Position numbers and translations under genes: made by a program. The notes beneath the pieces are model-generated. The model was not told the DNA's origin, did no database searches, and worked only from the letters and a program-made list of their open reading frames with translations. DNA of 64,000 nucleotides from Herbinix luporum (lineage in GTDB: Bacteria; Bacillota; Clostridia; Lachnospirales; Lachnospiraceae): assembly GCF_900070325.1 (NCBI RefSeq), contig NZ_LN879430.1, positions 1,729,379 through 1,793,378 on the forward strand, given 5' to 3'. Shown piece by piece: positions 1-64,000 of the stretch (the stretch's first letter is position 1; each line of letters begins with the position of its first letter).

Positions 1-303
1 CGAAGGATGTTCAATCCCCGTAGTTATAATATGCCTACCCCTTCTAGGATAAGCCATTGCAGTGCCTAAAAGGGCAAGGTTGTTGGCCTCTGTACCGCCG
101 GATGTAAAGATAATTTCTTTAGGATCAACCTTTAGGCAGTCTGCAATTTTATCTGCACTGTCCTTAATATACTTTTCGGCAATTACGCCCTTCATATGCA
201 AAGAGGAGGGATTCCCATAATCCTCGTATAATACCTTTAACATAATATCTCTTGCTTTGTCACTTATCTTAGTTGTTGCAGAATTGTCTAAATAAACTTC
301 CAT
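1..303 (-). CDS. Cysteine desulfurase, NifS/IscS type (5' part only)
   Basis: This is the first ~100 residues of a PLP-dependent cysteine desulfurase, which takes sulfur from cysteine for Fe-S clusters or thiolated tRNA. The start ATG lies at 303 on the minus strand and the gene runs off the left edge. Visible are the opening MEVYLDNSATTK, the segment YGNPSSLH, and SGGTEANNLAL, which binds the PLP phosphate region. The catalytic lysine and cysteine loop lie outside the window, so NifS and IscS subtypes cannot be told apart. Family assignment is secure from the N-terminal motifs. Confidence 0.93.
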   Translation of the reverse strand, partial: MEVYLDNSATTKISDKARDIMLKVLYEDYGNPSSLHMKGVIAEKYIKDSADKIADCLKVDPKEIIFTSGGTEANNLALLGTAMAYPRRGRHIITTGIEHPS

Positions 304-391
304 ATATACCCCTCTTCAGATTAGAATAAATATCAATAACCACTATTATACAACATATTATAGGAGTTTTTCCATCAAAATATAATAATAT

Positions 392-1285
392 CTAATGAAG
401 CAATTCAGTTCTTTTATCTTCTATAATTTTTAAGATCCAATAGGGGTTTACACTAATTTCTTGATTTTCGTCAGACAGATAGATGCCCAGATGAAGATGG
501 ACATCAAATTTTCCCTTGGTACCTTCTTTTCCGTAACCGGTATCTCCCATAAAACCTAGCAGCTGGCCTGCTATAACCTTATCTCCTATTTTAAGCCCGG
601 GAGCATATGTATCTAAATGAGCATAATAGAAATAAGCACCGGATTCTGCCCGAATACCTATTCGGTTACCCCCTTTTTCTAACCAACCCATTTTCTCTAC
701 AAATCCGTCGGTTATACTGATTATAGGAAAATATCCGGGGATATTATTTTCTGCCATCAAATCTGTTCCTTCATGTTTTCTATCACCCCCATAGGTCCTT
801 GGAGCATTCCAGCTATCTTCATAGGAGACCTTGGCAGCATCTTGGCCCATATAAGGTACAGGAAAATACTTCAAGTCAGAAAATATAGCCTTGTAATAGG
901 AATACAGTTTTCTAAATTTATCATCCTTTGATAACCTTCCAATTCCACGATTAAATATATATGTATTTGGTACCTTTTTGTTGACTAAATCATAATCTGT
1001 ATATAGCATGGAAAAGGTTAGATAAGCTATATCATCCATATAAGGATATCCCTTAAAATGAGGGTTTTTCTTTATGAAATCTGTGCTATATTTCTTAATC
1101 TTGTCCTCTTGCTTTTTACTAATCCGAATATTACGAAACTCCTCAAAATCAATCTCTTTTGAAAGATTTTTTTTTATTATAAGTTCGCTATTAATTAATT
1201 TTAAACACTTACCCGTTATGACTGCAGTAATCACTAAGGGAATAAGTAGGCATAACACTAACCGGCTATACTTATTTTTTTTCAT
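392..1285 (-). CDS. Membrane-anchored M23 (LytM-type) metallopeptidase
   Basis: Predicted zinc endopeptidase acting on peptidoglycan cross-links outside the cell. A basic N-terminus is followed by one hydrophobic segment (about residues 9-25: signal or anchor) and a ~130-residue linker. The C-terminal M23 domain has all four expected ligands/catalytic groups: HEGTD (His171, Asp175), YYAHLD (His223) and HLHLG (His263, His265). It therefore looks active, unlike degenerate LytM regulators. The ATG at 1285 is preferred over a TTG at 1294 because AAAGGG lies 9 nt upstream of it. It faces the same way as the LCP gene upstream, another envelope gene. Specific substrate unknown. Confidence 0.85.
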   Translation of the reverse strand: MKKNKYSRLVLCLLIPLVITAVITGKCLKLINSELIIKKNLSKEIDFEEFRNIRISKKQEDKIKKYSTDFIKKNPHFKGYPYMDDIAYLTFSMLYTDYDLVNKKVPNTYIFNRGIGRLSKDDKFRKLYSYYKAIFSDLKYFPVPYMGQDAAKVSYEDSWNAPRTYGGDRKHEGTDLMAENNIPGYFPIISITDGFVEKMGWLEKGGNRIGIRAESGAYFYYAHLDTYAPGLKIGDKVIAGQLLGFMGDTGYGKEGTKGKFDVHLHLGIYLSDENQEISVNPYWILKIIEDKRTELLH

Positions 1286-1397
1286 AATAATCAACCCTTT
1301 TATATTAATTATTATATTGAAGCTCTAAAATACAGCTAATTATTATATGAAAAAAGATTAATTATTATGCCAAGTTATACTAAACTTTAAAGCTATA

Positions 1398-1440
1398 ATA
1401 ATGCATGACATAAAGCTTTTTTGCTTATGCCATGCATTAT
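1398..1440 (-). terminator. Hairpin after the LCP gene
   Basis: Inverted repeat with arms of about 16 nt (1398-1413 and 1425-1440, one mismatch) lying directly downstream of the LCP stop codon on the minus strand. The T-run after it is poor, so termination efficiency is uncertain. Confidence 0.5.
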
Positions 1441-1463
1441 AATTGTTACCTTCTTAGTTTAAC

Positions 1464-2855
1464 CTATGAGTCTGAACTGCCAAAGATAAATTCATGCAAT
1501 ATACTAATATTCTTTTCTAAATCAGGTATAAGTACATCCATTCCCCTTACCTTTACATTTTCTGTAAAGGCTCCTTTGGCCGGGAGTCGCAACTGTTCAA
1601 TCTTAGTGGTACCCATTTTCATAAATGTACTTATTAGCTTCTCAAAGGTCTTACTGCTTATGTCAGTTTTAACTAAGGGTAATATTTTTATCATCATTGA
1701 TACCAGTTCCATTTCACTCTTTGTTTTATATTTTTCAAAGATTGCATTTAAAATAATCCTATGGCGGTCAGTCCTGCCATAATCACTACTGTCACCGGTA
1801 ATTGCAGCTCTTTTACGTATTCTGGCATAACCTAATACTTGGTTGCCGTTCATTAGTTGTGTTCCCTCTACCACATTTCTATACTGAGGATTAGAAATAT
1901 AATTGGTATTTCTTAAATACCTAGCTTCTGAAGCTGTAAGTGTAAGCTCTAGGCCGCCTAAATAATCAATAATCTGCTCAAAGCTTTCAAAGTTTACCAA
2001 TACACAACCGTCAAGTCGGATATTAAAGTTAAGGGCTATGGTTTCATATAGTAAATCCACATCTCCCTTTTCATAGGCAGAATTTAATTTGTTATCCTTA
2101 TATCCCGGTATCTGAACCAGCATATCCCTCATTAGGGAAGTTAATTTTATGGATTTTTGGTTCTTATTAAGGGTAGCTATAATAATTACATCTGTTCTCC
2201 CCCTTGCAGTTCCGGAACCGATTGCCTCCTCCCCTAACAAAAGTATATTATATACCCCTTCCTCCTGTCTTCCGTAACCTGGATGTTCAGGCCATACAAT
2301 GGTATCTGGGTCTATTTCTTCTGCATCTGAGGCAAGGTCCTCTGCATCTATATAGTCTACATCTTCAACAAGATCCGGTTCATTATCAAAATCTTGGGTC
2401 CAGGCATCCCATATCTTACCCCCTATATTTATACCCATTTTAAAGAGCAAATGGTTACCCGGTTTCGTAAATCCAAGGAAACATGCAAAGCCCAGTAAAG
2501 ATACTAATCCTATGATAACTCCGATTTGGATTTTCATCATTTTGGATCTTTTCTTGTTGTTTTTATCTGATGTTTTAATATCTTCTAATTCTTCGCTAAT
2601 CTGCTTAGCTAAGGAATTATTAATATCATATAGTGTATCATCTATATCTTCTACAGAAAGCTGATCAAGGGATGCCGCCATTTCATCAGAATCAGCCTGC
2701 CCCTTTAAAGTAGCTTCTGAAGCGGTAGGGGATTGGTCCATGGATATATCCTTATCCACATCACTTAACACCCTCTCAATATTCATAAGAAATTTTTTTT
2801 CAAATTCTGGGTCTGTTCCAAAATCATAATCATCATTATTATAACCCTTAGACAT
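1464..2855 (-). CDS. LytR-CpsA-Psr (LCP) family glycopolymer transferase
   Basis: LCP proteins move undecaprenyl-linked wall glycopolymers onto peptidoglycan at the outer membrane face. Here a long acidic cytoplasmic N-terminus (1-106) precedes a single TM helix (about 107-128) and an extracellular LCP domain (about 200-455). Recognisable LCP motifs are NILLLGE (203-209), GRTD (219-222), SLMRDMLV, NGNQVLGYARIRK (336-348) and DYGRTDRHR (358-366), including the Asp/Arg residues that bind the pyrophosphate lipid. The cytoplasmic segment is longer than in most LCP proteins and may be a regulatory tail. The RBS GGAGATGGAG supports the ATG at 2855. The glycan cluster at 34-41 kb could supply a substrate, which is inference only. 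Confidence 0.9.
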   Translation of the reverse strand: MSKGYNNDDYDFGTDPEFEKKFLMNIERVLSDVDKDISMDQSPTASEATLKGQADSDEMAASLDQLSVEDIDDTLYDINNSLAKQISEELEDIKTSDKNNKKRSKMMKIQIGVIIGLVSLLGFACFLGFTKPGNHLLFKMGINIGGKIWDAWTQDFDNEPDLVEDVDYIDAEDLASDAEEIDPDTIVWPEHPGYGRQEEGVYNILLLGEEAIGSGTARGRTDVIIIATLNKNQKSIKLTSLMRDMLVQIPGYKDNKLNSAYEKGDVDLLYETIALNFNIRLDGCVLVNFESFEQIIDYLGGLELTLTASEARYLRNTNYISNPQYRNVVEGTQLMNGNQVLGYARIRKRAAITGDSSDYGRTDRHRIILNAIFEKYKTKSEMELVSMMIKILPLVKTDISSKTFEKLISTFMKMGTTKIEQLRLPAKGAFTENVKVRGMDVLIPDLEKNISILHEFIFGSSDS

Positions 2856-2885
2856 TTCTCCATCTCCTACCTATAAAAATTATTA

Positions 2886-4340
2886 TTAAAGAATTTTTTC
2901 TTCAATAACTCGTTCTAAGAATTTATATACCCTTATAGTAGAAGAAATGCTGAGCCTTTCTTCTATAGTATGAACACGGGACATATCAGGACCAATAGAC
3001 ACTATATCAATACCCGGCATTTTTTCTGCGATTAATCCACATTCTAATCCGGCATGTATTGCTTCTACTTTCATTTCCTTACCGTACATTTCCTTATATA
3101 ATCTTTGCAAATGATCCCTTAGCTTTGATTCTTTATTAAACTCCCAAGCAGGGTATTCGGAACGTACTATATATTCTCCCCCTAAAAAATTAACCAAATA
3201 TTTCAGTCTGTCACTGATATATTTTTTATAACTGCTTTTTGAGCTTCTTACAGAGTTGCATATAACAGCCTGTTCATCCTCTAAACGGAAAATTCCCAAA
3301 TTCAAAGAGCTTTCTACAAGCCCTTCTATATCTGAACTCATAACCTGTACACCGTAAGGGATTTGTATCATTAGAAACAGTAGCTTCTCAAAAGATACCG
3401 GATGAAGAACTTTATATTCTCCGTCTCCTAAGTCATTAAGGGAATATTCCAAATCCGGTTCACTGCTTCTTAATTCTTTTTTGTATACTTGCATTATCTC
3501 ATCAATCTTTTGACTAAATTGCTGATACATCTCAGCTTCTATAACCAATTCAGCAAAAGCCTCACGGGGTATAACATTATCCTTATTACCCCCTTCCATA
3601 TGAAGTAGGGCGAAGGACACTTTTTCTCGTAAATCAAACAGCAGTCTTGCTAAAAGTTTATTGGCATTGGTACGATTATTAACAATATCCATACCGGAAT
3701 GTCCACCTTTTAGACCCCCTATGGAAATTCTTATCTTCTTGCCTTCTTCACTGACACGTTTTAATGGCAAGGTACACGTACCTGTTAGACCTCCGGCACA
3801 GCTTGCCAGCAGATACCCCTCTTCTTCGGAATCTAGGTTAATCATATACTGGGCTTTTAAGGCCGATAAATCCAAGGCCTTGGCACCGTTCATCCCCACT
3901 TCTTCGTCAGTTGTGATTACCGCTTCAATCCTGGGGTGCTTTAAGGTCTCATCAGATAATAAAGCCAATATATAAGCAAGAGCTATCCCATTATCGGCAC
4001 CCAAAGTAGTACCGTCTGCATGAAGAAAATCCCCATCTACCAAAAGCTTTATTCCGTCTTTAAGAAAATCATGGGTACTGTCTTTTTCCTTTTCACAAAC
4101 CATATCCATATGGCCTTGTAACATTATGGCAGGCTCATATTCATACCCGGGGCTTGCTTCCTTTATTATAATAACATTGTTAGCCAAATCCTTATTATAC
4201 TCTAATCCGTGGGATTTTGCAAACCTTACCAGATATTCACTAATTTCTTCTTCATTACCTGAGCCTCTGGGTATTTTTGAAATCTCGCTAAAGTACTTAA
4301 ATATTCCTTTGTAGTCCATTTCTGCCAACTGCTTATCCAT
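2886..4340 (-). CDS. pepD: Aminoacyl-histidine dipeptidase (M20 family)
   Basis: Cytosolic di-zinc dipeptidase cleaving Xaa-His and other dipeptides. The 484 residues match the PepD family length. Metal-site motifs are visible: GHMDMV (His77, Asp79), GADNG (Asp116, bridging) and TDEEVG (Glu146 catalytic, Glu147 ligand), with a late HAGLECG motif (His near 433) typical of PepD. It lies 30 nt upstream of the LCP gene on the same strand and may be cotranscribed. The RBS before ATG 4340 is weak but no better start is visible. Confidence 0.92.
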   Translation of the reverse strand: MDKQLAEMDYKGIFKYFSEISKIPRGSGNEEEISEYLVRFAKSHGLEYNKDLANNVIIIKEASPGYEYEPAIMLQGHMDMVCEKEKDSTHDFLKDGIKLLVDGDFLHADGTTLGADNGIALAYILALLSDETLKHPRIEAVITTDEEVGMNGAKALDLSALKAQYMINLDSEEEGYLLASCAGGLTGTCTLPLKRVSEEGKKIRISIGGLKGGHSGMDIVNNRTNANKLLARLLFDLREKVSFALLHMEGGNKDNVIPREAFAELVIEAEMYQQFSQKIDEIMQVYKKELRSSEPDLEYSLNDLGDGEYKVLHPVSFEKLLFLMIQIPYGVQVMSSDIEGLVESSLNLGIFRLEDEQAVICNSVRSSKSSYKKYISDRLKYLVNFLGGEYIVRSEYPAWEFNKESKLRDHLQRLYKEMYGKEMKVEAIHAGLECGLIAEKMPGIDIVSIGPDMSRVHTIEERLSISSTIRVYKFLERVIEEKIL

Positions 4341-4490
4341 TATACACCAAGCCCTTCCTTTAAGTTTATTAAATATGCTAAGAATTTAGGGAAGGTATCG
4401 AATGTCCTATTATTAGACGCTGCCTCCTCCTATACAGTTCCTTTTTTATTTATTTTTTGTAAATTTATAATTTCATTATAAATATTATTT

Positions 4491-5855
4491 TTAATTTTTA
4501 AAACTATGGATTGGAGCGGGAATTCTACCCCCTCGGTTAATAAAATTATCACAACTAAAACTATTAACCTTCATAACTGGAGCATAACCGAGAAGGCCTC
4601 CAAATTCAACCCTGTCTCCTACATCCTTTCCGATTACAGGGATTATTCTTACCGCCGTTGTTTTCTGGTTTATCATACCGATAGCCATCTCATCGGCTAT
4701 AATACCGGAGATTGTGGAAGCTTTTGTATCTCCCGGTATTGCAATCATATCAAGGCCCACAGAACATACACAAGTCATGGCCTCTAATTTTTCTAAAGTC
4801 AAGGCTCCCGCTTCTACGGCATTTATCATACCTTGATCTTCACTTACAGGAATAAAGGCTCCGCTTAAACCTCCCACATAAGAGGAAGCCATAACACCAC
4901 CCTTTTTAACCTGATCGTTAAGAAGGGCAAGGGCTGCTGTTGTACCCGGGGCTCCGGCATATTCAAGACCTATTTCTTCAAGAATTTCTGCCACGCTGTC
5001 CCCCACTGCCGGTGTCGGCGCCAAACTAAGATCTACTATTCCAAAAGGTATATTAAGAATTTTTGAAGCTTCCAATGCCACCAGCTGTCCTACCCTGGTT
5101 ATCTTAAATGCAGTCCTTTTAATAGTCTCACAAAGGGTCTCAAAATCTGCTCCCCTTACAGACTCCAGGGCTTTTTTTACGACTCCGGGACCGCTGACTC
5201 CTACATTAATTACAGCATCTCCCTCAGTGATTCCATGGAAAGCCCCGGCCATAAAAGGATTATCATCCGGTGCATTACAAAATACTACTAACTTAGCACA
5301 TCCGATTGAATCATTTTCCTTGGTAAGTTCTGCTGTCTCAAGTATTATTTCACCCAAAAGCTTGACCGCATTCATATCTATACCGGTCTTGGTTGAACCT
5401 ACATTTACAGAACTGCATACTCTATGAGTCGATTGCAAAGCCTTTGGTATGGACCTTATAAGAAGTTCATCTGAAGCAGTCATTGCCTTTGAAACCAAGG
5501 CCGAATAACCTCCGATAAAATTCACTCCCACATCATGGGCAGCCTTATCTAAGGTCTTTGCAATGGTAACGTAATCCTCAATGGTCTTACAGCAGGAAGC
5601 TCCTATTAAGGAAATAGGAGTAACAGAAATTCTCTTATTGACAATAGGAATTCCAAATTCCCTTTGAATTTTATTTCCTGTCGCAACCAGATCCTTTGCC
5701 ACCCTAGTTATTTTATCATATATCATCTGGTTTACCTTAGACAAATCCGGTCCGGCACAATCTAGTAAACTGATACCAAGGGTTATAGTCCTGACATCAA
5801 GATTTTCCTGTTCGATCATCTTATTAGTTTCTATGACTTCATGTATATTAATCAT
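4491..5855 (-). CDS. PFL-like UPF0210 (DUF711) family protein
   Basis: 454-residue member of the UPF0210/DUF711 family, often labelled PFL family because of a distant structural relation to pyruvate formate-lyase. No reaction is established. The whole length aligns by eye with the family: the N-terminal [10 protein letters not shown], glycine-rich [12 protein letters not shown], the middle [19 protein letters not shown] and the C-terminal [12 protein letters not shown] ending. There is no radical glycine motif typical of true PFL. It sits 17 nt downstream of the ACT-domain gene, and this ACT-UPF0210 pair is a conserved arrangement in Firmicutes. Confidence 0.9.
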
Positions 5856-5872
5856 CTACCAAAGTCTCCCAT

Positions 5873-6145
5873 CTATATTCTGTGCATTTTATTAAAAATA
5901 TCTTCATGCTGGGCTTTAATAATTACCCCAATTTCAGCACCTATCTGATCCAGCTCCTCAGCTATTAGCTCGAATTCTTTTGGTGCCTTAGATGTATCGA
6001 CAATCATCATCATATTAAAAAATTCTTGAACAATTGTCTGGGATATATCTAAGATATTGATACTATTATTGGCAAGATATGTACAAATTTTAGCAATTAT
6101 TCCTACCTTGTCTTTACCAACGACAGTAATAACGGTTCTCTTCAT
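5873..6145 (-). CDS. ACT domain protein, UPF0237 family
   Basis: A single ACT domain of 90 residues, a small ligand-binding regulatory fold. The sequence opens with TVITVVGKDKVGIIAKICTYLA, here split as VVGKDKVGIIAK, characteristic of UPF0237. It has no attached enzyme. Its placement immediately before the UPF0210 gene with a 17-nt gap indicates an operon, and a regulatory or partner role for that protein is the usual inference. RBS GGAAAGG precedes the ATG. Confidence 0.9.
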   Translation of the reverse strand: MKRTVITVVGKDKVGIIAKICTYLANNSINILDISQTIVQEFFNMMMIVDTSKAPKEFELIAEELDQIGAEIGVIIKAQHEDIFNKMHRI

Positions 6146-6214
6146 AATATACCAAGCCTTTCCTATTATTAAATTTAATTATATAATTTAAAATAATATT
6201 TTTAAAGTTGTTTT

Positions 6215-7006
6215 TTATATGATTACTAAATCTGAAGGTGCATCCCTTCGGGCTACCGTTAACGAATACATATCGGATTCTATATCAAGCTGTGACAGTT
6301 CACATAGGACTGTTTCATAGGCCAGCTCTTCATAATTATTTTCTTTACTTAAATGTCCTAAAATTATATGCTGCTTCTTTTTATTAATTAACTTACTGAT
6401 TAAACCGGCCGATGTTTCATTGGATAAGTGGCCTAAATCTCCCAGTATCCTTTGTTTTAAATAATAAGGATATTTACCTACCATAAGCATATTAATATCA
6501 TGATTAGCCTCTATCATTAATATGTCAGACCCACTAAGCTTAGACAGGATATAATCATCGTACTTGCCAAGGTCAGTTGCTATACCCAGCTTCTCATGGC
6601 CTGTCTCCATAGTGTAGCATACCGGATTTGCAGCATCATGAGATATTGAAAAGGGCTCTATGCTTATATCATTAATTGTAAATCTTTTATCAGGTTCTAT
6701 ATAATTAAAGAGCTCTTCAGATATTTCACCCAGGGATTTTATTCCCCTTATAGCCATAATAGTCTCATATGTTGCATAAATCGGAATATGATACCTTCTT
6801 GCCATTACCCCTAAACCTGACACATGGTCGGTATGTTCATGGGTTATTAAAATCCCTTGAATAGTATCCGGTTTAATATCAATTTCCTTAAGTCCATTTT
6901 CTATTCTTTTTGCACTTAGGCCCACATCCACAAGCAAGTTAGTTTGCTCGCTGCCTACAAAAATACAATTTCCACTGCTGCCGCTTGCAATACTGCATAA
7001 TTTCAT
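6215..7006 (-). CDS. Metallo-beta-lactamase fold hydrolase (YycJ/WalJ-like)
   Basis: 263-residue MBL-fold hydrolase. The zinc-binding signature THEHTDH occupies residues 55-61 (His56, His58, Asp60, His61), with later ligands in ISHDA and IILGHLS. The N-terminal SIASGSSGNCIFV is typical of the YycJ/WalJ group, thought to be a phosphodiesterase/exonuclease-type enzyme that affects cell wall and DNA replication coordination in Bacillus. The walRK operon is not adjacent here, so I leave the symbol empty. RBS GGGAAG precedes the ATG. Confidence 0.88.
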   Translation of the reverse strand: MKLCSIASGSSGNCIFVGSEQTNLLVDVGLSAKRIENGLKEIDIKPDTIQGILITHEHTDHVSGLGVMARRYHIPIYATYETIMAIRGIKSLGEISEELFNYIEPDKRFTINDISIEPFSISHDAANPVCYTMETGHEKLGIATDLGKYDDYILSKLSGSDILMIEANHDINMLMVGKYPYYLKQRILGDLGHLSNETSAGLISKLINKKKQHIILGHLSKENNYEELAYETVLCELSQLDIESDMYSLTVARRDAPSDLVII

Positions 7007-7083
7007 GTCAATCTTCCCATCTTATCTAATATTCTAACCAAGTATCACCTATTTGATTCTTTTTGTCAAGAAAAAATAATTGT

Positions 7084-7674
7084 TTATTTTTCCAATAATA
7101 TCTCTATCTGTTCCTCCAGTTTGTCTATATCACCGTCGTTATAGATTACTTTCTTAAATTTCTTAAAAAAGTCTTCCTCTTTACTTTGACTACTAAAGAT
7201 TGCATCTATTTTTTCATCGGTATATCCTCGGCTATTTTTTAGTCTTTCTCTTCTTGTCTGTGCCGGTGAATGTACATACCATACCTCATCGCATATTATA
7301 TCATAACGTGATTCAATCATTAAAGCTGTTTCTATAATACAATAAGGAACAATTTTACTTGCTCTTTTTTCTTCAATTACTTTCTTTACTTCTACTAATA
7401 CATTGGGATGAGTCAGTTTATTTAATTTAAGCAATTTATCCTTGTCATTAAATACAATTTGAGAAAGCTTCTTTCTGTCAATAGTACCGTCCTCTGCTAA
7501 AATCCCTTTGCCAAAGCATTCTACTACCCCAAGATAACTAATACCCTGGGGCAGCATCTGCTCTTTTGCAATTTTATCTGTATTAATATAATATGCTTTA
7601 TGTTTTTTTACCATAATATCAGCAACTAAGGATTTTCCGCTTCCGATTCCTCCTGTAATTCCTATTACTTTCAT
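7084..7674 (-). CDS. coaE: Dephospho-CoA kinase
   Basis: Last step of coenzyme A synthesis: ATP-dependent phosphorylation of the 3' hydroxyl of dephospho-CoA. The P-loop GGIGSGKS occupies residues 8-15. The CoA-family features NTDKIAKEQ, LTHPNV and the RRERLKNSRG lid follow. Length 196 is normal. It lies 20 nt downstream of polA on the same strand, the common polA-coaE order in Firmicutes, so the two are probably one transcript. coaD, the preceding pathway step, is at 30.9 kb. Confidence 0.95.
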   Translation of the reverse strand: MKVIGITGGIGSGKSLVADIMVKKHKAYYINTDKIAKEQMLPQGISYLGVVECFGKGILAEDGTIDRKKLSQIVFNDKDKLLKLNKLTHPNVLVEVKKVIEEKRASKIVPYCIIETALMIESRYDIICDEVWYVHSPAQTRRERLKNSRGYTDEKIDAIFSSQSKEEDFFKKFKKVIYNDGDIDKLEEQIEILLEK

Positions 7675-7694
7675 TGCTAATCTATCCTCACTAT

Positions 7695-10343
7695 TTATTT
7701 TGCTTCATACCAATTATATCCCATATTCACTTCAGTTTCTAAGGGAACATCAAGACTTGCCGCTCCTTGCATTTCTTCCACCATAATCTTTTTGACTTCT
7801 TCTACTTCTTCATTATGAGCCTCCACCAAAAGCTCGTCATGGACCTGAAGTATCAGACGGGAGCGCATATTATTGTCCTTTAATCTTTTATTGATACGAT
7901 TCATGGCAATCTTAATAATATCGGCGGCTGTACCCTGAATCGGTGAATTCATGGCCACCCTTTCCCCAAAGGATCGCTGCATATAATTACTTGAAGCAAG
8001 CTCCGGTATAGGCCTTCTACGTCCAAAAAGTGTTGTGGAATACCCTTCTTTTTTCGCCTCCGCCACCAGCCTGTCCAGATAATTCTTAATCTTAGGAAAG
8101 GTTTTAAAATATTTTTCTATAAAACGCTCTGCTTCCTTCCTGGTAATATTTAAATCCTGTCCCAGTCCGAAAGAACTGATACCATATATAATTCCAAAGT
8201 TTACAGCCTTAGCATTGCTTCGCTGCAGAGGGGTTACCTCATCAAAAGGAGTATGAAAGACCTCGGAGGCTGTAATCCTATGGATATCTTTAGCTTCTTT
8301 GTAAGCTTTAATTAACTGTTCATCACCGGATAGATGGGCAAGAACCCGAAGCTCTATCTGAGAGTAATCCGCATCTAAAAATACATAACCCTCCTCAGGG
8401 ATAAATACTTTTCTAATCTTTCTTCCCAGTTCCATTCTAATGGGGATGTTTTGCAGATTAGGATCTGTGCTACTTATTCTTCCCGTTGCCGCTATAGTCT
8501 GATGGAACTTCCCGTGAATCCGGCCGTCATCTTGAATAAATACAGCCAGGCCATCGGCATAGGTGGATTTTAATTTGGTTAGCTGACGATATTCCAATAT
8601 CATGGAGATTACAGGATGTTCACTCCTTAGTTTTTCCAGAATATCAGCTGCCGTGGAATAGCCGGTCTTAGTCTTTTTAGCAAAGGGCAATTTAAGTTTT
8701 TCAAATAAAATTACCCCTAATTGTTTTGGAGAGTTAATATTAAAAGTTTCACCTACCAGTTCATAAATCTGCTTCTCCAAAGAATCAATTCCCACCTTCA
8801 AATGATCTCCGTATTCCTTTAAGGCTTCTTTATTAACCCTAATACCCCTTACTTCCATATCATATAAGGTAAATATCAAGGGCAGCTCAATTTCCTCAAA
8901 TAATTTTAACATACCGGTCTCATCAAGCTGTTTTTTTAATCTTGGTGCTGCCTTATAGGCAACATAGGATGAGTAGCAGGCATATGCGGTAAATTCCTTA
9001 GGCATTTTCTCCATAGCCTCTTTTAACTTCATCTTTCCAAGCAAATCTTCCACAGAGGGAATAGTAATTCCAAGATAATCCCTGGCAATATCATCATAGT
9101 GATAAGTATCAGTCAAGGGATTAAGAAGATATGCAGCAATGGCCGGATCAAACACCAGATCATCTTCACTTACCTTCAAATACTTAAGCTGATTTTTTAA
9201 TCCAATAACAGAAAATGAAAACTTGTTTTTTGCAAGTTTTTCAACCTGATTAGTTAAATAATCTTCTGTTATCATACCGACCTTTTTAATTAAATATATC
9301 TTCTTTTCACTAAAGCATAAGGAAACTCCCAGAAGCTCATTATTATCAATAATCATATAAAGCCCTATGGGTTGATTATCCATAGGCTTAATATTTGCAA
9401 ATACCAAATCTGCCTCACTTAGATTCTCAATTACCGAGAAATTTTTCTCTATTTCTAAAGATTGGTCTATCTCCATTGATCCAAATCTAGAAATAAGGCT
9501 TTTAAACTCCAGGTTTTTAAACCATTTATAGACATCCTCATTATAAAGGTCACCCAAAACTGCCTCTTCTAAATTAAATTCTAAATCACAATCGGTACAA
9601 ATTGTGGCCAGCTCTTTAGACAGATATGCCAGTTCCTTATTTTCTTTTATGGTTGTGGTTGTTTTACCGGGAGATAACTCATCAATATGGTCATAAAGAT
9701 TTTCTATGGACTGATACTTGGCAATTAGTTTCCCTGCGGTTTTTTCACCGACACCGGGTATACCCGGTATATTATCTGATGAATCACCCATAAGTCCCTT
9801 TAAATCTATAAATTGCTTAGGTGTAACCTTATATTTTTCTATGACATCTTTGGCATAATAATCCTCTATCTCCGTACCGGTTCGTTTGGTTTTAGGTATG
9901 CGGATTTTAATATTATCACTGGCCAGCTGCAATAAATCCCTGTCACCGGATACTATGGATACTTGATAACCTTCTTTTTCTGCCATCTTGGCCAAGGTTC
10001 CAAGTACATCATCGGCTTCAAATCCCGGTTTTTCTATTACAGTCACATTCATAGCCTTTAAAACTTCTTTCATAACCGGCACCTGCTGCCTTAGCTCATC
10101 GGGGGTGGCTTTTCTGGTCCCTTTATATTCCGTAAACATCTCATGTCTAAAAGTCGGGTGATGGGTGTCAAAGGCTACAGCTAAATACCCCGGCTTTTCT
10201 TCATCTAAAATTTTATATAGGATATTTAAAAATCCTAATATGGCATTGGTATGTTCTCCCTTAGAAGTTGTCAAATCCGGAAGGCCATAAAAAGCCCTGT
10301 TTAAAATACTATGTCCGTCTATTAAAACTATTTTTTTATCCAT
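7695..10343 (-). CDS. polA: DNA polymerase I
   Basis: Family A polymerase for Okazaki fragment processing and repair. The N-terminal 5' nuclease domain (about 1-290) carries KIVLIDGHS, AFDTHHPTFRHE, GFEADDVLGT and GDSSDNIPG. The middle third is a degenerate 3'-5' exonuclease fold: I find no DxE motif and no intact Asp pair, so proofreading is probably absent, as in Bacillus and Clostridium PolA. The polymerase domain holds motif A (DYSQIELRVLAHLSGD), motif B (RSNAKAVNFGIIYG) and motif C (LQVHDELLVE, about 832-841). The start ATG at 10343 has no good adjacent RBS; see the separate leader entry. Confidence 0.97.
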   Translation of the reverse strand: MDKKIVLIDGHSILNRAFYGLPDLTTSKGEHTNAILGFLNILYKILDEEKPGYLAVAFDTHHPTFRHEMFTEYKGTRKATPDELRQQVPVMKEVLKAMNVTVIEKPGFEADDVLGTLAKMAEKEGYQVSIVSGDRDLLQLASDNIKIRIPKTKRTGTEIEDYYAKDVIEKYKVTPKQFIDLKGLMGDSSDNIPGIPGVGEKTAGKLIAKYQSIENLYDHIDELSPGKTTTTIKENKELAYLSKELATICTDCDLEFNLEEAVLGDLYNEDVYKWFKNLEFKSLISRFGSMEIDQSLEIEKNFSVIENLSEADLVFANIKPMDNQPIGLYMIIDNNELLGVSLCFSEKKIYLIKKVGMITEDYLTNQVEKLAKNKFSFSVIGLKNQLKYLKVSEDDLVFDPAIAAYLLNPLTDTYHYDDIARDYLGITIPSVEDLLGKMKLKEAMEKMPKEFTAYACYSSYVAYKAAPRLKKQLDETGMLKLFEEIELPLIFTLYDMEVRGIRVNKEALKEYGDHLKVGIDSLEKQIYELVGETFNINSPKQLGVILFEKLKLPFAKKTKTGYSTAADILEKLRSEHPVISMILEYRQLTKLKSTYADGLAVFIQDDGRIHGKFHQTIAATGRISSTDPNLQNIPIRMELGRKIRKVFIPEEGYVFLDADYSQIELRVLAHLSGDEQLIKAYKEAKDIHRITASEVFHTPFDEVTPLQRSNAKAVNFGIIYGISSFGLGQDLNITRKEAERFIEKYFKTFPKIKNYLDRLVAEAKKEGYSTTLFGRRRPIPELASSNYMQRSFGERVAMNSPIQGTAADIIKIAMNRINKRLKDNNMRSRLILQVHDELLVEAHNEEVEEVKKIMVEEMQGAASLDVPLETEVNMGYNWYEAK

Positions 10344-10380
10344 CTTTATTATTACAGTCGCAGCCTATATTCTGCGACAT
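10336..10380 (-). other. polA leader: possible 14-codon ORF plus hairpin
   Basis: AAAGGAGG lies about 40 nt upstream of the polA ATG and directly abuts another ATG at 10380. That ATG opens a 14-codon frame (MSQNIGCDCNNKDG) whose stop (10336-10338) lies just inside the polA start. Between them is a 7-bp hairpin (GTCGCAG / CTGCGAC, 10357-10363 and 10372-10378). This could be translational coupling or a standby site. The zero spacing of the Shine-Dalgarno to the mini-ORF is a weakness. Confidence 0.3.
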
Positions 10381-10397
10381 CCTCCTTTCACTTTGTC

Positions 10398-10865
10398 CTA
10401 CTGCCTAGGTGTATTATCTTCTTGCTCCTTAAGATACAATTCAATTTCATCTTTCGGCTTGTCAAACCGTTCTTCCATAAAGGTAATCCTTAACCGAAAT
10501 TTACTTTCTTTTACCGGATTTTCTTCCTCACTTACACCAAGATAATAATACATACTAAAAACCACAGTTATTAAAAGAATTATTATTATTAATGCGCTTT
10601 TTTTACGGTAATAATTATACCTTAAATGTATAATTCTTTCCTGGGCTCGGTTGATTTTTTCATTTAACTCTTCACTATAATCATCAGACAAATCCTTGTC
10701 TTCATCTAACTGTTTCATTGCCGTAAGTAAGGCATAATAGACCTCTAGCTCTTCCCTACATTCTTTACAAGACTGTATATGCAGGATAAATCTTTCTAAT
10801 TCACCTATATCCAATTCATCATTAATAAACCCTGTGATTAAACTTTGAGCTTTCATACAGGTCAT
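10398..10865 (-). CDS. Membrane protein with anti-sigma-type zinc finger
   Basis: 155-residue protein with the zinc-finger anti-sigma (ZAS/mycothiol-type) signature H-x3-C-x2-C at His29, Cys33 and Cys36, near a predicted helical N-terminal domain. One TM helix follows at about residues 89-109 (ALIIIILLITVVFSMYYYLG), then a short outside tail of ~45 residues. The layout matches a membrane anti-sigma factor that would sequester an ECF sigma factor in the cytosol. No sigma factor gene is next to it; polA lies 54 nt downstream. The ATG at 10865 has GGAG 8 nt upstream. The function is inferred from architecture only. Confidence 0.65.
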   Translation of the reverse strand: MTCMKAQSLITGFINDELDIGELERFILHIQSCKECREELEVYYALLTAMKQLDEDKDLSDDYSEELNEKINRAQERIIHLRYNYYRKKSALIIIILLITVVFSMYYYLGVSEEENPVKESKFRLRITFMEERFDKPKDEIELYLKEQEDNTPRQ

Positions 10866-10914
10866 TTTATATGCTCCTTTAAAAATACTGTGTTTATTTT
10901 TTTATTATTCCCAC

Positions 10915-10943
10915 TTGAAATATAAAATTAATTGTGATAGAAT
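10915..10943 (+). promoter_or_regulatory. Sigma-A promoter for tRNA-Leu
   Basis: TTGAAA (10915-10920), a 17-nt spacer and TAGAAT (10938-10943). The -10 ends 15 nt before the first base of the tRNA, a good fit for direct transcription of a stable RNA. Confidence 0.75.
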
Positions 10944-10958
10944 TAACCACGTCACCAA

Positions 10959-11041
10959 GCGGATGTGGCGGAATGGCAGACGCAGTAGACTCAAAATCTA
11001 CCGAGCTAACACTCGTGAGGGTTCGAGTCCCTCCATCCGCA
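10959..11041 (+). tRNA. tRNA-Leu (anticodon CAA)
   Basis: Complete cloverleaf. The acceptor stem GCGGATG pairs with CATCCGC and leaves discriminator A at 11041. The anticodon stem GTAGA/TCTAC encloses loop CTCAAAA with anticodon CAA (reads UUG). A long variable arm (CGAG-CTAACA-CTCG) marks a class II tRNA, and the T arm contains GGTTCGAGTCC. The CCA end is not encoded. It stands alone between minus-strand genes with its own promoter and terminator. Confidence 0.95.
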
Positions 11042-11051
11042 TTGTGGATTG

Positions 11052-11101
11052 AAATCCTTAAAGCCTATGAAAATCAAGGGCTCTAGGGATTTTATTTTTT
11101 T
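11052..11101 (+). terminator. Terminator after tRNA-Leu
   Basis: Imperfect hairpin made of AAATCC/GGATTT and inner AGCC/GGCT arms, followed by TTTATTTTTTT, placed 11 nt after the tRNA. The rest of the gap to 11244 is AT-rich and I see no gene in it. Confidence 0.6.
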
Positions 11102-11244
11102 GCGTAGAAGTTTTTAATTTGCTATTTTGGTGGTTGAACTATGTTTGTCCTTTGAAACCCAATTTTAAAGTTTCAAAATTGCATTATAATTATAACATAC
11201 ATTATAAATTTTGATAACTAATTAAAAATTCTACTTTTTACTTC

Positions 11245-11277
11245 AAAAAAATAAGGACACTCCTTATCGGAATGTCC
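11245..11277 (-). terminator. Terminator of the Nudix gene
   Basis: On the minus strand GGACATTCC pairs with GGAGTGTCC (11269-11277 with 11255-11263), followed by a T-rich run over 11245-11252. It lies 13 nt past the stop codon. Confidence 0.75.
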
Positions 11278-11290
11278 CAAGACGATTTTG

Positions 11291-11743
11291 TTAAAAATAC
11301 TTTTTACTTCCCCAGAGATTACTCTTTTTTAAATCAATGTATTCATTGTAGGCCTGTTCTAAAATCTGTTTTTCATTGGCAAATTTTAGAAGATGGTAGG
11401 CCTCATGAAATTTGTAATACCCTGAGTCCATAAAATATTCTTCACGTTGTGGTTTACTGTAATAGCTATCAGACATCATTAGATACCAATGAACATCCTT
11501 TAATACTGTATTATGTGGTGTGCTGAAGGAATACTGGCTCTTTCCGATATATTTAATTATGGAAGCATTCGTCCCCGCTTCCTCTCTTACTTCCCGGATT
11601 GCCGTTTCCTTATACTCTTCTCCATCTTCTACTGTTCCTTTAGGTAGCACCCACCCTTCATATTTGTTCTTATAATTCTTATACAGTAATAGAATCTTCC
11701 CTCTGAATATAACTACACCACCACAGCTCGTTGCTTCTATCAT
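11291..11743 (-). CDS. Nudix hydrolase
   Basis: Hydrolase of nucleoside diphosphates linked to another moiety; the substrate cannot be read from the sequence. A full Nudix box is present: Gly36-x5-Glu42-x7-ArgGluVal-x-Glu-Glu-x-Gly, seen as GTVEDGEEYKE followed by REVREEAG (50-57). Length 150 is typical for single-domain MutT-like enzymes. The gene is monocistronic, with a good promoter (11789-11817), RBS AGGAGG and its own terminator. A C-terminal helix-rich extension (EAYHLLKFANEKQILEQAYN) resembles the group often called NUDIX bis-phosphate hydrolases, but that is a guess. Confidence 0.9.
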   Translation of the reverse strand: MIEATSCGGVVIFRGKILLLYKNYKNKYEGWVLPKGTVEDGEEYKETAIREVREEAGTNASIIKYIGKSQYSFSTPHNTVLKDVHWYLMMSDSYYSKPQREEYFMDSGYYKFHEAYHLLKFANEKQILEQAYNEYIDLKKSNLWGSKKYF

Positions 11744-11788
11744 CGCAATTCCTCCTGCTTTTTGGTGTGTCCTCTCTAACTACCCTAA

Positions 11789-11817
11789 AGTATACATCAA
11801 TATGCCGAATATATCAA
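11789..11817 (-). promoter_or_regulatory. Sigma-A promoter of the Nudix gene
   Basis: Minus-strand TTGATA (11812-11817), 17-nt spacer, TATACT (11789-11794), about 45 nt before the ATG. Confidence 0.7.
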
Positions 11818-11894
11818 CTGATTTTTATGAACTTCTAACAAATACAACAATAGTAGGATAGTATACTTTTTTGCAGGATATGATATTATTATTC

Positions 11895-13367
11895 TCACTT
11901 ATTAAAGTATGCAGCAAATACCTTTTCTGCGATAGGAACTGCATTCTTACTGCCTGATCCGGCATTTTCTACCAGAACACTTATGGCAATCTTAGGTTCA
12001 CCTACCGGTGCAAACCCTATAAACCAAGCATGGGATTCCTTACCCTCCTGTTGTGCTGTTCCCGTCTTTCCGGCCGCTTTAACATTCAGACTTTCTAAAC
12101 TTTCTGCAGTTCCCTCTGTTACAACTGCCCTCATAAGACCTTTTAGATAATCCGCCTCCTTAGCAGTCATAAGCTTATCTACTTCTTCAGGTATATATCC
12201 TTTAATAACACGGCCGTCGGCATTTTCAACCCTATCAATAGCATAGGGCTTCATCATAACTCCTCCGTTTGCTACCGTAGCCGCAATCATTGCATTATGA
12301 AAGGGTGTCATTAGGGTTTTTCCCTGGCCTATGGCTGTCTGCATAGCTTCCTTAACTCCTGAACTTCCCACTTTTAACTTAAAAACACTGGGATTACTGC
12401 TTATTCTTGCAGGTAGAGTACTATTAAAGAAAAAACTCTCACACAAATTTCTAAAATTATTTATAGGAAGTTCCTTGCCCATTGAAGCAAATGAGCTGTT
12501 ACAGGATTTTGCAAAAGCAACTTTAAAATCAATCTTTCCATGAACACTGTTACCGCTACAACGTATCATCATACCGTCATGTTCTGCTTTTCCTTTACAA
12601 TTGTGGGTATAATTTTCATAATCCTTATTTTCCCGCATATATGCAAGGGCAGTAAGTACCTTAAAAGTAGAGCCCGGGGGATATAGTCCTTGGGTGGCCC
12701 TATTAAGTAAGGGTGATTCATGGTCTTCATCTTTTGTTAGCATATCCCAGTCAGCTTCTATAGTGTTAGGATTATAAGAAGGCTTAGATACCATGGCTAA
12801 GATTTTACCTGTTGCAGGCTCTATAACCACAACAGCCCCCTTATTATCTCCTAAGGCATCATAAGCTGCTTTTGTAAGTTTATGATCTAAAGTTGTAATA
12901 ATATTATTCCCCGGATTTTTCACCCCTACAAGGTCATTATACATAGTAGTGGCACTATCCACATCTGAGGTTAATAAAGTGATATTCTCCGTTTCTTCTA
13001 TTCCTGTTCTACCAAGGGATACTCTGCCTACTATAGGAACATACATATCATTAAAAGGATAAGTACGCTTCTCATTGTCCTCTTCATCTGTTATTGTTTC
13101 TGCCAATACAAGGCCGTCAGCGGACAAAATCTTTCCACGGATAATCCTTTTTGATAAGACATCATGTCTTAGATTATAAGTACTATTTATTACATTCTTA
13201 CTCTTAACCAATAAAAAGTGCGAAAAATAACCCATCATCAAGACAAAAAGCCCTACAAAGATATAGACTATAGATAATATAGTTCTACTTCCTCTTTTTT
13301 TATTTGATGGCACTTGCTCTTGTTTCTGAATCTTTTTAACCTTTTTAACTTTTTTAATATTCTTCAT
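11895..13367 (-). CDS. Class B penicillin-binding protein (transpeptidase, PbpA/FtsI-like)
   Basis: Cross-links peptidoglycan stem peptides outside the cell. A Lys-rich cytoplasmic tip (1-26) and one TM (about 28-53) precede a short linker and the transpeptidase domain. Active-site motifs are intact: Ser233-Thr-Phe-Lys236 (SxxK), Ser288-Cys-Asn290 (SxN) and Lys434-Thr-Gly436. At ~490 residues it lacks the large N-terminal pedestal of PBP2x, matching the short PbpA type that pairs with FtsW/RodA/SpoVE proteins. The ATG at 13367 follows AGGTGG and is preferred to a GTG at 13376. The gene overlaps the 3' end of the FtsW-like gene by 14 nt, so the glycosyltransferase/transpeptidase pair is translationally linked. 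Confidence 0.93.
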   Translation of the reverse strand: MKNIKKVKKVKKIQKQEQVPSNKKRGSRTILSIVYIFVGLFVLMMGYFSHFLLVKSKNVINSTYNLRHDVLSKRIIRGKILSADGLVLAETITDEEDNEKRTYPFNDMYVPIVGRVSLGRTGIEETENITLLTSDVDSATTMYNDLVGVKNPGNNIITTLDHKLTKAAYDALGDNKGAVVVIEPATGKILAMVSKPSYNPNTIEADWDMLTKDEDHESPLLNRATQGLYPPGSTFKVLTALAYMRENKDYENYTHNCKGKAEHDGMMIRCSGNSVHGKIDFKVAFAKSCNSSFASMGKELPINNFRNLCESFFFNSTLPARISSNPSVFKLKVGSSGVKEAMQTAIGQGKTLMTPFHNAMIAATVANGGVMMKPYAIDRVENADGRVIKGYIPEEVDKLMTAKEADYLKGLMRAVVTEGTAESLESLNVKAAGKTGTAQQEGKESHAWFIGFAPVGEPKIAISVLVENAGSGSKNAVPIAEKVFAAYFNK

Positions 13368-14700
13368 AACGCCCACCTGCCAAACTCTGCTTTTTTAGCT
13401 GGGATTTATTACCGGCATGATATATCCCTTGAATTACAGCAAACATAATAATTGTAGATACAATGGAACTTCCACCGTAGCTAATTAAGGGTAGGGTTAC
13501 TCCTGTAGAAGGAATAAACTTAATGACTCCCCCTATACATAAAAATGTCTGAAAACCAAACATTACGGAAAAGCCCAAGGATAATAATTTATAAAAGTTA
13601 TCATCTAGTTTCACTGATATATTAATCATTATTATAAAGCAGTTAATATATAATAATATCAGACACAGAGCGAATAAACCGCCAAATTCTTCTGAAATAG
13701 CTGCAAATACAAAGTCACTGTCAACTACAGGTATTGATTTTGGTAATCCTTGATATAATCCCATTCCAAACCATCCTCCGGTTCCTATGGCAAAAAGGGA
13801 TTGGGTTATTTGATAACCCTCTTTATCAATATAATTAAAAGGATTTTTCCATGCTAAAACCCTAACCTGGACATGGTAGAACAAACGATAAGCAATCCAT
13901 GCTGCCGCACTTCCTCCACCAAGACCCAGTAATAGGTATAAAGAGTTTTCTGTTACACCATAAAGCATAAAAAGATATGTTATAAAAAATATTAAGGCTC
14001 CCCCAAGATCCTTTTGTAAAACTAAGGTTAATACCGTAGCTCCTGCCAAAGCCGTTACCATACATACCCTTTTAAAATTCCATTCTTTATCATACAAAGA
14101 AGCTATACAAAAGACAAAAAGCAACTTTACAAACTCCAAGGGCTGAATAACCACTATATCAAATAGATTTAACCAGCTTTTGGCACCGTATTTTTCATCA
14201 CCTACAAGTAAGGTTATTATTAAAAGTACAAGGCCAACTGCTCCATAAACCCAACCGTAATTCCTTAATCTAGTGAATTTTTGTATGAATATGGGAACGA
14301 ATATACATATACCTAAGGAAACACTGCTCATGATAAAATGTCGGACTGAATTATTAAAGGATAACCTAGAAAGTATAATAAATCCTACACTTAAAAGCAT
14401 TAGCATATTCCTAAGAAGAAGCCCGGAAATTCCGGGATAAAAAATATGATAAAAATTCAGAGCCAATATAAATACTATTACCTGAATACCATATAGCAAA
14501 AATAACGTATCGCTAGGATATTGAACATATATGGTAAAATACCCTGTAAAATGAAATGTAAAAAGAAGGATAGTCATCATTCTATAAATTCTATCCTGAT
14601 GCCTTTTATTCTTTTTAATAGAAGCCCTGAATGCATGGAATGTATAAGTTCCCATAAGAATTATCATAAGATATTTTGTTAATTCTACTAACAAACGCAT
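13354..14700 (-). CDS. FtsW/RodA/SpoVE family peptidoglycan polymerase
   Basis: SEDS-family membrane glycosyltransferase that polymerises lipid II. 448 residues with about ten or more hydrophobic segments. The C-terminal half has family signatures: GAKSWLNLF, the QPLEFVKL segment, LQKDLGGALIFF, SDFVFAAISEEFG and the ending PSTGVTLPLISYGGSS. The N-terminus has extra membrane helices compared with E. coli FtsW. Pairing with the downstream class B PBP suggests a dedicated elongation, division or spore-wall complex; which one cannot be decided from sequence. RBS AGGTGAAATT precedes the ATG. Confidence 0.94.
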   Translation of the reverse strand: MRLLVELTKYLMIILMGTYTFHAFRASIKKNKRHQDRIYRMMTILLFTFHFTGYFTIYVQYPSDTLFLLYGIQVIVFILALNFYHIFYPGISGLLLRNMLMLLSVGFIILSRLSFNNSVRHFIMSSVSLGICIFVPIFIQKFTRLRNYGWVYGAVGLVLLIITLLVGDEKYGAKSWLNLFDIVVIQPLEFVKLLFVFCIASLYDKEWNFKRVCMVTALAGATVLTLVLQKDLGGALIFFITYLFMLYGVTENSLYLLLGLGGGSAAAWIAYRLFYHVQVRVLAWKNPFNYIDKEGYQITQSLFAIGTGGWFGMGLYQGLPKSIPVVDSDFVFAAISEEFGGLFALCLILLYINCFIIMINISVKLDDNFYKLLSLGFSVMFGFQTFLCIGGVIKFIPSTGVTLPLISYGGSSIVSTIIMFAVIQGIYHAGNKSQLKKQSLAGGRYEEY

Positions 14701-14724
14701 AATTTCACCTGCTTTACTACCACC

Positions 14725-17223
14725 TTATTGGACGCCCCGCTTAAAATGTCCACCGGTTATATTGTCAAACTCCACTACAGCTTTTTTACCATATAAAAAA
14801 ACGTCTATATAAGCAGATATTACTCTTTCCATCTCTTCAGGGGCTTCATAGGTAAAATCAAGCCTAATTCCTTTTGGTTTTAATTCCATTATCTTTTCTG
14901 CCTGCCGAAGCAATGAAAGACACTGCCCATTATAAATAATATTGTAACAGCTGTTGCAGTTAGTCTTAACATAAAATTTTTTGCCGATTCTGTCCACTAG
15001 ATAATCCATCCTAAATATCCCCGGTTTACATTTATTGCAACCTTTTGTACTGGCATAAAGACACTGGGTTGATACCATAACCGGCAGATATCCATAAACC
15101 ATAAGCTCCATATCATACAAGCCTAAGCCCTTAAGCTCTTTCTGATTTAATTCTATGGGTGCACAAAATTCATTAATCCCTAATTTGTTCCAGAATGTTT
15201 TGCTTTCCTTGTTAAATATATACATATTATGATTTAACATAACTTTCTTCTTATGTCTAGTATTTTTATATAAATTTAAGATTAATGCCGCTTCTTCAAA
15301 GTTCTTAATTATAAATCCGGTTATTGTATCATGCTCCATCAGGATATTTATATCCTTATATAACTTCTCATAAGTAGAAAGTCTGCAAATATGAGGAAGA
15401 AGAATATAAAATTCCTTACCCTTATTTGATGAAACTTCTGACATTTTTATAAGCTGCTGCAGTGAAAAGCTTTCATAATCCCCGTAAAGGGCAGATATTT
15501 CAGGATATTTAACGGCCAGTTTAAATTGCTCTTCGGTATGGATTCCAACTCTGATTTTTAAATCATCAGTATTTTTTTGCTGATTTTCTTCATAAGTATC
15601 AGATGTAGCCAAATCTTTTTCTGTTCTCTCATAAGCACTTATTATAGCTTTCTCAAGCATATCAATTGCTTCTCTTCGGATTTCGTTAAGCCAAGCCACC
15701 GGAATAAAAATATTACTGTCTGCTTCTATAATAAGTTCCTTAAAGTTAAACAAGGTAGGCCCAAGTTTATCAATTGATGACCTTATTTTTTCCCGGGTCA
15801 TAGGCTGCTTTAGGGCAGCTTCCACCAAATTATGATAAACAGTTACTGTTATATTATTATATGTTAGGGAAAACTGCAAGCTTTTTCCTTGTTTTGCCTT
15901 TAAATGTCCTATTATGTCCTGTTTTGTATTCTTTTTAATATAATTTTCTCTAATACTATCAAGGAGCATATTATTTCTTGTACGATAAAGCAAATATCCC
16001 TTCTTAATATCTAAACTTCCTCTTCTGTCCCTATTAGACTTTGTATTAGTATTTTTATAATGTTTATAAGGGATTGAGCCGACTTTTATCTTTAGGATGC
16101 TATCCTTATAGCTTTTATCCTTTACTGTAAATTCATATACAGGGATATTTTCAATATTTCTAAATTCAAGAATATCCTGAGCATTTATATCTTCTAAAAG
16201 CTTAATCTTAGCAGAGCCCTTCTCAATATCTACAACTTCAGCAACCACCACACCACTATGATTTGGTCTAACCATAGACATCATGGATTTACCGTGATAG
16301 GTCTTACCGTAACCTTGTGAAAAACCTCCCCGGTTATAAAGATCCATAAGATTAAGCATGTCTTTTTTGTAATCATCCCCCATAAGGTATTCATTGAATT
16401 TTTCTTTACCTTCAGCCAGATATAAATCCACATATTTCCTATAAATAGATGAAACCCCTGCAGCATATTCAGGGCTTTTCATCCTCCCTTCAATTTTAAA
16501 AGAATCTACACCGGCTTCGATTAAATCTGGTATATGAGCCACAGTGTTAATATCCTTTGGACTAAGTAAATAGGGCTCTTTATCTGATGAAATCTTTCCT
16601 CCTTCAGAGAAAAATTGATAAGGCAGCCTACAGGGCTGGGCACAACGGCCCCTATTACCGCTTCTTCCCCCAATCATTGAACTCATCAAACATTGTCCGG
16701 AATAACAGTAACAAAGGGCACCGTGAACAAAAATCTCAATTTCTAAATCCGTATTTTCCCTAATATGTTTTATCTCCATATAGGACAGTTCCCTGGCTGT
16801 TACCAACCTACTTACTCCCATACTTTTTAGTAGATTGGCCCCATCTGCCATGGTAATAGTAGTCTGAGTACTGGCATGGATGTCAAGCTTGGGAAAATGC
16901 CGATGAATAAAATGCATTACCCCAACATCCTGTACAATAACTGCGTCTAGACCTGCCAGATAATATTTTTCTAAATAATTATATAATAAATTAAGCCTCT
17001 CTTCTTCCTTTATTAAAGTATTAACTGTCAAATATAGTTTTTTATTCCTAAGATGGGCTTCCCTAATTGCTTTAATAAGAGTATCCTCATCGGGATTATC
17101 GGCATATGCCCTTGCTCCAAACATACTTCCACCCATATATACTGCATCACAGCCTGCATTCATTGCCGCTACCATACTTTCATATGAACCGGCAGGAGCC
17201 AGTATTTCTATCTGTCTATTCAT
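14725..17223 (-). CDS. U32 family peptidase / RNA hydroxylase-type protein with extended C-terminus
   Basis: 832-residue U32 protein. Family members act either as collagenase-like proteases or, for RlhA and TrhP, in tRNA/rRNA hydroxylation with iron-sulfur clusters. The signature appears as EIFVHGALCYCYSGQCLMSS, followed by GNRGRCAQPCRLPY, giving the conserved Cys set in the N-terminal TIM-barrel half (about 1-420). A DUF3656-like middle and a second barrel-like half carry another Cys cluster (KGCNKCKPGIFRMDYL, TNCNSCY). The long form is typical of Clostridia. It is upstream of the FtsW-like gene by 24 nt and downstream of zapA. The start ATG follows AAAGAGG. Substrate unproven. Confidence 0.9.
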   Translation of the reverse strand: MNRQIEILAPAGSYESMVAAMNAGCDAVYMGGSMFGARAYADNPDEDTLIKAIREAHLRNKKLYLTVNTLIKEEERLNLLYNYLEKYYLAGLDAVIVQDVGVMHFIHRHFPKLDIHASTQTTITMADGANLLKSMGVSRLVTARELSYMEIKHIRENTDLEIEIFVHGALCYCYSGQCLMSSMIGGRSGNRGRCAQPCRLPYQFFSEGGKISSDKEPYLLSPKDINTVAHIPDLIEAGVDSFKIEGRMKSPEYAAGVSSIYRKYVDLYLAEGKEKFNEYLMGDDYKKDMLNLMDLYNRGGFSQGYGKTYHGKSMMSMVRPNHSGVVVAEVVDIEKGSAKIKLLEDINAQDILEFRNIENIPVYEFTVKDKSYKDSILKIKVGSIPYKHYKNTNTKSNRDRRGSLDIKKGYLLYRTRNNMLLDSIRENYIKKNTKQDIIGHLKAKQGKSLQFSLTYNNITVTVYHNLVEAALKQPMTREKIRSSIDKLGPTLFNFKELIIEADSNIFIPVAWLNEIRREAIDMLEKAIISAYERTEKDLATSDTYEENQQKNTDDLKIRVGIHTEEQFKLAVKYPEISALYGDYESFSLQQLIKMSEVSSNKGKEFYILLPHICRLSTYEKLYKDINILMEHDTITGFIIKNFEEAALILNLYKNTRHKKKVMLNHNMYIFNKESKTFWNKLGINEFCAPIELNQKELKGLGLYDMELMVYGYLPVMVSTQCLYASTKGCNKCKPGIFRMDYLVDRIGKKFYVKTNCNSCYNIIYNGQCLSLLRQAEKIMELKPKGIRLDFTYEAPEEMERVISAYIDVFLYGKKAVVEFDNITGGHFKRGVQ

Positions 17224-17281
17224 TGATAAACCTCTTTCTTTTTGTCTTACAATCTATACTTAATATATCCACATTTTAAAA

Positions 17282-17311
17282 ATAGCTGTCCTCCTATCTT
17301 AGGACAGCTAT
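17282..17311 (-). terminator. Terminator after zapA
   Basis: Perfect 11-bp stem (ATAGCTGTCCT / AGGACAGCTAT) with an 8-nt loop, followed on the minus strand by TTTTT. It separates zapA from the U32 gene, so the latter either uses readthrough or its own promoter. Confidence 0.85.
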
Positions 17312-17320
17312 GTATCAAAA

Positions 17321-17734
17321 TTATCTTCTTCTCCTTGCATCTTGCAATTCTGTTTCAAGTCTGATAATCTTTTTCTGGGCTTCGCTTAGCTCATTTTTTA
17401 AGCTCTCAATTTCCTGCTCGGCAGATTGAAGCTTAGTCGAAGCTGCTATAAGTTCATGTTTTAAGTTGAAGATCTCGTTACTTTTTTCGTTACTTTCCTC
17501 TTCTAATTCTTTCAGCTTTTCTTTCTCTTTATAATAATCATCCGCAATATTAATTTGAATAAGAATATTTTTTAATTCAGAATCTAAAAATTTAAAAGCA
17601 TCCTTATTCTTAAATTCATTATGCTTATTATTGATATAGGAAGCGACTCTTTGAAGGTATTCTTCGCTTTCATATCCACTTAACGTATATCTTTTATTAT
17701 TAATGATAACCTCAATATCGTTAAATTTATTCAT
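17321..17734 (-). CDS. zapA: Cell division protein ZapA
   Basis: Small cytosolic protein that bundles FtsZ filaments. The N-terminal ZapA domain reads NDIEVIINNKRYTLSGYESE with the following YLQRVASYINNKH; the rest (about 50-137) is a long Glu/Lys-rich coiled coil, longer than in E. coli ZapA but usual in Clostridia. An in-frame ATG exists at 17803, but GCAGGAGGCA lies 6 nt before the ATG at 17734 and the family begins here, so I call 137 residues. It follows ruvB on the same strand and ends in a strong terminator. Confidence 0.92.
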   Translation of the reverse strand: MNKFNDIEVIINNKRYTLSGYESEEYLQRVASYINNKHNEFKNKDAFKFLDSELKNILIQINIADDYYKEKEKLKELEEESNEKSNEIFNLKHELIAASTKLQSAEQEIESLKNELSEAQKKIIRLETELQDARRRR

Positions 17735-17839
17735 TGAATTTGCCTCCTGCATATTTAAAAAAATCGGATGATTTTTGTTGTGTATATTATATCTTATGTT
17801 CAAATTTTATACAAGCTATAATATTTGCTGCCCTATAAA

Positions 17840-18847
17840 CTATTTTTCTTCTGTAAGCTTATCTAATCCCAGGTGTTTGTAAGCCAAATCTGAGGCGACT
17901 CTTCCCCTTGGAGTACGAAGGATTAAACCGTTTTGAACCAAGTATGGTTCGTATACTTCCTCTATGGTACCGGCATCCTCACCGATAGTAGCGGCTATGG
18001 CCTCTAAACCGACAGGTCTTCCGTTGAATTTCTCAATCATTGCCAGAAGAATTTCCCTATCAATATGATCAAGACCCAGCTTGTCCACTTCCAAAAGATT
18101 AAGGGCAAATGAAGCCACTTCCTTAGTTATCCTACCGTCATATTTTACCTGGGCAAAATCCCTAACCCGCTTTAAAAGACGGTTGGCAAGACGGGGAGTT
18201 CCCCTAGAACGTCGTGCCAGTTCTATAGCCCCCTCTTGATCAATCTCCACCCCAATTACTTGGGCAGATCTAAGGATAATTTGTTTAAGTTCCTCAACCG
18301 TGTAAAAATCCAAGCGGTTTACTACTCCGAAACGATCTCTTAAGGGAGGGGTTAACATTCCGGCTCTGGTGGTTGCTCCTATTAAAGTAAATCTAGGCAG
18401 CTCCAACCGGATGGATTTTGCCGTTGCCCCCTTACCTATAACAATGTCTATAACAAAATCCTCCATGGCAGGGTATAACAACTCCTCTACCTGACGATTA
18501 AGGCGATGTATCTCGTCTACAAATAGCACATCTCCTTCCTGGAGATTATTTAGTATTGCTGCCATTTCCCCGGGCTTTTCAATAACAGGTCCCGATGTAA
18601 TCTTAATATTAACACCCATTTCATTGGCAATAATCCCTGCCAAGGTGGTCTTTCCAAGACCCGGAGGTCCAAAAAATAAGACATGATCTAAGGATTCCTT
18701 CCTCTGTTTTGCCGCTTCTATATAAATTTTTAAATTTTCCTTTACCTTTGTCTGTCCTATGTAATCTACCAGCATTTGAGGCCTTAAGGTATTCTCAAGC
18801 CTTCTGTCTTCTTCCATTAATTCTGTTGATATCATACGTTTAGCCAT
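17840..18847 (-). CDS. ruvB: Holliday junction branch migration helicase RuvB
   Basis: AAA+ motor that, with RuvA, drives branch migration during recombination. Walker [10 protein letters not shown] (60-68), Walker B DEIH (111-114), sensor-1 GATTRAG and the C-terminal winged helix ([17 protein letters not shown]) are all present. Length 335 is normal. The ATG at 18847 is chosen over one at 18853 because AAGGAG abuts the latter and is 6 nt from the former. It lies 10 nt after ruvA in the same operon. Confidence 0.97.
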
Positions 18848-18857
18848 GTGCATCTCC

Positions 18858-19463
18858 TTAAATTCTCTTTAAACAGAGTTTTAATATGTCCTCAGTATTC
18901 ATTTCTTCTGTTATATCTATCTGACTTATAATCTTATATGCATCAGAAGATGAATAACCCAAAGCTATCAATGCTTGTACTGCTTCTTCCCTTTTATCAT
19001 AAAGATTATCTTTAATTTTTTTATCTGTCTGATTTTGCAGCTTATCCATGAAGGCATCTTCAAGCTGAATTTTATCCTTAAGCTCCAGTATTATTTTACT
19101 TGCAGTTTTTTGGCCGACTCCCGGAGCCTTTGCCAGTGCCTTAGTATCCCCGGCTAGAATAGCAAAACGGATTTCGTCGGCAGTGATTTTTGATAAAATG
19201 CCTAAGGCTCCCTTAGGACCAATTCCATTGACCGTTATTAGAAGCTTAAACATTTCTAAATCATCCTTGGTTAAAAAGCCATATAAAGATAGGGCATCCT
19301 CCCTTACATACAAATATGTATATATCTTTATTGTACTCTTTCTTGGGGGTAATTCCATTATAGCCGAAGTCGGCAGATTTATCTCATATCCTATATTACC
19401 TGTTTCTAAAATAATATAGTTCTCCTTAATATCTGCCAACTCACCCTTTATATATCCAATCAT
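18858..19463 (-). CDS. ruvA: Holliday junction DNA-binding protein RuvA
   Basis: Tetrameric protein that binds four-way junctions and docks RuvB. The N-terminal OB fold starts [12 protein letters not shown], helix-hairpin-helix elements follow ([14 protein letters not shown] and [14 protein letters not shown]), and the C-terminal RuvB-binding domain is at about 155-201. Two consecutive ATGs occur; the second (19463) fits AGGA spacing and the family start. RuvC is not in the window, consistent with Firmicutes that use RecU or a distant RuvC. Confidence 0.97.
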
Positions 19464-19493
19464 CATATGTCCTACTTTCTTTATATTGTTTAG

Positions 19494-21053
19494 CTACATC
19501 AAAGTTGAAAAGAGATTCAAGACCTTCTCATATATCTTAATAAACAAAGGCCGCTTCTTCCATTCTTCAAGAGTCACTTCATGACATTCTTCCATTGTTT
19601 TTAACAAATCTTTTTTAATCGTCTCTACAACTTCCTTGTTACACATCCAAACTCCGCATTCATATTGTAAATGAAAGCTTCTATAATCCATATTTACTGT
19701 TCCCACCACGGCCGAATCCTCATTTAACATAGTCTTTGCATGGATAAAGCCCGGTTTATATTCGAAAATTCTTACCCCAGCCTCAAGCAAACTGCCATAG
19801 TGGTAATTAGTAAGAATCTTTACATTCTTTTTATCCGGAATATATGGCGTAATGATACGTACATCTACCCCTCCTATTGCAGCTGTAGTCAGGGCATCCC
19901 TCATATCATCCTCAATTATAAGATATGGTGTAGTAATGTACAATACCTTCTTGGCATAATAGATCATTTGTTTGTAGAAGTCCTCTACCGGATTTCTTGG
20001 ATTATTGGCAGGACCATCGGAGATTACCTGGCAAAAAACGTCACTCTTGGGAAAATTTTTAGTAGGCTTATAATGTTCATAATCCACAGGAGCAGACTCT
20101 ATGGCTGCTTCCCACATCTGCAAAAAAGTTACAGTAAGTCCCCATACTCCATCTCCTATAAGCTTTATAGCATTATCTTTCCACACTCCAAATCGAGGTA
20201 CTAAATTTACATATTCATCGGCTAGATTCATACCACCGGTAAAACCGATATTACCATCAATTACAACAATTTTTTGATGGGTTCGGTAGTTCATATATAG
20301 TTTATCAGTATATTTGTGTATGGGATTAAATACCCTTACTTCAAATCCTTCCCTCTCCAAATCTTTTTTAAATGTCCTAGAAGTCCTAAGCATGGCTCCA
20401 AAATCGTCATAAAGAAAGAGAACCCTTACCCCTTCATTAATCTTTTTTAATAAAGACCTGTGCATTCTATCCCATAGAACCCCTTCACCGATAATAAAAA
20501 AGTTTACCAAAATAAACTTTTCTGCTTTTTCAATCTCTTCAAATATAGCTTCAAAGGCCTGCTCTGCCATGGGATAATATTCCACTTGATTGTTTTTATA
20601 TAAGGGAAAATGGTTGTTTTGTAAATATCTTGTAAGCCGTAACATATCGGGATATTGTTCTTTGAATTCTTCCACCACAGCCGGGTCCTGTTTTAAATAA
20701 CCATAACCTTTAGCCAGCTTATTAAGTACTATCTTATCAATTTTTTTACCTCTGCTGTTGCCCCAAAGCATGAACATAATATGTCCCGTTATGGGAAATG
20801 CAGCTATAATACATATCCAGCTGATTTTATATGAAACATTCCTGTTGTCATTTACCAAGGCAATAATTATGATAATACTAAGAACCTGCAAAAATGTATA
20901 GATATATACCGTAAATCCCCTTAGTTTATAAGATAAATATATAATAAGCCCAAATTGCAGCAGTACCAAAATACCTACAATTGAGGCACGTAATATTCCG
21001 CTTAAATATTTTTTTATACTACCATCTGTTAGGTCATTTATTTCTTTCTTCAA
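19494..21053 (-). CDS. cls: Cardiolipin synthase (phospholipase D superfamily)
   Basis: Makes cardiolipin from two phosphatidylglycerols at the membrane. Two or three N-terminal TM segments (about 20-42, 48-68, 76-98) precede two PLD domains. HKD1 is complete (His259, Lys261, Asp266 in HQKIVVIDG). HKD2 reads HAKTMLNED, so the usual Asp position is Glu445 with Asp446 next to it; His438 and Lys440 are kept. The start is TTG (21053) with AAGGGG upstream. It heads the cls-ruvA-ruvB-zapA run and is divergent from the YprB-like gene, each with its own promoter. Confidence 0.94.
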   Translation of the reverse strand: MKKEINDLTDGSIKKYLSGILRASIVGILVLLQFGLIIYLSYKLRGFTVYIYTFLQVLSIIIIIALVNDNRNVSYKISWICIIAAFPITGHIMFMLWGNSRGKKIDKIVLNKLAKGYGYLKQDPAVVEEFKEQYPDMLRLTRYLQNNHFPLYKNNQVEYYPMAEQAFEAIFEEIEKAEKFILVNFFIIGEGVLWDRMHRSLLKKINEGVRVLFLYDDFGAMLRTSRTFKKDLEREGFEVRVFNPIHKYTDKLYMNYRTHQKIVVIDGNIGFTGGMNLADEYVNLVPRFGVWKDNAIKLIGDGVWGLTVTFLQMWEAAIESAPVDYEHYKPTKNFPKSDVFCQVISDGPANNPRNPVEDFYKQMIYYAKKVLYITTPYLIIEDDMRDALTTAAIGGVDVRIITPYIPDKKNVKILTNYHYGSLLEAGVRIFEYKPGFIHAKTMLNEDSAVVGTVNMDYRSFHLQYECGVWMCNKEVVETIKKDLLKTMEECHEVTLEEWKKRPLFIKIYEKVLNLFSTLM

Positions 21054-21103
21054 GCTAAGTACCCCTTTCTTAAGGTATTTACTTTTATGTCATAAATTTC
21101 ATT

Positions 21104-21132
21104 TATATAATTATTCTAACATAATATTTCAA
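21104..21132 (-). promoter_or_regulatory. Promoter of the cls-ruvAB run
   Basis: Minus-strand TTGAAA (21127-21132), 17-nt spacer, TATATA (21104-21109), about 50 nt before the cls TTG start. It forms a divergent pair with 21141-21170. Confidence 0.55.
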
Positions 21133-21140
21133 TATTTGCA

Positions 21141-21170
21141 TTGTCTTAACTTATTTTGCTATGCTAGAAT
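21141..21170 (+). promoter_or_regulatory. Promoter of the YprB-like gene
   Basis: TTGTCT, 18-nt spacer, TAGAAT preceded by TATGC (extended -10), 30 nt upstream of the ATG. Confidence 0.55.
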
Positions 21171-21199
21171 AGCAGTATATAGATGAAAGGAGAATACCT

Positions 21200-22336
21200 A
21201 TGATAACCAGACAATTTCCTTTAGATGTTAGCTTAACCTATCCTTTAGATAAAGAATATGATACAGATAAAATAGTCTTCTTTGATATAGAAACTACCGG
21301 CTTTACCGCTGAAAGCACATATTTGTATCTAATCGGCTGTATATATTTAAAAGATTCCAGCTTACATATGATACAGTGGTTTGCTGAAGATATTAGGGAA
21401 GAAGGCCAGCTTATCTCTAATTTCTTCGAGTTTATTAAAAATTATAAGCTTTTAGTCCATTATAACGGCTCCGGCTTTGATATTCCCTATCTTACTAAAA
21501 AGTGTGAATTACTTAATTTAGACTACTCTTTTAAGGATATTTTTAGTCTGGATATATATAAAAAAATATCTCCTATAAAGAAGATATTTAAACTAAAAAA
21601 TTATAAACAAAAGACCCTTGAAGCCTTCCTTAATATAGAACGGGAAGATTCTTTTAGCGGTGGCGAACTTATAGAGGTATACCAATCCTACCTTGGAAAA
21701 AAACAGATTGAAAAACTCAAAAATTCAAGAGATTTAAGCGCCAATGAAATAAGAACAGAGCTAGCTAAACTGCTTCATCTTCTCCTACTACATAATGAAG
21801 ATGATCTTAAAGGACTAGTTAGTATATGTCCTATCCTTTATTATTCATATATATTTGATAAACCCTTCCATATTATTCAAGCAGGGGTAGACCAAGGTCA
21901 ATTAAGGATAGAATTAGAATATGATGACTTTGATCTTCCGGTCCGCATAGGTTTTGGGACCGACTGTATATATGTAAATGCATACAAAAATTCTGCCCTT
22001 ATATCTATCGATACTTATGAAGGAGAACTAAAATATTTTTATGATAATTATCATGACTACTATTATCTTCCGGAAGAAGACAGGGCCGTACACAAAAGCC
22101 TTGCCATCTTTGTGGACAAGGAATACCGAAAGAAGGCAAAACCCTCCACTTGCTATACCAAAAAGGAAGGCCTCTTTATACCCTTATATCACCCCATAAT
22201 ATCACCTAATTTTAAAATGGAATATAATGATAAAATTTCATTTGCAGAGCTGAATACTGATTTTCTGCTTAATGAAGAAAATCTCACCCATTATATAAAC
22301 CATATCTTTAGCCATCTACTGTCTGCTAAACTGTAA
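21200..22336 (+). CDS. Ribonuclease H-like 3'-5' exonuclease, YprB family
   Basis: DEDDh-type exonuclease domain protein of 378 residues. Exo I reads FFDIETTGF (Asp29, Glu31), Exo II LVHYNGSGFDIPYL, and Exo III HNEDDLKGL with the His and Asp expected near residue 195. The C-terminal ~170 residues are less conserved and contain no TPR that I recognise. It is one of few plus-strand genes here, with RBS AAAGGAG 8 nt before the ATG and its own promoter. The nucleic acid substrate is not established for this family. Confidence 0.85.
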   Translation: MITRQFPLDVSLTYPLDKEYDTDKIVFFDIETTGFTAESTYLYLIGCIYLKDSSLHMIQWFAEDIREEGQLISNFFEFIKNYKLLVHYNGSGFDIPYLTKKCELLNLDYSFKDIFSLDIYKKISPIKKIFKLKNYKQKTLEAFLNIEREDSFSGGELIEVYQSYLGKKQIEKLKNSRDLSANEIRTELAKLLHLLLLHNEDDLKGLVSICPILYYSYIFDKPFHIIQAGVDQGQLRIELEYDDFDLPVRIGFGTDCIYVNAYKNSALISIDTYEGELKYFYDNYHDYYYLPEEDRAVHKSLAIFVDKEYRKKAKPSTCYTKKEGLFIPLYHPIISPNFKMEYNDKISFAELNTDFLLNEENLTHYINHIFSHLLSAKL

Positions 22337-22399
22337 AATAAACAGTATTGCAAAAACCTATTTATTAATTATGCATATATTAATGATAGGGTGATAATT

Positions 22400-22579
22400 A
22401 TGGATGAATGCCAACTTACTATATTTGTTTCTACTCTAGCATGCACACTTGCAAAATGTTTAACAACTGAGGAATTAACTCTTTTATCTGCTACCCTGGT
22501 CCAATTAGGAGATTCATTAGCTACTATACTTACTAAAAGAGAGTTATGTGAAGAAAGTAGTGCGAATAGCAAATTATAG
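22400..22579 (+). CDS. Small DUF6774-like protein
   Basis: 59-residue protein with a Cys-containing helical core (FVSTLACTLAKCLTTEEL) and LVQLGDSLATI, resembling small proteins I know from Lachnospiraceae annotated DUF6774. Function unknown; no signal peptide. The ATG at 22400 follows AGGGTGAT, a near-perfect Shine-Dalgarno match, which also makes the GTG at 22391 unlikely as a start. It may be cotranscribed with the exonuclease gene 64 nt upstream. Confidence 0.7.
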   Translation: MDECQLTIFVSTLACTLAKCLTTEELTLLSATLVQLGDSLATILTKRELCEESSANSKL

Positions 22580-22617
22580 TCATATATTTTGGGTTAAAAA
22601 TGGGTTACATCAAAAAA

Positions 22618-22648
22618 TCAAGGGTTTGGCAATTTACCAAACCCTTGA
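22618..22648 (-). terminator. Terminator of yceD-rpmF
   Basis: Perfect 12-bp stem (TCAAGGGTTTGG / CCAAACCCTTGA) with a 7-nt loop. On the minus strand TTTTTT follows, so it ends the rpmF transcript. It may also stop plus-strand transcripts from the small DUF6774-like gene, though the T-run is poor that way. Confidence 0.85.
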
Positions 22649-22668
22649 TTTATCTAGCTTTTCGTTTC

Positions 22669-22848
22669 CTACTCAGCAGAAAGGATTTCTTTTTTGTTGT
22701 AAGAACCACAAGCCTTACATACTCTATGTGGAATCATCAACTCTCCGCATTTGCTGCATTTAACCAAATTAGGAGCTTTCATTTTCCAATTAGCCCTACG
22801 GCTGTCTCTTCTAGCTTTTGATGACTTGTTCTTAGGACAGATAGACAT
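22669..22848 (-). CDS. rpmF: 50S ribosomal protein L32
   Basis: 59-residue L32 beginning MSICPKNKSSKARR. A zinc-ribbon Cys set is present (CSKCGE and CKACGSYN), so this is the zinc-binding form. The ATG at 22848 follows GGAGGTG with 5 nt spacing; a GTG six bases upstream would overlap the Shine-Dalgarno. It sits directly after the DUF177 gene, the standard yceD-rpmF arrangement. Confidence 0.97.
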   Translation of the reverse strand: MSICPKNKSSKARRDSRRANWKMKAPNLVKCSKCGELMIPHRVCKACGSYNKKEILSAE

Positions 22849-22850
22849 AG

Positions 22851-23378
22851 TCACACCTCCTTAAAATTGTTGAAGATATCTAGGATTGCGGACATTCGGG
22901 GATCTAATACCGTGTTATCACAGTCACAGGACTTTTCGTTAAGATTAGTCCCGCAATGCATGCAAATTCCTTTGCACTGCTCACTACATAACACTTTCAT
23001 CGGAAAACCGATAATTATTTCATCCTTAATCAATATGTCTACATCCAGATTATACCCAGTAATATAGTTTGCTTCGTCCAATTCTTTTACACGATCATCT
23101 TCAGTAAGGTTTAAATCAATTTCTTTACTAACCGATATATCCATAGGATATTCCAGTTCTTTAAGACATCTGCTACAGAAGATAATTAAGGAGAGCTTAG
23201 TAGAACCTTCAATCAAAACCTTCTTCTTTCCTAGATTTGTAATAGTAAGGTCCACACGATCCTTCCTTGCAAATTCATAAGCTTCACCATCATAGATAAA
23301 TTTCTCCATCTCGATGGGAGCAAGGATATGCTCCACTTTACCTTTTGTATTTATTATTTCTGACAAAGATATAAGCAT
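22851..23378 (-). CDS. yceD: DUF177 / YceD family protein
   Basis: 175-residue DUF177 protein, associated with 23S rRNA/large-subunit maturation and encoded next to rpmF in most bacteria. Cysteines appear as CSRCLKEL (about 68-75) and in the C-terminal CKGICMHCGTNLNEKSCDC, which looks metal-binding. A strong promoter lies ~50 nt upstream and RBS GGAGAGAG precedes the ATG. It and rpmF are adjacent with a 2-nt gap. Confidence 0.92.
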   Translation of the reverse strand: MLISLSEIINTKGKVEHILAPIEMEKFIYDGEAYEFARKDRVDLTITNLGKKKVLIEGSTKLSLIIFCSRCLKELEYPMDISVSKEIDLNLTEDDRVKELDEANYITGYNLDVDILIKDEIIIGFPMKVLCSEQCKGICMHCGTNLNEKSCDCDNTVLDPRMSAILDIFNNFKEV

Positions 23379-23428
23379 TTTCTCTCTCCAATTTCATGTG
23401 TCTTACATAGGATTACGCACTATACTGT

Positions 23429-23457
23429 ATTATAACTACTGGCTTTTTATTTGTCAA
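23429..23457 (-). promoter_or_regulatory. Consensus sigma-A promoter of yceD-rpmF
   Basis: Exact TTGACA (23452-23457), exactly 17-nt spacer, exact TATAAT (23429-23434) on the minus strand. Confidence 0.9.
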
Positions 23458-23487
23458 CGAAAATTCTCTCTTTATTATTTTTACCTT

Positions 23488-24678
23488 CTATAAAAGTGCT
23501 ACTGTCTCTTTGGCAATAGTAAGTTCTTCATTAGTAGGTATTACAGCTACTTTAACCTTGGAATCACTTGTGGATATCATAGTCTCTTCACCTCTAACCT
23601 GGTTAGCTTCTTCATCAATTTTAATTCCTAAGTAGCCTAGATACTCACATACGTCCCTACGTACCTTAGGATCATTTTCACCTACACCGGCTGTAAATGC
23701 TATGGCATCTACACCATTCATACTTGCTACAAATCCACCTATATATTTAACAACCCTATATACAAAAACTTCAAAAGCAATTCTTGCTTTTTCGTTACCA
23801 TTATTCATTGCTTGATTAATATCTCTAAAGTCACTGGAAACTTCAGATAAACCATGTATTCCGGATTCCTTATTTAACAAATGCATGATTGCATCAATAG
23901 TCTTATTTTCTTTCTTGGCAATAAATTCTATAATGGAAGGATCTATATCACCACTTCTGGTTCCCATAACAAGACCTGAAAGAGGGGTAAAGCCCATACT
24001 GGTATCAATGGATTTGCCATTGTGTACCGCAGATATACTTGCACCATTACCTAAGTGACAAACAATAATCTTAGAATTATTTATATCTAGTCCTGCAAAG
24101 TCTGCCATACGTGATGATACGTAACTGTGGCTTGTCCCATGGAAGCCATATTTTCTAATCTTATATTTATCATAATAATCAAGGGGCAGGGCATATAAAT
24201 ATGCCTTTTCCGGCATAGTCTGATGAAATGCTGTATCAAATACTGCCACCATAGGTACATCCTTCATTAGGCTCTGGCATGCCCTAATTCCAATAAGATT
24301 TGCAGGGTTATGAAGAGGTGCCAGGTCATTACATTCTTCGATTGCTTTAATTACTTCATCGGTTATTATGGTGGATTTTGCAAATTTCTCTCCGCCATGA
24401 ACTACCCTATGGCCCACTGCCTGAATTTCTGACAAGTCAGCTATAACACCGTGTTCCTTATTAGTCAGTGCCTCTAAAACCATGGATACGGCAATCTCAT
24501 GATTATCCATTTTTGCTTCGATTACAACTTTATCTTGTCCGGCCGGTGTATGCTTTAAGTAACCTACATCCAGACCGATTCTTTCACAAAGTCCTATTGC
24601 CAGTGCCTCTTTTGCATCTGAATCAATCAACTGGTATTTTAATGAAGAACTGCCACAGTTAATTACTAAAACTTTCAT
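23488..24678 (-). CDS. ackA: Acetate kinase
   Basis: Converts acetyl phosphate and ADP to acetate and ATP, the energy-yielding end of mixed acid fermentation. 396 residues, with the ASKHA phosphate-1 loop (MKVLVINCGSSSLKYQ), FDTAFHQTMP, the HLGNGAS loop and GVGENDP near the end. The ATG at 24678 follows GGAGGATAAAGAA; a TTG 15 nt upstream would overlap the Shine-Dalgarno. It is 22 nt downstream of pta in one operon. Confidence 0.98.
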   Translation of the reverse strand: MKVLVINCGSSSLKYQLIDSDAKEALAIGLCERIGLDVGYLKHTPAGQDKVVIEAKMDNHEIAVSMVLEALTNKEHGVIADLSEIQAVGHRVVHGGEKFAKSTIITDEVIKAIEECNDLAPLHNPANLIGIRACQSLMKDVPMVAVFDTAFHQTMPEKAYLYALPLDYYDKYKIRKYGFHGTSHSYVSSRMADFAGLDINNSKIIVCHLGNGASISAVHNGKSIDTSMGFTPLSGLVMGTRSGDIDPSIIEFIAKKENKTIDAIMHLLNKESGIHGLSEVSSDFRDINQAMNNGNEKARIAFEVFVYRVVKYIGGFVASMNGVDAIAFTAGVGENDPKVRRDVCEYLGYLGIKIDEEANQVRGEETMISTSDSKVKVAVIPTNEELTIAKETVALL

Positions 24679-24700
24679 TTCTTTATCCTCCAATATTATC

Positions 24701-25699
24701 TTAATTATTAGCTTGTGCTTGTACAGCAGTAATTGCTACTACACCTACGATGTCATCTGCAGAACATCCTCTGGACAAATCATTTACCGGTCTTGCAAGT
24801 CCCTGGGTAATCGGTCCATATGCTTCTGCTTTAGCCAGTCTTTGTACTAACTTATATCCAATATTTCCCGCATCTAAATCAGGGAATACCAGTACATTGG
24901 CCTTGCCTGCCACATCACTGTCCGGTGCTTTAGAAGCTCCTACTGAAGGTACGATTGCAGCATCTAGTTGTAGCTCACCATCTAGTTTGATATTAGGATA
25001 GTTTTCTTTTGCAATCCTTGTAGCCTCCACAACCTTGTCTACATCAGGATGCTTGGCACTACCTTTTGTTGAATGGGAAAGCATTGCCACAACCGGCTCT
25101 TCTTGAACAAGGACCTCAAAACTCTTAGCACTGCTTGCTGCAATTTCTGCCAGTTCCTCAGATGAGGGATTTTGTACTAATCCGCTGTCGGCAAAAATAA
25201 AAGTACCATTTGCACCATATTCGCAATTCGGTACTGCCATTAAGAAAAATGCGGAAACCAGCTTTGTTCCTGGAGCTGTTTTAATTACCTGTAATGCAGC
25301 ACGAAGTACATCAGCTGTTGAGTGAACGGCTCCGGCTACCATACCGTCAGCATCCCCTGCCTTAACCATGGTTACACCAAAATAAAGTGGCTGCTGTGTT
25401 AATAATTCTCTTGCCTTATCAGGAGTCATACCCTTGTTTTTTCTAAGCTCTACTAAAAGCTCAATATAACTTTCAAGCTTATCTGATTTTACCGGATCAA
25501 TAATAGTTGCTTTAGACAAATCAAGTCCTTCTGCACCCTTTATAATCTCATCTTCATTACCTATTAATACTATATCTGCAAGTCCTTCTAAAATAATAGT
25601 ATTAGCTGCTTCTAGGGTTCTTCTATCCCCTGTTTCAGGTAGTACAATGGTCTTTTTGTTTTGTTTAGCTTTTGCTTTGATGTCATCAATGAAACCCAT
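24701..25699 (-). CDS. pta: Phosphate acetyltransferase
   Basis: Makes acetyl phosphate from acetyl-CoA; with ackA it forms the acetate/ATP pathway. 332 residues is the short, catalytic-domain-only form common in Firmicutes. Motifs include [46 protein letters not shown] and the C-terminal [32 protein letters not shown] precedes the ATG and a promoter lies ~70 nt upstream. Confidence 0.98.
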
Positions 25700-25768
25700 G
25701 ATGTTTCGCCCTCCTTAACATCTATTTTTATATAATTTAATACATAATGAATAAAACTCACAAATTTT

Positions 25769-25797
25769 ATTATAGAACAAAAATAAAATGGATACAA
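25769..25797 (-). promoter_or_regulatory. Promoter of pta-ackA
   Basis: Minus-strand TTGTAT (25792-25797), 17-nt spacer, perfect TATAAT (25769-25774). Confidence 0.6.
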
Positions 25798-25838
25798 GTA
25801 TTAATAATGCTAAAATATTCTCTTTAAGAACATTTTAC

Positions 25839-25867
25839 TTGCTATCATGTTGAAAATTGTATATAAT
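25839..25867 (+). promoter_or_regulatory. Promoter of tmcAL
   Basis: TTGCTA (25839-25844), 17-nt spacer, perfect TATAAT (25862-25867). It is divergent from the pta promoter with 41 nt between their -35 elements. Confidence 0.6.
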
Positions 25868-25941
25868 TTATCAAATATTGGTTCAGTATTCATTTATAAA
25901 TTCCATAGAGTATACCAAAATATATGGAAGGACGGCTTATA

Positions 25942-27177
25942 ATGAAAGTAGTCGGTATAATTACAGAATATAATCCCTTTCATAAGGGACATAAATATCA
26001 TATAGAAGAAGCAAAAAAAATAACAGGAGCCGATTATCTGGTGGCTGTTATGAGCGGAAATTTTGTTCAAAGGGGAAGCCCTGCAATAATAAATAAATAT
26101 GACCGTGCCATGATGGCTTTAAACAACGGAGTTGATTTGGTATTGGAACTTCCCGTCTGCTATGCCACAGGAAGTGCCCAGTATTTTGCCCTAGGGGCAG
26201 TGGCCTTGCTAAACCAATTAGGAATTGTGGATTATCTTTGCTTTGGCAGTGAATGTGGAAATATCAAGCTACTAGAAGATGCTGCAAAGCTCTTTTATAA
26301 ATCATCGGAAAGCTTTGATAACATACTTTACTCTTATATTCGAAAAGGCCTATCCTATCCCGCTGCCAGAGAAAAAGCAGCCAAAGACCTCCTTAAAGCA
26401 GATACTCAAATTATTTCAGAGCCTAATAATATACTGGCTATCGAATATATCAGAGCACTGCTTTTGCTAAATTCCTCTATAAAGCCCATTACAATTAAAA
26501 GAAATAAAGCCCATTACCATGACAAGGAACTTAAAAATGATATCAGCTCTGCTACAGCTATTCGAAGTATTCTGCAAAATTCCAAAAATCCGGCAGAATT
26601 TAGTCCGGTTAAGAATAGTGTTACCAATTGTGTATATGATTATTTTATCAAGAATTATAATAGAAGATTTCCTATAACTATGGAGGATTTTTCCAGTATT
26701 ATTAAATACAAGCTTACCTATGAAAGTAACCGAAAGCTTACAGAGTATCTGGATCTATCATCCGATTTAGTTGACAGAATAAAAAATATAGATATTCAAA
26801 ATTACGATATTGAAAGCTTAATGCAAATAATTAAGAGTAAAAATATAACCTTAACTAGAGTAAGCAGAGCCCTTATTCATATCCTTTTAAACATAAAGAA
26901 AAAAGATTTTAAAGAATATATAGATGATGAAATTATTTATTATGGTAGAATCCTAGGGATGAAAAAAGAAGCATCACATTTAATACGTAAGATAAAAGAA
27001 TATGAAAGAATACCTATTATAACCAAGGTCTCAAAAGCTGATAAACAACTTAGTTCTTTGGGAATGAGTATGTTAAATCAAGATATCTTAGCCAGCCATC
27101 TTTATAATCAGGTGGTTTTTGAGAAATTTAAAATATCCATACCTAATGAATTCAAGCATGGAATATGCATACTTTAA
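25942..27177 (+). CDS. tmcAL: tRNA(Met) cytidine acetate ligase TmcAL
   Basis: ATP- and acetate-dependent enzyme making N4-acetylcytidine at the wobble base of elongator tRNA-Met, formerly YlbM. 411 residues. The nucleotidyltransferase HxGH motif is in EYNPFHKGHKYH (about residues 9-20). GNFVQRGSPAI, LPVCYATGSAQYFA and ISSATAIR are typical of the family. The ATG at 25942 is preferred to one at 25924 because AAGGACGG precedes it and the family begins MKVVGIITEYNPFH. Its neighbour pta-ackA handles acetate, but a functional link is only suggestive. Confidence 0.95.
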   Translation: MKVVGIITEYNPFHKGHKYHIEEAKKITGADYLVAVMSGNFVQRGSPAIINKYDRAMMALNNGVDLVLELPVCYATGSAQYFALGAVALLNQLGIVDYLCFGSECGNIKLLEDAAKLFYKSSESFDNILYSYIRKGLSYPAAREKAAKDLLKADTQIISEPNNILAIEYIRALLLLNSSIKPITIKRNKAHYHDKELKNDISSATAIRSILQNSKNPAEFSPVKNSVTNCVYDYFIKNYNRRFPITMEDFSSIIKYKLTYESNRKLTEYLDLSSDLVDRIKNIDIQNYDIESLMQIIKSKNITLTRVSRALIHILLNIKKKDFKEYIDDEIIYYGRILGMKKEASHLIRKIKEYERIPIITKVSKADKQLSSLGMSMLNQDILASHLYNQVVFEKFKISIPNEFKHGICIL

Positions 27178-27262
27178 GTTTCTGGTTTTACATTTTATAC
27201 CCATTATGCTGTTCTATGTATAAGTGACTTATAATTAAATGTAACTTAATCTTTCAGATAAT

Positions 27263-27303
27263 AAAGGACTGTATCCTGCTTTATACAGGCTACAGTCCTT
27301 TTT
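27263..27303. terminator. Terminator between tmcAL and pepF
   Basis: An 11-bp outer stem (AAAGGACTGTA / TACAGTCCTTT) and an inner CCTG/CAGG extension, with TTTTT on the plus side. It lies between convergent genes and can serve both. Confidence 0.8.
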
Positions 27304-27332
27304 AGTAGATATAGATCTATTTACTTTTCAAC

Positions 27333-29141
27333 TTAATCAAACATTAATTCTTCCATCTGATCCAATAATTCCTCAAATAATTTTAAGGCCTGGTTAACCG
27401 GTTCTTTAGTACTCATATCAACCCCGGCTTCCTTTAACAACTCTATAGGATAATTGGAACTTCCACTGCTTAAGAAGCGTATATAATCATCTACTGCAGG
27501 CTTACCCTCCTGCAAAATCCGTCTGGATAAGGCAATAGCTGCTGAATACCCTGTTGCATACTGATATACATAAAATGCATTGTAAAAATGAGGAATTCTT
27601 GCCCACTCCATATCTAGCTCAGGATCTATTACAATATCATTACCATAATAAGCAACATTTAAATCATGATATATTTTGCAGAGGGTCTCTGCTGTTAAAC
27701 TTTGTCCTTCTTCCACCATCTTATGGGTTATCATCTCAAATTCTGCAAACATGGTCTGCCTATAGAGAGTACCCTTAAATTTGTCAAGGAAGTGATTAAT
27801 AAGATATGCTTTTTGCATCTTATCTTCGGTATTTTTAAGCATATGATTTATTAAGATGGCTTCGTTACAGGTAGAGGCCACTTCTGCCACAAAAATCTTA
27901 TAACCTGCATAAACATATGGCTGCACCTTATCAGAATAGTAGCTGTGTATAGCATGACCCATTTCATGGGCTAAGGTAAATACATTATCCAGGCTGCCAT
28001 TGTAGTTTAATAGAACATATGGATGTGTGCCATAAGCCCCCCAGGAATATGCTCCGCTTCTTTTGTTTTCATTTTCATAAATATCAATCCAGCGATTATT
28101 AAATCCTTCCTGCAGTATCTTTTGATATTCCTCCCCTAAGGGCATAAGACCTTCAGACACAAGCTTCTTGGCTTCTTCAAAGGGAATATCCATCTTAACA
28201 TCCTTAACCAGTGGAGCGTATATATCATACATATGAAGTTCATCTACTCCCAAAAGCTTCTTTCTTAGGGATACATAACGATGCATAAGATGCATATTAT
28301 CATGAACAGCCTCTATCAGATTAGTATAAACTTCTACCGGAACATTACTATCATCTAAGGCTCTCTCAAGGTTTGAACCGTAATTTCTTGCCTTTGTAAA
28401 GAATAATTCCTGTTTTAAATTTGAACTAAAGATAGTTGCAAGGGTGTTTTTGAAACTGCCATAGGCTTCGTATAATCCCTTAAAGGCTTCCTCTCTTACT
28501 CTACGATCATTACTTTCTAGTAACTGAACAAATCTGCCATGGGTTATCCTTACCTTCTCCCCATTTTCATCTTTAATTTCAGGGAACTTCAAATCTGCAT
28601 TATTAAATTTAGAATAAATATTATCAGGACTTGAAGCCATTTCTCCTGCATCGGCTAAAAGTGCCTCCATCTCGGCTGAAAGAACATGGGGTTTACGACG
28701 CATTATATTTTTAAAATAAAAATCATAAAGTTTTAGTCCTTCTTCCTCAGCCATAAATTGTTCTAGTTTTTCCTCAGATATGGTTAAAATCTCAGGTGTT
28801 GCAAAGGACAAGGCTGAATCCACCTGTACCAATAGCACCCCTGCCTTATCTGCAAGATCCTGATATACAAAATTGCCGGTATCTTCATGATATTTTTGAT
28901 TGGCATATACATATACCCTCTCCATCATAATACCAAGCTCATCCGATAGTTTTAGGAATTCAAGTAGGGCTTTTGCTGATTCTGATAAAGTCCCACGATA
29001 ACTTTCTGCTTTTGGCAACAGTTCCTTAAGTTTATTATATTCTTTCTCCCACAATTCATCTGTAGCATATAGATCTTCTATTGCCCAGGTAAATTGTTTT
29101 TCAACCTCATTTCGTTTTGGTAAGCTCTTGCTTTTTGACAT
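27333..29141 (-). CDS. pepF: Oligoendopeptidase F (M3 family)
   Basis: Cytosolic zinc endopeptidase acting on short peptides. 602 residues. The zinc motif HEMGHAIH lies in the C-terminal third, with the downstream Glu in VAEVASTCNEAIL. The N-terminal half is the helical PepF domain (EEYQKILQEGF, NDRRVREEAFKGLYEAY). The ATG at 29141 has AAAGGAGA 7 nt before it; earlier TTG and ATG codons lie on or before the Shine-Dalgarno. Monocistronic between terminators, divergent from ylbJ. Confidence 0.95.
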   Translation of the reverse strand: MSKSKSLPKRNEVEKQFTWAIEDLYATDELWEKEYNKLKELLPKAESYRGTLSESAKALLEFLKLSDELGIMMERVYVYANQKYHEDTGNFVYQDLADKAGVLLVQVDSALSFATPEILTISEEKLEQFMAEEEGLKLYDFYFKNIMRRKPHVLSAEMEALLADAGEMASSPDNIYSKFNNADLKFPEIKDENGEKVRITHGRFVQLLESNDRRVREEAFKGLYEAYGSFKNTLATIFSSNLKQELFFTKARNYGSNLERALDDSNVPVEVYTNLIEAVHDNMHLMHRYVSLRKKLLGVDELHMYDIYAPLVKDVKMDIPFEEAKKLVSEGLMPLGEEYQKILQEGFNNRWIDIYENENKRSGAYSWGAYGTHPYVLLNYNGSLDNVFTLAHEMGHAIHSYYSDKVQPYVYAGYKIFVAEVASTCNEAILINHMLKNTEDKMQKAYLINHFLDKFKGTLYRQTMFAEFEMITHKMVEEGQSLTAETLCKIYHDLNVAYYGNDIVIDPELDMEWARIPHFYNAFYVYQYATGYSAAIALSRRILQEGKPAVDDYIRFLSSGSSNYPIELLKEAGVDMSTKEPVNQALKLFEELLDQMEELMFD

Positions 29142-29269
29142 TTGTAAGTCTCCTTTCATGCTCAAATATCTATTTATTGAGTAATCTATATTTTATATTA
29201 TGAATTATTGAATATTATTAATTATTTCTCAATAGATTATATTAAATAGCCTAATTCCCGGAGATATAA

Positions 29270-30253
29270 ATGAACCTTATAAAAAAATATAAAAGTTGTT
29301 TACCGAAGATATTTATATTATTCTTTTTTATTCTTATGTTTTCTTTCCCCTATGCTTCTTATAAGGGTGCCAGTTCAGGATTAATGCTTTGGTTTTTAAA
29401 TGTACTACCTACCCTGCTGCCCTTTATAATTATTTCTAATATGATGATTAAGCTAAATATAGCAGGAAGAATCAGCCATATGCTCTATCCCATACTTGGC
29501 AGACTTTTTCATATAAGTCCCAACGGATCTTATCCCATCTTGATTGGCTTTTTATCAGGACTTCCTATGGGAGCAAAATCAACTGCCGATTTGATTTGCT
29601 CCGGTAAGATTGACAACAAGGAAGGGAACTTCCTTCTTAGTATGTGTAATAATGCCAGTCCTATATTTATTATGAGTTATATTGCCACCAATCAATTGAA
29701 AATTCCCGGTATAAGGCTACATTTGTTTTTTCTTATCTACGGTTCATCAATTATTAGTGCTATTTCTTATCGGGCTTATCATAATTACAAGCTTAAAAAA
29801 ATACATGCTTGTTTAAGTATATGCGAAATATCTGATAATAAGCAGATTGAAGATTCATCATCCAAATTTTCTTTTGATTTACTGGATAATTCCATAATGA
29901 ACGGCTTTGAAGTAATCACAAAAATCGGGGGCTATATTATCCTCTTTTCAATACTGGCACAGATTATTAATGAAATCGGAACAGGCTTTAGACTACATAA
30001 AGCCATAATCATGGGAATTCTTGAGATTACAACCGGTATTGATCAGATATGTAAAATTCCTATTGACACAAATATAAAAATAGTCTTGGTTTCCCTACTC
30101 ACTTCTTTTGGAGGATTGTCCGGTCTGGCACAAACCAAAAGTGTACTTGGCAAATCAAGACTATCCATAAAATCTTATATCCTAGTTAAACTATTAAGTG
30201 CATTTGTGGCAATGCTCCTAACGGTACTATATGTATTTTGTTTTAGGACTTGA
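29270..30253 (+). CDS. ylbJ: Sporulation integral membrane protein YlbJ
   Basis: 327-residue membrane protein with two nucleoside-recognition (Gate) domains: GLMLWFLNVLPTLLPF near residue 38, and SFGGLSGLAQTKSVL near 283. The segment GFLSGLPMGAKSTADLI is characteristic of YlbJ. In Bacillus ylbJ is sporulation-controlled and needed for heat-resistant spores. About eight TM helices. It is convergent with the coiled-coil gene with one base between the stop codons, and sits by coaD and rsmD as in Bacillus (ylbH-ylbI-ylbJ). RBS GGAG, 6 nt before the ATG. Confidence 0.9.
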   Translation: MNLIKKYKSCLPKIFILFFFILMFSFPYASYKGASSGLMLWFLNVLPTLLPFIIISNMMIKLNIAGRISHMLYPILGRLFHISPNGSYPILIGFLSGLPMGAKSTADLICSGKIDNKEGNFLLSMCNNASPIFIMSYIATNQLKIPGIRLHLFFLIYGSSIISAISYRAYHNYKLKKIHACLSICEISDNKQIEDSSSKFSFDLLDNSIMNGFEVITKIGGYIILFSILAQIINEIGTGFRLHKAIIMGILEITTGIDQICKIPIDTNIKIVLVSLLTSFGGLSGLAQTKSVLGKSRLSIKSYILVKLLSAFVAMLLTVLYVFCFRT

Positions 30254-30254
30254 T

Positions 30255-30878
30255 TTATGATTCTGCTTCACTAAAATTTTCTTCTTCTTGATAGCTTTCT
30301 CCTGGGTTTTCTTGTGTTGGGGTATTTTCAGGATAAAGCTGCTGCATTAATTCTTGTTTATTATGCCTGATAATATCTAGATTGTTTTGTAATTCATTAA
30401 TAAAGCTATTGTATTTTTCAACAGATGCTTCATAAGCATTTGCTACAATCTTTTCCAACTCATTTAATATGTCATTGGAGTAAACTAGCAAACCGGTTCT
30501 AATTTGATTTGCTTCCTCATTGGCTTTGTTAATAATTCTTTCCGCTTCCTGGGAGGCTTGCATTATAATTTCATTAGCTTCATAATAAGCCTGTTGCATA
30601 ATCTCATGCTCATTTAATAAATCGTTTGCCCTCTGCCTGGTACCGGCCAGTATCTGCTCTGCCTTCTTTTCTGCATCGGCAATTATGGAATCTCTTTTTG
30701 CGATTATTTTTTGATAACTTTTGATTTCATCCGGTGTCCTAAGCCTTAATTCATCAAGAAGATCATACAATTCATCTTTTGGCACGATAACCTTAGTGCT
30801 TGAAAGCGGCTGCATCCTACAACTTTCAATGAATTCATATATATCTTCAATTAACTGTTCAATCCTGCTTGCTCCCAT
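30255..30878 (-). CDS. Coiled-coil protein (DivIVA / ATP synthase b-subunit-like)
   Basis: 207 residues, predicted cytosolic, dominated by a long Ala/Glu/Asn-rich helix (about 60-190) with repeats such as IIADAEKKAEQIL, EIIMQASQEAERIINKANEEANQI. The first 55 residues could be a short DivIVA-like head (IEQLIEDIYEFIES). The tail is Pro/Glu rich. No enzymatic motif. It starts at ATG 30878, 2 nt after the coaD stop, so it is cotranscribed with rsmD and coaD. A scaffold or division-site role is possible by resemblance but unproven. Confidence 0.7.
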   Translation of the reverse strand: MGASRIEQLIEDIYEFIESCRMQPLSSTKVIVPKDELYDLLDELRLRTPDEIKSYQKIIAKRDSIIADAEKKAEQILAGTRQRANDLLNEHEIMQQAYYEANEIIMQASQEAERIINKANEEANQIRTGLLVYSNDILNELEKIVANAYEASVEKYNSFINELQNNLDIIRHNKQELMQQLYPENTPTQENPGESYQEEENFSEAES

Positions 30879-30880
30879 AT

Positions 30881-31381
30881 TCAAACACTCCTTATCGCTT
30901 TATATTTATCATATACTGACTGTACTACACACTCCGGCACAAACTGTTTTATATCTCCACCAAAACTTGCTATTTCCCTTACCGTACTGGAACTTAAATA
31001 TGAATATTCCAATCTTGTAGTAAAAAATATTGTGTCTATATCCTGATTGAGTTTATGATTAGTCTGAGCTAATTGAAGTTCATAATCAAAATCCGTTATA
31101 GCCCGGAGTCCTCTTACAATAAAGGAAGCATTACATTCTTTTGCAAAATCTACTAATAAACCATCAAAGGATTCCACTTTAACTTTAGTATCTAAGTTAT
31201 TCTCCTTAAGAACCCTATTTACCAGTTCAACCCTTTCCTCTACAGTAAAAATAGTGTTTTTAGAAATATTCTTAAGTATACCTATAACTAACTGATCCAC
31301 CAACTTTGAAGCCCTTATTATAATATCTAAATGTCCCAAAGTAATAGGATCAAAACTTCCCGGATATATTCCTATTTTCAT
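30881..31381 (-). CDS. coaD: Pantetheine-phosphate adenylyltransferase
   Basis: Adds AMP to 4'-phosphopantetheine in CoA synthesis. 166 residues. The T/HxGH motif is in PGSFDPITLGHLDI (about 6-19), the second nucleotide motif in YSYLSSSTVREIA, and VRGLRAITDFDYELQLA is diagnostic. ATG 31381 is supported by GGAG with 6 nt spacing; an ATG 12 nt upstream overlaps the Shine-Dalgarno. It lies 27 nt downstream of rsmD. Confidence 0.97.
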   Translation of the reverse strand: MKIGIYPGSFDPITLGHLDIIIRASKLVDQLVIGILKNISKNTIFTVEERVELVNRVLKENNLDTKVKVESFDGLLVDFAKECNASFIVRGLRAITDFDYELQLAQTNHKLNQDIDTIFFTTRLEYSYLSSSTVREIASFGGDIKQFVPECVVQSVYDKYKAIRSV

Positions 31382-31408
31382 ATTCTTCTCCATTCCTACA
31401 GCTAAACC

Positions 31409-31963
31409 TTATGTCAATTCAAGAAAAACATGCTGGTTAGTCTTGTACTCTTTTTGCTTAAATATATTATATTTTGTATCTTTCAAATAATCAAAGCTTG
31501 TCTCTAATGAAGCCTCAACAACAATAATCGTATCTCTAGCTATAATATTTGAATTTTCTAATGAAAGTAGTATATCACGCTCAAGGCCAATATTATAAGG
31601 GGGATCCATAAATACTAAATCAAACACTTTACCTTTAAGCTGCAAAGTCTTAATGGCTTCGAACACACTCATAAAGTAAAGCTCAGCCTGGGCTTCAAGC
31701 TTTGTTAACTTTAGATTTGCTTTTATACAATTAATAGCTGCCTTGTCATTTTCCACAAATACAGCAGATTTAGCGCCTCTTGACAAGGCTTCTATACCGA
31801 TTGCTCCGCTACCTGAAAAAAGATCAAGAAAATTCACGTCAGCCAAATATGGATTTAGGATATTAAAAAGAGTTTCTTTAATCCTATCTGTTGTCGGCCT
31901 AGTGTCATAACCTTGGGGTGTCTTTAATTTTATCCTTTTGGCTTTTCCTGCAATAACTCTCAT
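31409..31963 (-). CDS. rsmD: 16S rRNA (guanine966-N2)-methyltransferase
   Basis: SAM-dependent methyltransferase of 184 residues. Motif I is FLDLFSGSGAIGIEALSRGA, the catalytic DPPY is in LVFMDPPYNIG, and the N-terminus MRVIAGKAKRIKLKTP is typical. ATG 31963 has GGAGAAGG upstream and is preferred over one 18 nt earlier. First gene of rsmD-coaD-coiled coil. Confidence 0.95.
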   Translation of the reverse strand: MRVIAGKAKRIKLKTPQGYDTRPTTDRIKETLFNILNPYLADVNFLDLFSGSGAIGIEALSRGAKSAVFVENDKAAINCIKANLKLTKLEAQAELYFMSVFEAIKTLQLKGKVFDLVFMDPPYNIGLERDILLSLENSNIIARDTIIVVEASLETSFDYLKDTKYNIFKQKEYKTNQHVFLELT

Positions 31964-32068
31964 AATCCTTCTCCAATTCATAAAAACAAAGGCTATTATA
32001 ATTATTTTATAATATTTAATACATTTGTCAACTTTTTTACGTTAGATTTAAATACTTTTTGATTTATT

Positions 32069-32108
32069 AATAGATAAAGCGGCTACATTGGCAGCCGCTT
32101 TATCTATT
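32069..32108. terminator. Terminator of the SASP gene
   Basis: Perfect 16-bp stem (32069-32084 with 32093-32108), 8-nt loop, placed 12 nt after the SASP stop codon. It is long and symmetrical but the flanking T-run is short. Confidence 0.75.
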
Positions 32109-32119
32109 ATAAAATTTAA

Positions 32120-32317
32120 TTACTGTCCAGCCATTCTTCTTTGTGCATCCTGAATCATTTTCTTAACCATGTAACCTCCTACAGAACCGTTCTGATAAGA
32201 GGTTAAGTCACCGTTATAGCCTTTCTTTAAAGGAACTCCAAGTTCATTAGCAACCTCGAATTTAAATCGTTCTAATGCTTCTTTAGCTTCAGGTATTTCT
32301 ATTCTGTTTCTTGCCAT
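32120..32317 (-). CDS. Alpha/beta-type small acid-soluble spore protein
   Basis: 65-residue SASP that coats and protects DNA in spores and is degraded at germination. Both family blocks are present: FKFEVANELGVPL, with the GPR protease site between Glu and Val-Ala, and YNGDLTSYQNGSVGGYMVKKMI. Monocistronic, RBS GGAGGAG. I could not find a convincing sigma-G promoter by eye in the 200 nt upstream. Confidence 0.96.
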   Translation of the reverse strand: MARNRIEIPEAKEALERFKFEVANELGVPLKKGYNGDLTSYQNGSVGGYMVKKMIQDAQRRMAGQ

Positions 32318-32524
32318 ATAAACTCCTCCATTTCTTATCCTGTAATTAGGATAATCTGTGTTGTTGTTTACTAGCTACTTAGTAACATTGTCAAATCTAA
32401 GATTTTAACTAATGTTACGCTCTTAGTATATGCTTAAAATATAAAAATACCCTAGAACTTTTTGGTTAAGTGACGAAAAATGGCATTAATATTTTTTTAA
32501 TTTTTTATTTAAAATTAATTAAAA

Positions 32525-33901
32525 TTATTGCTCAATCTTCTCTTCACGATCCTTCAAATCCACATAAGGCCTGTGTTTGGATACACTCTTATAGGCAGGA
32601 CGTATGATTTTTCCTCCGTTGTTAAGTTCCTCTAGACGATGTGCCATCCAGCCGGATATTCTAGCTACAGCAAATATCGGAGTATATAGTTCTACCGGAA
32701 GACCTAACATACGATATACAAAGCCGCTATAAAAATCCACATTGGCGCTGACACCTTTATAAATCTTTCTCTCCTTAGCAATAATTTCAGGAGCCAGTCG
32801 TTCAACCATTTCATAAAGGGCGTATTCTTCCTGCATACCCTTCTCTTCAGATAAACTTTTTACATATTGTTTAAATACATTGGCTCTGGGATCAGAAATT
32901 GAATAAACCGCATGACCCATACCATAGATTAAGCCTGATTTATCAAAAGCTTTTTTATTTAGCAAATCAGACAGATATTTGGCAACCTCTTCTTCATTGG
33001 TCCAGTCTTTTACTTTTGCCTTCATATCATCAAACATCTGCATTACCTTAATATTGGCTCCCCCGTGTCTTGGTCCTTTTAATGAACCTAAAGAAGCGGC
33101 AATAGCAGAATAGGTATCTGTACCTGAGGATGATACAACGTGAGTTGTAAATGTGGAGTTATTACCTCCCCCATGCTCTGCATGAAGAACCAGTGCTATA
33201 TCAAGTATTTTAGCTTCCAACTTACTATATTTTTTATTGGACCGTAGCATATATAATAAATTTTCAGCTGTAGATAGGCCTGCTTTAGGAGGATGAATAA
33301 CTAAGCTTTTTCCAAAATGATAATGGCGGTATGCTTTATATCCATAGACAGACAAGAGAGGGAATAAGGCAATCAGCTGAAGTCCCTGGCGCAGTACATT
33401 TTCTATGGATATATTATCAGCTTGTTCATCATAGGAATACAAAGTAAGTACACTGCGAGCCAAGGTATTCATCATGTCTTTACTGGGAGCCTTCATAATT
33501 ATATCCCTAACAAAACTAGGAGGAAGCTGGCGGTAAAATTCCAGCTGCTTAATAAATTCATCCAGCTGCTTTCTACTAGGTAATTCTCCAAATAATAAAA
33601 GATATGTTACTTCCTCAAATCCAAAACGATCATCTTTTATAAAGCCATTAATGATTTCCTCCACGTCAATTCCACGATAATATAACTTACCTTCACAGGG
33701 TACATATTCATTATCAACTATGGTATAAGAATGCACTTCACAGATTTCTGTAAGTCCTGCCAGTACACCCTTTCCGCTTATATCACGTAAACCTCTCTTT
33801 ACTTCATACTTAGTATATAATTCCGGATCTATGACACAATTTTTCTTTATCTTGTCAGCCAGATTATATATTTCTGGAGTAATATCAGAGTATTTGCTCA
33901 T
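32525..33901 (-). CDS. gltA: Citrate synthase
   Basis: Condenses oxaloacetate and acetyl-CoA. 458 residues, longer at the N-terminus than E. coli GltA. Catalytic motifs: HAEHGGGNNSTFT (first His), YGMGHAVYSISDPRA (second His and substrate Arg) and a late FYSGFVYRMLGLP segment with the catalytic Asp. Probably feeds glutamate synthesis in an anaerobe with an incomplete cycle; aconitase and isocitrate dehydrogenase are not nearby. It has its own consensus promoter and a ~170-nt leader with a hairpin. Confidence 0.95.
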   Translation of the reverse strand: MSKYSDITPEIYNLADKIKKNCVIDPELYTKYEVKRGLRDISGKGVLAGLTEICEVHSYTIVDNEYVPCEGKLYYRGIDVEEIINGFIKDDRFGFEEVTYLLLFGELPSRKQLDEFIKQLEFYRQLPPSFVRDIIMKAPSKDMMNTLARSVLTLYSYDEQADNISIENVLRQGLQLIALFPLLSVYGYKAYRHYHFGKSLVIHPPKAGLSTAENLLYMLRSNKKYSKLEAKILDIALVLHAEHGGGNNSTFTTHVVSSSGTDTYSAIAASLGSLKGPRHGGANIKVMQMFDDMKAKVKDWTNEEEVAKYLSDLLNKKAFDKSGLIYGMGHAVYSISDPRANVFKQYVKSLSEEKGMQEEYALYEMVERLAPEIIAKERKIYKGVSANVDFYSGFVYRMLGLPVELYTPIFAVARISGWMAHRLEELNNGGKIIRPAYKSVSKHRPYVDLKDREEKIEQ

Positions 33902-33952
33902 AGTGTGTAATCTCCTTTCTTTTTATGATGAGTTTACAGATATATATAAAAT

Positions 33953-33987
33953 TAACAGGCAGGTGTCATATAGGCAGCTGCCTGTTA
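33953..33987 (-). promoter_or_regulatory. Leader hairpin upstream of gltA
   Basis: Perfect 10-bp arms TAACAGGCAG / CTGCCTGTTA with a 15-nt loop, followed on the minus strand by ATTTTATATATA. It is 52 nt before the gltA start and downstream of its promoter. It may be an attenuator or the end of the upstream glycan-operon transcript. Confidence 0.5.
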
Positions 33988-34079
33988 TATTAGTGAGAAT
34001 TCTTTAAATTAAGCCATGACTATGTAATAAGCAGGCTGATTATATAATTTTAATCTCTCTCCTACATTAATACATTAAT

Positions 34080-34108
34080 ATAATAAACTTAGGGTTAAAA
34101 ATTGTCAA
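34080..34108 (-). promoter_or_regulatory. Consensus sigma-A promoter of gltA
   Basis: Minus-strand TTGACA (34103-34108), exactly 17-nt spacer, TATTAT (34080-34085). It starts right after the DUF2298 stop codon and implies a leader of roughly 170 nt. Confidence 0.8.
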
Positions 34109-34126
34109 CTATGAATATTTGTAATT

Positions 34127-36412
34127 TTACTGACTTTTTACCTTAACTATATATGTTTTATACTGAAATTCATCGGAAACAGGATTTTCAAATACAATTT
34201 CACCCAAAGATTTAATAAGGTCATGGTTAACCCCTTCGTATTTTTGCTCCTCCAATAAGCCCACATAAATATAAGAAATATTGTACTTGCCAATTAACTC
34301 CTTAACCAAACTTTCATCCTGGGATGTATAGATTGCTTCAATATCATTAGCCCTATCATTTAACTGTGATGTTACTAAATCATTGCTACTATCCGGGCTG
34401 GATTTCCATAGCTGTTCATGGGTGTACCATCCAAGAACAGTAGGCAGGCCTGTAATTACAGAAACCCTTTGATATTCTGTGTAGCTAAGTCCATTGGCTT
34501 CAAGGACCACTGGGGTTCCCGATATATTCTCATTAAGCCACTTAGTGGCAAGATAATCATCCTTAAAATTCTCCTTCATAAATGCGCTTGCATCAATTCC
34601 CTTATATCCTTCCCGATTAAATATATTGCCGTACCATGATTTTACTGCGTTTACAGAATAAGGAAGGGTAAGACAAAATACCAATAAGGATATGGAAGCA
34701 AATACTTTCCTAGCAGTTTTACTACCATACCTTAAGAGCCTGATAAAGATATAACCAAAGCAAATTCCAAACATGATAAATGCCTGATAGGTCAATTTAA
34801 ACATGGTATTGGCTCTTTTATAATCTCCGGAATATATATCCTTTACATAAATAATTTCCGGAAGAATAACCAGACCTATAGCACAAAGCCCAATAGTAAT
34901 AACATATAAATCTGTATCTGTAAGGGATTCCATATATGATGAAATCAACCTTCCAATCTTTTGTATTATAGTTTCGCTTTTACCCCTATTCTTCTTAAAA
35001 TTTCCTTTTTTATCTACAAAATCAGTAATTGAAAATACAAGGAATGTAAATACGGTAATAATAGGCAATCCCCACAAGACCATAAACTGGTACAAGGGAG
35101 TATGATTTTCTGCCAAAAGAGCCGAGGCTGAAATTTGATCAAATTGCAGCCTAAAGGGTAGGGCAAATAATTCCCCCAGTAAAAAGATAAAAACTCCCTG
35201 AAGGCCTGTCAGATAATAAGCCTCTTTCTTAAAATTATATGCAATCATATTAGAAAATAAAATTATAGCTCCCGAAACCACATAATATATGGGGTAATCC
35301 CAAAAATTTGTAGTATGAAATAATCCTATAAAAAAGCCCAGTACTATTATTTGAGGATTAAAAATTTCCTTTTTAATCTCTTTTTCACTATTACGGTGAT
35401 TTGTCTGATTAAAAAGCCATGACAATAATATTCCTAGTACTGTAAGAACAAATAAAATATTAATTACATGGGCATGAAGGTCTCCCAGTACGAAGGAATA
35501 TGCCGGAAATTCATGAATTGTCTTATCATTGGTCTCAGGATTATATCCGATATACCTGGTTGCATCGGGAAACCAATAATAATAATTATCCTTTAAGTTG
35601 CCGGTTATTCTATTTATAGTGGGGATAATCCACCGATATATAGGATAATGCATATTACCAGCCACACATACCCCAGCTGCGGCAAGTAATCCCGATAGGC
35701 CCGCCCATATAGAAGGCTTGTTATTATTATGACCCTTTAACCTCATCATCAAATTATAGCCTATGGAAAAGGGAAGCATAAAAGCAAAGGCTCCTACCAT
35801 CATTAACATTAAATTGTATCCATGGGATACCTGCACAAAGGAAAGCCTGGTTAAATAGGTGGCTATAAATTGACCCACATAGTAATAATTAAGCTTTGTC
35901 CCGCTATACCAAAAATCCTGTGGCGGCATATAGTCGCTGCGCATCATGGTAGTCATAAAACCGTAGTCCATAAATTTTTCTGTTCCATATGCCTCAGGCT
36001 TAAATCCCCTGATATAGGTAAAAAATAAAAAGATTAGAAAAAACAAAACTTCCTCAGTAAGAAAAATACCTAGATTTTCTTTTAAATTATCTAATGAGAT
36101 TACATTTTTATCTATGTTAAGCTTATAATAAAGCAAAATAATAAAATTAAAAACCAGTCCCACAGCCACAGTTATAATACAGGAGCCGGTAGTAAATTTC
36201 ATTATTTTCAGTGCCGAAAGCACCCACATCAAATAGCCGGAAATTGCAATTCCTATGGTCTTCGAAAATAAATATCCTTTATCAGCCAAGTTAGAAAATA
36301 ACAAACCGGATAGTGGCATGTATATAAGTCCAAGGCAAAAAACTAGTAACCACCATTGTAAAAAGGGCAGCATATCCTCTCCCAATAGAAGTATATTAAA
36401 AATATTATCCAC
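34127..36412 (-). CDS. DUF2298 (YYY family) polytopic membrane protein
   Basis: 761 residues with about 15 or more hydrophobic segments. The family hallmark HEFPAYSFVLGDLHAHVI and YYYVGQFIATYLTRL are visible, plus FMDYGFMTTMMRSDYMPPQDFW. The architecture resembles GT-C glycosyltransferases that use lipid-linked sugars on the outer membrane face, with a C-terminal soluble part (WLNENISGTPVVLEANG onward). Start codon is GTG at 36412 behind GGGAGGTG. Last gene of the glycan operon, after a GT2 gene. Probable sugar transferase; substrate unknown. Confidence 0.8.
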   Translation of the reverse strand: MDNIFNILLLGEDMLPFLQWWLLVFCLGLIYMPLSGLLFSNLADKGYLFSKTIGIAISGYLMWVLSALKIMKFTTGSCIITVAVGLVFNFIILLYYKLNIDKNVISLDNLKENLGIFLTEEVLFFLIFLFFTYIRGFKPEAYGTEKFMDYGFMTTMMRSDYMPPQDFWYSGTKLNYYYVGQFIATYLTRLSFVQVSHGYNLMLMMVGAFAFMLPFSIGYNLMMRLKGHNNNKPSIWAGLSGLLAAAGVCVAGNMHYPIYRWIIPTINRITGNLKDNYYYWFPDATRYIGYNPETNDKTIHEFPAYSFVLGDLHAHVINILFVLTVLGILLSWLFNQTNHRNSEKEIKKEIFNPQIIVLGFFIGLFHTTNFWDYPIYYVVSGAIILFSNMIAYNFKKEAYYLTGLQGVFIFLLGELFALPFRLQFDQISASALLAENHTPLYQFMVLWGLPIITVFTFLVFSITDFVDKKGNFKKNRGKSETIIQKIGRLISSYMESLTDTDLYVITIGLCAIGLVILPEIIYVKDIYSGDYKRANTMFKLTYQAFIMFGICFGYIFIRLLRYGSKTARKVFASISLLVFCLTLPYSVNAVKSWYGNIFNREGYKGIDASAFMKENFKDDYLATKWLNENISGTPVVLEANGLSYTEYQRVSVITGLPTVLGWYTHEQLWKSSPDSSNDLVTSQLNDRANDIEAIYTSQDESLVKELIGKYNISYIYVGLLEEQKYEGVNHDLIKSLGEIVFENPVSDEFQYKTYIVKVKSQ

Positions 36413-36433
36413 TGTATAACACCTCCCAGTTTG

Positions 36434-37153
36434 TTAAATATTTTCCTTCTTTAGCAGCTGGTTTATTCTTTTAAAATCCCTAAGAGCCTGCCTGCCAATT
36501 CTAATTATCCTCTTCATATTAATGGAATTTACTCCACCTTGTCTTGGTCTAAATGTTATTGGCATATACTCTACTTTCAGCTTTTTTCTTGCATAGATTA
36601 CGGATATTAAGACATTGGATAAATTGTATTCATCAGGTACTAAATGAATTTGCTCCTTCAAGGTTGAAGCCTTCATCAATCTAAATGGGGTATTGGCATC
36701 TTTTATGTTTACATGAAAACAAAATCTAAGAACCAATTTTAGAGTTTTAGTTACAAACACTCGGGAAAATCCGTCTTGCCTGCCCTTTCGATGTCCTATA
36801 ACCATGTCCGCTTCCTGTCTTTTTTCCCAAAAAGACCAAAATTCTTCCGGCAGTGTCTGTCCGTCAGAATCTGTCTGAAATATGTAATCTGCTCCTTCTT
36901 TTATGGCATATTTATAACCATAAAGAATAGTTGCCCCATGGCCCCCATTGGCTTTAGTAATAGCTTCTAAGGCCTCTAGCTTATCAGCCTGCTCTTTAAT
37001 AATAGAGTATGTCATATCCTTGCTTCCGTCATCAATAATAACTAATCTGCTGCCATTTCCAATTTTGTCTACTATAGGATACCAATCATTAATTACTGCC
37101 TTAATATTTTCTTCTTCATTATAGGCAGGAATTACAATATATAATTTATCCAT
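36434..37153 (-). CDS. Family 2 glycosyltransferase (polyprenol-phosphate type)
   Basis: 239 residues, GT-A fold: LYIVIPAYNEEENIKAVI at the start, VIIDDGSKDMT for nucleotide binding and QTDSDGQTLP as the DxD-like metal site. It has no C-terminal TM helices, like DPM1-type polyprenyl-phosphate sugar synthases. ATG 37153 has AAGGAG upstream. It sits between glf and DUF2298 and may charge the lipid sugar used by the membrane transferases; that is inference. Confidence 0.88.
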   Translation of the reverse strand: MDKLYIVIPAYNEEENIKAVINDWYPIVDKIGNGSRLVIIDDGSKDMTYSIIKEQADKLEALEAITKANGGHGATILYGYKYAIKEGADYIFQTDSDGQTLPEEFWSFWEKRQEADMVIGHRKGRQDGFSRVFVTKTLKLVLRFCFHVNIKDANTPFRLMKASTLKEQIHLVPDEYNLSNVLISVIYARKKLKVEYMPITFRPRQGGVNSINMKRIIRIGRQALRDFKRINQLLKKENI

Positions 37154-37171
37154 CCTTATCCTTCTCCTTAT

Positions 37172-37205
37172 GGTGTCTGACACCATAATTTCAGTGCCAG
37201 ACACT
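37172..37205. repeat. Pair of REP-like short palindromes
   Basis: GGTGTCTGACACC (37172-37184, perfect palindrome around a central T) followed by AGTGCCAGACACT (37193-37205, near-palindrome). They lie in the short gap between glf and the GT2 gene. A related arm pair occurs in the hairpin at 48794-48817. Confidence 0.6.
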
Positions 37206-37212
37206 AATTAAA

Positions 37213-38313
37213 TTATCTAACATTATTACTTAATTCCTTAAATACATCTATAGCTCTTCTAACTACGGCATCCATATTATAATAGCGATATTCAGCTAAA
37301 CGTCCTAAGAAGATTACATTAGTTTCCTTTTTCATCTCCTCTTCATACAGGGCAAATTGAGCCTTACAATCCTTAGTAGGAAAAGGATAATAAGGTTCTC
37401 CTTCTGCACAAGGAAACTCCTTACATATTGTTGTTTTATTATGTTTCTGCCAAGTAAGCTTTTTAAACTCTGTAATTCTGGTATAGTCATAATCATTGGG
37501 GTAATTTACAACAGGAGCTTCTTGATATTCTTCCAAATCAAAGGTTTCAAATTCAAATCTTATGCTACGGTATGCCAATTTTCCATGCTTATAATTATAG
37601 AACTCATCAGTAGGACCTGTATAGATTAGATAATCATAATCTATCTGATCCATAACTTCTTTATAATCGGTATTTAGCATAATCTTTATATTCTTGTTGG
37701 CAACCATATTCTCACACATCTTGGTATAACCGTGACTTGGCATACCTTGATACTTGTCAGCAAAATATCTGGTATCACGATTTAGACGAATAGGAATCCT
37801 TGATATTACAGAAGTATCCAGTTGGCCTGGGTCTACACCCCATTGTTTCTTAGTATAGGTTTCAAATATCTTTTCATAGATATCTTGTCCTACTTTACTT
37901 AAGGCCACATCCTTACTGGTTTTAACCTCTTTAATATCCTCTGCCTGCTGTTTTAAGAACTCCTCCACCTGGAAACAATCTAGATTAAGATTATATAGCT
38001 TATTGATAGTCTCTACCGTAATAGGCATGGGAACCAAATTACCGTCCACATAAGTAAGCACCCTGTGCCAGAAATCATTCCATTTAGTAAATTTTGATAG
38101 ATATAAATATACCTCCCTGTCATTGGTATGGAATATATGAGGTCCATAATTATGAATTAGAATACCGTCATTATTGTAGGAATCATATACATTTCCTCCT
38201 ATATGACCTCTTTTTTCAATTACTAACACTTTTTCATTAAGTTCATTTGCTATCCTTTCGGCTACAGTAAGCCCTGCCAGTCCGGCACCTACAATTACAT
38301 ACTTAAATTTCAT
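37213..38313 (-). CDS. glf: UDP-galactopyranose mutase
   Basis: FAD enzyme converting UDP-galactopyranose to UDP-galactofuranose, the donor for Galf-containing surface glycans. 366 residues with the dinucleotide motif VGAGLAGLTVAERI at the N-terminus, then HIGGNVYDSYNNDGILIHNYGPHIFHT, the active-site Arg region RIPIRLNRDTRYF, and the C-terminal NVIFLGRLAEYRYYNMD. Cotranscribed with two glycosyltransferases and two membrane proteins. No obvious Galf transferase is present in the window. Confidence 0.96.
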   Translation of the reverse strand: MKFKYVIVGAGLAGLTVAERIANELNEKVLVIEKRGHIGGNVYDSYNNDGILIHNYGPHIFHTNDREVYLYLSKFTKWNDFWHRVLTYVDGNLVPMPITVETINKLYNLNLDCFQVEEFLKQQAEDIKEVKTSKDVALSKVGQDIYEKIFETYTKKQWGVDPGQLDTSVISRIPIRLNRDTRYFADKYQGMPSHGYTKMCENMVANKNIKIMLNTDYKEVMDQIDYDYLIYTGPTDEFYNYKHGKLAYRSIRFEFETFDLEEYQEAPVVNYPNDYDYTRITEFKKLTWQKHNKTTICKEFPCAEGEPYYPFPTKDCKAQFALYEEEMKKETNVIFLGRLAEYRYYNMDAVVRRAIDVFKELSNNVR

Positions 38314-38348
38314 TTTTACATCCTCTCTTTATCAAATATTTTCTTTAT

Positions 38349-40385
38349 CTATTGTATATCAGTCTCTAAGACTTTTGTATCAAAAATAGACATCTTCCAT
38401 TCATCATATCCACTTTCATATACACATTTATAAGTAGCACGGATATTTTCTTCATTCAGATTATACTCACTGCTAATACGGTTGTCATAATCTACTACAA
38501 TATACCTGATATTATTCTCCTTTACCAAAGTATCTAGCTCCTTAGGAGTCTTAGCCTCATAGATTTTTTTAACGATTAAATCACGGTAGTCCGTATCATA
38601 TCCTGCTGACCAAGCATAATATTGATGTCCCTGATAAAGCATAGCACCGCCAAATACCAGCTGATTAATAGTATAAGGAGCAGTAAGGAAAATATCTTTA
38701 GAATCACTATTATCCCTTACAAATTGAGTTAAGGGATCCTTCATATTTAATACTATTTTCCCCATTCTAGAATTCTTTTTAAGTACCGTAGTAAAATCAT
38801 ATATACCGGTAATTGTCATCATTATAATAATAATTCCGGCTGCAATAGTATAAACCAATTCCTTTTTTTCACACATTCTATTAACTAAATAAGCCCCAAA
38901 GATTCCCAAAAGAATACAGCTTATCATTATGAATTTGTGGTTAACCGTAACATCCACAGTTAAGGAAACGGTAAAGGCAAAAATCAAAGGAGCTAAAAAA
39001 GCCAAAATCAAATATCTGTCTATCCATTTTCCGATTATAAAGGCTGCTATTATTACAAGGGGTAAAATACCAAGAAGCCTGTCTAAGTAATCTATGGATC
39101 CAAATATAGTCTTATTTTCTGCAATAAAACCAAATAAAAATTTTGGCGATACAGCTTGGCCGGATATAAAACTCCTACTTTGTAAGATTGACAATATAAG
39201 GGTTATAAGTGCTGTAATCAAGAATTCTAACCTATGCTTAGAAAATATAGCTATTACAAATAAAACAAGTAAGCAGCCTATAACTGCTGAACCATGAAAA
39301 AAGGACAGGCTACCAAGAAGCAGGCCTAAGGCTATTGGATATCTAATACTTTTAAACTCCCAGCTTTCCCTTGAAAAGAAAATTTTCTTAAAAGAAAATT
39401 TATCTTCCTTAATTGTCTCAAACATCCGGTAAAGATGAGGAATAAACAAAATCAGTACAAAAAACATTACTGATATACCAAAAGCCAAATGCCTTTGATT
39501 ACAATATACATTCAAATTCCATAAACCCCAATCCTCATGGGGGGTATCACCTATAAACTCTGTATTTTCCCACAAGGCCTTCCATATATTTACACCCTTG
39601 GGAAGCTTTGAAATATAAGTAAAAAATGCCTTTGAACTTCTAAAAGCAAAAAATACACAGGATAAAACTCCTGATAAGATTCTTCCTGTAATCTTTAAGG
39701 CAAGAACATATATTAATGAAAAAGCACTTACAAAACTTATTATGCTTGGAATATTAAAGGCATAGTCAATTCTAAGTCCAAGAAACTCTAAATTTCCCAC
39801 CATAAATTGAAACATAAAATGGTACTTTATATCCTCCCCTGCAAAATGGGAGTAGGATGTAGGAAAATTATTGCCATATGAAAAGGATCTTATCATACCT
39901 ATATGGGGGGAAAAATCACTAAATACAGTTACTCCTATATATAAGCTTTCATCCTTTACATAAAAGGTTGACCACATAAGAATAGCTCCCAGCAAGATAA
40001 TGCCCCCAAGAAGCAGACCTTCTTTTATTCTAGTTTTAGAATCCTTACATACCAACAGCTTTTCATCATCTAAAGTATTATTCTTTATTCTTTTAATATA
40101 AAAGGTGATTCCCCAAAACAGCAAGGCCATAGGTAATATTATGGCATTTGCAATTGTTAAGGGTGAGGCTGTATTTCTGGCCAGGAAGCCTATAAGATAG
40201 ACTAGCCAAGTTATTGAAAGGACACCGGATACAAACCAGGCCGGTAATAATAACAAATACGGACTTAAATATATATTTTTATTATCATATGTCCTACAGG
40301 TAAAATTATAAATACCTGGAAAAGCATAGGTACAAATAGCCCAACCCACACCAAAACAAAGTAGGAGATATATTATACCTAGCAT
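38349..40385 (-). CDS. Polytopic membrane protein, GT-C-like
   Basis: 678 residues with about 13-15 hydrophobic segments and a C-terminal soluble part (about 560-678: FVRDNSDSKDIFLTAPY). Family not identified by name. The first outside loop contains FSDFSPHIGMIRSFSYGNNFP and SHFAGEDIKYHFMFQFMVG, acidic and His-rich like the catalytic loops of GT-C transferases acting on lipid-linked sugars. It overlaps the upstream GT2 gene by 7 nt, so the two are translationally coupled. Likely transfers or polymerises a sugar on the outer face; inference from topology and context. Confidence 0.7.
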   Translation of the reverse strand: MLGIIYLLLCFGVGWAICTYAFPGIYNFTCRTYDNKNIYLSPYLLLLPAWFVSGVLSITWLVYLIGFLARNTASPLTIANAIILPMALLFWGITFYIKRIKNNTLDDEKLLVCKDSKTRIKEGLLLGGIILLGAILMWSTFYVKDESLYIGVTVFSDFSPHIGMIRSFSYGNNFPTSYSHFAGEDIKYHFMFQFMVGNLEFLGLRIDYAFNIPSIISFVSAFSLIYVLALKITGRILSGVLSCVFFAFRSSKAFFTYISKLPKGVNIWKALWENTEFIGDTPHEDWGLWNLNVYCNQRHLAFGISVMFFVLILFIPHLYRMFETIKEDKFSFKKIFFSRESWEFKSIRYPIALGLLLGSLSFFHGSAVIGCLLVLFVIAIFSKHRLEFLITALITLILSILQSRSFISGQAVSPKFLFGFIAENKTIFGSIDYLDRLLGILPLVIIAAFIIGKWIDRYLILAFLAPLIFAFTVSLTVDVTVNHKFIMISCILLGIFGAYLVNRMCEKKELVYTIAAGIIIIMMTITGIYDFTTVLKKNSRMGKIVLNMKDPLTQFVRDNSDSKDIFLTAPYTINQLVFGGAMLYQGHQYYAWSAGYDTDYRDLIVKKIYEAKTPKELDTLVKENNIRYIVVDYDNRISSEYNLNEENIRATYKCVYESGYDEWKMSIFDTKVLETDIQ

Positions 40386-41356
40386 TTTTTATCACCGCCT
40401 CTTATATAATCCGATATAAGATATCTTGGCCTTGACTTAACCTCTTGATAAATCTTAGTAAGATAGATACCTATAATGCCAAGGCTGGTCATTATGGCAC
40501 TTCCTATAATCAGTAATAATAATATCACAGTTGTAAAACCATCGCTTGCTTTACCGGAAAATTTCATAAAGAGAGTCTGTATTCCCAAAATTAAAGCACC
40601 GATAAACATAATAATCCCCATAAGTGTTATGCAATGTAGAGGTACGGATGTATAGGAAGTAATTGCACTTATGGCCAATTTGATAAGACGAAGTAAGGAC
40701 CATTTGCTGCTACCATTAACCCTTTCTTCTACATCAAATTCAATTTCCTTTCTATCAAATCCCAACCAAGCGGACATCCCCCGAAAGAATATGGCCCGCT
40801 CAGGCAGCTCTTTCCAGGCTTCCACCACTTTACGATCCAATAGTTTAAAATCAGAGGCCTGTCCCAGATTAATTTCAGAAGATTTATAAATTATATAATA
40901 AAAAAATTTGGCACATACTCTGTATAAAAATTTTTCTTTTCCTCTGGAGTGTTTTATCCCTTCTACAAGATCATAACCTTCAAGCCAAGCGCTAACCATC
41001 TCAGGAATAAGGCCGGGTGGATGCTGTAAATCAGCATCCATAACTAATACCATATCACCTTTGGCATATTCCAAACCGGCGCAAAGGGCCGATTCTTTAC
41101 CAAAATTTCTGCTAAGCCGAATAATTAATATATGATCATTGTCTTTTGCAAGGTTTTTTAATTCTTCCCAGGTATTATCTTTTGAACCGTCATCAACCAG
41201 AACAAATTCATAGACTAAATTATCTTCTATCAATACATTTTCAATTGTTTTTATAGAACTTTTTATATGACTTTCCTCTTGATATATGGGAATTACTATG
41301 GATAATAATGCATTTTTAGTTCTGGTCTTCTTTGTTATTTTATCTATAGTTATCAT
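40379..41356 (-). CDS. Membrane GT2 glycosyltransferase (GtrB/DPMS type)
   Basis: 325 residues: a GT-A domain (SIVIPIYQEESHIKSSIK, VLVDDGSKDNTWEEL, MVLVMDADLQHPPGLIPEM) and two C-terminal TM helices (about 235-260 and 270-298). This matches the bactoprenol-phosphate glucosyl/GlcNAc-type transferases such as GtrB and ArnC. First gene of the glycan operon, RBS AGAGGG. It probably makes the undecaprenyl-phosphate sugar used by the adjacent membrane protein. Confidence 0.92.
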   Translation of the reverse strand: MITIDKITKKTRTKNALLSIVIPIYQEESHIKSSIKTIENVLIEDNLVYEFVLVDDGSKDNTWEELKNLAKDNDHILIIRLSRNFGKESALCAGLEYAKGDMVLVMDADLQHPPGLIPEMVSAWLEGYDLVEGIKHSRGKEKFLYRVCAKFFYYIIYKSSEINLGQASDFKLLDRKVVEAWKELPERAIFFRGMSAWLGFDRKEIEFDVEERVNGSSKWSLLRLIKLAISAITSYTSVPLHCITLMGIIMFIGALILGIQTLFMKFSGKASDGFTTVILLLLIIGSAIMTSLGIIGIYLTKIYQEVKSRPRYLISDYIRGGDKKC

Positions 41357-41475
41357 CGGATACCCTCTTTTTCATTCCTATGGCTGACTTGTACTTATGG
41401 ACTAATCCCGCATCATTATTATAGTTAGTATAGCACAAAATTACTGGAATATAAAGTAAAAATAGGCATATAATA

Positions 41476-43515
41476 TTATAATGTGCTGCTTCTTTGATAT
41501 AGTATCTTATCCTCTAGATATGGATTTTCCCTAAATATTTTATCAACTTCTTCATCACTGAGGCTCTTTGCCGCTTCTGCAGCCAGCTTTAATATGGCTG
41601 CGTCTGTATAGATATTTCCTATCTTAAAATCCAAATCTCCGCTTTGTCTTACTCCAAATAAATCACCGGGACCACGAAGTTTTAAATCTTCCTCAGCTAT
41701 ATAAAATCCGTCATTGGATTTATTTAATATCTCCAACCGTTCTTTAGCCACTTTACTTTCGCTTCCACATACAAAGATACAATAAGATTGATGTTCACCA
41801 CGGCCTACCCGGCCCCTTAATTGATGCAGTTGTGCAAGGCCAAATCTCTCGGAATTTTCCACCATCATTACAGTGGCATTAGGCACATTAACCCCCACCT
41901 CCACCACCGTGGTAGATACCAGCACTTGAATTTCACCCTCTGCAAATCTTTCCATAATATCATTCTTTTCTTTGGGCTTCATCTTACCGTGAAGATATTC
42001 TACACAGATATCGGGGGACAGGGCCTCCTTTAACTGCTGGGTATAATCTATTACATTTTCAGCTTCTATCTGCTCATTTTCTTCTACCATGGGGCATATA
42101 ACATAGGCCTGCCTTCCCAAGGCTACCTGTTTTTCTATAAAACGGTAAGCATTGGGTCTATAAGAGGTATTTACCACACAATTTTTTATAGGAAGCCTTC
42201 TTGCCGGTAACTGATTTATTATTGATATATCAAGATCTCCATATAGTATAATAGCCAAAGTTCTGGGAATTGGTGTAGCACTCATAACCAGTACATGAGG
42301 TTTCTTCCCCTTGGTCATTAATTCTTCCCTTTGCTTAACACCAAAGCGATGCTGCTCATCGGTAATTACCAAGCCTAACTTATCATATACTACCTTTTCC
42401 TGAATTAAGGCATGGGTACCTACTATAATATCCAACTTATGCTCTTTTATCAGTTCATAAGCTTCTCTTTTTTCTTTGGCTGTCATTGATCCGGTCAGCA
42501 AACCTACTGACACTCCAAAGTTCGAAAGCAAGTCATAAATTGATTTATAATGCTGTTTTGCCAGTACCTCCGTTGGAACCATAATACAGGCCTGATATCC
42601 GTTTTTAACTGCCATAAGCAGAGCAAGAACAGCAAGTATAGTCTTTCCGGAGCCCACATCTCCCTGTATAAGACGATTCATAGCAAAATTTGATGTCATA
42701 TCCTTTTTAATTTCATCCCATGCAGATAGCTGAGCCTTAGTAAGCCTGTAGGGCAAGGTTTTAATCAGCTCTTCACATTCTAGCCTTTCTTCCATGGGGT
42801 AATCTGTAAGCTGATCTGACTTAGTCACTCGCATCCTTCTTATGGCAAGTGAATAGAGAAAAAACTCATCAAAAGCCAGCCGCTCCCTGGCTTTTTGCAT
42901 ACTAGTTTTATCTTTGGGAAAATGTATTTCCTTTAAGGCCTTTGTCCGATCCATCAAGGAATATTCTTTGCAAATTTTTCTGGGAATATAATCCTTGGCA
43001 AACTCCAGATTATTATGTACCTGCTCCATGGATTTTATAATAAGATTATTGGTAATTCCCTCTGTTAAGGGATAGATTGGCCGAAGTACCTTTAATAATT
43101 TAAAGTAATCATTCTTATTATAATAAATCTGAGGCTGTTCCATAACTAAGCCGCTACTTCCCCTTTTTACCTTACCTCTAAATAAATATCGACTTCCCAT
43201 CCCAAGCTTTTTCATAAGAAAGGGCATATTAAACCAGGTTATTAATAATGAACCGGAATTATCCCGCACTCTTACATTTAGTATCTGCAAATGTCTCACC
43301 CGCTTTAGACGAGGTGACATTGTCAAAGAAGCCTCTATAGTAGCCATCTCCCCTTCTCTAACCTGAGAAATGGGTATTGGCATAGTAAACTCCTCATAAC
43401 CCCTTGGATAATGCTCCAAAAGATCTTGTACAGTCTCAATGCCAATTCTTTCAAATGCCTTCTTTGTTTTTTCTCCTACTCCTTTTATTTTATCAATACT
43501 ATCATTATAGTCCAA
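41476..43515 (-). CDS. recG: ATP-dependent DNA helicase RecG
   Basis: Remodels stalled replication forks and branched DNA. The N-terminal wedge (OB fold, about 50-150) is followed by helicase domains: Walker A QGDVGSGKTILA, box II DEQHRFGVKQRE, SATPIPRT, and motifs V-VI STTVVEVGVNVPNAT and QLRGRVGRG. About 679 residues. The most plausible start is TTG 43515, because GGAG is 8 nt upstream of it but overlaps the GTG at 43524. Confidence 0.96.
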   Translation of the reverse strand: MDYNDSIDKIKGVGEKTKKAFERIGIETVQDLLEHYPRGYEEFTMPIPISQVREGEMATIEASLTMSPRLKRVRHLQILNVRVRDNSGSLLITWFNMPFLMKKLGMGSRYLFRGKVKRGSSGLVMEQPQIYYNKNDYFKLLKVLRPIYPLTEGITNNLIIKSMEQVHNNLEFAKDYIPRKICKEYSLMDRTKALKEIHFPKDKTSMQKARERLAFDEFFLYSLAIRRMRVTKSDQLTDYPMEERLECEELIKTLPYRLTKAQLSAWDEIKKDMTSNFAMNRLIQGDVGSGKTILAVLALLMAVKNGYQACIMVPTEVLAKQHYKSIYDLLSNFGVSVGLLTGSMTAKEKREAYELIKEHKLDIIVGTHALIQEKVVYDKLGLVITDEQHRFGVKQREELMTKGKKPHVLVMSATPIPRTLAIILYGDLDISIINQLPARRLPIKNCVVNTSYRPNAYRFIEKQVALGRQAYVICPMVEENEQIEAENVIDYTQQLKEALSPDICVEYLHGKMKPKEKNDIMERFAEGEIQVLVSTTVVEVGVNVPNATVMMVENSERFGLAQLHQLRGRVGRGEHQSYCIFVCGSESKVAKERLEILNKSNDGFYIAEEDLKLRGPGDLFGVRQSGDLDFKIGNIYTDAAILKLAAEAAKSLSDEEVDKIFRENPYLEDKILYQRSSTL

Positions 43516-43657
43516 TTTCTTCACTCCAATATTAAACTAAACTTCATAGATATTATTCTTTCTGCAATTTTATTTCTATTATAAGTCATTAGGGCCAATT
43601 GTTAAAGGTTAAATAAGATGAAAGATGTCCTTATTCTTATAAATTTTAAAAAATATA

Positions 43658-43686
43658 TTGACAAATAAAAAAACATATAATACTAT
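43658..43686 (+). promoter_or_regulatory. Promoter of the GntR-ABC operon
   Basis: TTGACA (43658-43663), 17-nt spacer, TACTAT (43681-43686), immediately before the inverted repeat at 43691-43728. Confidence 0.75.
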
Positions 43687-43690
43687 ATTA

Positions 43691-43728
43691 TTGTATTAAG
43701 CGTCTAATACATTAATGCAGTAATACAA
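43691..43728 (+). promoter_or_regulatory. Probable GntR operator
   Basis: TTGTATTA (43691-43698) and TAATACAA (43721-43728) are exact inverted repeats spaced 22 nt apart, with a further TAATAC at 43705-43710 between them. They begin 4 nt after the -10 box, over the expected start of transcription. Typical of autoregulated YtrA-type GntR operons. Confidence 0.65.
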
Positions 43729-43782
43729 TAATACAACTAAATCCAATTATTTATTCTTTCCCGAATGAAAGGAGCAGTGAAC

Positions 43783-44154
43783 ATGCAGTGGGAACTTAAC
43801 ACAGATAAACCTGTGTATTTGCAACTGATGGAATATATTAAGGCTGATATCATTACGGGAGTATATAAGCCCGGTGACAAACTTCCCTCAGTCAGAGAAT
43901 TAGCCGCCCAAGCCACGGTAAATCCCAATACAATGCAAAGAGCCTTTGCAGAACTAGAACGGGAGGGACTGGTTTATTCTAACCGTACCACCGGCAGATT
44001 TATTACTTCTGATGAAGAATTAATAAATCAATTAAAAAAGCAATACATTACAGGAATTATAGAGGACTTTTTAGAAAAAATGGAACAACTGGGTTTAGAC
44101 CTAGATGAAATAATTTCATATGTTACTAAGATTTCACAAAACAATAAAAAATAG
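43783..44154 (+). CDS. GntR family regulator, YtrA subfamily
   Basis: 123-residue repressor. The N-terminal winged helix (VYLQLMEYIKADIITGVYKPG, split here as YLQLMEYIKADI and GDKLPSVRELAAQA) is followed by VNPNTMQRAFAELEREGL, the standard GntR recognition helix. The C-terminal part is a short helical dimerisation tail, as in YtrA proteins that control ABC transporters. ATG 43783 follows AAGGAG; an ATG at 43765 lies before the Shine-Dalgarno. The probable operator overlaps its own promoter. Confidence 0.92.
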   Translation: MQWELNTDKPVYLQLMEYIKADIITGVYKPGDKLPSVRELAAQATVNPNTMQRAFAELEREGLVYSNRTTGRFITSDEELINQLKKQYITGIIEDFLEKMEQLGLDLDEIISYVTKISQNNKK

Positions 44155-44178
44155 CGTATTACGCAGAAGGAGTAAAGT

Positions 44179-44877
44179 ATGAGTGTAGTATTAGAATGTC
44201 GTTCGCTTACCAAAAAATTCAATACAATCACTGCCCTTTCTGATATTAACCTTACCTTAGAAAGGGGAAAAATAATCGGACTTCTAGGTCCTAACGGCAG
44301 TGGTAAAACCACCTTAATTAAACTAATTAATGGCTTATTAAAGCCCACATCAGGCAGCATAGAGATAGCAGGTATGGCTCCGGGAGTAGAAAGTAAAAAA
44401 ATTGTATCTTATCTTCCTGAAAGAACATATTTGCCTGACTGGATGAAAGTATCCCAAGCAATACAGTTTTTTAGTGATTTTTATGGGGATTTTGATACAG
44501 AACGGGCATATGATATGTTAAAACGCCTTAACCTTGACCCAAATAGAAGATTAAAGAGCCTATCAAAGGGTACAAAAGAAAAAGTGCAGCTTATTCTTGT
44601 TATGAGCCGCCGTGCTGATTTGTATTGTTTGGATGAACCTATAGGTGGAGTTGATCCTGCTGCTAGGGATTATATCCTTAATACCATTATAACCAATTAT
44701 AATGATAACTCCACAATAATCATATCTACCCATCTTATAGCAGATATTGAAAAAATACTGGATGAGGTAATCTTTATCAAAGAGGGTAATTTAAATCTTC
44801 ACTCCAGTGTCGATGCTATCCGTGAAAAGGAAGGCAAATCTATAGACTCACTATTCAGGGAGGTATTTAAATGTTAA
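44179..44877 (+). CDS. ABC transporter ATP-binding protein
   Basis: 232-residue ATPase: Walker A LLGPNGSGKTTLIK, signature LSKGTKEKVQL, Walker B LYCLDEPIGGVDPA and a His switch in ISTHLI. It belongs to the YtrB-like group linked to GntR regulators. It starts 24 nt after the regulator with RBS AAGGAG and overlaps the permease start by 7 nt. Substrate unknown; such systems often respond to cell-wall or peptide stress. Confidence 0.93.
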   Translation: MSVVLECRSLTKKFNTITALSDINLTLERGKIIGLLGPNGSGKTTLIKLINGLLKPTSGSIEIAGMAPGVESKKIVSYLPERTYLPDWMKVSQAIQFFSDFYGDFDTERAYDMLKRLNLDPNRRLKSLSKGTKEKVQLILVMSRRADLYCLDEPIGGVDPAARDYILNTIITNYNDNSTIIISTHLIADIEKILDEVIFIKEGNLNLHSSVDAIREKEGKSIDSLFREVFKC

Positions 44878-45665
44878 GAAAATTAATAAAACATGATCTT
44901 ATTGCTACCGGTAGATATCTTTTACCCTTATATGGCATAATGCTTGTTCTATCTTTAGTAAATCGCATTTTATCAGCTATAGACATTTATGCCGGTTACT
45001 TTGAAATTATAAAAATACTTATGATGTTTGCCTATGGTATATCAGTTGTAGCATCGATTATTGTAACATTTGTATTTATGATACTCAGATTTTATAAGAA
45101 TTTGTTAACCGACGAAGGTTATCTTATGTTTACCTTACCTGCAAAACCCTCACAATTAATTAACTCTAAATTGCTTGTATCACTACTTTGGAACATAATG
45201 AGTATTATAGTGGTTATTTGTTCCTTACTAATTCTATTTTTAACCTCTAAAAGAATTGACCTTATTCATTCGACATTGGATAATATATTTACATCACTAA
45301 AAAGTGAATTTGGTACTAATAGGACTACTTTAATAATGATTGAGCTTATATTATTAGTTATTATAAGCATAATACAACAAACCCTTCTTATTTATGTTTC
45401 TATAGCAATAGGTCACCTGGTCAATGGTCATAAGGTTTTAGCTTCCTTCGTAGCCTATTTTGCCATAAATACAATATTGCAAACAGTAATGACCGCTATC
45501 CTATTGATTGGAGGATATGTAACTGATGTAGCTGATATCAATATTAATATTATAGACCTTCCACAATATGCAATTGCATTTAGTTTGATTGTTTCAAGCA
45601 TATTTAGTACTTTATATTACTTAATAACAAATTATATCTTCAATAAAAAGTTAAACCTTGAGTAA
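44871..45665 (+). CDS. ABC transporter permease
   Basis: 264 residues with six hydrophobic segments (about 18-36, 55-78, 102-125, 158-180, 190-215, 235-255) and no ATPase motif, matching an ABC-2 type permease. Translationally coupled to the ATPase (7-nt overlap) and preceded by GGGAGG. The transporter would be a homodimeric permease with ATPase dimer. A terminator follows at 45715-45765. Confidence 0.85.
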   Translation: MLRKLIKHDLIATGRYLLPLYGIMLVLSLVNRILSAIDIYAGYFEIIKILMMFAYGISVVASIIVTFVFMILRFYKNLLTDEGYLMFTLPAKPSQLINSKLLVSLLWNIMSIIVVICSLLILFLTSKRIDLIHSTLDNIFTSLKSEFGTNRTTLIMIELILLVIISIIQQTLLIYVSIAIGHLVNGHKVLASFVAYFAINTILQTVMTAILLIGGYVTDVADININIIDLPQYAIAFSLIVSSIFSTLYYLITNYIFNKKLNLE

Positions 45666-45678
45666 GGCTAAATCTACT

Positions 45679-45716
45679 ATAAGGAGTAATCTATATAAGG
45701 AGTAATCTATATAAGG
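45679..45716 (+). repeat. 16-bp tandem duplication containing RBS-like sequence
   Basis: ATAAGGAGTAATCTAT occurs twice in tandem (45679-45694, 45695-45710), followed by ATAAGG. Each copy contains AAGGAG but no start codon follows at a usable distance. It lies between the permease stop and the terminator. Confidence 0.7.
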
Positions 45717-45770
45717 CTGCCGGCATGAATATCCTTAAACTATAAAGACATTCATGTTGGCAGCCTCTTT
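45715..45770. terminator. Terminator of the GntR-ABC operon
   Basis: GGCTGCC and CATGAAT (45715-45730) pair with ATTCATG and GGCAGCC (45750-45765), followed by TCTTTATTATTTT. It is shared between convergent genes. Confidence 0.75.
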
Positions 45771-45786
45771 ATTATTTTCAATATTA

Positions 45787-46254
45787 TTATCGTAATCTTC
45801 TGTCTTCAAATCGGCTCATTTGCCTTAGACAATATATTAATTCATGTAATCTTTGATCTAGGGTTCCTTCTTCAATAGTACAATCTAAGGATACTGCCAT
45901 ATCATTTATCAGTCTATCATCAATGGCATTAAGATTTGTTGTAACAACCTCAAGTTTTTTACTATAGCTTTCTGCATCAAGGAAGCTCATTAATATATCA
46001 TTTACAGCTTCCCCTTCCTCTTTATCTTCATCAGCTATGGATTTAGTTTCTGCAGTATCTACTTTGATATTTTGATTTTGAATCTCTTCTAGAAATTTTG
46101 TCATAGGAAGTACATATGTATTAAAGTCGCCATGTAGTTCTTGGTAAATTACCATACTCTCAGATGTCTCTTTATGAGTTGCAATAGTTATAACCTGATA
46201 GGGCTTATTATTTTCAAAATGAAAAATTTCACCCGGCCTTGGAGTCATTTCCAT
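45787..46254 (-). CDS. DUF1653-like domain protein
   Basis: 155 residues. The N-terminal ~55 residues (PRPGEIFHFENNKPYQVITIA, then VIYQELHGDFNTYVLPM) match the DUF1653 pattern of small beta-rich proteins. The C-terminal part is acidic and helical (EEGEAVNDILMSFLDAESYSKKLEVV) and looks like a lineage-specific extension. No function known. AAGGAGG precedes the ATG by 10 nt. Confidence 0.7.
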   Translation of the reverse strand: MEMTPRPGEIFHFENNKPYQVITIATHKETSESMVIYQELHGDFNTYVLPMTKFLEEIQNQNIKVDTAETKSIADEDKEEGEAVNDILMSFLDAESYSKKLEVVTTNLNAIDDRLINDMAVSLDCTIEEGTLDQRLHELIYCLRQMSRFEDRRLR

Positions 46255-46294
46255 ATCTGTCCATCCTCCTTATACTTTCCATGGTTTATAATAA

Positions 46295-46320
46295 AAGTGG
46301 TTCGTAATATCGAACCACTT
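46295..46320 (-). terminator. Terminator of the Asp23-DhaL operon
   Basis: Perfect 10-bp stem AAGTGGTTCG / CGAACCACTT, 6-nt loop, followed on the minus strand by TTATTATA. It lies 14 nt after the stop codon. Confidence 0.75.
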
Positions 46321-46333
46321 AGCTTAATATGCT

Positions 46334-48022
46334 TTATTCTACGGATAATAGATAGTAATAAATCGGTTGTCCCCCGTAATGAACTTCCACATCCAAATCA
46401 GGATATAAATTTACCAGTTCATCGCATATTTCATCGGCTTCCTCATCAGTAACTCCTACACCATAATATAGGCTGATTAATTCTGACTCATCATCTACTA
46501 GGCTACTTATCAATTCAATAGTTGTCTTTTTTATATCGTCACCAACACAGTGAATTGTCTTATCTCCAAGTCCCATAATATTGCCTTGCTTAATTTCCCT
46601 GCCGTCGATTACAGTATCTCTTATGGCATAGGTTACTTGACCGGATTTTACCCGGTTCATTTCCTCAGTCATTCTCTCGGCATTTTCCTCCGGAGATTTA
46701 TCATAAACAAAATTAATAATGGCCGTAATTCCTTGAGGCACTGTCTTTGAAGGAATTACAATAATATTTTTATCTTCAGTAAGATGCTTTGCCTGTTCAG
46801 CAGTAAGGATTATATTACTATTATTAGGCAAAATAAAGATATTATCTGCATTTACCTGATCAATTGCATTAAGCATATCTTCCGTACTGGGATTCATGGT
46901 CTGGCCGCCTTCAATTATATAATCTACCCCCAGGCCGGTAAAAATCTCATCTAAGCCTTCACCCATTGAAACTGCAATAAATCCTGCTTTCTTTCTGGGC
47001 TTTTCTTCTACGGGCTTATTTGTATCATCCTTAGCTGCCATGTCAGCTTCATTAGCGGCTTTTTGAGCATCTTTTATTACTTTTTCATTATGCTCTTCCC
47101 GCATATTATCTATCTTCATGTTGGTTAGTGATCCATACGTTAACGCCTTTTGTATTGCCAAACCCGGGTCGTTCGTATGTACATGTACTTTTACAATGTC
47201 TTCATCCGATACGACCACAATGGAATCACCAATTGATTCTAAATAACTCTTAAACTCTTGTTCTGTACCTAAATTATATTCCTTTTCTACCATGATTATA
47301 AACTCGGTACAATAACCGAATTTAATATCTTCTTGGGCAACTCTTTCTATATTAATGCCTGTTACTGATTTTTCCTCTATATTAGTAGCCACAGGTGTTA
47401 TTTCTTTTCCAAGAAGTGCAGCATATGCACCTTTAACAATTTCCAATAGTCCCTGACCACCAGAATCTACAACTTGGGCTTCTTTAAGTACCGGTAGCAT
47501 ATCAGGGGTCCGGGCTAAAACTTCTTCCATATGAGCAATTACTTCCTGACAGAAATAAACCAAATCATCGGTTTTTAGTGCCAGCTCCGCAGCTTTTTCG
47601 GCAGCACCTCTGGCAACAGTCAAGATAGTTCCTTCCTTTGGCTTCATAACAGCCCTGTATGCGGTTTCTACAGCCTTTTTAAGACCGTTGGTTATAACAG
47701 CAACATTAAGTTCATCATAATTTCTTATCTCTTTGGTAAAGCCCCGGAATAATTGTGATAGGATAACTCCGGAATTACCTCTGGCTCCGCGAAGAGAACC
47801 TCCGGAAATTGCCTTAGACAATTCCTCTATGGAAGGATTATTCAGACTATTTACTTCCTTAACAGCGGCCATGATAGTCAAGGTCATATTGGTACCGGTA
47901 TCTCCATCAGGTACTGGGAATACATTAAGTTCGTTAATATATTCCTTCTTCGCTTCTATACATGCAGCTCCGGCAAGAAACATTTTCTTAAATGTTTTTG
48001 CATCTATCGTTTTAACAATCAC
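46334..48022 (-). CDS. fakA: DhaL-domain fatty acid kinase-type protein (FakA/YloV)
   Basis: 562 residues. The N-terminal DhaL (DAK2) nucleotide domain (about 1-200) contains NVFPVPDGDTGTNM, GARGNSGVILSQLFRGF and DSGGQGLL. A middle domain with TEFIIMVEKE and a C-terminal DegV-like/EDD domain (about 340-562) contain ILPNNSNIILTAEQA. In FakA this kinase phosphorylates fatty acids carried by FakB; no FakB is adjacent. The start is GTG 48022, 8 nt after AAGGAGG; an ATG at 48049 lies before the Shine-Dalgarno. It follows the Asp23 gene, the conserved yloU-yloV order. Confidence 0.9.
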   Translation of the reverse strand: MIVKTIDAKTFKKMFLAGAACIEAKKEYINELNVFPVPDGDTGTNMTLTIMAAVKEVNSLNNPSIEELSKAISGGSLRGARGNSGVILSQLFRGFTKEIRNYDELNVAVITNGLKKAVETAYRAVMKPKEGTILTVARGAAEKAAELALKTDDLVYFCQEVIAHMEEVLARTPDMLPVLKEAQVVDSGGQGLLEIVKGAYAALLGKEITPVATNIEEKSVTGINIERVAQEDIKFGYCTEFIIMVEKEYNLGTEQEFKSYLESIGDSIVVVSDEDIVKVHVHTNDPGLAIQKALTYGSLTNMKIDNMREEHNEKVIKDAQKAANEADMAAKDDTNKPVEEKPRKKAGFIAVSMGEGLDEIFTGLGVDYIIEGGQTMNPSTEDMLNAIDQVNADNIFILPNNSNIILTAEQAKHLTEDKNIIVIPSKTVPQGITAIINFVYDKSPEENAERMTEEMNRVKSGQVTYAIRDTVIDGREIKQGNIMGLGDKTIHCVGDDIKKTTIELISSLVDDESELISLYYGVGVTDEEADEICDELVNLYPDLDVEVHYGGQPIYYYLLSVE

Positions 48023-48056
48023 TGATTTTTCCTCCTTAAATGCGGTCATTCCCAGG

Positions 48057-48413
48057 TCAGTCTATAACCCTGACTCCTTCAACGAATATATTTATTTTCT
48101 TTACCTCAAGTCCCGAGAATTCTTCCACATTATATTTAACATTACTGATCAGATTATCAGCAACCGCAGAAATACTAACCCCATAGGAGACAATAATATG
48201 CAGGTCAATCGTGATCTTATTATCTTCAATGGTTACATTTACTCCATGGCTTAAATTATCCTTTTTTAACAGCTTTACGATGCCGTCCTTCATATTAATA
48301 GAAGCCATACCTACAACACCAAAGCATTCTACAGCAGAAGCTCCGGCATATTTTGCTAATACTTCATTTTCAATTAAAATTTCACCAATATCCGTACTCA
48401 TATGTCCTTTCAT
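48057..48413 (-). CDS. Asp23/Gls24 family protein (YloU-like)
   Basis: 118-residue Asp23/Gls24 domain: GEILIENEVLAKYAGASAVE, GVNVTIEDNKITIDLHIIVSYG, and a C-terminal VNIFVEGV-like ending (INIFVEGVRVID). In Staphylococcus, Asp23 associates with the membrane and envelope stress; the single-domain YloU type always neighbours the DhaL gene. ATG 48413 follows GGAGG by 5 nt; an ATG 51 nt upstream is not preceded by a site. Confidence 0.92.
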   Translation of the reverse strand: MKGHMSTDIGEILIENEVLAKYAGASAVECFGVVGMASINMKDGIVKLLKKDNLSHGVNVTIEDNKITIDLHIIVSYGVSISAVADNLISNVKYNVEEFSGLEVKKINIFVEGVRVID

Positions 48414-48511
48414 ATTAACCTCCATTTCTGCGCTGAATAATACTCCCTTTTGAATTTTCCTCACAGGCTTGTATTAGTAGCGCATACACAAACCTGTAAT
48501 CTATTATTAAT

Positions 48512-48541
48512 ATTATAACCAATTAATAGCCAATAAGGCAA
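48512..48541 (-). promoter_or_regulatory. Promoter of the Asp23-DhaL operon
   Basis: Minus-strand TTGCCT (48536-48541), 18-nt spacer, perfect TATAAT (48512-48517), about 100 nt before the Asp23 ATG. Confidence 0.5.
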
Positions 48542-48625
48542 TTAACCTTCTGTGTAAAAATGAGATAACATAACAGTTTCTTGCATAATATATATTACTA
48601 TGAATATTTGGCGGAAGTGAATTAT

Positions 48626-48763
48626 ATGAAGAGAATGATTGGTTTTATCTTATTCTGGATTGCCATTGGAATGACAATTATGCTGTTTATTACAAATGGA
48701 ATATTGGCTATACTTATTATTATACTCTGTTTATTATTGGGTTATAATTTATTTTGCAGTTAA
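48626..48763 (+). CDS. Small hydrophobic membrane protein
   Basis: 45 residues, almost wholly membrane: MKRMIGFILFWIAIGM followed by a second hydrophobic stretch (NGILAILIIILCLLLGYNLF) and a final Cys-Ser. GGAAGTGA lies 5-6 nt before the ATG, which supports translation. I recall similar two-helix proteins in Lachnospiraceae genomes but no name or function. It stands alone between the rpmB terminator and the Asp23 promoter. Confidence 0.6.
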   Translation: MKRMIGFILFWIAIGMTIMLFITNGILAILIIILCLLLGYNLFCS

Positions 48764-48793
48764 ATTTTATTAAAAATTTACAATAACAAAATC

Positions 48794-48817
48794 GGGTGCC
48801 AAGTCCTCCTGACACCC
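48794..48817 (-). terminator. Terminator of rpmB, built from a REP-like palindrome
   Basis: GGGTGTCA / TGGCACCC arms (48810-48817 with 48794-48801 on the minus strand), followed by GATTTTGTTATTG. The arm sequence resembles the palindromes at 37172-37205. Confidence 0.6.
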
Positions 48818-48829
48818 ATCATGTTTTGT

Positions 48830-49015
48830 TTATGCGCGTTCTACTTTACCGGATCTAAGACAGGAAGTACAAACATACATTTTCTTTGCTGCTCCGTTAA
48901 CTTTTACCTTAACAGACTTTATATTGGCTTTCCACATCTTATTTGATCTTCTATGAGAATGACTCACAGCGATTCCAAAGTGAGCACCTTTATCACACAC
49001 TGCACATTTTGCCAT
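48830..49015 (-). CDS. rpmB: 50S ribosomal protein L28
   Basis: 61 residues: MAKCAVCDKGAHFGIAVSHS, RSNKMWKANIKSVKV and CTSCLRSGKVERA. The two CxxC pairs mark the zinc-binding form, as for L32 in this genome. ATG 49015 follows AAGGAGGTG. Own promoter and terminator. Confidence 0.97.
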   Translation of the reverse strand: MAKCAVCDKGAHFGIAVSHSHRRSNKMWKANIKSVKVKVNGAAKKMYVCTSCLRSGKVERA

Positions 49016-49069
49016 TAGAAGCACCTCCTTAGGTATGATTTAGACCCGAATGGCCTTACAAACACATTT

Positions 49070-49098
49070 ATTCTATCAGAATATCAATTATATTGCAA
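49070..49098 (-). promoter_or_regulatory. Promoter of rpmB
   Basis: Minus-strand TTGCAA (49093-49098), 17-nt spacer, TAGAAT (49070-49075). The -35 lies inside the 3' end of the DUF523 gene. Confidence 0.65.
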
Positions 49099-49554
49099 GT
49101 TATTTTTTAGTCTACTAACTTGAGTTTCACCAATTACAATAATGCCAGACTTAGCCAATAAGTCTGCTGTAAGGCCGTTTGCCTTTATCAGATTTCCTGA
49201 AAATGTTCCATCGTATATTGCTCCATAACCACAGGAGGGACTTTTCTCTTTTAAGATGGCATATCGGCACTTATATAGCTTGGCCAGCTTTAAAGTTTCT
49301 TCTGCCCCTTTCTCAAAGAAAGCTGTAACATCCTCTCCTAGGCTGTTAATAACCTTAATACCGATTCTTTCTGCCGGCTTACGGGGTGTACCTAATCCTC
49401 CAAGAATTTCAGGACATACCGGTATTAAATTATAGTTCTCCATCAGGCTTTCTATACCATCTAGCTTAATTTCTTTTCCATCATACCTACAATACAGTCC
49501 TAATAAACAAGCACTTATTAAAATATTCTCTTTTCTAGTACCAGAATGAGTCAT
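49084..49554 (-). CDS. DUF523 family protein
   Basis: 156 residues matching DUF523: ILISACLLGLYCRYDG at the start, LIPVCPEILGGLGTPRKPAE, and LKEKSPSCGYGAIYDGTFSG. Conserved cysteines in CLLGLYC, PVCPE and SPSCGYG suggest a metal or redox role, but no reaction is established. Its start region overlaps the 3' end of ytfJ by 20 nt; the RBS before ATG 49554 is weak, so the exact start is uncertain. Confidence 0.88.
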   Translation of the reverse strand: MTHSGTRKENILISACLLGLYCRYDGKEIKLDGIESLMENYNLIPVCPEILGGLGTPRKPAERIGIKVINSLGEDVTAFFEKGAEETLKLAKLYKCRYAILKEKSPSCGYGAIYDGTFSGNLIKANGLTADLLAKSGIIVIGETQVSRLKNNLQYN

Positions 49555-49975
49555 CGCTCTTTTCTTCCCTGGTTTCCTTTATTTTCTCATCTAGATTATC
49601 TACATTATCTGTATTATCTGTATCAGTGTTTTTCTTGCAATTTTTGCCGGCAAATTTATTAATCATATCAGGTACCATATCAAGAAGTTTACTTATACTG
49701 TCTTTTTCTTTTACATTTACTACCTTTGATGTACCGTTTTGAATTACCAGCACTGAACTGGGAGTGATTTTTCCACCCAGACCACCCCCTGCATTATTTT
49801 TATTATCTCCTGCAAAAGCGCCGGCACCAACACCAAAACTTACCTCAACTAAAGGTAAAATAATTGTACCGTCATCAAATTTTACCGCATCTCCAACCAC
49901 GGTTTTAGTAGTTAAAAAGTTATCCATACCTCTAAATAGTGATTCTACTGTCGCGTTGAAATTGTTATCAGACAT
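49535..49975 (-). CDS. ytfJ: Sporulation protein YtfJ / GerW family
   Basis: 146-residue GerW/YtfJ protein, required for proper germination in Bacillus. The family core is clear: FRGMDNFLTTKTVVGDAV, DGTIILPLVEVSFGVGAGAF, a Gly-rich GDNKNNAGGGLGGKITPS and VLVIQNG. The C-terminal acidic Asn/Asp tail is poorly conserved. RBS AAAGGAGG. It shares one base with the stop of the DUF2953 gene, reproducing the Bacillus ytfI-ytfJ pair. Confidence 0.93.
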   Translation of the reverse strand: MSDNNFNATVESLFRGMDNFLTTKTVVGDAVKFDDGTIILPLVEVSFGVGAGAFAGDNKNNAGGGLGGKITPSSVLVIQNGTSKVVNVKEKDSISKLLDMVPDMINKFAGKNCKKNTDTDNTDNVDNLDEKIKETREEKSDDSFWY

Positions 49976-50889
49976 TATAACGCCTCCTTTAAAAGTTGAT
50001 AATTCATCTTTAATTCTTTAAACCTCTTATCCAATAATAGTTTAATGATTATTATTAATAGTGTCCATAATCTTATTCTGCCTTTAGCATATAGACTACC
50101 TTTAAAAATTTTGTTTTCAAAATCCGGGGTAATCTCTATATTCTCTCCATATATACTGTATAAAATCCCGATTAATCCCAGTGTCTGCCCGGTACTGCAA
50201 GGATCTCCGGTTCCGAATATCAACTTTGCTTTAAGCCTAGTAGGCTTAATATGATTAAATATTTTCTTTAAACTGCCAAGAATAAAGCGAAAACCTTCTT
50301 TATTAATATCATCTTTTATAAATTCAAGTATTAAGGTCAGCTTATTCCTGATATTTAGAAATTTTTTTACTATTACTTTTATTTTATTCTTTATATTTTT
50401 AAATAAAGAAATAAATTTTAACTTTATTTTCTTAAAGAATGAAGTAGAAAAAGATTTATCACCATAACTATGGCTAGTATTAGTATTAATCTTTATTTTA
50501 TCTATCTTTTCTTCATTAATCTTCTCTTTGGGTTTATGAAAATCTTCTCTTTCATAAATATCATTTTTTTTAATTATATCTTTCTTTATTGTTTCCTTAC
50601 TTATATTATTAATTGTTTTTTTTGCAGATTTATTTGAATCATAAACCAGTATTCCAAAAACTCTAATCCATACTCTTTTATTATCATCCGATATAAAAAC
50701 TTTGGCATGCACTAAACGAAGAAGCCAAGAAACACTCCCATCTAGCTTAAATACACCATCATGTTCTATACCTACCCTATAACGGATAGGAACAAATAAA
50801 ACAACCGTTATGATAAAAATAAGCATTCCAATCAAAGCCAAGAAAATAAGTCCTATTATTTTTAATATTGTTAAAATTACGGATATCAT
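49975..50889 (-). CDS. ytfI: DUF2953 membrane protein (YtfI-like)
   Basis: 304 residues. An N-terminal hydrophobic segment (about 5-32) leads into VPIRYRVGIEHDGVFKLDG and VSWLLRLVHAKVFI, the DUF2953 opening. A Lys-rich variable middle (100-200) is followed by the conserved LKAKLIFGTGDPCSTGQTLG, then EITPDFENKIFKGSLYAKGRI and a second TM (about 271-289). Function unknown; it precedes ytfJ with coupled translation, so a spore-envelope role is likely by synteny. Confidence 0.85.
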   Translation of the reverse strand: MISVILTILKIIGLIFLALIGMLIFIITVVLFVPIRYRVGIEHDGVFKLDGSVSWLLRLVHAKVFISDDNKRVWIRVFGILVYDSNKSAKKTINNISKETIKKDIIKKNDIYEREDFHKPKEKINEEKIDKIKINTNTSHSYGDKSFSTSFFKKIKLKFISLFKNIKNKIKVIVKKFLNIRNKLTLILEFIKDDINKEGFRFILGSLKKIFNHIKPTRLKAKLIFGTGDPCSTGQTLGLIGILYSIYGENIEITPDFENKIFKGSLYAKGRIRLWTLLIIIIKLLLDKRFKELKMNYQLLKEAL

Positions 50890-50927
50890 AGTCTATCCAC
50901 CAACCGCCTATTCTATAAAAGCATTCC

Positions 50928-51236
50928 CTATGTAAAATATTCTCTTACGTTAAATGCACCGGTTTCATTATATACTTCCATTATCATATCCTCAACTAAA
51001 CTAATTGCTTCATCCCTGCCTTTAGCCAGGCCCACAATTCTAATATCCCTTTTTTGATAATAAGGAAATAAAAGCTCATTTGCTTCCATAATATCAAAGA
51101 GATTACCGGGCTGAGAGGCAATTGCTATGCAATATACATTAAAGGTTATATTCCTATTATTAATAGCAGTTATGGTCTTGTCCTTTTTTTTCTTCATCTT
51201 ATCGCCAATATATAATTTTGACGCCCATTTTATCAT
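50928..51236 (-). CDS. Unrecognised 102-residue protein
   Basis: Not assigned to a family. A Lys-rich stretch at 14-20 is followed by a mixed alpha/beta domain: NITFNVYCIAIASQ, a helix LFDIMEANELLFPYY, a strand IRIVGLAKGRDEAISLVEDM and a C-terminal helix. No signal peptide or metal motif. RBS GGAGG 7 nt before the ATG is strong, so it is translated. It lies between the 472-residue unknown gene and the ytfI-ytfJ pair, all on one strand. Confidence 0.65.
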   Translation of the reverse strand: MIKWASKLYIGDKMKKKKDKTITAINNRNITFNVYCIAIASQPGNLFDIMEANELLFPYYQKRDIRIVGLAKGRDEAISLVEDMIMEVYNETGAFNVREYFT

Positions 51237-51335
51237 CCGGATACCTCCAAGCTAAAAGCATATATTACGGCCCTTAATGATTATATTATTCCACAAATTA
51301 CCACCGGTAATACAAGATATTTAATCACAGTGAAA

Positions 51336-52754
51336 TTAATAATTCATCATCTCATTAATAATCTCAATACATGCATACTTCTCGGCCAAATCAGAGCATT
51401 TATTAAGTGAATAAAGGACATAATCCATAACCTCGGAATGGTTTTTAAAAAATACGGGCAGTTTATTTAATGTATTGGCCATAATAGCCCTCATAATCAT
51501 ACGGTCACAATTTTGAAATTTAGCTGATAAATCATCTTTAAGCTTATCTACTTCTTTTTGAAGCCTTTCTTTATCTATGGTCTTATATGATTTTTCCTTA
51601 TGCAAGTCTATAAATAGGCTGCCTGATAAAAGGTCTCTGCAAAGAAGTAAGGTATTTAACAACTTATCAGCCATCATAGCTTCTACTAAATTTCTATGTT
51701 TATCACTAATATGATATAAGGCATCCTCTAAGCTTATTAAGTCATACTCTGCTTCCTCTTGGAAACCCTCTAATAATTCAAAACTATTAAGTGTTTCCCT
51801 AGAAAGATCATCCTCCCTGCCGCCGGTAAATGCAAGGTTTATATATCGGATAATAGAAAAAGCCGCTTCTTCTTTCTCCTTATTTCCTGCTTCACATAAG
51901 CCTACATAGGGATTACAGATTAAAATTGTGTAAACATCATTAACAATTCCCATCAGGATATAATATGCGGTTGTTTCCCTCTCTAGAAACAATCCGGCTG
52001 TATAAATTAAGTCAATAGCCCCTTCATATTCTTCCTTAGTAATGTTTTTAAAGTTAATTTTTTCAAGATTAAGTTTCATCTCCCATAGATTGGGATATGT
52101 ATCTTTTTCATCATCAATAAAATCAAGGATGGCAGAGCTTCTTACCATATAGATATAAGTTTCAAAAACATCCTCTTGGACTCCTAAAAGCTCATATAAA
52201 CCATCTTCCAAATAATCAAAGTATTTTTGCTTGGTAATACGGATAGGTAATTGCCCGATTATCTCTTTAATCATTTCATTTATTTGTAGATTATCCTCGG
52301 AATTAAAGATGAAACGTAATACATCCTTAGCATACTCTTCATCATCTTCTAGCTGCTCCATCTCTTTAAATCTATACTCTACACGGTTTAGGGCATATTC
52401 ATATATCTGAAATAAATCCGTATAGGATGTAAGGAGGTTCATCCTAGCTATAATCTTGTTACGAATTTCATCCAGTTCCTCTACCCATTCTTCCAACTCT
52501 TTACCGCTAATATTTTTTAAAGCTGTATCTGATATAAGTTTATTTATTTTACTTAAGGAGTCCAGTAACTGGCTACTCCATTGTTCTTTCTCATCACAAT
52601 ACATCTCATAATAAGTATAATAATCTAAGGCCAGCCTTACAGCTGAATAAGTGTGATAATTATCTGCCACCAAGTTAAAAAAGTTTGGTATGTTTTCCTG
52701 TAAATTTTTATTTCTTATAATATCTTTATATAAGCTTTTTAACTTCTTACTCAT
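51336..52754 (-). CDS. Unrecognised 472-residue all-helical protein
   Basis: No family recognised. The whole protein reads as amphipathic helices rich in Glu, Leu, Ile and Tyr, with no TM segments, signal peptide, nucleotide-binding loop or Cys/His cluster. Segments such as SAVRLALDYYTYYEMY and LIYTAGLFLERETTAYYILMGI suggest a helical-repeat, protein-binding solenoid. RBS GGATGG precedes the ATG. It is followed by the 102-residue unknown gene. Confidence 0.65.
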   Translation of the reverse strand: MSKKLKSLYKDIIRNKNLQENIPNFFNLVADNYHTYSAVRLALDYYTYYEMYCDEKEQWSSQLLDSLSKINKLISDTALKNISGKELEEWVEELDEIRNKIIARMNLLTSYTDLFQIYEYALNRVEYRFKEMEQLEDDEEYAKDVLRFIFNSEDNLQINEMIKEIIGQLPIRITKQKYFDYLEDGLYELLGVQEDVFETYIYMVRSSAILDFIDDEKDTYPNLWEMKLNLEKINFKNITKEEYEGAIDLIYTAGLFLERETTAYYILMGIVNDVYTILICNPYVGLCEAGNKEKEEAAFSIIRYINLAFTGGREDDLSRETLNSFELLEGFQEEAEYDLISLEDALYHISDKHRNLVEAMMADKLLNTLLLCRDLLSGSLFIDLHKEKSYKTIDKERLQKEVDKLKDDLSAKFQNCDRMIMRAIMANTLNKLPVFFKNHSEVMDYVLYSLNKCSDLAEKYACIEIINEMMNY

Positions 52755-52887
52755 TAATTATCCATCCTGTCATTTGAATTTTAATATTCTACTTATCTTG
52801 TATATTATATCAATAACTAATAAAATAAACCAGTTATTTAACATAATTTTAACATTACTTCCCTAAACTACCATAAAACATCTATAT

Positions 52888-52934
52888 ATTTTAATAAGTT
52901 AGTGCCTATTACAAATTATAATAAGCACTAACTT
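52888..52934 (-). terminator. Hairpin after the rhomboid-like gene
   Basis: AAGTTAGTGC and TATTA pair with TAATA and GCACTAACTT, a long stem with one bulge, directly downstream of the stop codon. The T-run on the minus strand is weak. Confidence 0.6.
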
Positions 52935-52962
52935 TATTATTCTATATCAACTTGTCCCTTTA

Positions 52963-53874
52963 CTAATTATTTTTTACATGTTCATGGGTATATAGATGAT
53001 CCATACAGTACTCATAGTTACCCTCACATTTAGAACAGAATCTAAATTCTAAATCATCATTATCAAGTTCTGTTCTTCCACAAACAGCGCATTTATGTCT
53101 TGTAATTACTGTTTTTCCTCTAAACTCAACAACATTGCCTGATTTCATACCTTCCTTCATCTGCCTGCGAAATCTAGCTTTACGCTCAAACTCCCTAGGT
53201 GATATTCTTTGAAAATCCCTGGTGCAAAGAAAGAATATAAAGAAATTAGCTAAGGATACCACAATAGGAATTATTCCCAGGTAAAACTTGTTAACTATTA
53301 AATTATAAATATCTTTTAAATAAATTGCTCCACTAATCCAAGCAAAATATTTAGCCTTTAAGGGAATTATAAAATATAATAAAAACTGTGTATTAGGATA
53401 AATTGCTGCATAGGCAAAAAACATCGAACTATATATAATATCTAAGGGTGGTGAGATAAACATTGATGATAAAAGCAACATAAAATCTCCTAATATATTA
53501 ACTCTATATATCCCATAAACTATAAAAGCAGCTATTATGTTAAAGAATACTGCAGAAAAGAAATATAGGTTTAGTCTAAAAGATCCCCATACACTTTCCA
53601 ATGAGTTTCCTATCAAATAAAATACATACATCCTTATTATTAAAAACAAGACATCTGTAAAAGAACCTATAGTACCTACCGGAATTAAAAAAGTAACTAA
53701 TCTCCATACTTGTCCTTTTAGAACCTGATCAACTTCCAATCCAAGATACATATATGCAAAAGGATAAAAAGTGTATATAATCGCTCCAACTACATATAAA
53801 GATACCACATATTTCATAAGGTTTGGAATAGCATATTTGCTTAATTTCCTTTCCAATAACCTAAAAAACTTCAT
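52963..53874 (-). CDS. Rhomboid/derlin-like membrane protein with C-terminal zinc ribbon
   Basis: 303 residues. Five to six TM segments (about 20-42, 65-90, 98-123, 127-155, 160-180, 190-217) have a rhomboid-like layout. GQVWRLVTFLIPVG fits the conserved Trp-Arg loop, and MYVFYLIGNSLESVWG the TM2 region. No GxSG motif is present in TM4 and no catalytic His in the last helix, so it is probably not a protease; derlins and iRhoms are similarly inactive. The cytosolic tail has Cys262-x2-Cys265, Cys280-x2-Cys283 and a further Cys290-x2-His293, probably zinc-binding. ATG 53874 follows AGGTG; a GTG lies 9 nt earlier. Confidence 0.7.
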   Translation of the reverse strand: MKFFRLLERKLSKYAIPNLMKYVVSLYVVGAIIYTFYPFAYMYLGLEVDQVLKGQVWRLVTFLIPVGTIGSFTDVLFLIIRMYVFYLIGNSLESVWGSFRLNLYFFSAVFFNIIAAFIVYGIYRVNILGDFMLLLSSMFISPPLDIIYSSMFFAYAAIYPNTQFLLYFIIPLKAKYFAWISGAIYLKDIYNLIVNKFYLGIIPIVVSLANFFIFFLCTRDFQRISPREFERKARFRRQMKEGMKSGNVVEFRGKTVITRHKCAVCGRTELDNDDLEFRFCSKCEGNYEYCMDHLYTHEHVKNN

Positions 53875-54010
53875 CCATAACACCTGTGCCTTTCATATAA
53901 GATTAAAAGCTTTATCATATAAATAAAATTACAACTTTTATTATATTGTTTTATATTTCCTTTGTCAAACAAAACTATTAAGCTTATTAATTGGCATAAG
54001 TACTAAAAAA

Positions 54011-54047
54011 ACTGTTTCAAAATATTTAGCAGCTTATTTTGAAACAG
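54011..54047 (-). terminator. Terminator of the LysM gene
   Basis: Perfect 13-bp stem (CTGTTTCAAAATA / TATTTTGAAACAG) followed on the minus strand by TTTTTTTAG. Confidence 0.85.
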
Positions 54048-54074
54048 CCTTAATTTATATTTTCTTATTGACTT

Positions 54075-54398
54075 TTAATCATTTATAGGCAGCAAAATAG
54101 TTGTCCCCGGCATCAACATAATAGAATCAATATCATTTGCTTCCATCAAATCCCCCAGATTTATCCCCTTCTTTTCTATAATGCTTCCTAAGGTATCCCC
54201 TTCCTCCACTATATATCTTGTGAAATCATTATATTTGTTCTGCGGTACACAGGGTAGGCAAATAACATCACCGATACTAAGATTATATACATTGATATAT
54301 GGATTAGCCATTATAATTGCCTCTATATCCACATTATATCTTCTGCTTATGGAATATAAGGTATCCCCTTTTTTAATTTCATAATAGATGCAAAACAA
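54075..54398 (-). CDS. Double LysM-domain protein
   Basis: 107 residues made of two LysM repeats: YYEIKKGDTLYSISRRYNVD (about 5-50) and YIVEEGDTLGSIIEKKGINL (about 60-105), which bind peptidoglycan or chitin-like glycans. There is no signal peptide, as in some spore-coat or intracellular LysM proteins. The best start is TTG 54398, 6 nt after AAGGAG; the ATG at 54419 has no RBS. Monocistronic. Confidence 0.8.
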   Translation of the reverse strand: MFCIYYEIKKGDTLYSISRRYNVDIEAIIMANPYINVYNLSIGDVICLPCVPQNKYNDFTRYIVEEGDTLGSIIEKKGINLGDLMEANDIDSIMLMPGTTILLPIND

Positions 54399-54635
54399 TT
54401 TGATCTCCTTCCCGGTCATGAATAGATTACTACATTGATTAATTCTATTATATTCATTATTTGTATAAATGGGATTATATTACTTGCAAATTGTTATACA
54501 TAAAGCAACAAATGGTAGAATAAATAGCAAAATTGCGACTTATACATATCATATTATTAATATATTTACAGATTAAAATAATAATTTTTTAGAAGTATTT
54601 TACCGTTTCTTATAGTTTATATAATAATTACGATG

Positions 54636-54664
54636 TTGAACTTAATAATTTTGTATCGTATAAT
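54636..54664 (+). promoter_or_regulatory. Promoter of the tandem activase gene
   Basis: TTGAAC (54636-54641), exactly 17-nt spacer, perfect TATAAT (54659-54664), giving a ~120-nt leader. Confidence 0.75.
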
Positions 54665-54722
54665 ATAGAAAGTCTATTTTGTGTTATTATGGTAACCACC
54701 CTTAGTCCATAGCAAGACATGT

Positions 54723-54752
54723 ATGAGTAATGCATATATATGTATTGCTCAT
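54723..54752 (+). promoter_or_regulatory. Leader inverted repeat (operator or RNA hairpin)
   Basis: ATGAGTAAT and ATTGCTCAT (one G-T pair) flank GCATATATATGT, an almost complete 30-nt dyad, about 40 nt before the start codon and ~55 nt after the likely transcription start. Confidence 0.5.
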
Positions 54753-54792
54753 TTATCAAGTAAAATAAGGGTATTTATATAAGGAGTAAGTT

Positions 54793-57700
54793 ATGATGAA
54801 TAATAATTATTCTTTAGGTATCGATATTGGTTCAACGACAGTTAAAATTGTCCTTATGGATAATGAGAATGAAATCTTATTTTCCGACTATGAACGTCAC
54901 TATGCCAATATCCAAGAAACATTGGCCAATCTAATAAATAAGTCCATTACTGCTTTAGGGGATTTAGATATAAAGCCGGTTATCACAGGTTCCGGCGGAC
55001 TTTCAATCTCCAAGCATCTAGACGTTTTATTTGTCCAAGAGGTTATAGCAGTAGCAACTTCACTACAAAGTTATGCTCCTCATACAGATGTGGCCATAGA
55101 ACTGGGCGGTGAAGATGCAAAGATAATTTATTTTACCAATGGTGTTGAACAAAGGATGAACGGCATATGTGCAGGAGGAACCGGATCTTTCATTGATCAG
55201 ATGGCAAGTCTTCTTAAAACCGATGCTGCAGGTCTTAATGAATATGCAAAAGACTATAAGGCTATCTATCCCATAGCTGCCAGATGTGGTGTATTTGCCA
55301 AATCGGATATACAGCCCCTTATTAATGAAGGAGCTACAAAAGCTGACTTATCCGCTTCCATATTTCAAGCTGTGGTAAATCAGACTATCAGTGGACTTGC
55401 ATGTGGTAAGCCAATCCGTGGAAATATCGCCTTTCTCGGTGGCCCCTTACATTTCCTTTCAGAACTAAGAAATGCTTTTATCCGTACCCTAAATCTTTCA
55501 GATGAGCAAATTATATCACCAAAAAATTCTCATCTGTTTGCAGCCATAGGTGCGGCCATGAATTCAAAAGAAGATAGAAGCACCAAGCTTTCGGCTCTTT
55601 ATAAGAAACTATCCAAAGGAATCACCATGGAATTTGAAGTCCAGAGGATGCAGCCCTTATTTAAGGATGAAAATGAATATGAAGAATTCAAGAAAAAACA
55701 CTCTGTACATACAGTGAAGAAAGGGAACATAAGAGAATATAAAGGCAATTGTTTTCTGGGAATTGATGCAGGATCAACTACAACTAAGGTGGCCTTGGTT
55801 TCAGAAGACGGAACTTTACTTTATTCATTCTATAGTAATAACAACGGAAGTCCTTTAAAAACCACCATAAAAGCCCTTAAGGAAATATACGAAATTCTGC
55901 CTAAAGATGTTAAAATTGTTCGCTCCTGTGCAACAGGTTACGGAGAAGCCCTAGTTAAGGCCGCCCTAGTACTTGACGAGGGAGAAGTAGAGACTGTAGC
56001 CCACTACCATGCCGCTGCCTTCTTCGAACCTGAGGTAGACTGTATCCTAGATATAGGCGGCCAGGATATGAAATGTATAAAAATCAAAAACCAAACCGTG
56101 GACAATGTTTTGTTAAATGAAGCTTGTTCTTCCGGCTGTGGTTCATTTATAGAGACCTTTGCCAAGTCCTTAAATTATGAGGTGGAGGATTTTGCAAGGC
56201 TTGCTCTCTTTGCAGAAAATCCCATTGATCTTGGAACCAGATGTACGGTATTTATGAATTCAAAGGTAAAGCAGGCACAAAAGGAAGGAGCAACTGTAGC
56301 TGATATATCTGCCGGCCTTGCTTATTCTGTTATAAAAAATGCTTTGTATAAGGTTATTAAAATTACTAATCCTAATGACTTGGGCAATAAAATGGTTGTC
56401 CAAGGGGGAACTTTCTATAATGATGCCGTACTTAGAAGCTTTGAGCTTATCTCCGGCTGCCAAGCTGTTCGTCCCGATATTGCCGGTATCATGGGAGCTT
56501 TCGGTGCCGCTCTTATAGCCAGAAAACACTATAAAGGCGGAGAAAGTACCATGCTTACCATAGATCAGATTAATGATCTTACATTCGAAACCTCTCTTGC
56601 CCGCTGTAAAAGATGTACTAATAACTGTTTGCTTACAATTAATAAATTTACCGGCGGCAGACGTTTTATCTCAGGTAACAGATGCGAACGGGGATTAGGC
56701 AAAGAAAAGAAGGAAGATAGTGTTCCCAACCTATTCGATTATAAAATGGAACGTTACTTTAATTATCCTACTCTTCCTAAGGATCAGGCTCCCCGGGGTA
56801 CGGTAGGAATCCCCAGAGTCCTTAATATGTACGAAAACTATCCCTTCTGGCATACTTTTTTCACCAAGCTGGGATATCACATAGTTCTATCTCCTCCTTC
56901 TAGTAGGAAGATTTATGAGCTGGGTATTGAATCTATTCCCAGTGAATCAGAGTGCTATCCTGCAAAGCTGGCTCACGGCCATGTAGAGTGGCTAATTAAA
57001 GAGGGGGTAAAGTATATCTTTTATCCTTGTATTCCATATGAAAGGAAAGAGATAGCCGGGGCTAACAATCATTACAATTGCCCTATCGTTACCTCTTATC
57101 CAGAAAATATAAAAAATAATGTTGAAACCCTTAGGGACCCCTCATATGAATTTGCCAATGATTTTATTTCCTTCGAAAACGAAAGAATTTTAACTAATCG
57201 TTTAATAGAAATATTTACTAAAAAAGGAATAGATAAAGCTGAAATAAAAGAAGCAGCCAAATCTGCCTGGGAGGAACTAAACAAGGCAAGGGAAGATATT
57301 AAAAAGAAAGGGGAGGAAACCCTTAAATATCTTAAAGATAGCGGAAAAAGAGGAATCGTCCTTGCCGGCAGGCCATATCATATAGATCCGGAAATCCACC
57401 ACGGCATTGCGGAAATGATTAACTCCTTTGACGTAGCTGTACTGACAGAGGATTCCGTATCTCATCTGGCCCAGGTAGACCGTCCTACAATCGTTGTTGA
57501 TCAATGGATGTATCACTCCCGCCTCTACGCTGCTGCCTCATTTGTCCGTACTCAGCCTAACCTGGAACTGGTTCAGCTAAACTCCTTTGGCTGCGGCTTG
57601 GATGCGGTAACCACAGACCAGGTCCACGACATATTGTCAGCCTCCGGTAAAATATATACTGTTTTAAAAATCGACGAAGTAAATAACCTAGGTGCCGCAA

Positions 57701-59019
57701 GAATCCGTATTCGTTCCCTGCTTTCGGCAGTTAAAGAAAGAGAAAGTAAAAACTATCAGACTAAACTTGTATCATCAGCCTACCATAGGGCAATATTTAC
57801 TGAAGAAATGAAGGATACTTATACCATCTTGGCACCCCAGATGTCTCCCATCCACTTTGAACTCTTAGAGCCTGCCCTAAGAAGCGGAGGCTATAATGTG
57901 GTGGTACTTCCCAATGACAACCGTAGTTCGGTAGACCTTGCCCTGCAATACGTCAATAATGACGCCTGCTATCCTTCCATGATGGTTGTAGGCCAGATTA
58001 TGGACGCCCTTCTTTCAGGGAAATATGACATAAATAAAGTAGCCGTAATTATTACTCAGACCGGGGGAGGCTGTCGTGCCACCAACTATATAGGCTTTAT
58101 ACGAAGGGCCCTAGAGAAGGCCGGAATGTCCCATGTACCGGTTATCTCCCTAAGTGCATCAGGCTTGGAGAAAAATCCGGGACTAAAGATTACACCCAAG
58201 CTTCTTATTACAGCAATGGAAGCCCTGGTATACGGTGACATATTTATGCGTGTCCTATATAGAACCCGCCCCTATGAAAAGGTAAAAGGCTCTGCCAATG
58301 CTCTTCATGCAAAATGGCGTGACATCTGTATTAAGAGCCTTGAAAGGGGTAACTGGAGAGAATATAAAAGAAATATCAGAGGAATAATTAAGGATTTTGA
58401 TAATCTACCCTTACATGAAGATTTAAAGAAACCAAAAGTAGGTGTTGTAGGTGAAATCCTTGTAAAATTCCTCCCTTCAGCCAATAATTATCTTGTAGAA
58501 CTTCTAGAGGCAGAAGGGGCAGAAGCAGTTGTACCTGATTTACTGGATTTCTTTATGTATAGCGCATATAACCATAACTTTAAGGCAAAATACCTTGGTA
58601 AAAGTAAAAAAAGTGCCCATATTGCAAATACAGTTATCTGGGCTTTAGAACTACTTCGTAAGGAAGCAGTTAAGTCCTTTGAAAAGAGTAAGCGCTTTAT
58701 TCCTCCGGTTCATATCAAGAAGCTGGCTGAATATGCTAAGGATGTAGTATCTATAGGTAACCAAACCGGTGAAGGTTGGTTCCTAACGGCAGAGATGTTA
58801 GAGCTTTTGCACCAGGGAGTATATAATATAGTATGTACCCAGCCCTTTGCCTGCCTGCCAAATCATATAGTAGGTAAAGGTGTAATAAAAGAACTAAGAC
58901 GCCAGCATCCTGAAGCAAATATCGTAGCTATAGACTATGACCCCGGTGCCAGCGAGGTTAACCAACTAAATAGAATTAAACTTATGCTTTCTACCGCAAT
59001 AAAAAATATGGAGGCATAA
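54793..59019 (+). CDS. Tandem acyl-CoA dehydratase activase / dehydratase-like fusion
   Basis: 1408 residues. Two BadF/HgdC-type ASKHA ATPase domains (about 6-260 and 322-580) start [13 protein letters not shown] and [13 protein letters not shown]. Each keeps the paired cluster cysteines with identical 39-residue spacing (Cys126/Cys165 and Cys445/Cys484), which in HgdC hold one 4Fe-4S at a dimer interface. Next comes a Cys cluster (CKRCTNNC, Cys631) and a DUF2229/dehydratase-like region with [47 protein letters not shown] and [10 protein letters not shown]. The C-terminus ([16 protein letters not shown]) ends the family. A common Firmicutes protein of unknown substrate; predicted ATP-driven low-potential electron transfer. 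RBS AAGGAG before the ATG. Confidence 0.9.
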
Positions 59020-59042
59020 ACAAATAAATATATAAACAACAA

Positions 59043-59083
59043 TAATCCCCTACAATCCGATATGACCGGATAGCAGGGGATTA
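59043..59083. terminator. Terminator between activase and ung
   Basis: TAATCCCCT / AGGGGATTA outer stem and ATCCG/CGGAT inner stem, 24 nt after the activase stop; it also serves the convergent ung gene. Confidence 0.8.
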
Positions 59084-59105
59084 ATTATTTATGTAAGTTA
59101 TGTCT

Positions 59106-59780
59106 TTATATGTTTTCAATCTGCCAGTCTATAGGCTGAATGTTATTTTTCGCTAAAAATTCATTGGTTTTACTAAAAGGTTTACTTCCAAAAAATCCCC
59201 TGTAAGCCGATAAGGGACTAGGATGTGGAGCCTCCAATATAAGATGCTTTTTATTAGTAAGCATAACTTTTTTGCTCTGGGCCGGCCTTCCCCATAATAT
59301 AAATACAATGGGCCTATCCTGTTCATTTACGGCTTTTATAACAGCGTCGGTAAACTGCTCCCATCCTTTTCCTTGATGGGAATATGCCTTATGGGCCCTA
59401 ACTGTCAGTACTGTGTTTAGTAATAAAACTCCCTGCTTAGCCCACTTTTCCAAGCAACCGTTATTAGGAATATAACAGCCTAAATCATCATGAAGTTCCT
59501 TATAGATATTTACCAGGGAAGGTGGTATATCTACATGAGGTTTTACAGAAAAACATAGGCCATGGGCTTGGTTTTTGTTATGGTAAGGGTCTTGGCCGAT
59601 AATAACTACCTTCACTTTACTTAAAGGAGTAAGATGAAAGGCATTAAATATATCATCTGCCTCAGGATATATAATATGTTTTCTATATTCATCTACTACA
59701 AATTTATATAATTCTCTATAGTAGGGTTTTTTAAACTCACTGGCAATAGCATCTAGCCAATCATTAGTAATTGCCCCCAT
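59106..59780 (-). CDS. ung: Uracil-DNA glycosylase (family 1)
   Basis: Removes uracil from DNA. 224 residues. The water-activating motif is [18 protein letters not shown] with its catalytic Asp. WGRPAQ and [13 protein letters not shown] (uracil-binding and intercalation loop) are intact. Start uncertain: GTG 59789 overlaps the hisF stop as GTGA, while ATG 59780 fits the family; the Shine-Dalgarno GAGG is poorly spaced for both. Cotranscribed with hisF. Confidence 0.95.
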
Positions 59781-59785
59781 CTTTA

Positions 59786-60547
59786 TCACAGCCTCACATT
59801 TATACCTTTCTGATGAAGATATTGCTTTACTTCCATAATTTCTAATTCCCCATAATGGAATAAGGAAGCTGCCAAAACAGCATCTGCCTTGCCTATTAAA
59901 ATGGCCTCATAAAAATGCTCTAACTTTCCGGCACCTCCTGAAGCAATAACCGGGACAGACACATTTTCAGAAATAAGCTTAGTTAATTCCAAGTCATAGC
60001 CATCCATGGTTCCGTCACAATCTAAGCTTGTTAAAAGAATTTCACCTGCACCAAGGTCTACGGCTTTTATGGCCCATTCCAGGGCATCCATGTTAGCATC
60101 TATACGACCGCCACTTTTTAGCACTGTCCAGCCTGAATTGTCAGCTTTTTTCTTTGCGTCAAGAGCCAGTACTATGCGATCGCTTCCAAACTTATCTGAA
60201 GCCTGTCTAATTAAGTCAGAATTATTAATAGCCGCTGTATTTATTCCAACCTTGCTGGCCCCAAGCTTTAAAACCCTGTCAATATCATCTATTGTCCGTA
60301 TTCCTCCACCAACTGTAAAGGGAATAGATACAACCTTAGCTATCTTGCCAATTATATCAAGATTTGTATCTCTTTCTTCAGTAGTTGCAGAAATATCCAA
60401 AAACACCAGTTCATCTGCACCTGACTTATCATATGCTGCTGCTATCTCTACAGGATCCCCGGCATCATTTAAAGAGGTAAAATTAACACCTTTTACCACA
60501 CGTCCATTATGTATGTCTAAACATGGAATAATTCTTTTTGTTACCAC
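59786..60547 (-). CDS. hisF: Imidazole glycerol phosphate synthase cyclase subunit
   Basis: TIM-barrel cyclase half of IGP synthase in histidine synthesis. 253 residues, the family norm: [18 protein letters not shown] with the catalytic Asp11-type residue, [11 protein letters not shown] and [14 protein letters not shown] with the second catalytic Asp. The start is GTG 60547, 8 nt after GGAG; an upstream TTG lies before the Shine-Dalgarno. No other his gene is in the window; hisH, its glutaminase partner, must be elsewhere. Confidence 0.96.
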
Positions 60548-60603
60548 AATCCACTCTCCAATCTGCAATTAACAATCCATTACATAAGCTTACATTATTT
60601 AAG

Positions 60604-62232
60604 TTAGTTAGAATAAAGATTTTTTAAAACCACATCATGTATCTTCAAACTATACTTTGCCTTAGTTTCACTATTGATAATGCTATCGGCTTGCTCATTG
60701 GTTAAATTAAATACATTTTTTAATTCAGCTAATATCTGATTTTTGATATTATCAAAATCTGATTCAATTCCCAACATTTTAGCCAACTCAATATACTTAT
60801 CATATCTTTGCAGTCCCTTAAGCAGTGCATCTAAGGCTTCCGGGTATTTTTCCATTTTATAATAACTTTTGTAAGAATTCAACTGTTTTTTTACAAACAT
60901 AACAGTCATAATTTTATCATAAAGAGCCACATCCTCATCTTTTAGTTCTATTCCATATATCTTATCATAAGCCTCATCATATCTTTGTCTGCTAAAATAA
61001 TCAGTTGCACTCTTTATGCTAATTGAATACGAATACCTCTTGCTGCTAAATAAAAAAAGTGTTGTCATAATTCCAAAAAGCACAAATACTATTGAAGCAG
61101 CAAGCAAACTTATTCGTCCATTATCCATCTCTTCAATAACTTCTGTCATATCTTGTTTCTGTCTTTCTTTTTTAGCCTTCTTTGTTTTCTTGACTTTTTT
61201 AGCCTTCTTTACTTTTGGTTCCTTTATTTTTTTCTCCTTTACCTTTTTGTCTTTTACTTTTTTGCCCTTTACTTTTTTCTCCTTATCCGTCTCGGGCTCT
61301 ATAGTTATCTCTTCTATTTCTTGGATATCTGCCTCTTCTATATTAACAAATAATTCAGCTTTTTCTTTCTTACGGGATTTTCTTTCCCTTCTCTTTTTCT
61401 TTTTTTTATTGTCATCATTCGGCGGCGCATCCTCTTGAAAGACTTCAAGTGATTTATCAGCTAAATCATCTGCTGTTGTGTTTGCTTCTACTTTTAATTC
61501 TGTTTTTAGTTCTGCTTTTGTTTCCGTTACTGATTCTGCTTTTATTTCCGTTATTGAATCTTCTTCTGCTTCTGCAGAAAAAGCCTCATAAGCAAACTGC
61601 TCAAATTCATCAAAAACCTCCTCCTTATGAGATGATTCGTCATTACTGGCAGCAAACCCGCCAAGTAGTTCTGTTATTGCCGCAACGTCATCATCCACTG
61701 GATTTTCTGGATCAAATTTTTCAAGGAGATTAAGAAGTTGATTCTCAGGACTTAACTCATCTTCTTCTAAATAATTATCCTCATCTTCTAAGTTATCATA
61801 TTTAACTTCTTTGTCACTATAGTCATTGTCTTCTGTGTTATATTCTTCCAAAATGATATCATCTGAAAACATTTCTAATTCATTTAATATATCATCTAAT
61901 TCTGAATCTATCATGTCTTCATTATCATTTTGATTTTCCTGATTATCCATTTGTAGAAATTCATTATCTATATTATCTTGTGGATTTATATCACCATCTT
62001 CCGATATATCAACAGAAGTATCACTATTTAAAGCGGCTTCTATTTCTGCAACATCATCATGGTTTAAGTCTTCTGTGATATCAAGATTATCAAAATCCTC
62101 TATATCCTCAAGGTCTATAGAAAAATTATCTAAATATAACTCATTATCTATTAAGTCCTTCTTTTCTATGCAGTCATCACAATATTCAGTTCCATTACTT
62201 ACATTGTTATTACACAACTTACATTTTGCCAT
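60604..62232 (-). CDS. Zinc-ribbon, acidic/Lys-rich linker, membrane protein
   Basis: 542 residues, no named family. An N-terminal zinc ribbon (Cys4, Cys7, Cys18, Cys21) is followed by a very acidic low-complexity region (about 26-225, Asp/Glu/Asn), a repetitive ESVTETKAELKTELKVE segment (~233-249) and a Lys-rich region (~276-357) with KKVK/KKIK repeats. One TM lies at about 374-395, then ~145 outside residues that look helical and TPR-like (RQRYDEAYDKIYG, MEKYPEALDALLKGLQRYDKY). RBS GGCGGTG. The charged linkers are probably disordered. CheW lies 41 nt upstream on the same strand. Confidence 0.6.
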   Translation of the reverse strand: MAKCKLCNNNVSNGTEYCDDCIEKKDLIDNELYLDNFSIDLEDIEDFDNLDITEDLNHDDVAEIEAALNSDTSVDISEDGDINPQDNIDNEFLQMDNQENQNDNEDMIDSELDDILNELEMFSDDIILEEYNTEDNDYSDKEVKYDNLEDEDNYLEEDELSPENQLLNLLEKFDPENPVDDDVAAITELLGGFAASNDESSHKEEVFDEFEQFAYEAFSAEAEEDSITEIKAESVTETKAELKTELKVEANTTADDLADKSLEVFQEDAPPNDDNKKKKKRRERKSRKKEKAELFVNIEEADIQEIEEITIEPETDKEKKVKGKKVKDKKVKEKKIKEPKVKKAKKVKKTKKAKKERQKQDMTEVIEEMDNGRISLLAASIVFVLFGIMTTLFLFSSKRYSYSISIKSATDYFSRQRYDEAYDKIYGIELKDEDVALYDKIMTVMFVKKQLNSYKSYYKMEKYPEALDALLKGLQRYDKYIELAKMLGIESDFDNIKNQILAELKNVFNLTNEQADSIINSETKAKYSLKIHDVVLKNLYSN

Positions 62233-62273
62233 AAGTCACCGCCCGTTATATGTAATTACTCGGAAGATTTTTT

Positions 62274-62750
62274 CTATAATTCAATATCCGGATTAACATT
62301 ACTAATTATCTTCCGTAAGTCTAAAATCTCTAATGTTTTCCCATCTATGTTTAATACTCCTGCTATTGCTTCTCTGACAGAAGTACTCAGATATTCTCCT
62401 GGTTCAGTAATGTTGGCAACAGTTGTCTTGTGAATTCCTCTTACTTCATCTACATGAAATCCTATATTCATATCTTTAATATTTGTTACAATCAGCATCT
62501 CATTTTCTGCTTCTTCTGATTCATAAAGATTAAGACTTGCTGCCAGATTTATTACGGGAATTAGAAAATCCCTAGGCATTACTACCCCCTCAATATATGG
62601 ATGGGAATTCGGTATCTTCCTTGGAGTTTGATCATATAACAGAATTTCCCTAATATCATTGATGTCAATTCCGTATGAATTTCCTCCGGCTTTCAGTTGT
62701 AGAATTTCAATTTCTAAATTTTCTTCACCAAGAATTAATCCCTTATCCAT
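62274..62750 (-). CDS. Solitary CheW-like protein
   Basis: 158 residues, single CheW domain (about 12-150): EIEILQLKAGGNSYGIDI, EGVVMPRDFLIPVINLAASL, MLIVTNIKDMNIGFHVDEV and LDLRKIISN. CheW couples receptors to CheA in chemotaxis arrays. No cheA, receptor or flagellar gene is in the window. ATG 62750 follows GGAGG by 5-6 nt. It may be cotranscribed with the zinc-ribbon membrane protein gene downstream. Confidence 0.85.
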   Translation of the reverse strand: MDKGLILGEENLEIEILQLKAGGNSYGIDINDIREILLYDQTPRKIPNSHPYIEGVVMPRDFLIPVINLAASLNLYESEEAENEMLIVTNIKDMNIGFHVDEVRGIHKTTVANITEPGEYLSTSVREAIAGVLNIDGKTLEILDLRKIISNVNPDIEL

Positions 62751-62868
62751 CAAATACCTCCGCTTTCAAAACATATATTCTTCTTTATTATATATCGACA
62801 ATTTATAATTTTATTATAGTATATATGCTTAAAAAAGACAAACAAAATCAGATAAGCTATCTTTTGCC

Positions 62869-63075
62869 CTATACTACACCTTTTTCTCTCTTAAAGACAG
62901 CTATAACTTTTCTACTGGCTCCATTTGTTTGATTTGTATCGAAACAGTTAACTAATTCCCACCCTTCCTTGCCATATTCATTTAATTTATGGTTAAATTC
63001 TACGGTATTAAGTATCCCCCCAGACCATCCTCTGGTAGTAAATTCTATAGCCTTGTATTCCCAACAAACCATCAT
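62869..63075 (-). CDS. DUF4177 family small protein
   Basis: 68 residues. The pattern WEYKAIEF, LNEYGKEGWELVNCF and KVIAVFKRE is that of DUF4177, a small beta-alpha domain of unknown function. RBS AGGAGG precedes the ATG pair. Monocistronic; no partner visible. Confidence 0.85.
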   Translation of the reverse strand: MMVCWEYKAIEFTTRGWSGGILNTVEFNHKLNEYGKEGWELVNCFDTNQTNGASRKVIAVFKREKGVV

Positions 63076-63219
63076 AAGTACCTCCTTTATTTATTTATTT
63101 TTACATAATATGTGAAATATTTAGCTAGGATAAGGGAAACTGCACTTAAAATACATTTTTTTCTAAGATTTATTATATTATTTTACTAATATGCAAGTCA
63201 ATATAAATAAAGGATTTTA

Positions 63220-64000
63220 CTAATAAATAATTCCAATATAATCATGGCTATACTTTTTATTTGCATGATAAAGAAGTATATCTCCTGCTTTAAAATTAAA
63301 GATACAGCCCTTGTTATCTTTCTTTTGTATAATGGGTCCTTCTGTAATCCACATGGAGCAATGTCCCCTGTTTTTATAATTGCTTCCGTTGCTATAGGAC
63401 AAATGCATTTTGCCATTCTTATCAATAGTTATGATATTGAAGTTTACTATTATATAACCGTCCTTAAGCCAAAAATCCTCATTATAATCAATGCCATATT
63501 TACTAAGGTGCCCATATACATCATATCCTGCCGGTACCACATATGTAGTTGTAGGCAATTTATATGTTCCATACCAACGCTGCATATATTTAGACAAGCT
63601 AAGTTCAGATTCTTTGGTTAATTCCTTGATCTTTTTATATGATGGCAAGCCTGTAATATGGGAGGCATAATTTACTCCTATAAAGGTACGAAAGCTGCTT
63701 GTTATACGGATATCACCATAAGAATACATAGGGCTATACTGATTGGCAATTTTCGCATAGGTAGTATTAATAACTTTGGCAGTGTGCTTTATCTCTGCCG
63801 AAGGTATTTTGCTATGTGGGTTTCCTGTTGTTCCAAATTTAAGATTTACAAGATCTATACCTTTCCCTACCTTAACTAACAGCTCTTGTTTCCCATCTAT
63901 CTCTTCATTGTAATATAAGTCCACCTTTTGTCTGTTCTTTCCGTCTTTATCGACATAATAGAAAGTGGGAATTATCCGTATGGTACAGCCACTTCCATAC
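63220..64000 (-). CDS. Unrecognised protein, C-terminal part (5' end beyond window)
   Basis: The reading frame is open from the right edge (first full codon at 63999) to the stop at 63220, giving at least 259 residues. The internal GTG at 63924 is therefore not the start. The visible part begins YGSGCTIRIIPTFYYVDKDG and is rich in Tyr, Lys, Gly and Asn, beta-strand like. Towards the end it has YKNRGHCSMWITEGP and an FKAGDILLYHANKKYSHDYIG ending. The composition suggests an exported or surface protein, perhaps one of the long Lachnospiraceae DUF5704-like proteins, but I am not sure. No catalytic motif recognised. Confidence 0.6.
   Translation of the reverse strand, partial: YGSGCTIRIIPTFYYVDKDGKNRQKVDLYYNEEIDGKQELLVKVGKGIDLVNLKFGTTGNPHSKIPSAEIKHTAKVINTTYAKIANQYSPMYSYGDIRITSSFRTFIGVNYASHITGLPSYKKIKELTKESELSLSKYMQRWYGTYKLPTTTYVVPAGYDVYGHLSKYGIDYNEDFWLKDGYIIVNFNIITIDKNGKMHLSYSNGSNYKNRGHCSMWITEGPIIQKKDNKGCIFNFKAGDILLYHANKKYSHDYIGIIY

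Follow-up and report, generated by a model that had tools for sequence, protein, structure and literature searches.

Few systems are known to drive electron transfer to about -1 V with ATP, namely benzoyl-CoA reductase and 2-hydroxyacyl-CoA dehydratase, and nitrogenase is the best-known ATP-driven low-potential system. Class I benzoyl-CoA reductase (BCR) is a heterotetramer in which six thiolates coordinate the [8Fe-9S] cluster of BzdN, and DCCP is a homodimer (PMC11971306). In the passages of PMC8473912 that treat them, 2-hydroxyacyl-CoA dehydratase carries three-Cys sites and the characterised activator is a homodimer. Here we describe a gene of Herbinix luporum, located in a stretch of 64,000 nucleotides (the window), whose product joins activase and dehydratase-type domains in one chain.

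Gene layout and family assignment

The ORF started with ATG and contained no internal stops (Table 1). Its product matched PF09989 (DUF2229) across two stretches with 317.3 bits against a gathering cut-off of 29.4, and TIGR00241 (acyl-CoA dehydratase activase) with 243.4 bits against a cut-off of 125.4, the latter accompanied by Cys pairs in A1 and A2, which places it in both families; PF01869 matched in two stretches. Database names for the protein point towards the 2-hydroxyacyl-CoA dehydratase system. The PF06050 cut-off of 28.4 bits was not reached by the whole protein (21.3 bits) or by D2 alone (22.4 bits), and the equivalog models for class I BCR also remained far below cut-off (TIGR02259, 110 of 578 bits; TIGR02261, 54 of 313; TIGR03192, 80 of 380). 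An RNA control element between 53800 and 59300 was considered and rejected, since the sole Rfam match up to E 0.5 scored 18 bits where the gathering score is 35.6.

Table 1. Features of the fused gene and its divergent neighbour (positions in the window)
Feature	Residues and motifs	Coordinates	Strand	Basis
Whole gene	1408 aa, order A1-A2-Z-D1-D2	54793..59019	+	ORF and profile matches
A1, first activase domain	1-280; Cys126/165; DIGSTT11, GGED105, GGPL216	54793..55632	+	profile and fold
A2, second activase domain	316-590; Cys445/484; DAGSTT325, GGQD422, GGTF538	55738..56562	+	profile and fold
Z, four-Cys motif	Cys605, 608, 612, 631	56605..56685	+	alignment; poorly predicted in model
D1, first dehydratase-type domain (DUF2229)	665-1010; Cys721/763/934	56785..57822	+	profile and fold
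D2, second dehydratase-type domain	1011-1408; Cys1059/1094/1354 (C1348 in subfamily)	57823..59016	+	hhalign
Divergent neighbour	hydrophobic, apparently multi-pass, Cys/His-rich C-terminal tail	52963..53883	-	read from sequence

Activase and dehydratase-type domains

The initial annotation had proposed two activase domains, each with a Cys pair 39 residues apart, and this was confirmed in the ORF and in an alignment of 118 rows, comprising 38 fused homologues (the window's own among them) and 80 named loci. The pair was kept in 116/118 rows for A1 and 117/118 for A2, with a spacing of 39 in 112 and 113 rows, respectively; rows without complete pairs reflected alignment gaps, all in named loci. 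Both domains retained ATP motifs as well as Cys pairs, and A2 additionally displayed the subfamily-specific C428 and C449. The suggested likeness to HgdC also held, as residues 127 and 166 of HgdC (1hux) are the gap-free phmmer counterparts of Cys445 and Cys484. The folds corresponded to known activase structures, A1 to 4eht_B (Z 28.7, rmsd 2.4, 251 aligned) and A2 to 4ehu_B (Z 26.4, rmsd 3.1, 256 aligned). Because the three-gene relatives described below have a single activase, and because A1 sequences formed one clade in the tree and A2 sequences another, A1-A2 is, on sequence grounds, most likely a fused, internal version of the homodimeric activase. The same observations lend indirect support to the earlier idea of an internal pseudo-dimer around one cluster. 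The AlphaFold model of residues 1-602 had a pTM of 0.60, and its confidence was lowest at the Cys loops 122-127 and 444-448 (pLDDT <50). Motif Z lies C-terminal to A2 and ahead of D1-D2, and the single activase of the three-gene relatives terminates in a four-Cys motif with the same spacing.

Conservation of the cysteines was followed in 38 homologues, defined as ORFs of >900 aa with A1, A2 and D1 matches at E<1e-10, 31 of which had the full A1-A2-Z-D1-D2 layout; the set was taken from 44 aligned rows, and long ORFs without relationship to the protein were left out of it, as was the distant ORF of L043. Eighteen Cys were kept in 31/31 full homologues, and 14 of them (4+4+3+3) in four homologues with 22-25 % identity. 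The extra invariant Cys of the subfamily (204, 428, 449 and 1348) have no assigned role, and the clusters could therefore differ from those of HgdC. Z and the D2 Cys were absent from L036 and L039, and the L043 ORF (1322 aa, outside the homologue filter) had, as aligned, no Cys at 126, 445 and 484; not all relatives can therefore work in the manner proposed below.

A sequence search of the PDB with the D half returned no match at E<=10. Comparison by fold was more informative: ranks 1-12 of the Foldseek search were HAD, DCCP, BzdNO or MbdON chains, all with a probability of 1.00, and among the matches listed the rows after rank 12 had a probability of <=0.35. In VIA-align, D1 aligned to 3o3m_D over 276 residues (Z 13.6, rmsd 4.1), rows 1-9 all belonged to the HAD/BCR/DCCP superfamily, and the next row had a Z of 8.6. 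The modelled D1 thus has the dehydratase-subunit fold of this superfamily, to which all the clear fold matches of the D half belonged. Since the superfamily alignments span D1 only, rows touching D2 being unrelated common folds with Z <=8.6, the dehydratase-type assignment of D2 is a probable one that rests on profile similarity. D1 and D2 matched each other in hhalign at 94.7 % (E 5.6e-8) with their Cys in register, compared with 0.1 and 0.3 % for A-against-D controls, and D2 showed a profile similarity of 71 % to PF06050 proteins. The description of this part as a dehydratase-like half therefore stands as to the fold of D1, but the half consists of two tandem homologous domains behind a four-Cys motif. 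Its further description as double-cubane-like was not supported, and a double-cubane site was rejected because three Cys are conserved per domain (plus C1348 in the subfamily), compared with six thiolates in BzdN.

Distribution, three-gene relatives and genome context

DUF2229, with fused and split forms pooled, was found in 55/61 relatives and 273/299 genomes of the phylum, so the protein family is not rare; a control search also found it in Lactococcus lactis. The family is common among anaerobic bacteria. The source genome carries two copies, the second being a 58 % paralogue. Three-gene relatives (e.g. L192, L205) encode D1, D2 and one activase with a four-Cys tail as separate genes. Three Cys were kept in 14/14 for D1 and again in 14/14 for D2, and the activase retained its Cys pair and four-Cys tail in 12/12.

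The spoVA genes are those of the spore dipicolinate channel. Among the matches listed for genomes with both, a three-gene relative lay <=6.6 kb from spoVAD in 52/84, a count from which ten SpoVAD rows were omitted as weak matches (E about 1e-4 to 1e-3). This linkage offers a direct genetic handle on the three-gene form. In a literature search covering openly available main texts, the papers listed for the spoVA link did not contain '2-hydroxyglutaryl-CoA dehydratase'. Only one paper contained both spoVAD and 'CoA dehydratase', and its matching passages treat the two topics apart; PMC3533761 and PMC4433262 contain spoVA names and neither 'dehydratase' nor 'activase', and PMC3738446 contains none of the words sought for this link. 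Within the same scope, no paper joined a double-cubane cluster, activase and dehydratase, and the family names stand in tables in the passages that matched; an earlier mention of the fusion is possible.

The initial annotation had noted no substrate subunit or CoA-transferase nearby. Neither was present among the neighbours, which form no metabolic operon, and the observation extends to the whole one-contig genome, where a profile search at E<=0.001 returned no match to PF06050 or to the three CoA-transferase families PF02550, PF01144 and PF02515. A fermentation dehydratase is disfavoured for this reason. The divergent neighbour had no Pfam match and is a recurrent neighbour whose link to the enzyme is putative.

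Proposed mechanism and comparison with known systems

We consider it probable that the protein belongs to the HAD/BCR/DCCP superfamily as a single-chain ATP-driven low-potential reductase with a layout resembling that of class I BCR. Cys126, 165, 445 and 484 would hold one bridging [4Fe-4S] cluster between A1 and A2, reduced by an external low-potential donor such as ferredoxin or flavodoxin; the protein, earlier called self-contained, would thus still need an electron donor from outside. ATP binding and hydrolysis in A1/A2 would then drive an electron of very low potential onto the cluster in one of the D domains, from which it would pass to the other domain, where the acceptor would be bound and reduced. 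D1-D2 would be an internal counterpart to HadB/HadC or BzdN/BzdO; in each domain three cysteines would hold a cluster with one iron left open. The activase would also carry Z, which may be an additional metal site, the fourth, binding either Fe-S or zinc. We infer an acceptor other than a fermentation 2-hydroxyacyl-CoA. If this proposal is correct, a widespread one-chain family would be a convenient model for ATP-driven low-potential chemistry, and the acceptor reaction may be common in anaerobes yet absent from metabolic maps.

Alternatively, the activase domains of two chains might pair in trans, either like with like (A1-A1' and A2-A2') or crosswise (A1-A2'), so that a dimer would contain two bridging clusters in place of one internal cluster. 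The AlphaFold model does not confirm the internal arrangement, and the characterised activator is, in the relevant passages of PMC8473912, homodimeric; pairing in trans is nevertheless unlikely in view of the divergence of A1 and A2 into separate clades and the presence of C449 and the following Z in A2 only, as expected for fixed unequal roles. The nature of the acceptor invites other readings. RACo-type activators are the model for a reductive activase or repair enzyme directed at another metalloprotein, or a cofactor thereof, rather than a small molecule. The wide distribution of the domain, the two copies in this genome and the location outside a metabolic operon would suit such a role, but no partner was identified and the structural relatives of D1 with known function use small molecules or CoA esters (PMC11971306), which leaves this a possible but doubtful reading.

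A true 2-hydroxyacyl-CoA dehydratase, or another CoA-ester enzyme in an unrecognised pathway, is suggested by the database names and by the HAD system being among the closest folds to the activase and D1. It appears improbable given the sub-threshold PF06050 score of D2, the missing CoA-transferase families and the spread of DUF2229, which looks too broad for a single amino-acid fermentation. A DCCP-like double-cubane reductase acting on small molecules is more improbable still: DCCP chains tie with HAD as top fold matches (Z 13.1-13.4), but the Cys count per D domain argues against it (PMC11971306).

The preferred reading, a single-chain ATP-driven reductase, can be set beside the described systems. 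With DCCP/DCCP-R the protein shares the fold (6eno, 7yzm, 7yyl) and an activase-type reductase partner (7yyl_E), which is a separate chain in 7yyl, whereas its conserved Cys are too few for [8Fe-9S]. HgdABC and HadBC/HadI have in common with it the activase family, the HgdC-type Cys pair, the D1 fold and three-Cys sites, but here the activase is in tandem, the chain is fused and carries a four-Cys motif, the PF06050 score falls below cut-off and the genome lacks the three CoA-transferase families. The three-gene clusters contain the same three kinds of building block, the core Cys and the spacing of the four-Cys activase tail; they differ in having separate genes and one activase, and frequently lie beside spoVA. 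We tentatively suggest that the fused protein and these clusters might form their own branch of the HAD/BCR/DCCP superfamily, comprising ATP-driven low-potential reductases with single-cubane sites, a four-Cys activase module and a non-fermentation acceptor, with the three-gene form dedicated to spores and the fused form its vegetative counterpart. Class I BCR (MbdONPQ, BzdNOPQ) differs in its six-Cys double-cubane unit, in place of which only three-Cys sites are present here, and its chains have no PDB sequence match to the D half. The A1, A2, D1 and D2 units nonetheless match the make-up of its heterotetramer, with 9gai chains among the matches: both comprise two paralogous activase and two paralogous dehydratase-type units, with folds corresponding to A1, A2 and D1, and in the protein described here all four are carried by one chain.

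Domain composition and cysteine conservation

The open frame of the fused gene extends over 1408 residues (Table). The two cysteine pairs described in the initial annotation were confirmed at residues 126, 165, 445 and 484, with a spacing of 39 within each pair; the observation is real. Pfam matched PF01869 twice, DUF2229 at 670-889 and, weakly, HGD-D at 1048-1124, whilst the NCBIfam model TIGR00241 scored well over its cut-off. Alignment of A2 to the structurally known activators 4eht and 1hux placed its cysteines on HgdC 127 and 166.

Table. Parts of the fused protein and neighbouring genes
Feature	Position	Strand	Remarks
Fused gene	54793-59019	+	
A1, activase domain	residues 1-280		
A2, activase domain	residues 316-590		
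Z, four-cysteine motif	residues 605-631		
D1, dehydratase-type domain	residues 665-1010		
D2, dehydratase-type domain	residues 1011-1408		
Apparent multi-pass membrane protein	52963-53883	-	Cys/His-rich C-terminal tail, no Pfam match
LysM protein			
Uracil-DNA glycosylase superfamily protein			
Histidine-biosynthesis protein			PF00977
DUF2953 protein			
CheW protein			
Three ORFs			No significant Pfam match

Conservation was assessed in 38 fused homologues (>900 aa) from 40 fetched loci and the window. All five parts were present in 31, and 18 cysteines (126, 165, 204, 428, 445, 449, 484, 605, 608, 612, 631, 721, 763, 934, 1059, 1094, 1348 and 1354) were kept in 31/31; the remaining seven were divergent or partial. 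Homologues L037, L040, L041 and L045 (22-25 % identity) kept 14 of the 18, L036 and L039 lacked Z and the D2 cysteines, and L038 is a natural split, with A1-A2-Z-D1 (994 aa) and D2 (427 aa) in adjacent genes. The distant relative L043 (1322 aa), not counted among the 38, had as aligned no cysteine at 126, 445 or 484. In 80 named loci the same cysteines occurred wherever the column was present, save for C428 to Ala in one row, a column biased by retrieval with patterns containing C428. Cysteines 204, 428, 449 and 1348, invariant in the close subfamily, were missing in the four distant full-length relatives and also in relatives encoding D1, D2 and a single activase as three genes.

Distribution and history of the fusion

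The fused gene is not rare, since DUF2229, with fused and split forms pooled, was found in 55/61 relatives and 273/299 genomes sampled from the phylum; it also occurred in 4/14 control genomes (Lactococcus lactis, Thermotoga maritima, Thermus composti and Deinobacterium chartae). The Herbinix luporum genome carries two fused genes of this type (58 % identity over the aligned part). The 80 named loci, retained from a set of 582 (61-76 % identity, best segment), were by title mostly Lachnospiraceae, the remainder being other Clostridia and one Muribaculaceae bin. Pfam labels DUF2229 uncharacterised, and the literature searched gave the fused family a name and no function. One lead, and a lead only, is a putative family member in S. 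mutans, the '(R)-2-hydroxyglutaryl-CoA dehydratase activator-related protein' gene, listed in a table as up 2.2-fold under manganese depletion (PMC6952196).

Separate D1 and D2 genes were found in 14 of 23 loci, picked non-randomly by open-frame lengths, and a single activase gene adjoined them in 12; L188 ends too soon to show one, and L194 has none there. The three D1 and three D2 cysteines were each kept in 14/14 and the activase pair in 12/12, with C746 and C1348 absent. Single activases had one additional cysteine in 10/12 and ended in four cysteines in 12/12, at column distances 3, 4 and 19. Z (605-608-612-631) shows identical distances, the correspondence being drawn from position and spacing rather than from a residue-by-residue alignment. 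Z therefore resembles an activase tail that the fused protein has retained after A2 alone.

A midpoint-rooted FastTree phylogeny of 60 activase domains (24 hand-chosen fused proteins and 12 single activases) grouped all A1 domains of three fused subfamilies as a single clade (support 0.979), with all their A2 domains forming a second (0.976); the single activases formed a clade with support 0.342. The simplest history would be a single, ancient event in which an activase dimer became a tandem fusion; this provides the best, if indirect, evidence for the internal A1-A2 pseudo-dimer proposed in the initial annotation. Some split-type D2 matches (genomes G073, G104, G106, G141 and G172) sit in 720-741 aa open frames, perhaps D1-D2 fusions lacking an activase.

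Genomic surroundings and spore-gene linkage

No metabolic operon was found among the neighbours of the fused gene, and profile searches of the Herbinix luporum genome (one contig, 99.98 % complete) gave no match to PF06050 (HGD-D) or to the CoA-transferase families PF02550, PF01144 and PF02515. Of the 66 named loci for which 2.5 kb or more of upstream sequence was available, 41 had the membrane protein beside the fused gene. In 34 it was divergent and upstream at a distance of up to 2 kb, in 4 it was farther off, and in 3 it took another place and orientation, downstream on the same strand and again no more than 2 kb away. It was not found within the examined stretch in 25. Seven genomes from other families of the order have this protein, and because it adjoins a fused gene in just one (G039), most of the recurrence may reflect common descent of the locus.

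Spore genes (spoVA, GerA-type) adjoin the D1-D2-activase cluster in L192 (2680-9467), L187 and L193; the L192 order, on one strand, is SpoVAD, SpoVAC/EB, SpoVAE, GerA, D1, D2, activase. The location of split-type D2 genes (alignment A5) relative to SpoVAD (PF07451) was examined in 119 genomes of the phylum, with 150 D2 rows among the matches listed and without ten weak SpoVAD rows. Among these matches both occurred in 84 genomes, with D2 within 6.6 kb of SpoVAD in 52 and not in 32. Random expectation is ~0.8 per 150 rows for a 2.5-Mb genome; the linkage is far above chance, although relatedness among the genomes means that the 52 cases cannot count as independent. Searches of main texts in the open-access literature turned up, among the papers listed, no mention of this link. 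In Herbinix luporum SpoVAD lies elsewhere and a strong split-type D2 is absent; its two weak A5 matches (best 2.4e-8) are taken to be the two fused genes.

Fold, expected cluster type and proposed reaction

The D-half profile gave no match to PDB sequences at E<=10. An AlphaFold model of residues 588-1408 (mean pLDDT 88.4, pTM 0.87, lowest confidence at Z) returned in Foldseek a top twelve composed entirely of HAD, DCCP, BzdNO and MbdON chains (probability 1.00), later rows among the matches listed reaching at most 0.35. VIA-align matched the D half to 3o3m_D (Z 13.6, rmsd 4.1, 276 aligned) and eight more superfamily entries (Z 11.0-13.4), all spanning D1, ahead of the first unrelated row (Z 8.6). 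D2 is joined to the superfamily through profile comparison: hhalign paired D1 with D2 (94.7 %, E 5.6e-8, 280 columns), matching 721/763/934 to 1059/1094/1354, versus 0.1 % for A1-D1 and 0.3 % for A2-D2 controls, and a PF06050 profile matched D2 (71 %, E 3.6e-5, C1354 on its last conserved cysteine) and D1 (63 %, E 6.9e-5). In the A1-A2 model (mean pLDDT 84.8, pTM 0.60) relative domain placement is unreliable and the cysteine loops are the lowest-confidence segments; single-domain matches were A1 to 4eht_B (Z 28.7) and A2 to 4ehu_B (Z 26.4). The best 30 PF06050 proteins (L156-L185), with nine strongly conserved cysteines (28-30 of 30 rows), are perhaps double-cubane-type subunits.

In relatives, it is established that the activator is a homodimer containing ADP and a single bridging [4Fe-4S], and that ATP is used to shoot an electron into the dehydratase cluster (PMC8473912). 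By analogy, a donor would pass an electron to the A1-A2 cluster, ATP-driven transfer would carry it to the D1 and D2 clusters, and a bound acceptor would be reduced at the end of the path; we infer every step beyond the anatomy.

Single cubanes are expected in D1 and D2 because the conserved cysteines number three in D1 and three, plus C1348 in this subfamily, in D2. In benzoyl-CoA reductase, six thiolates of BzdN bind [8Fe-9S], and Cys95, 128 and 380 of BzdO bind [4Fe-4S]-OH2 (PMC11971306). D1 spacings are 42 and 171; those of D2, 35 and 260, resemble the 33 and 252 of BzdO. The likeliest reading is that the 1408-aa protein is a single-chain ATP-driven reductase of class I benzoyl-CoA reductase-like build, with single-cubane sites.
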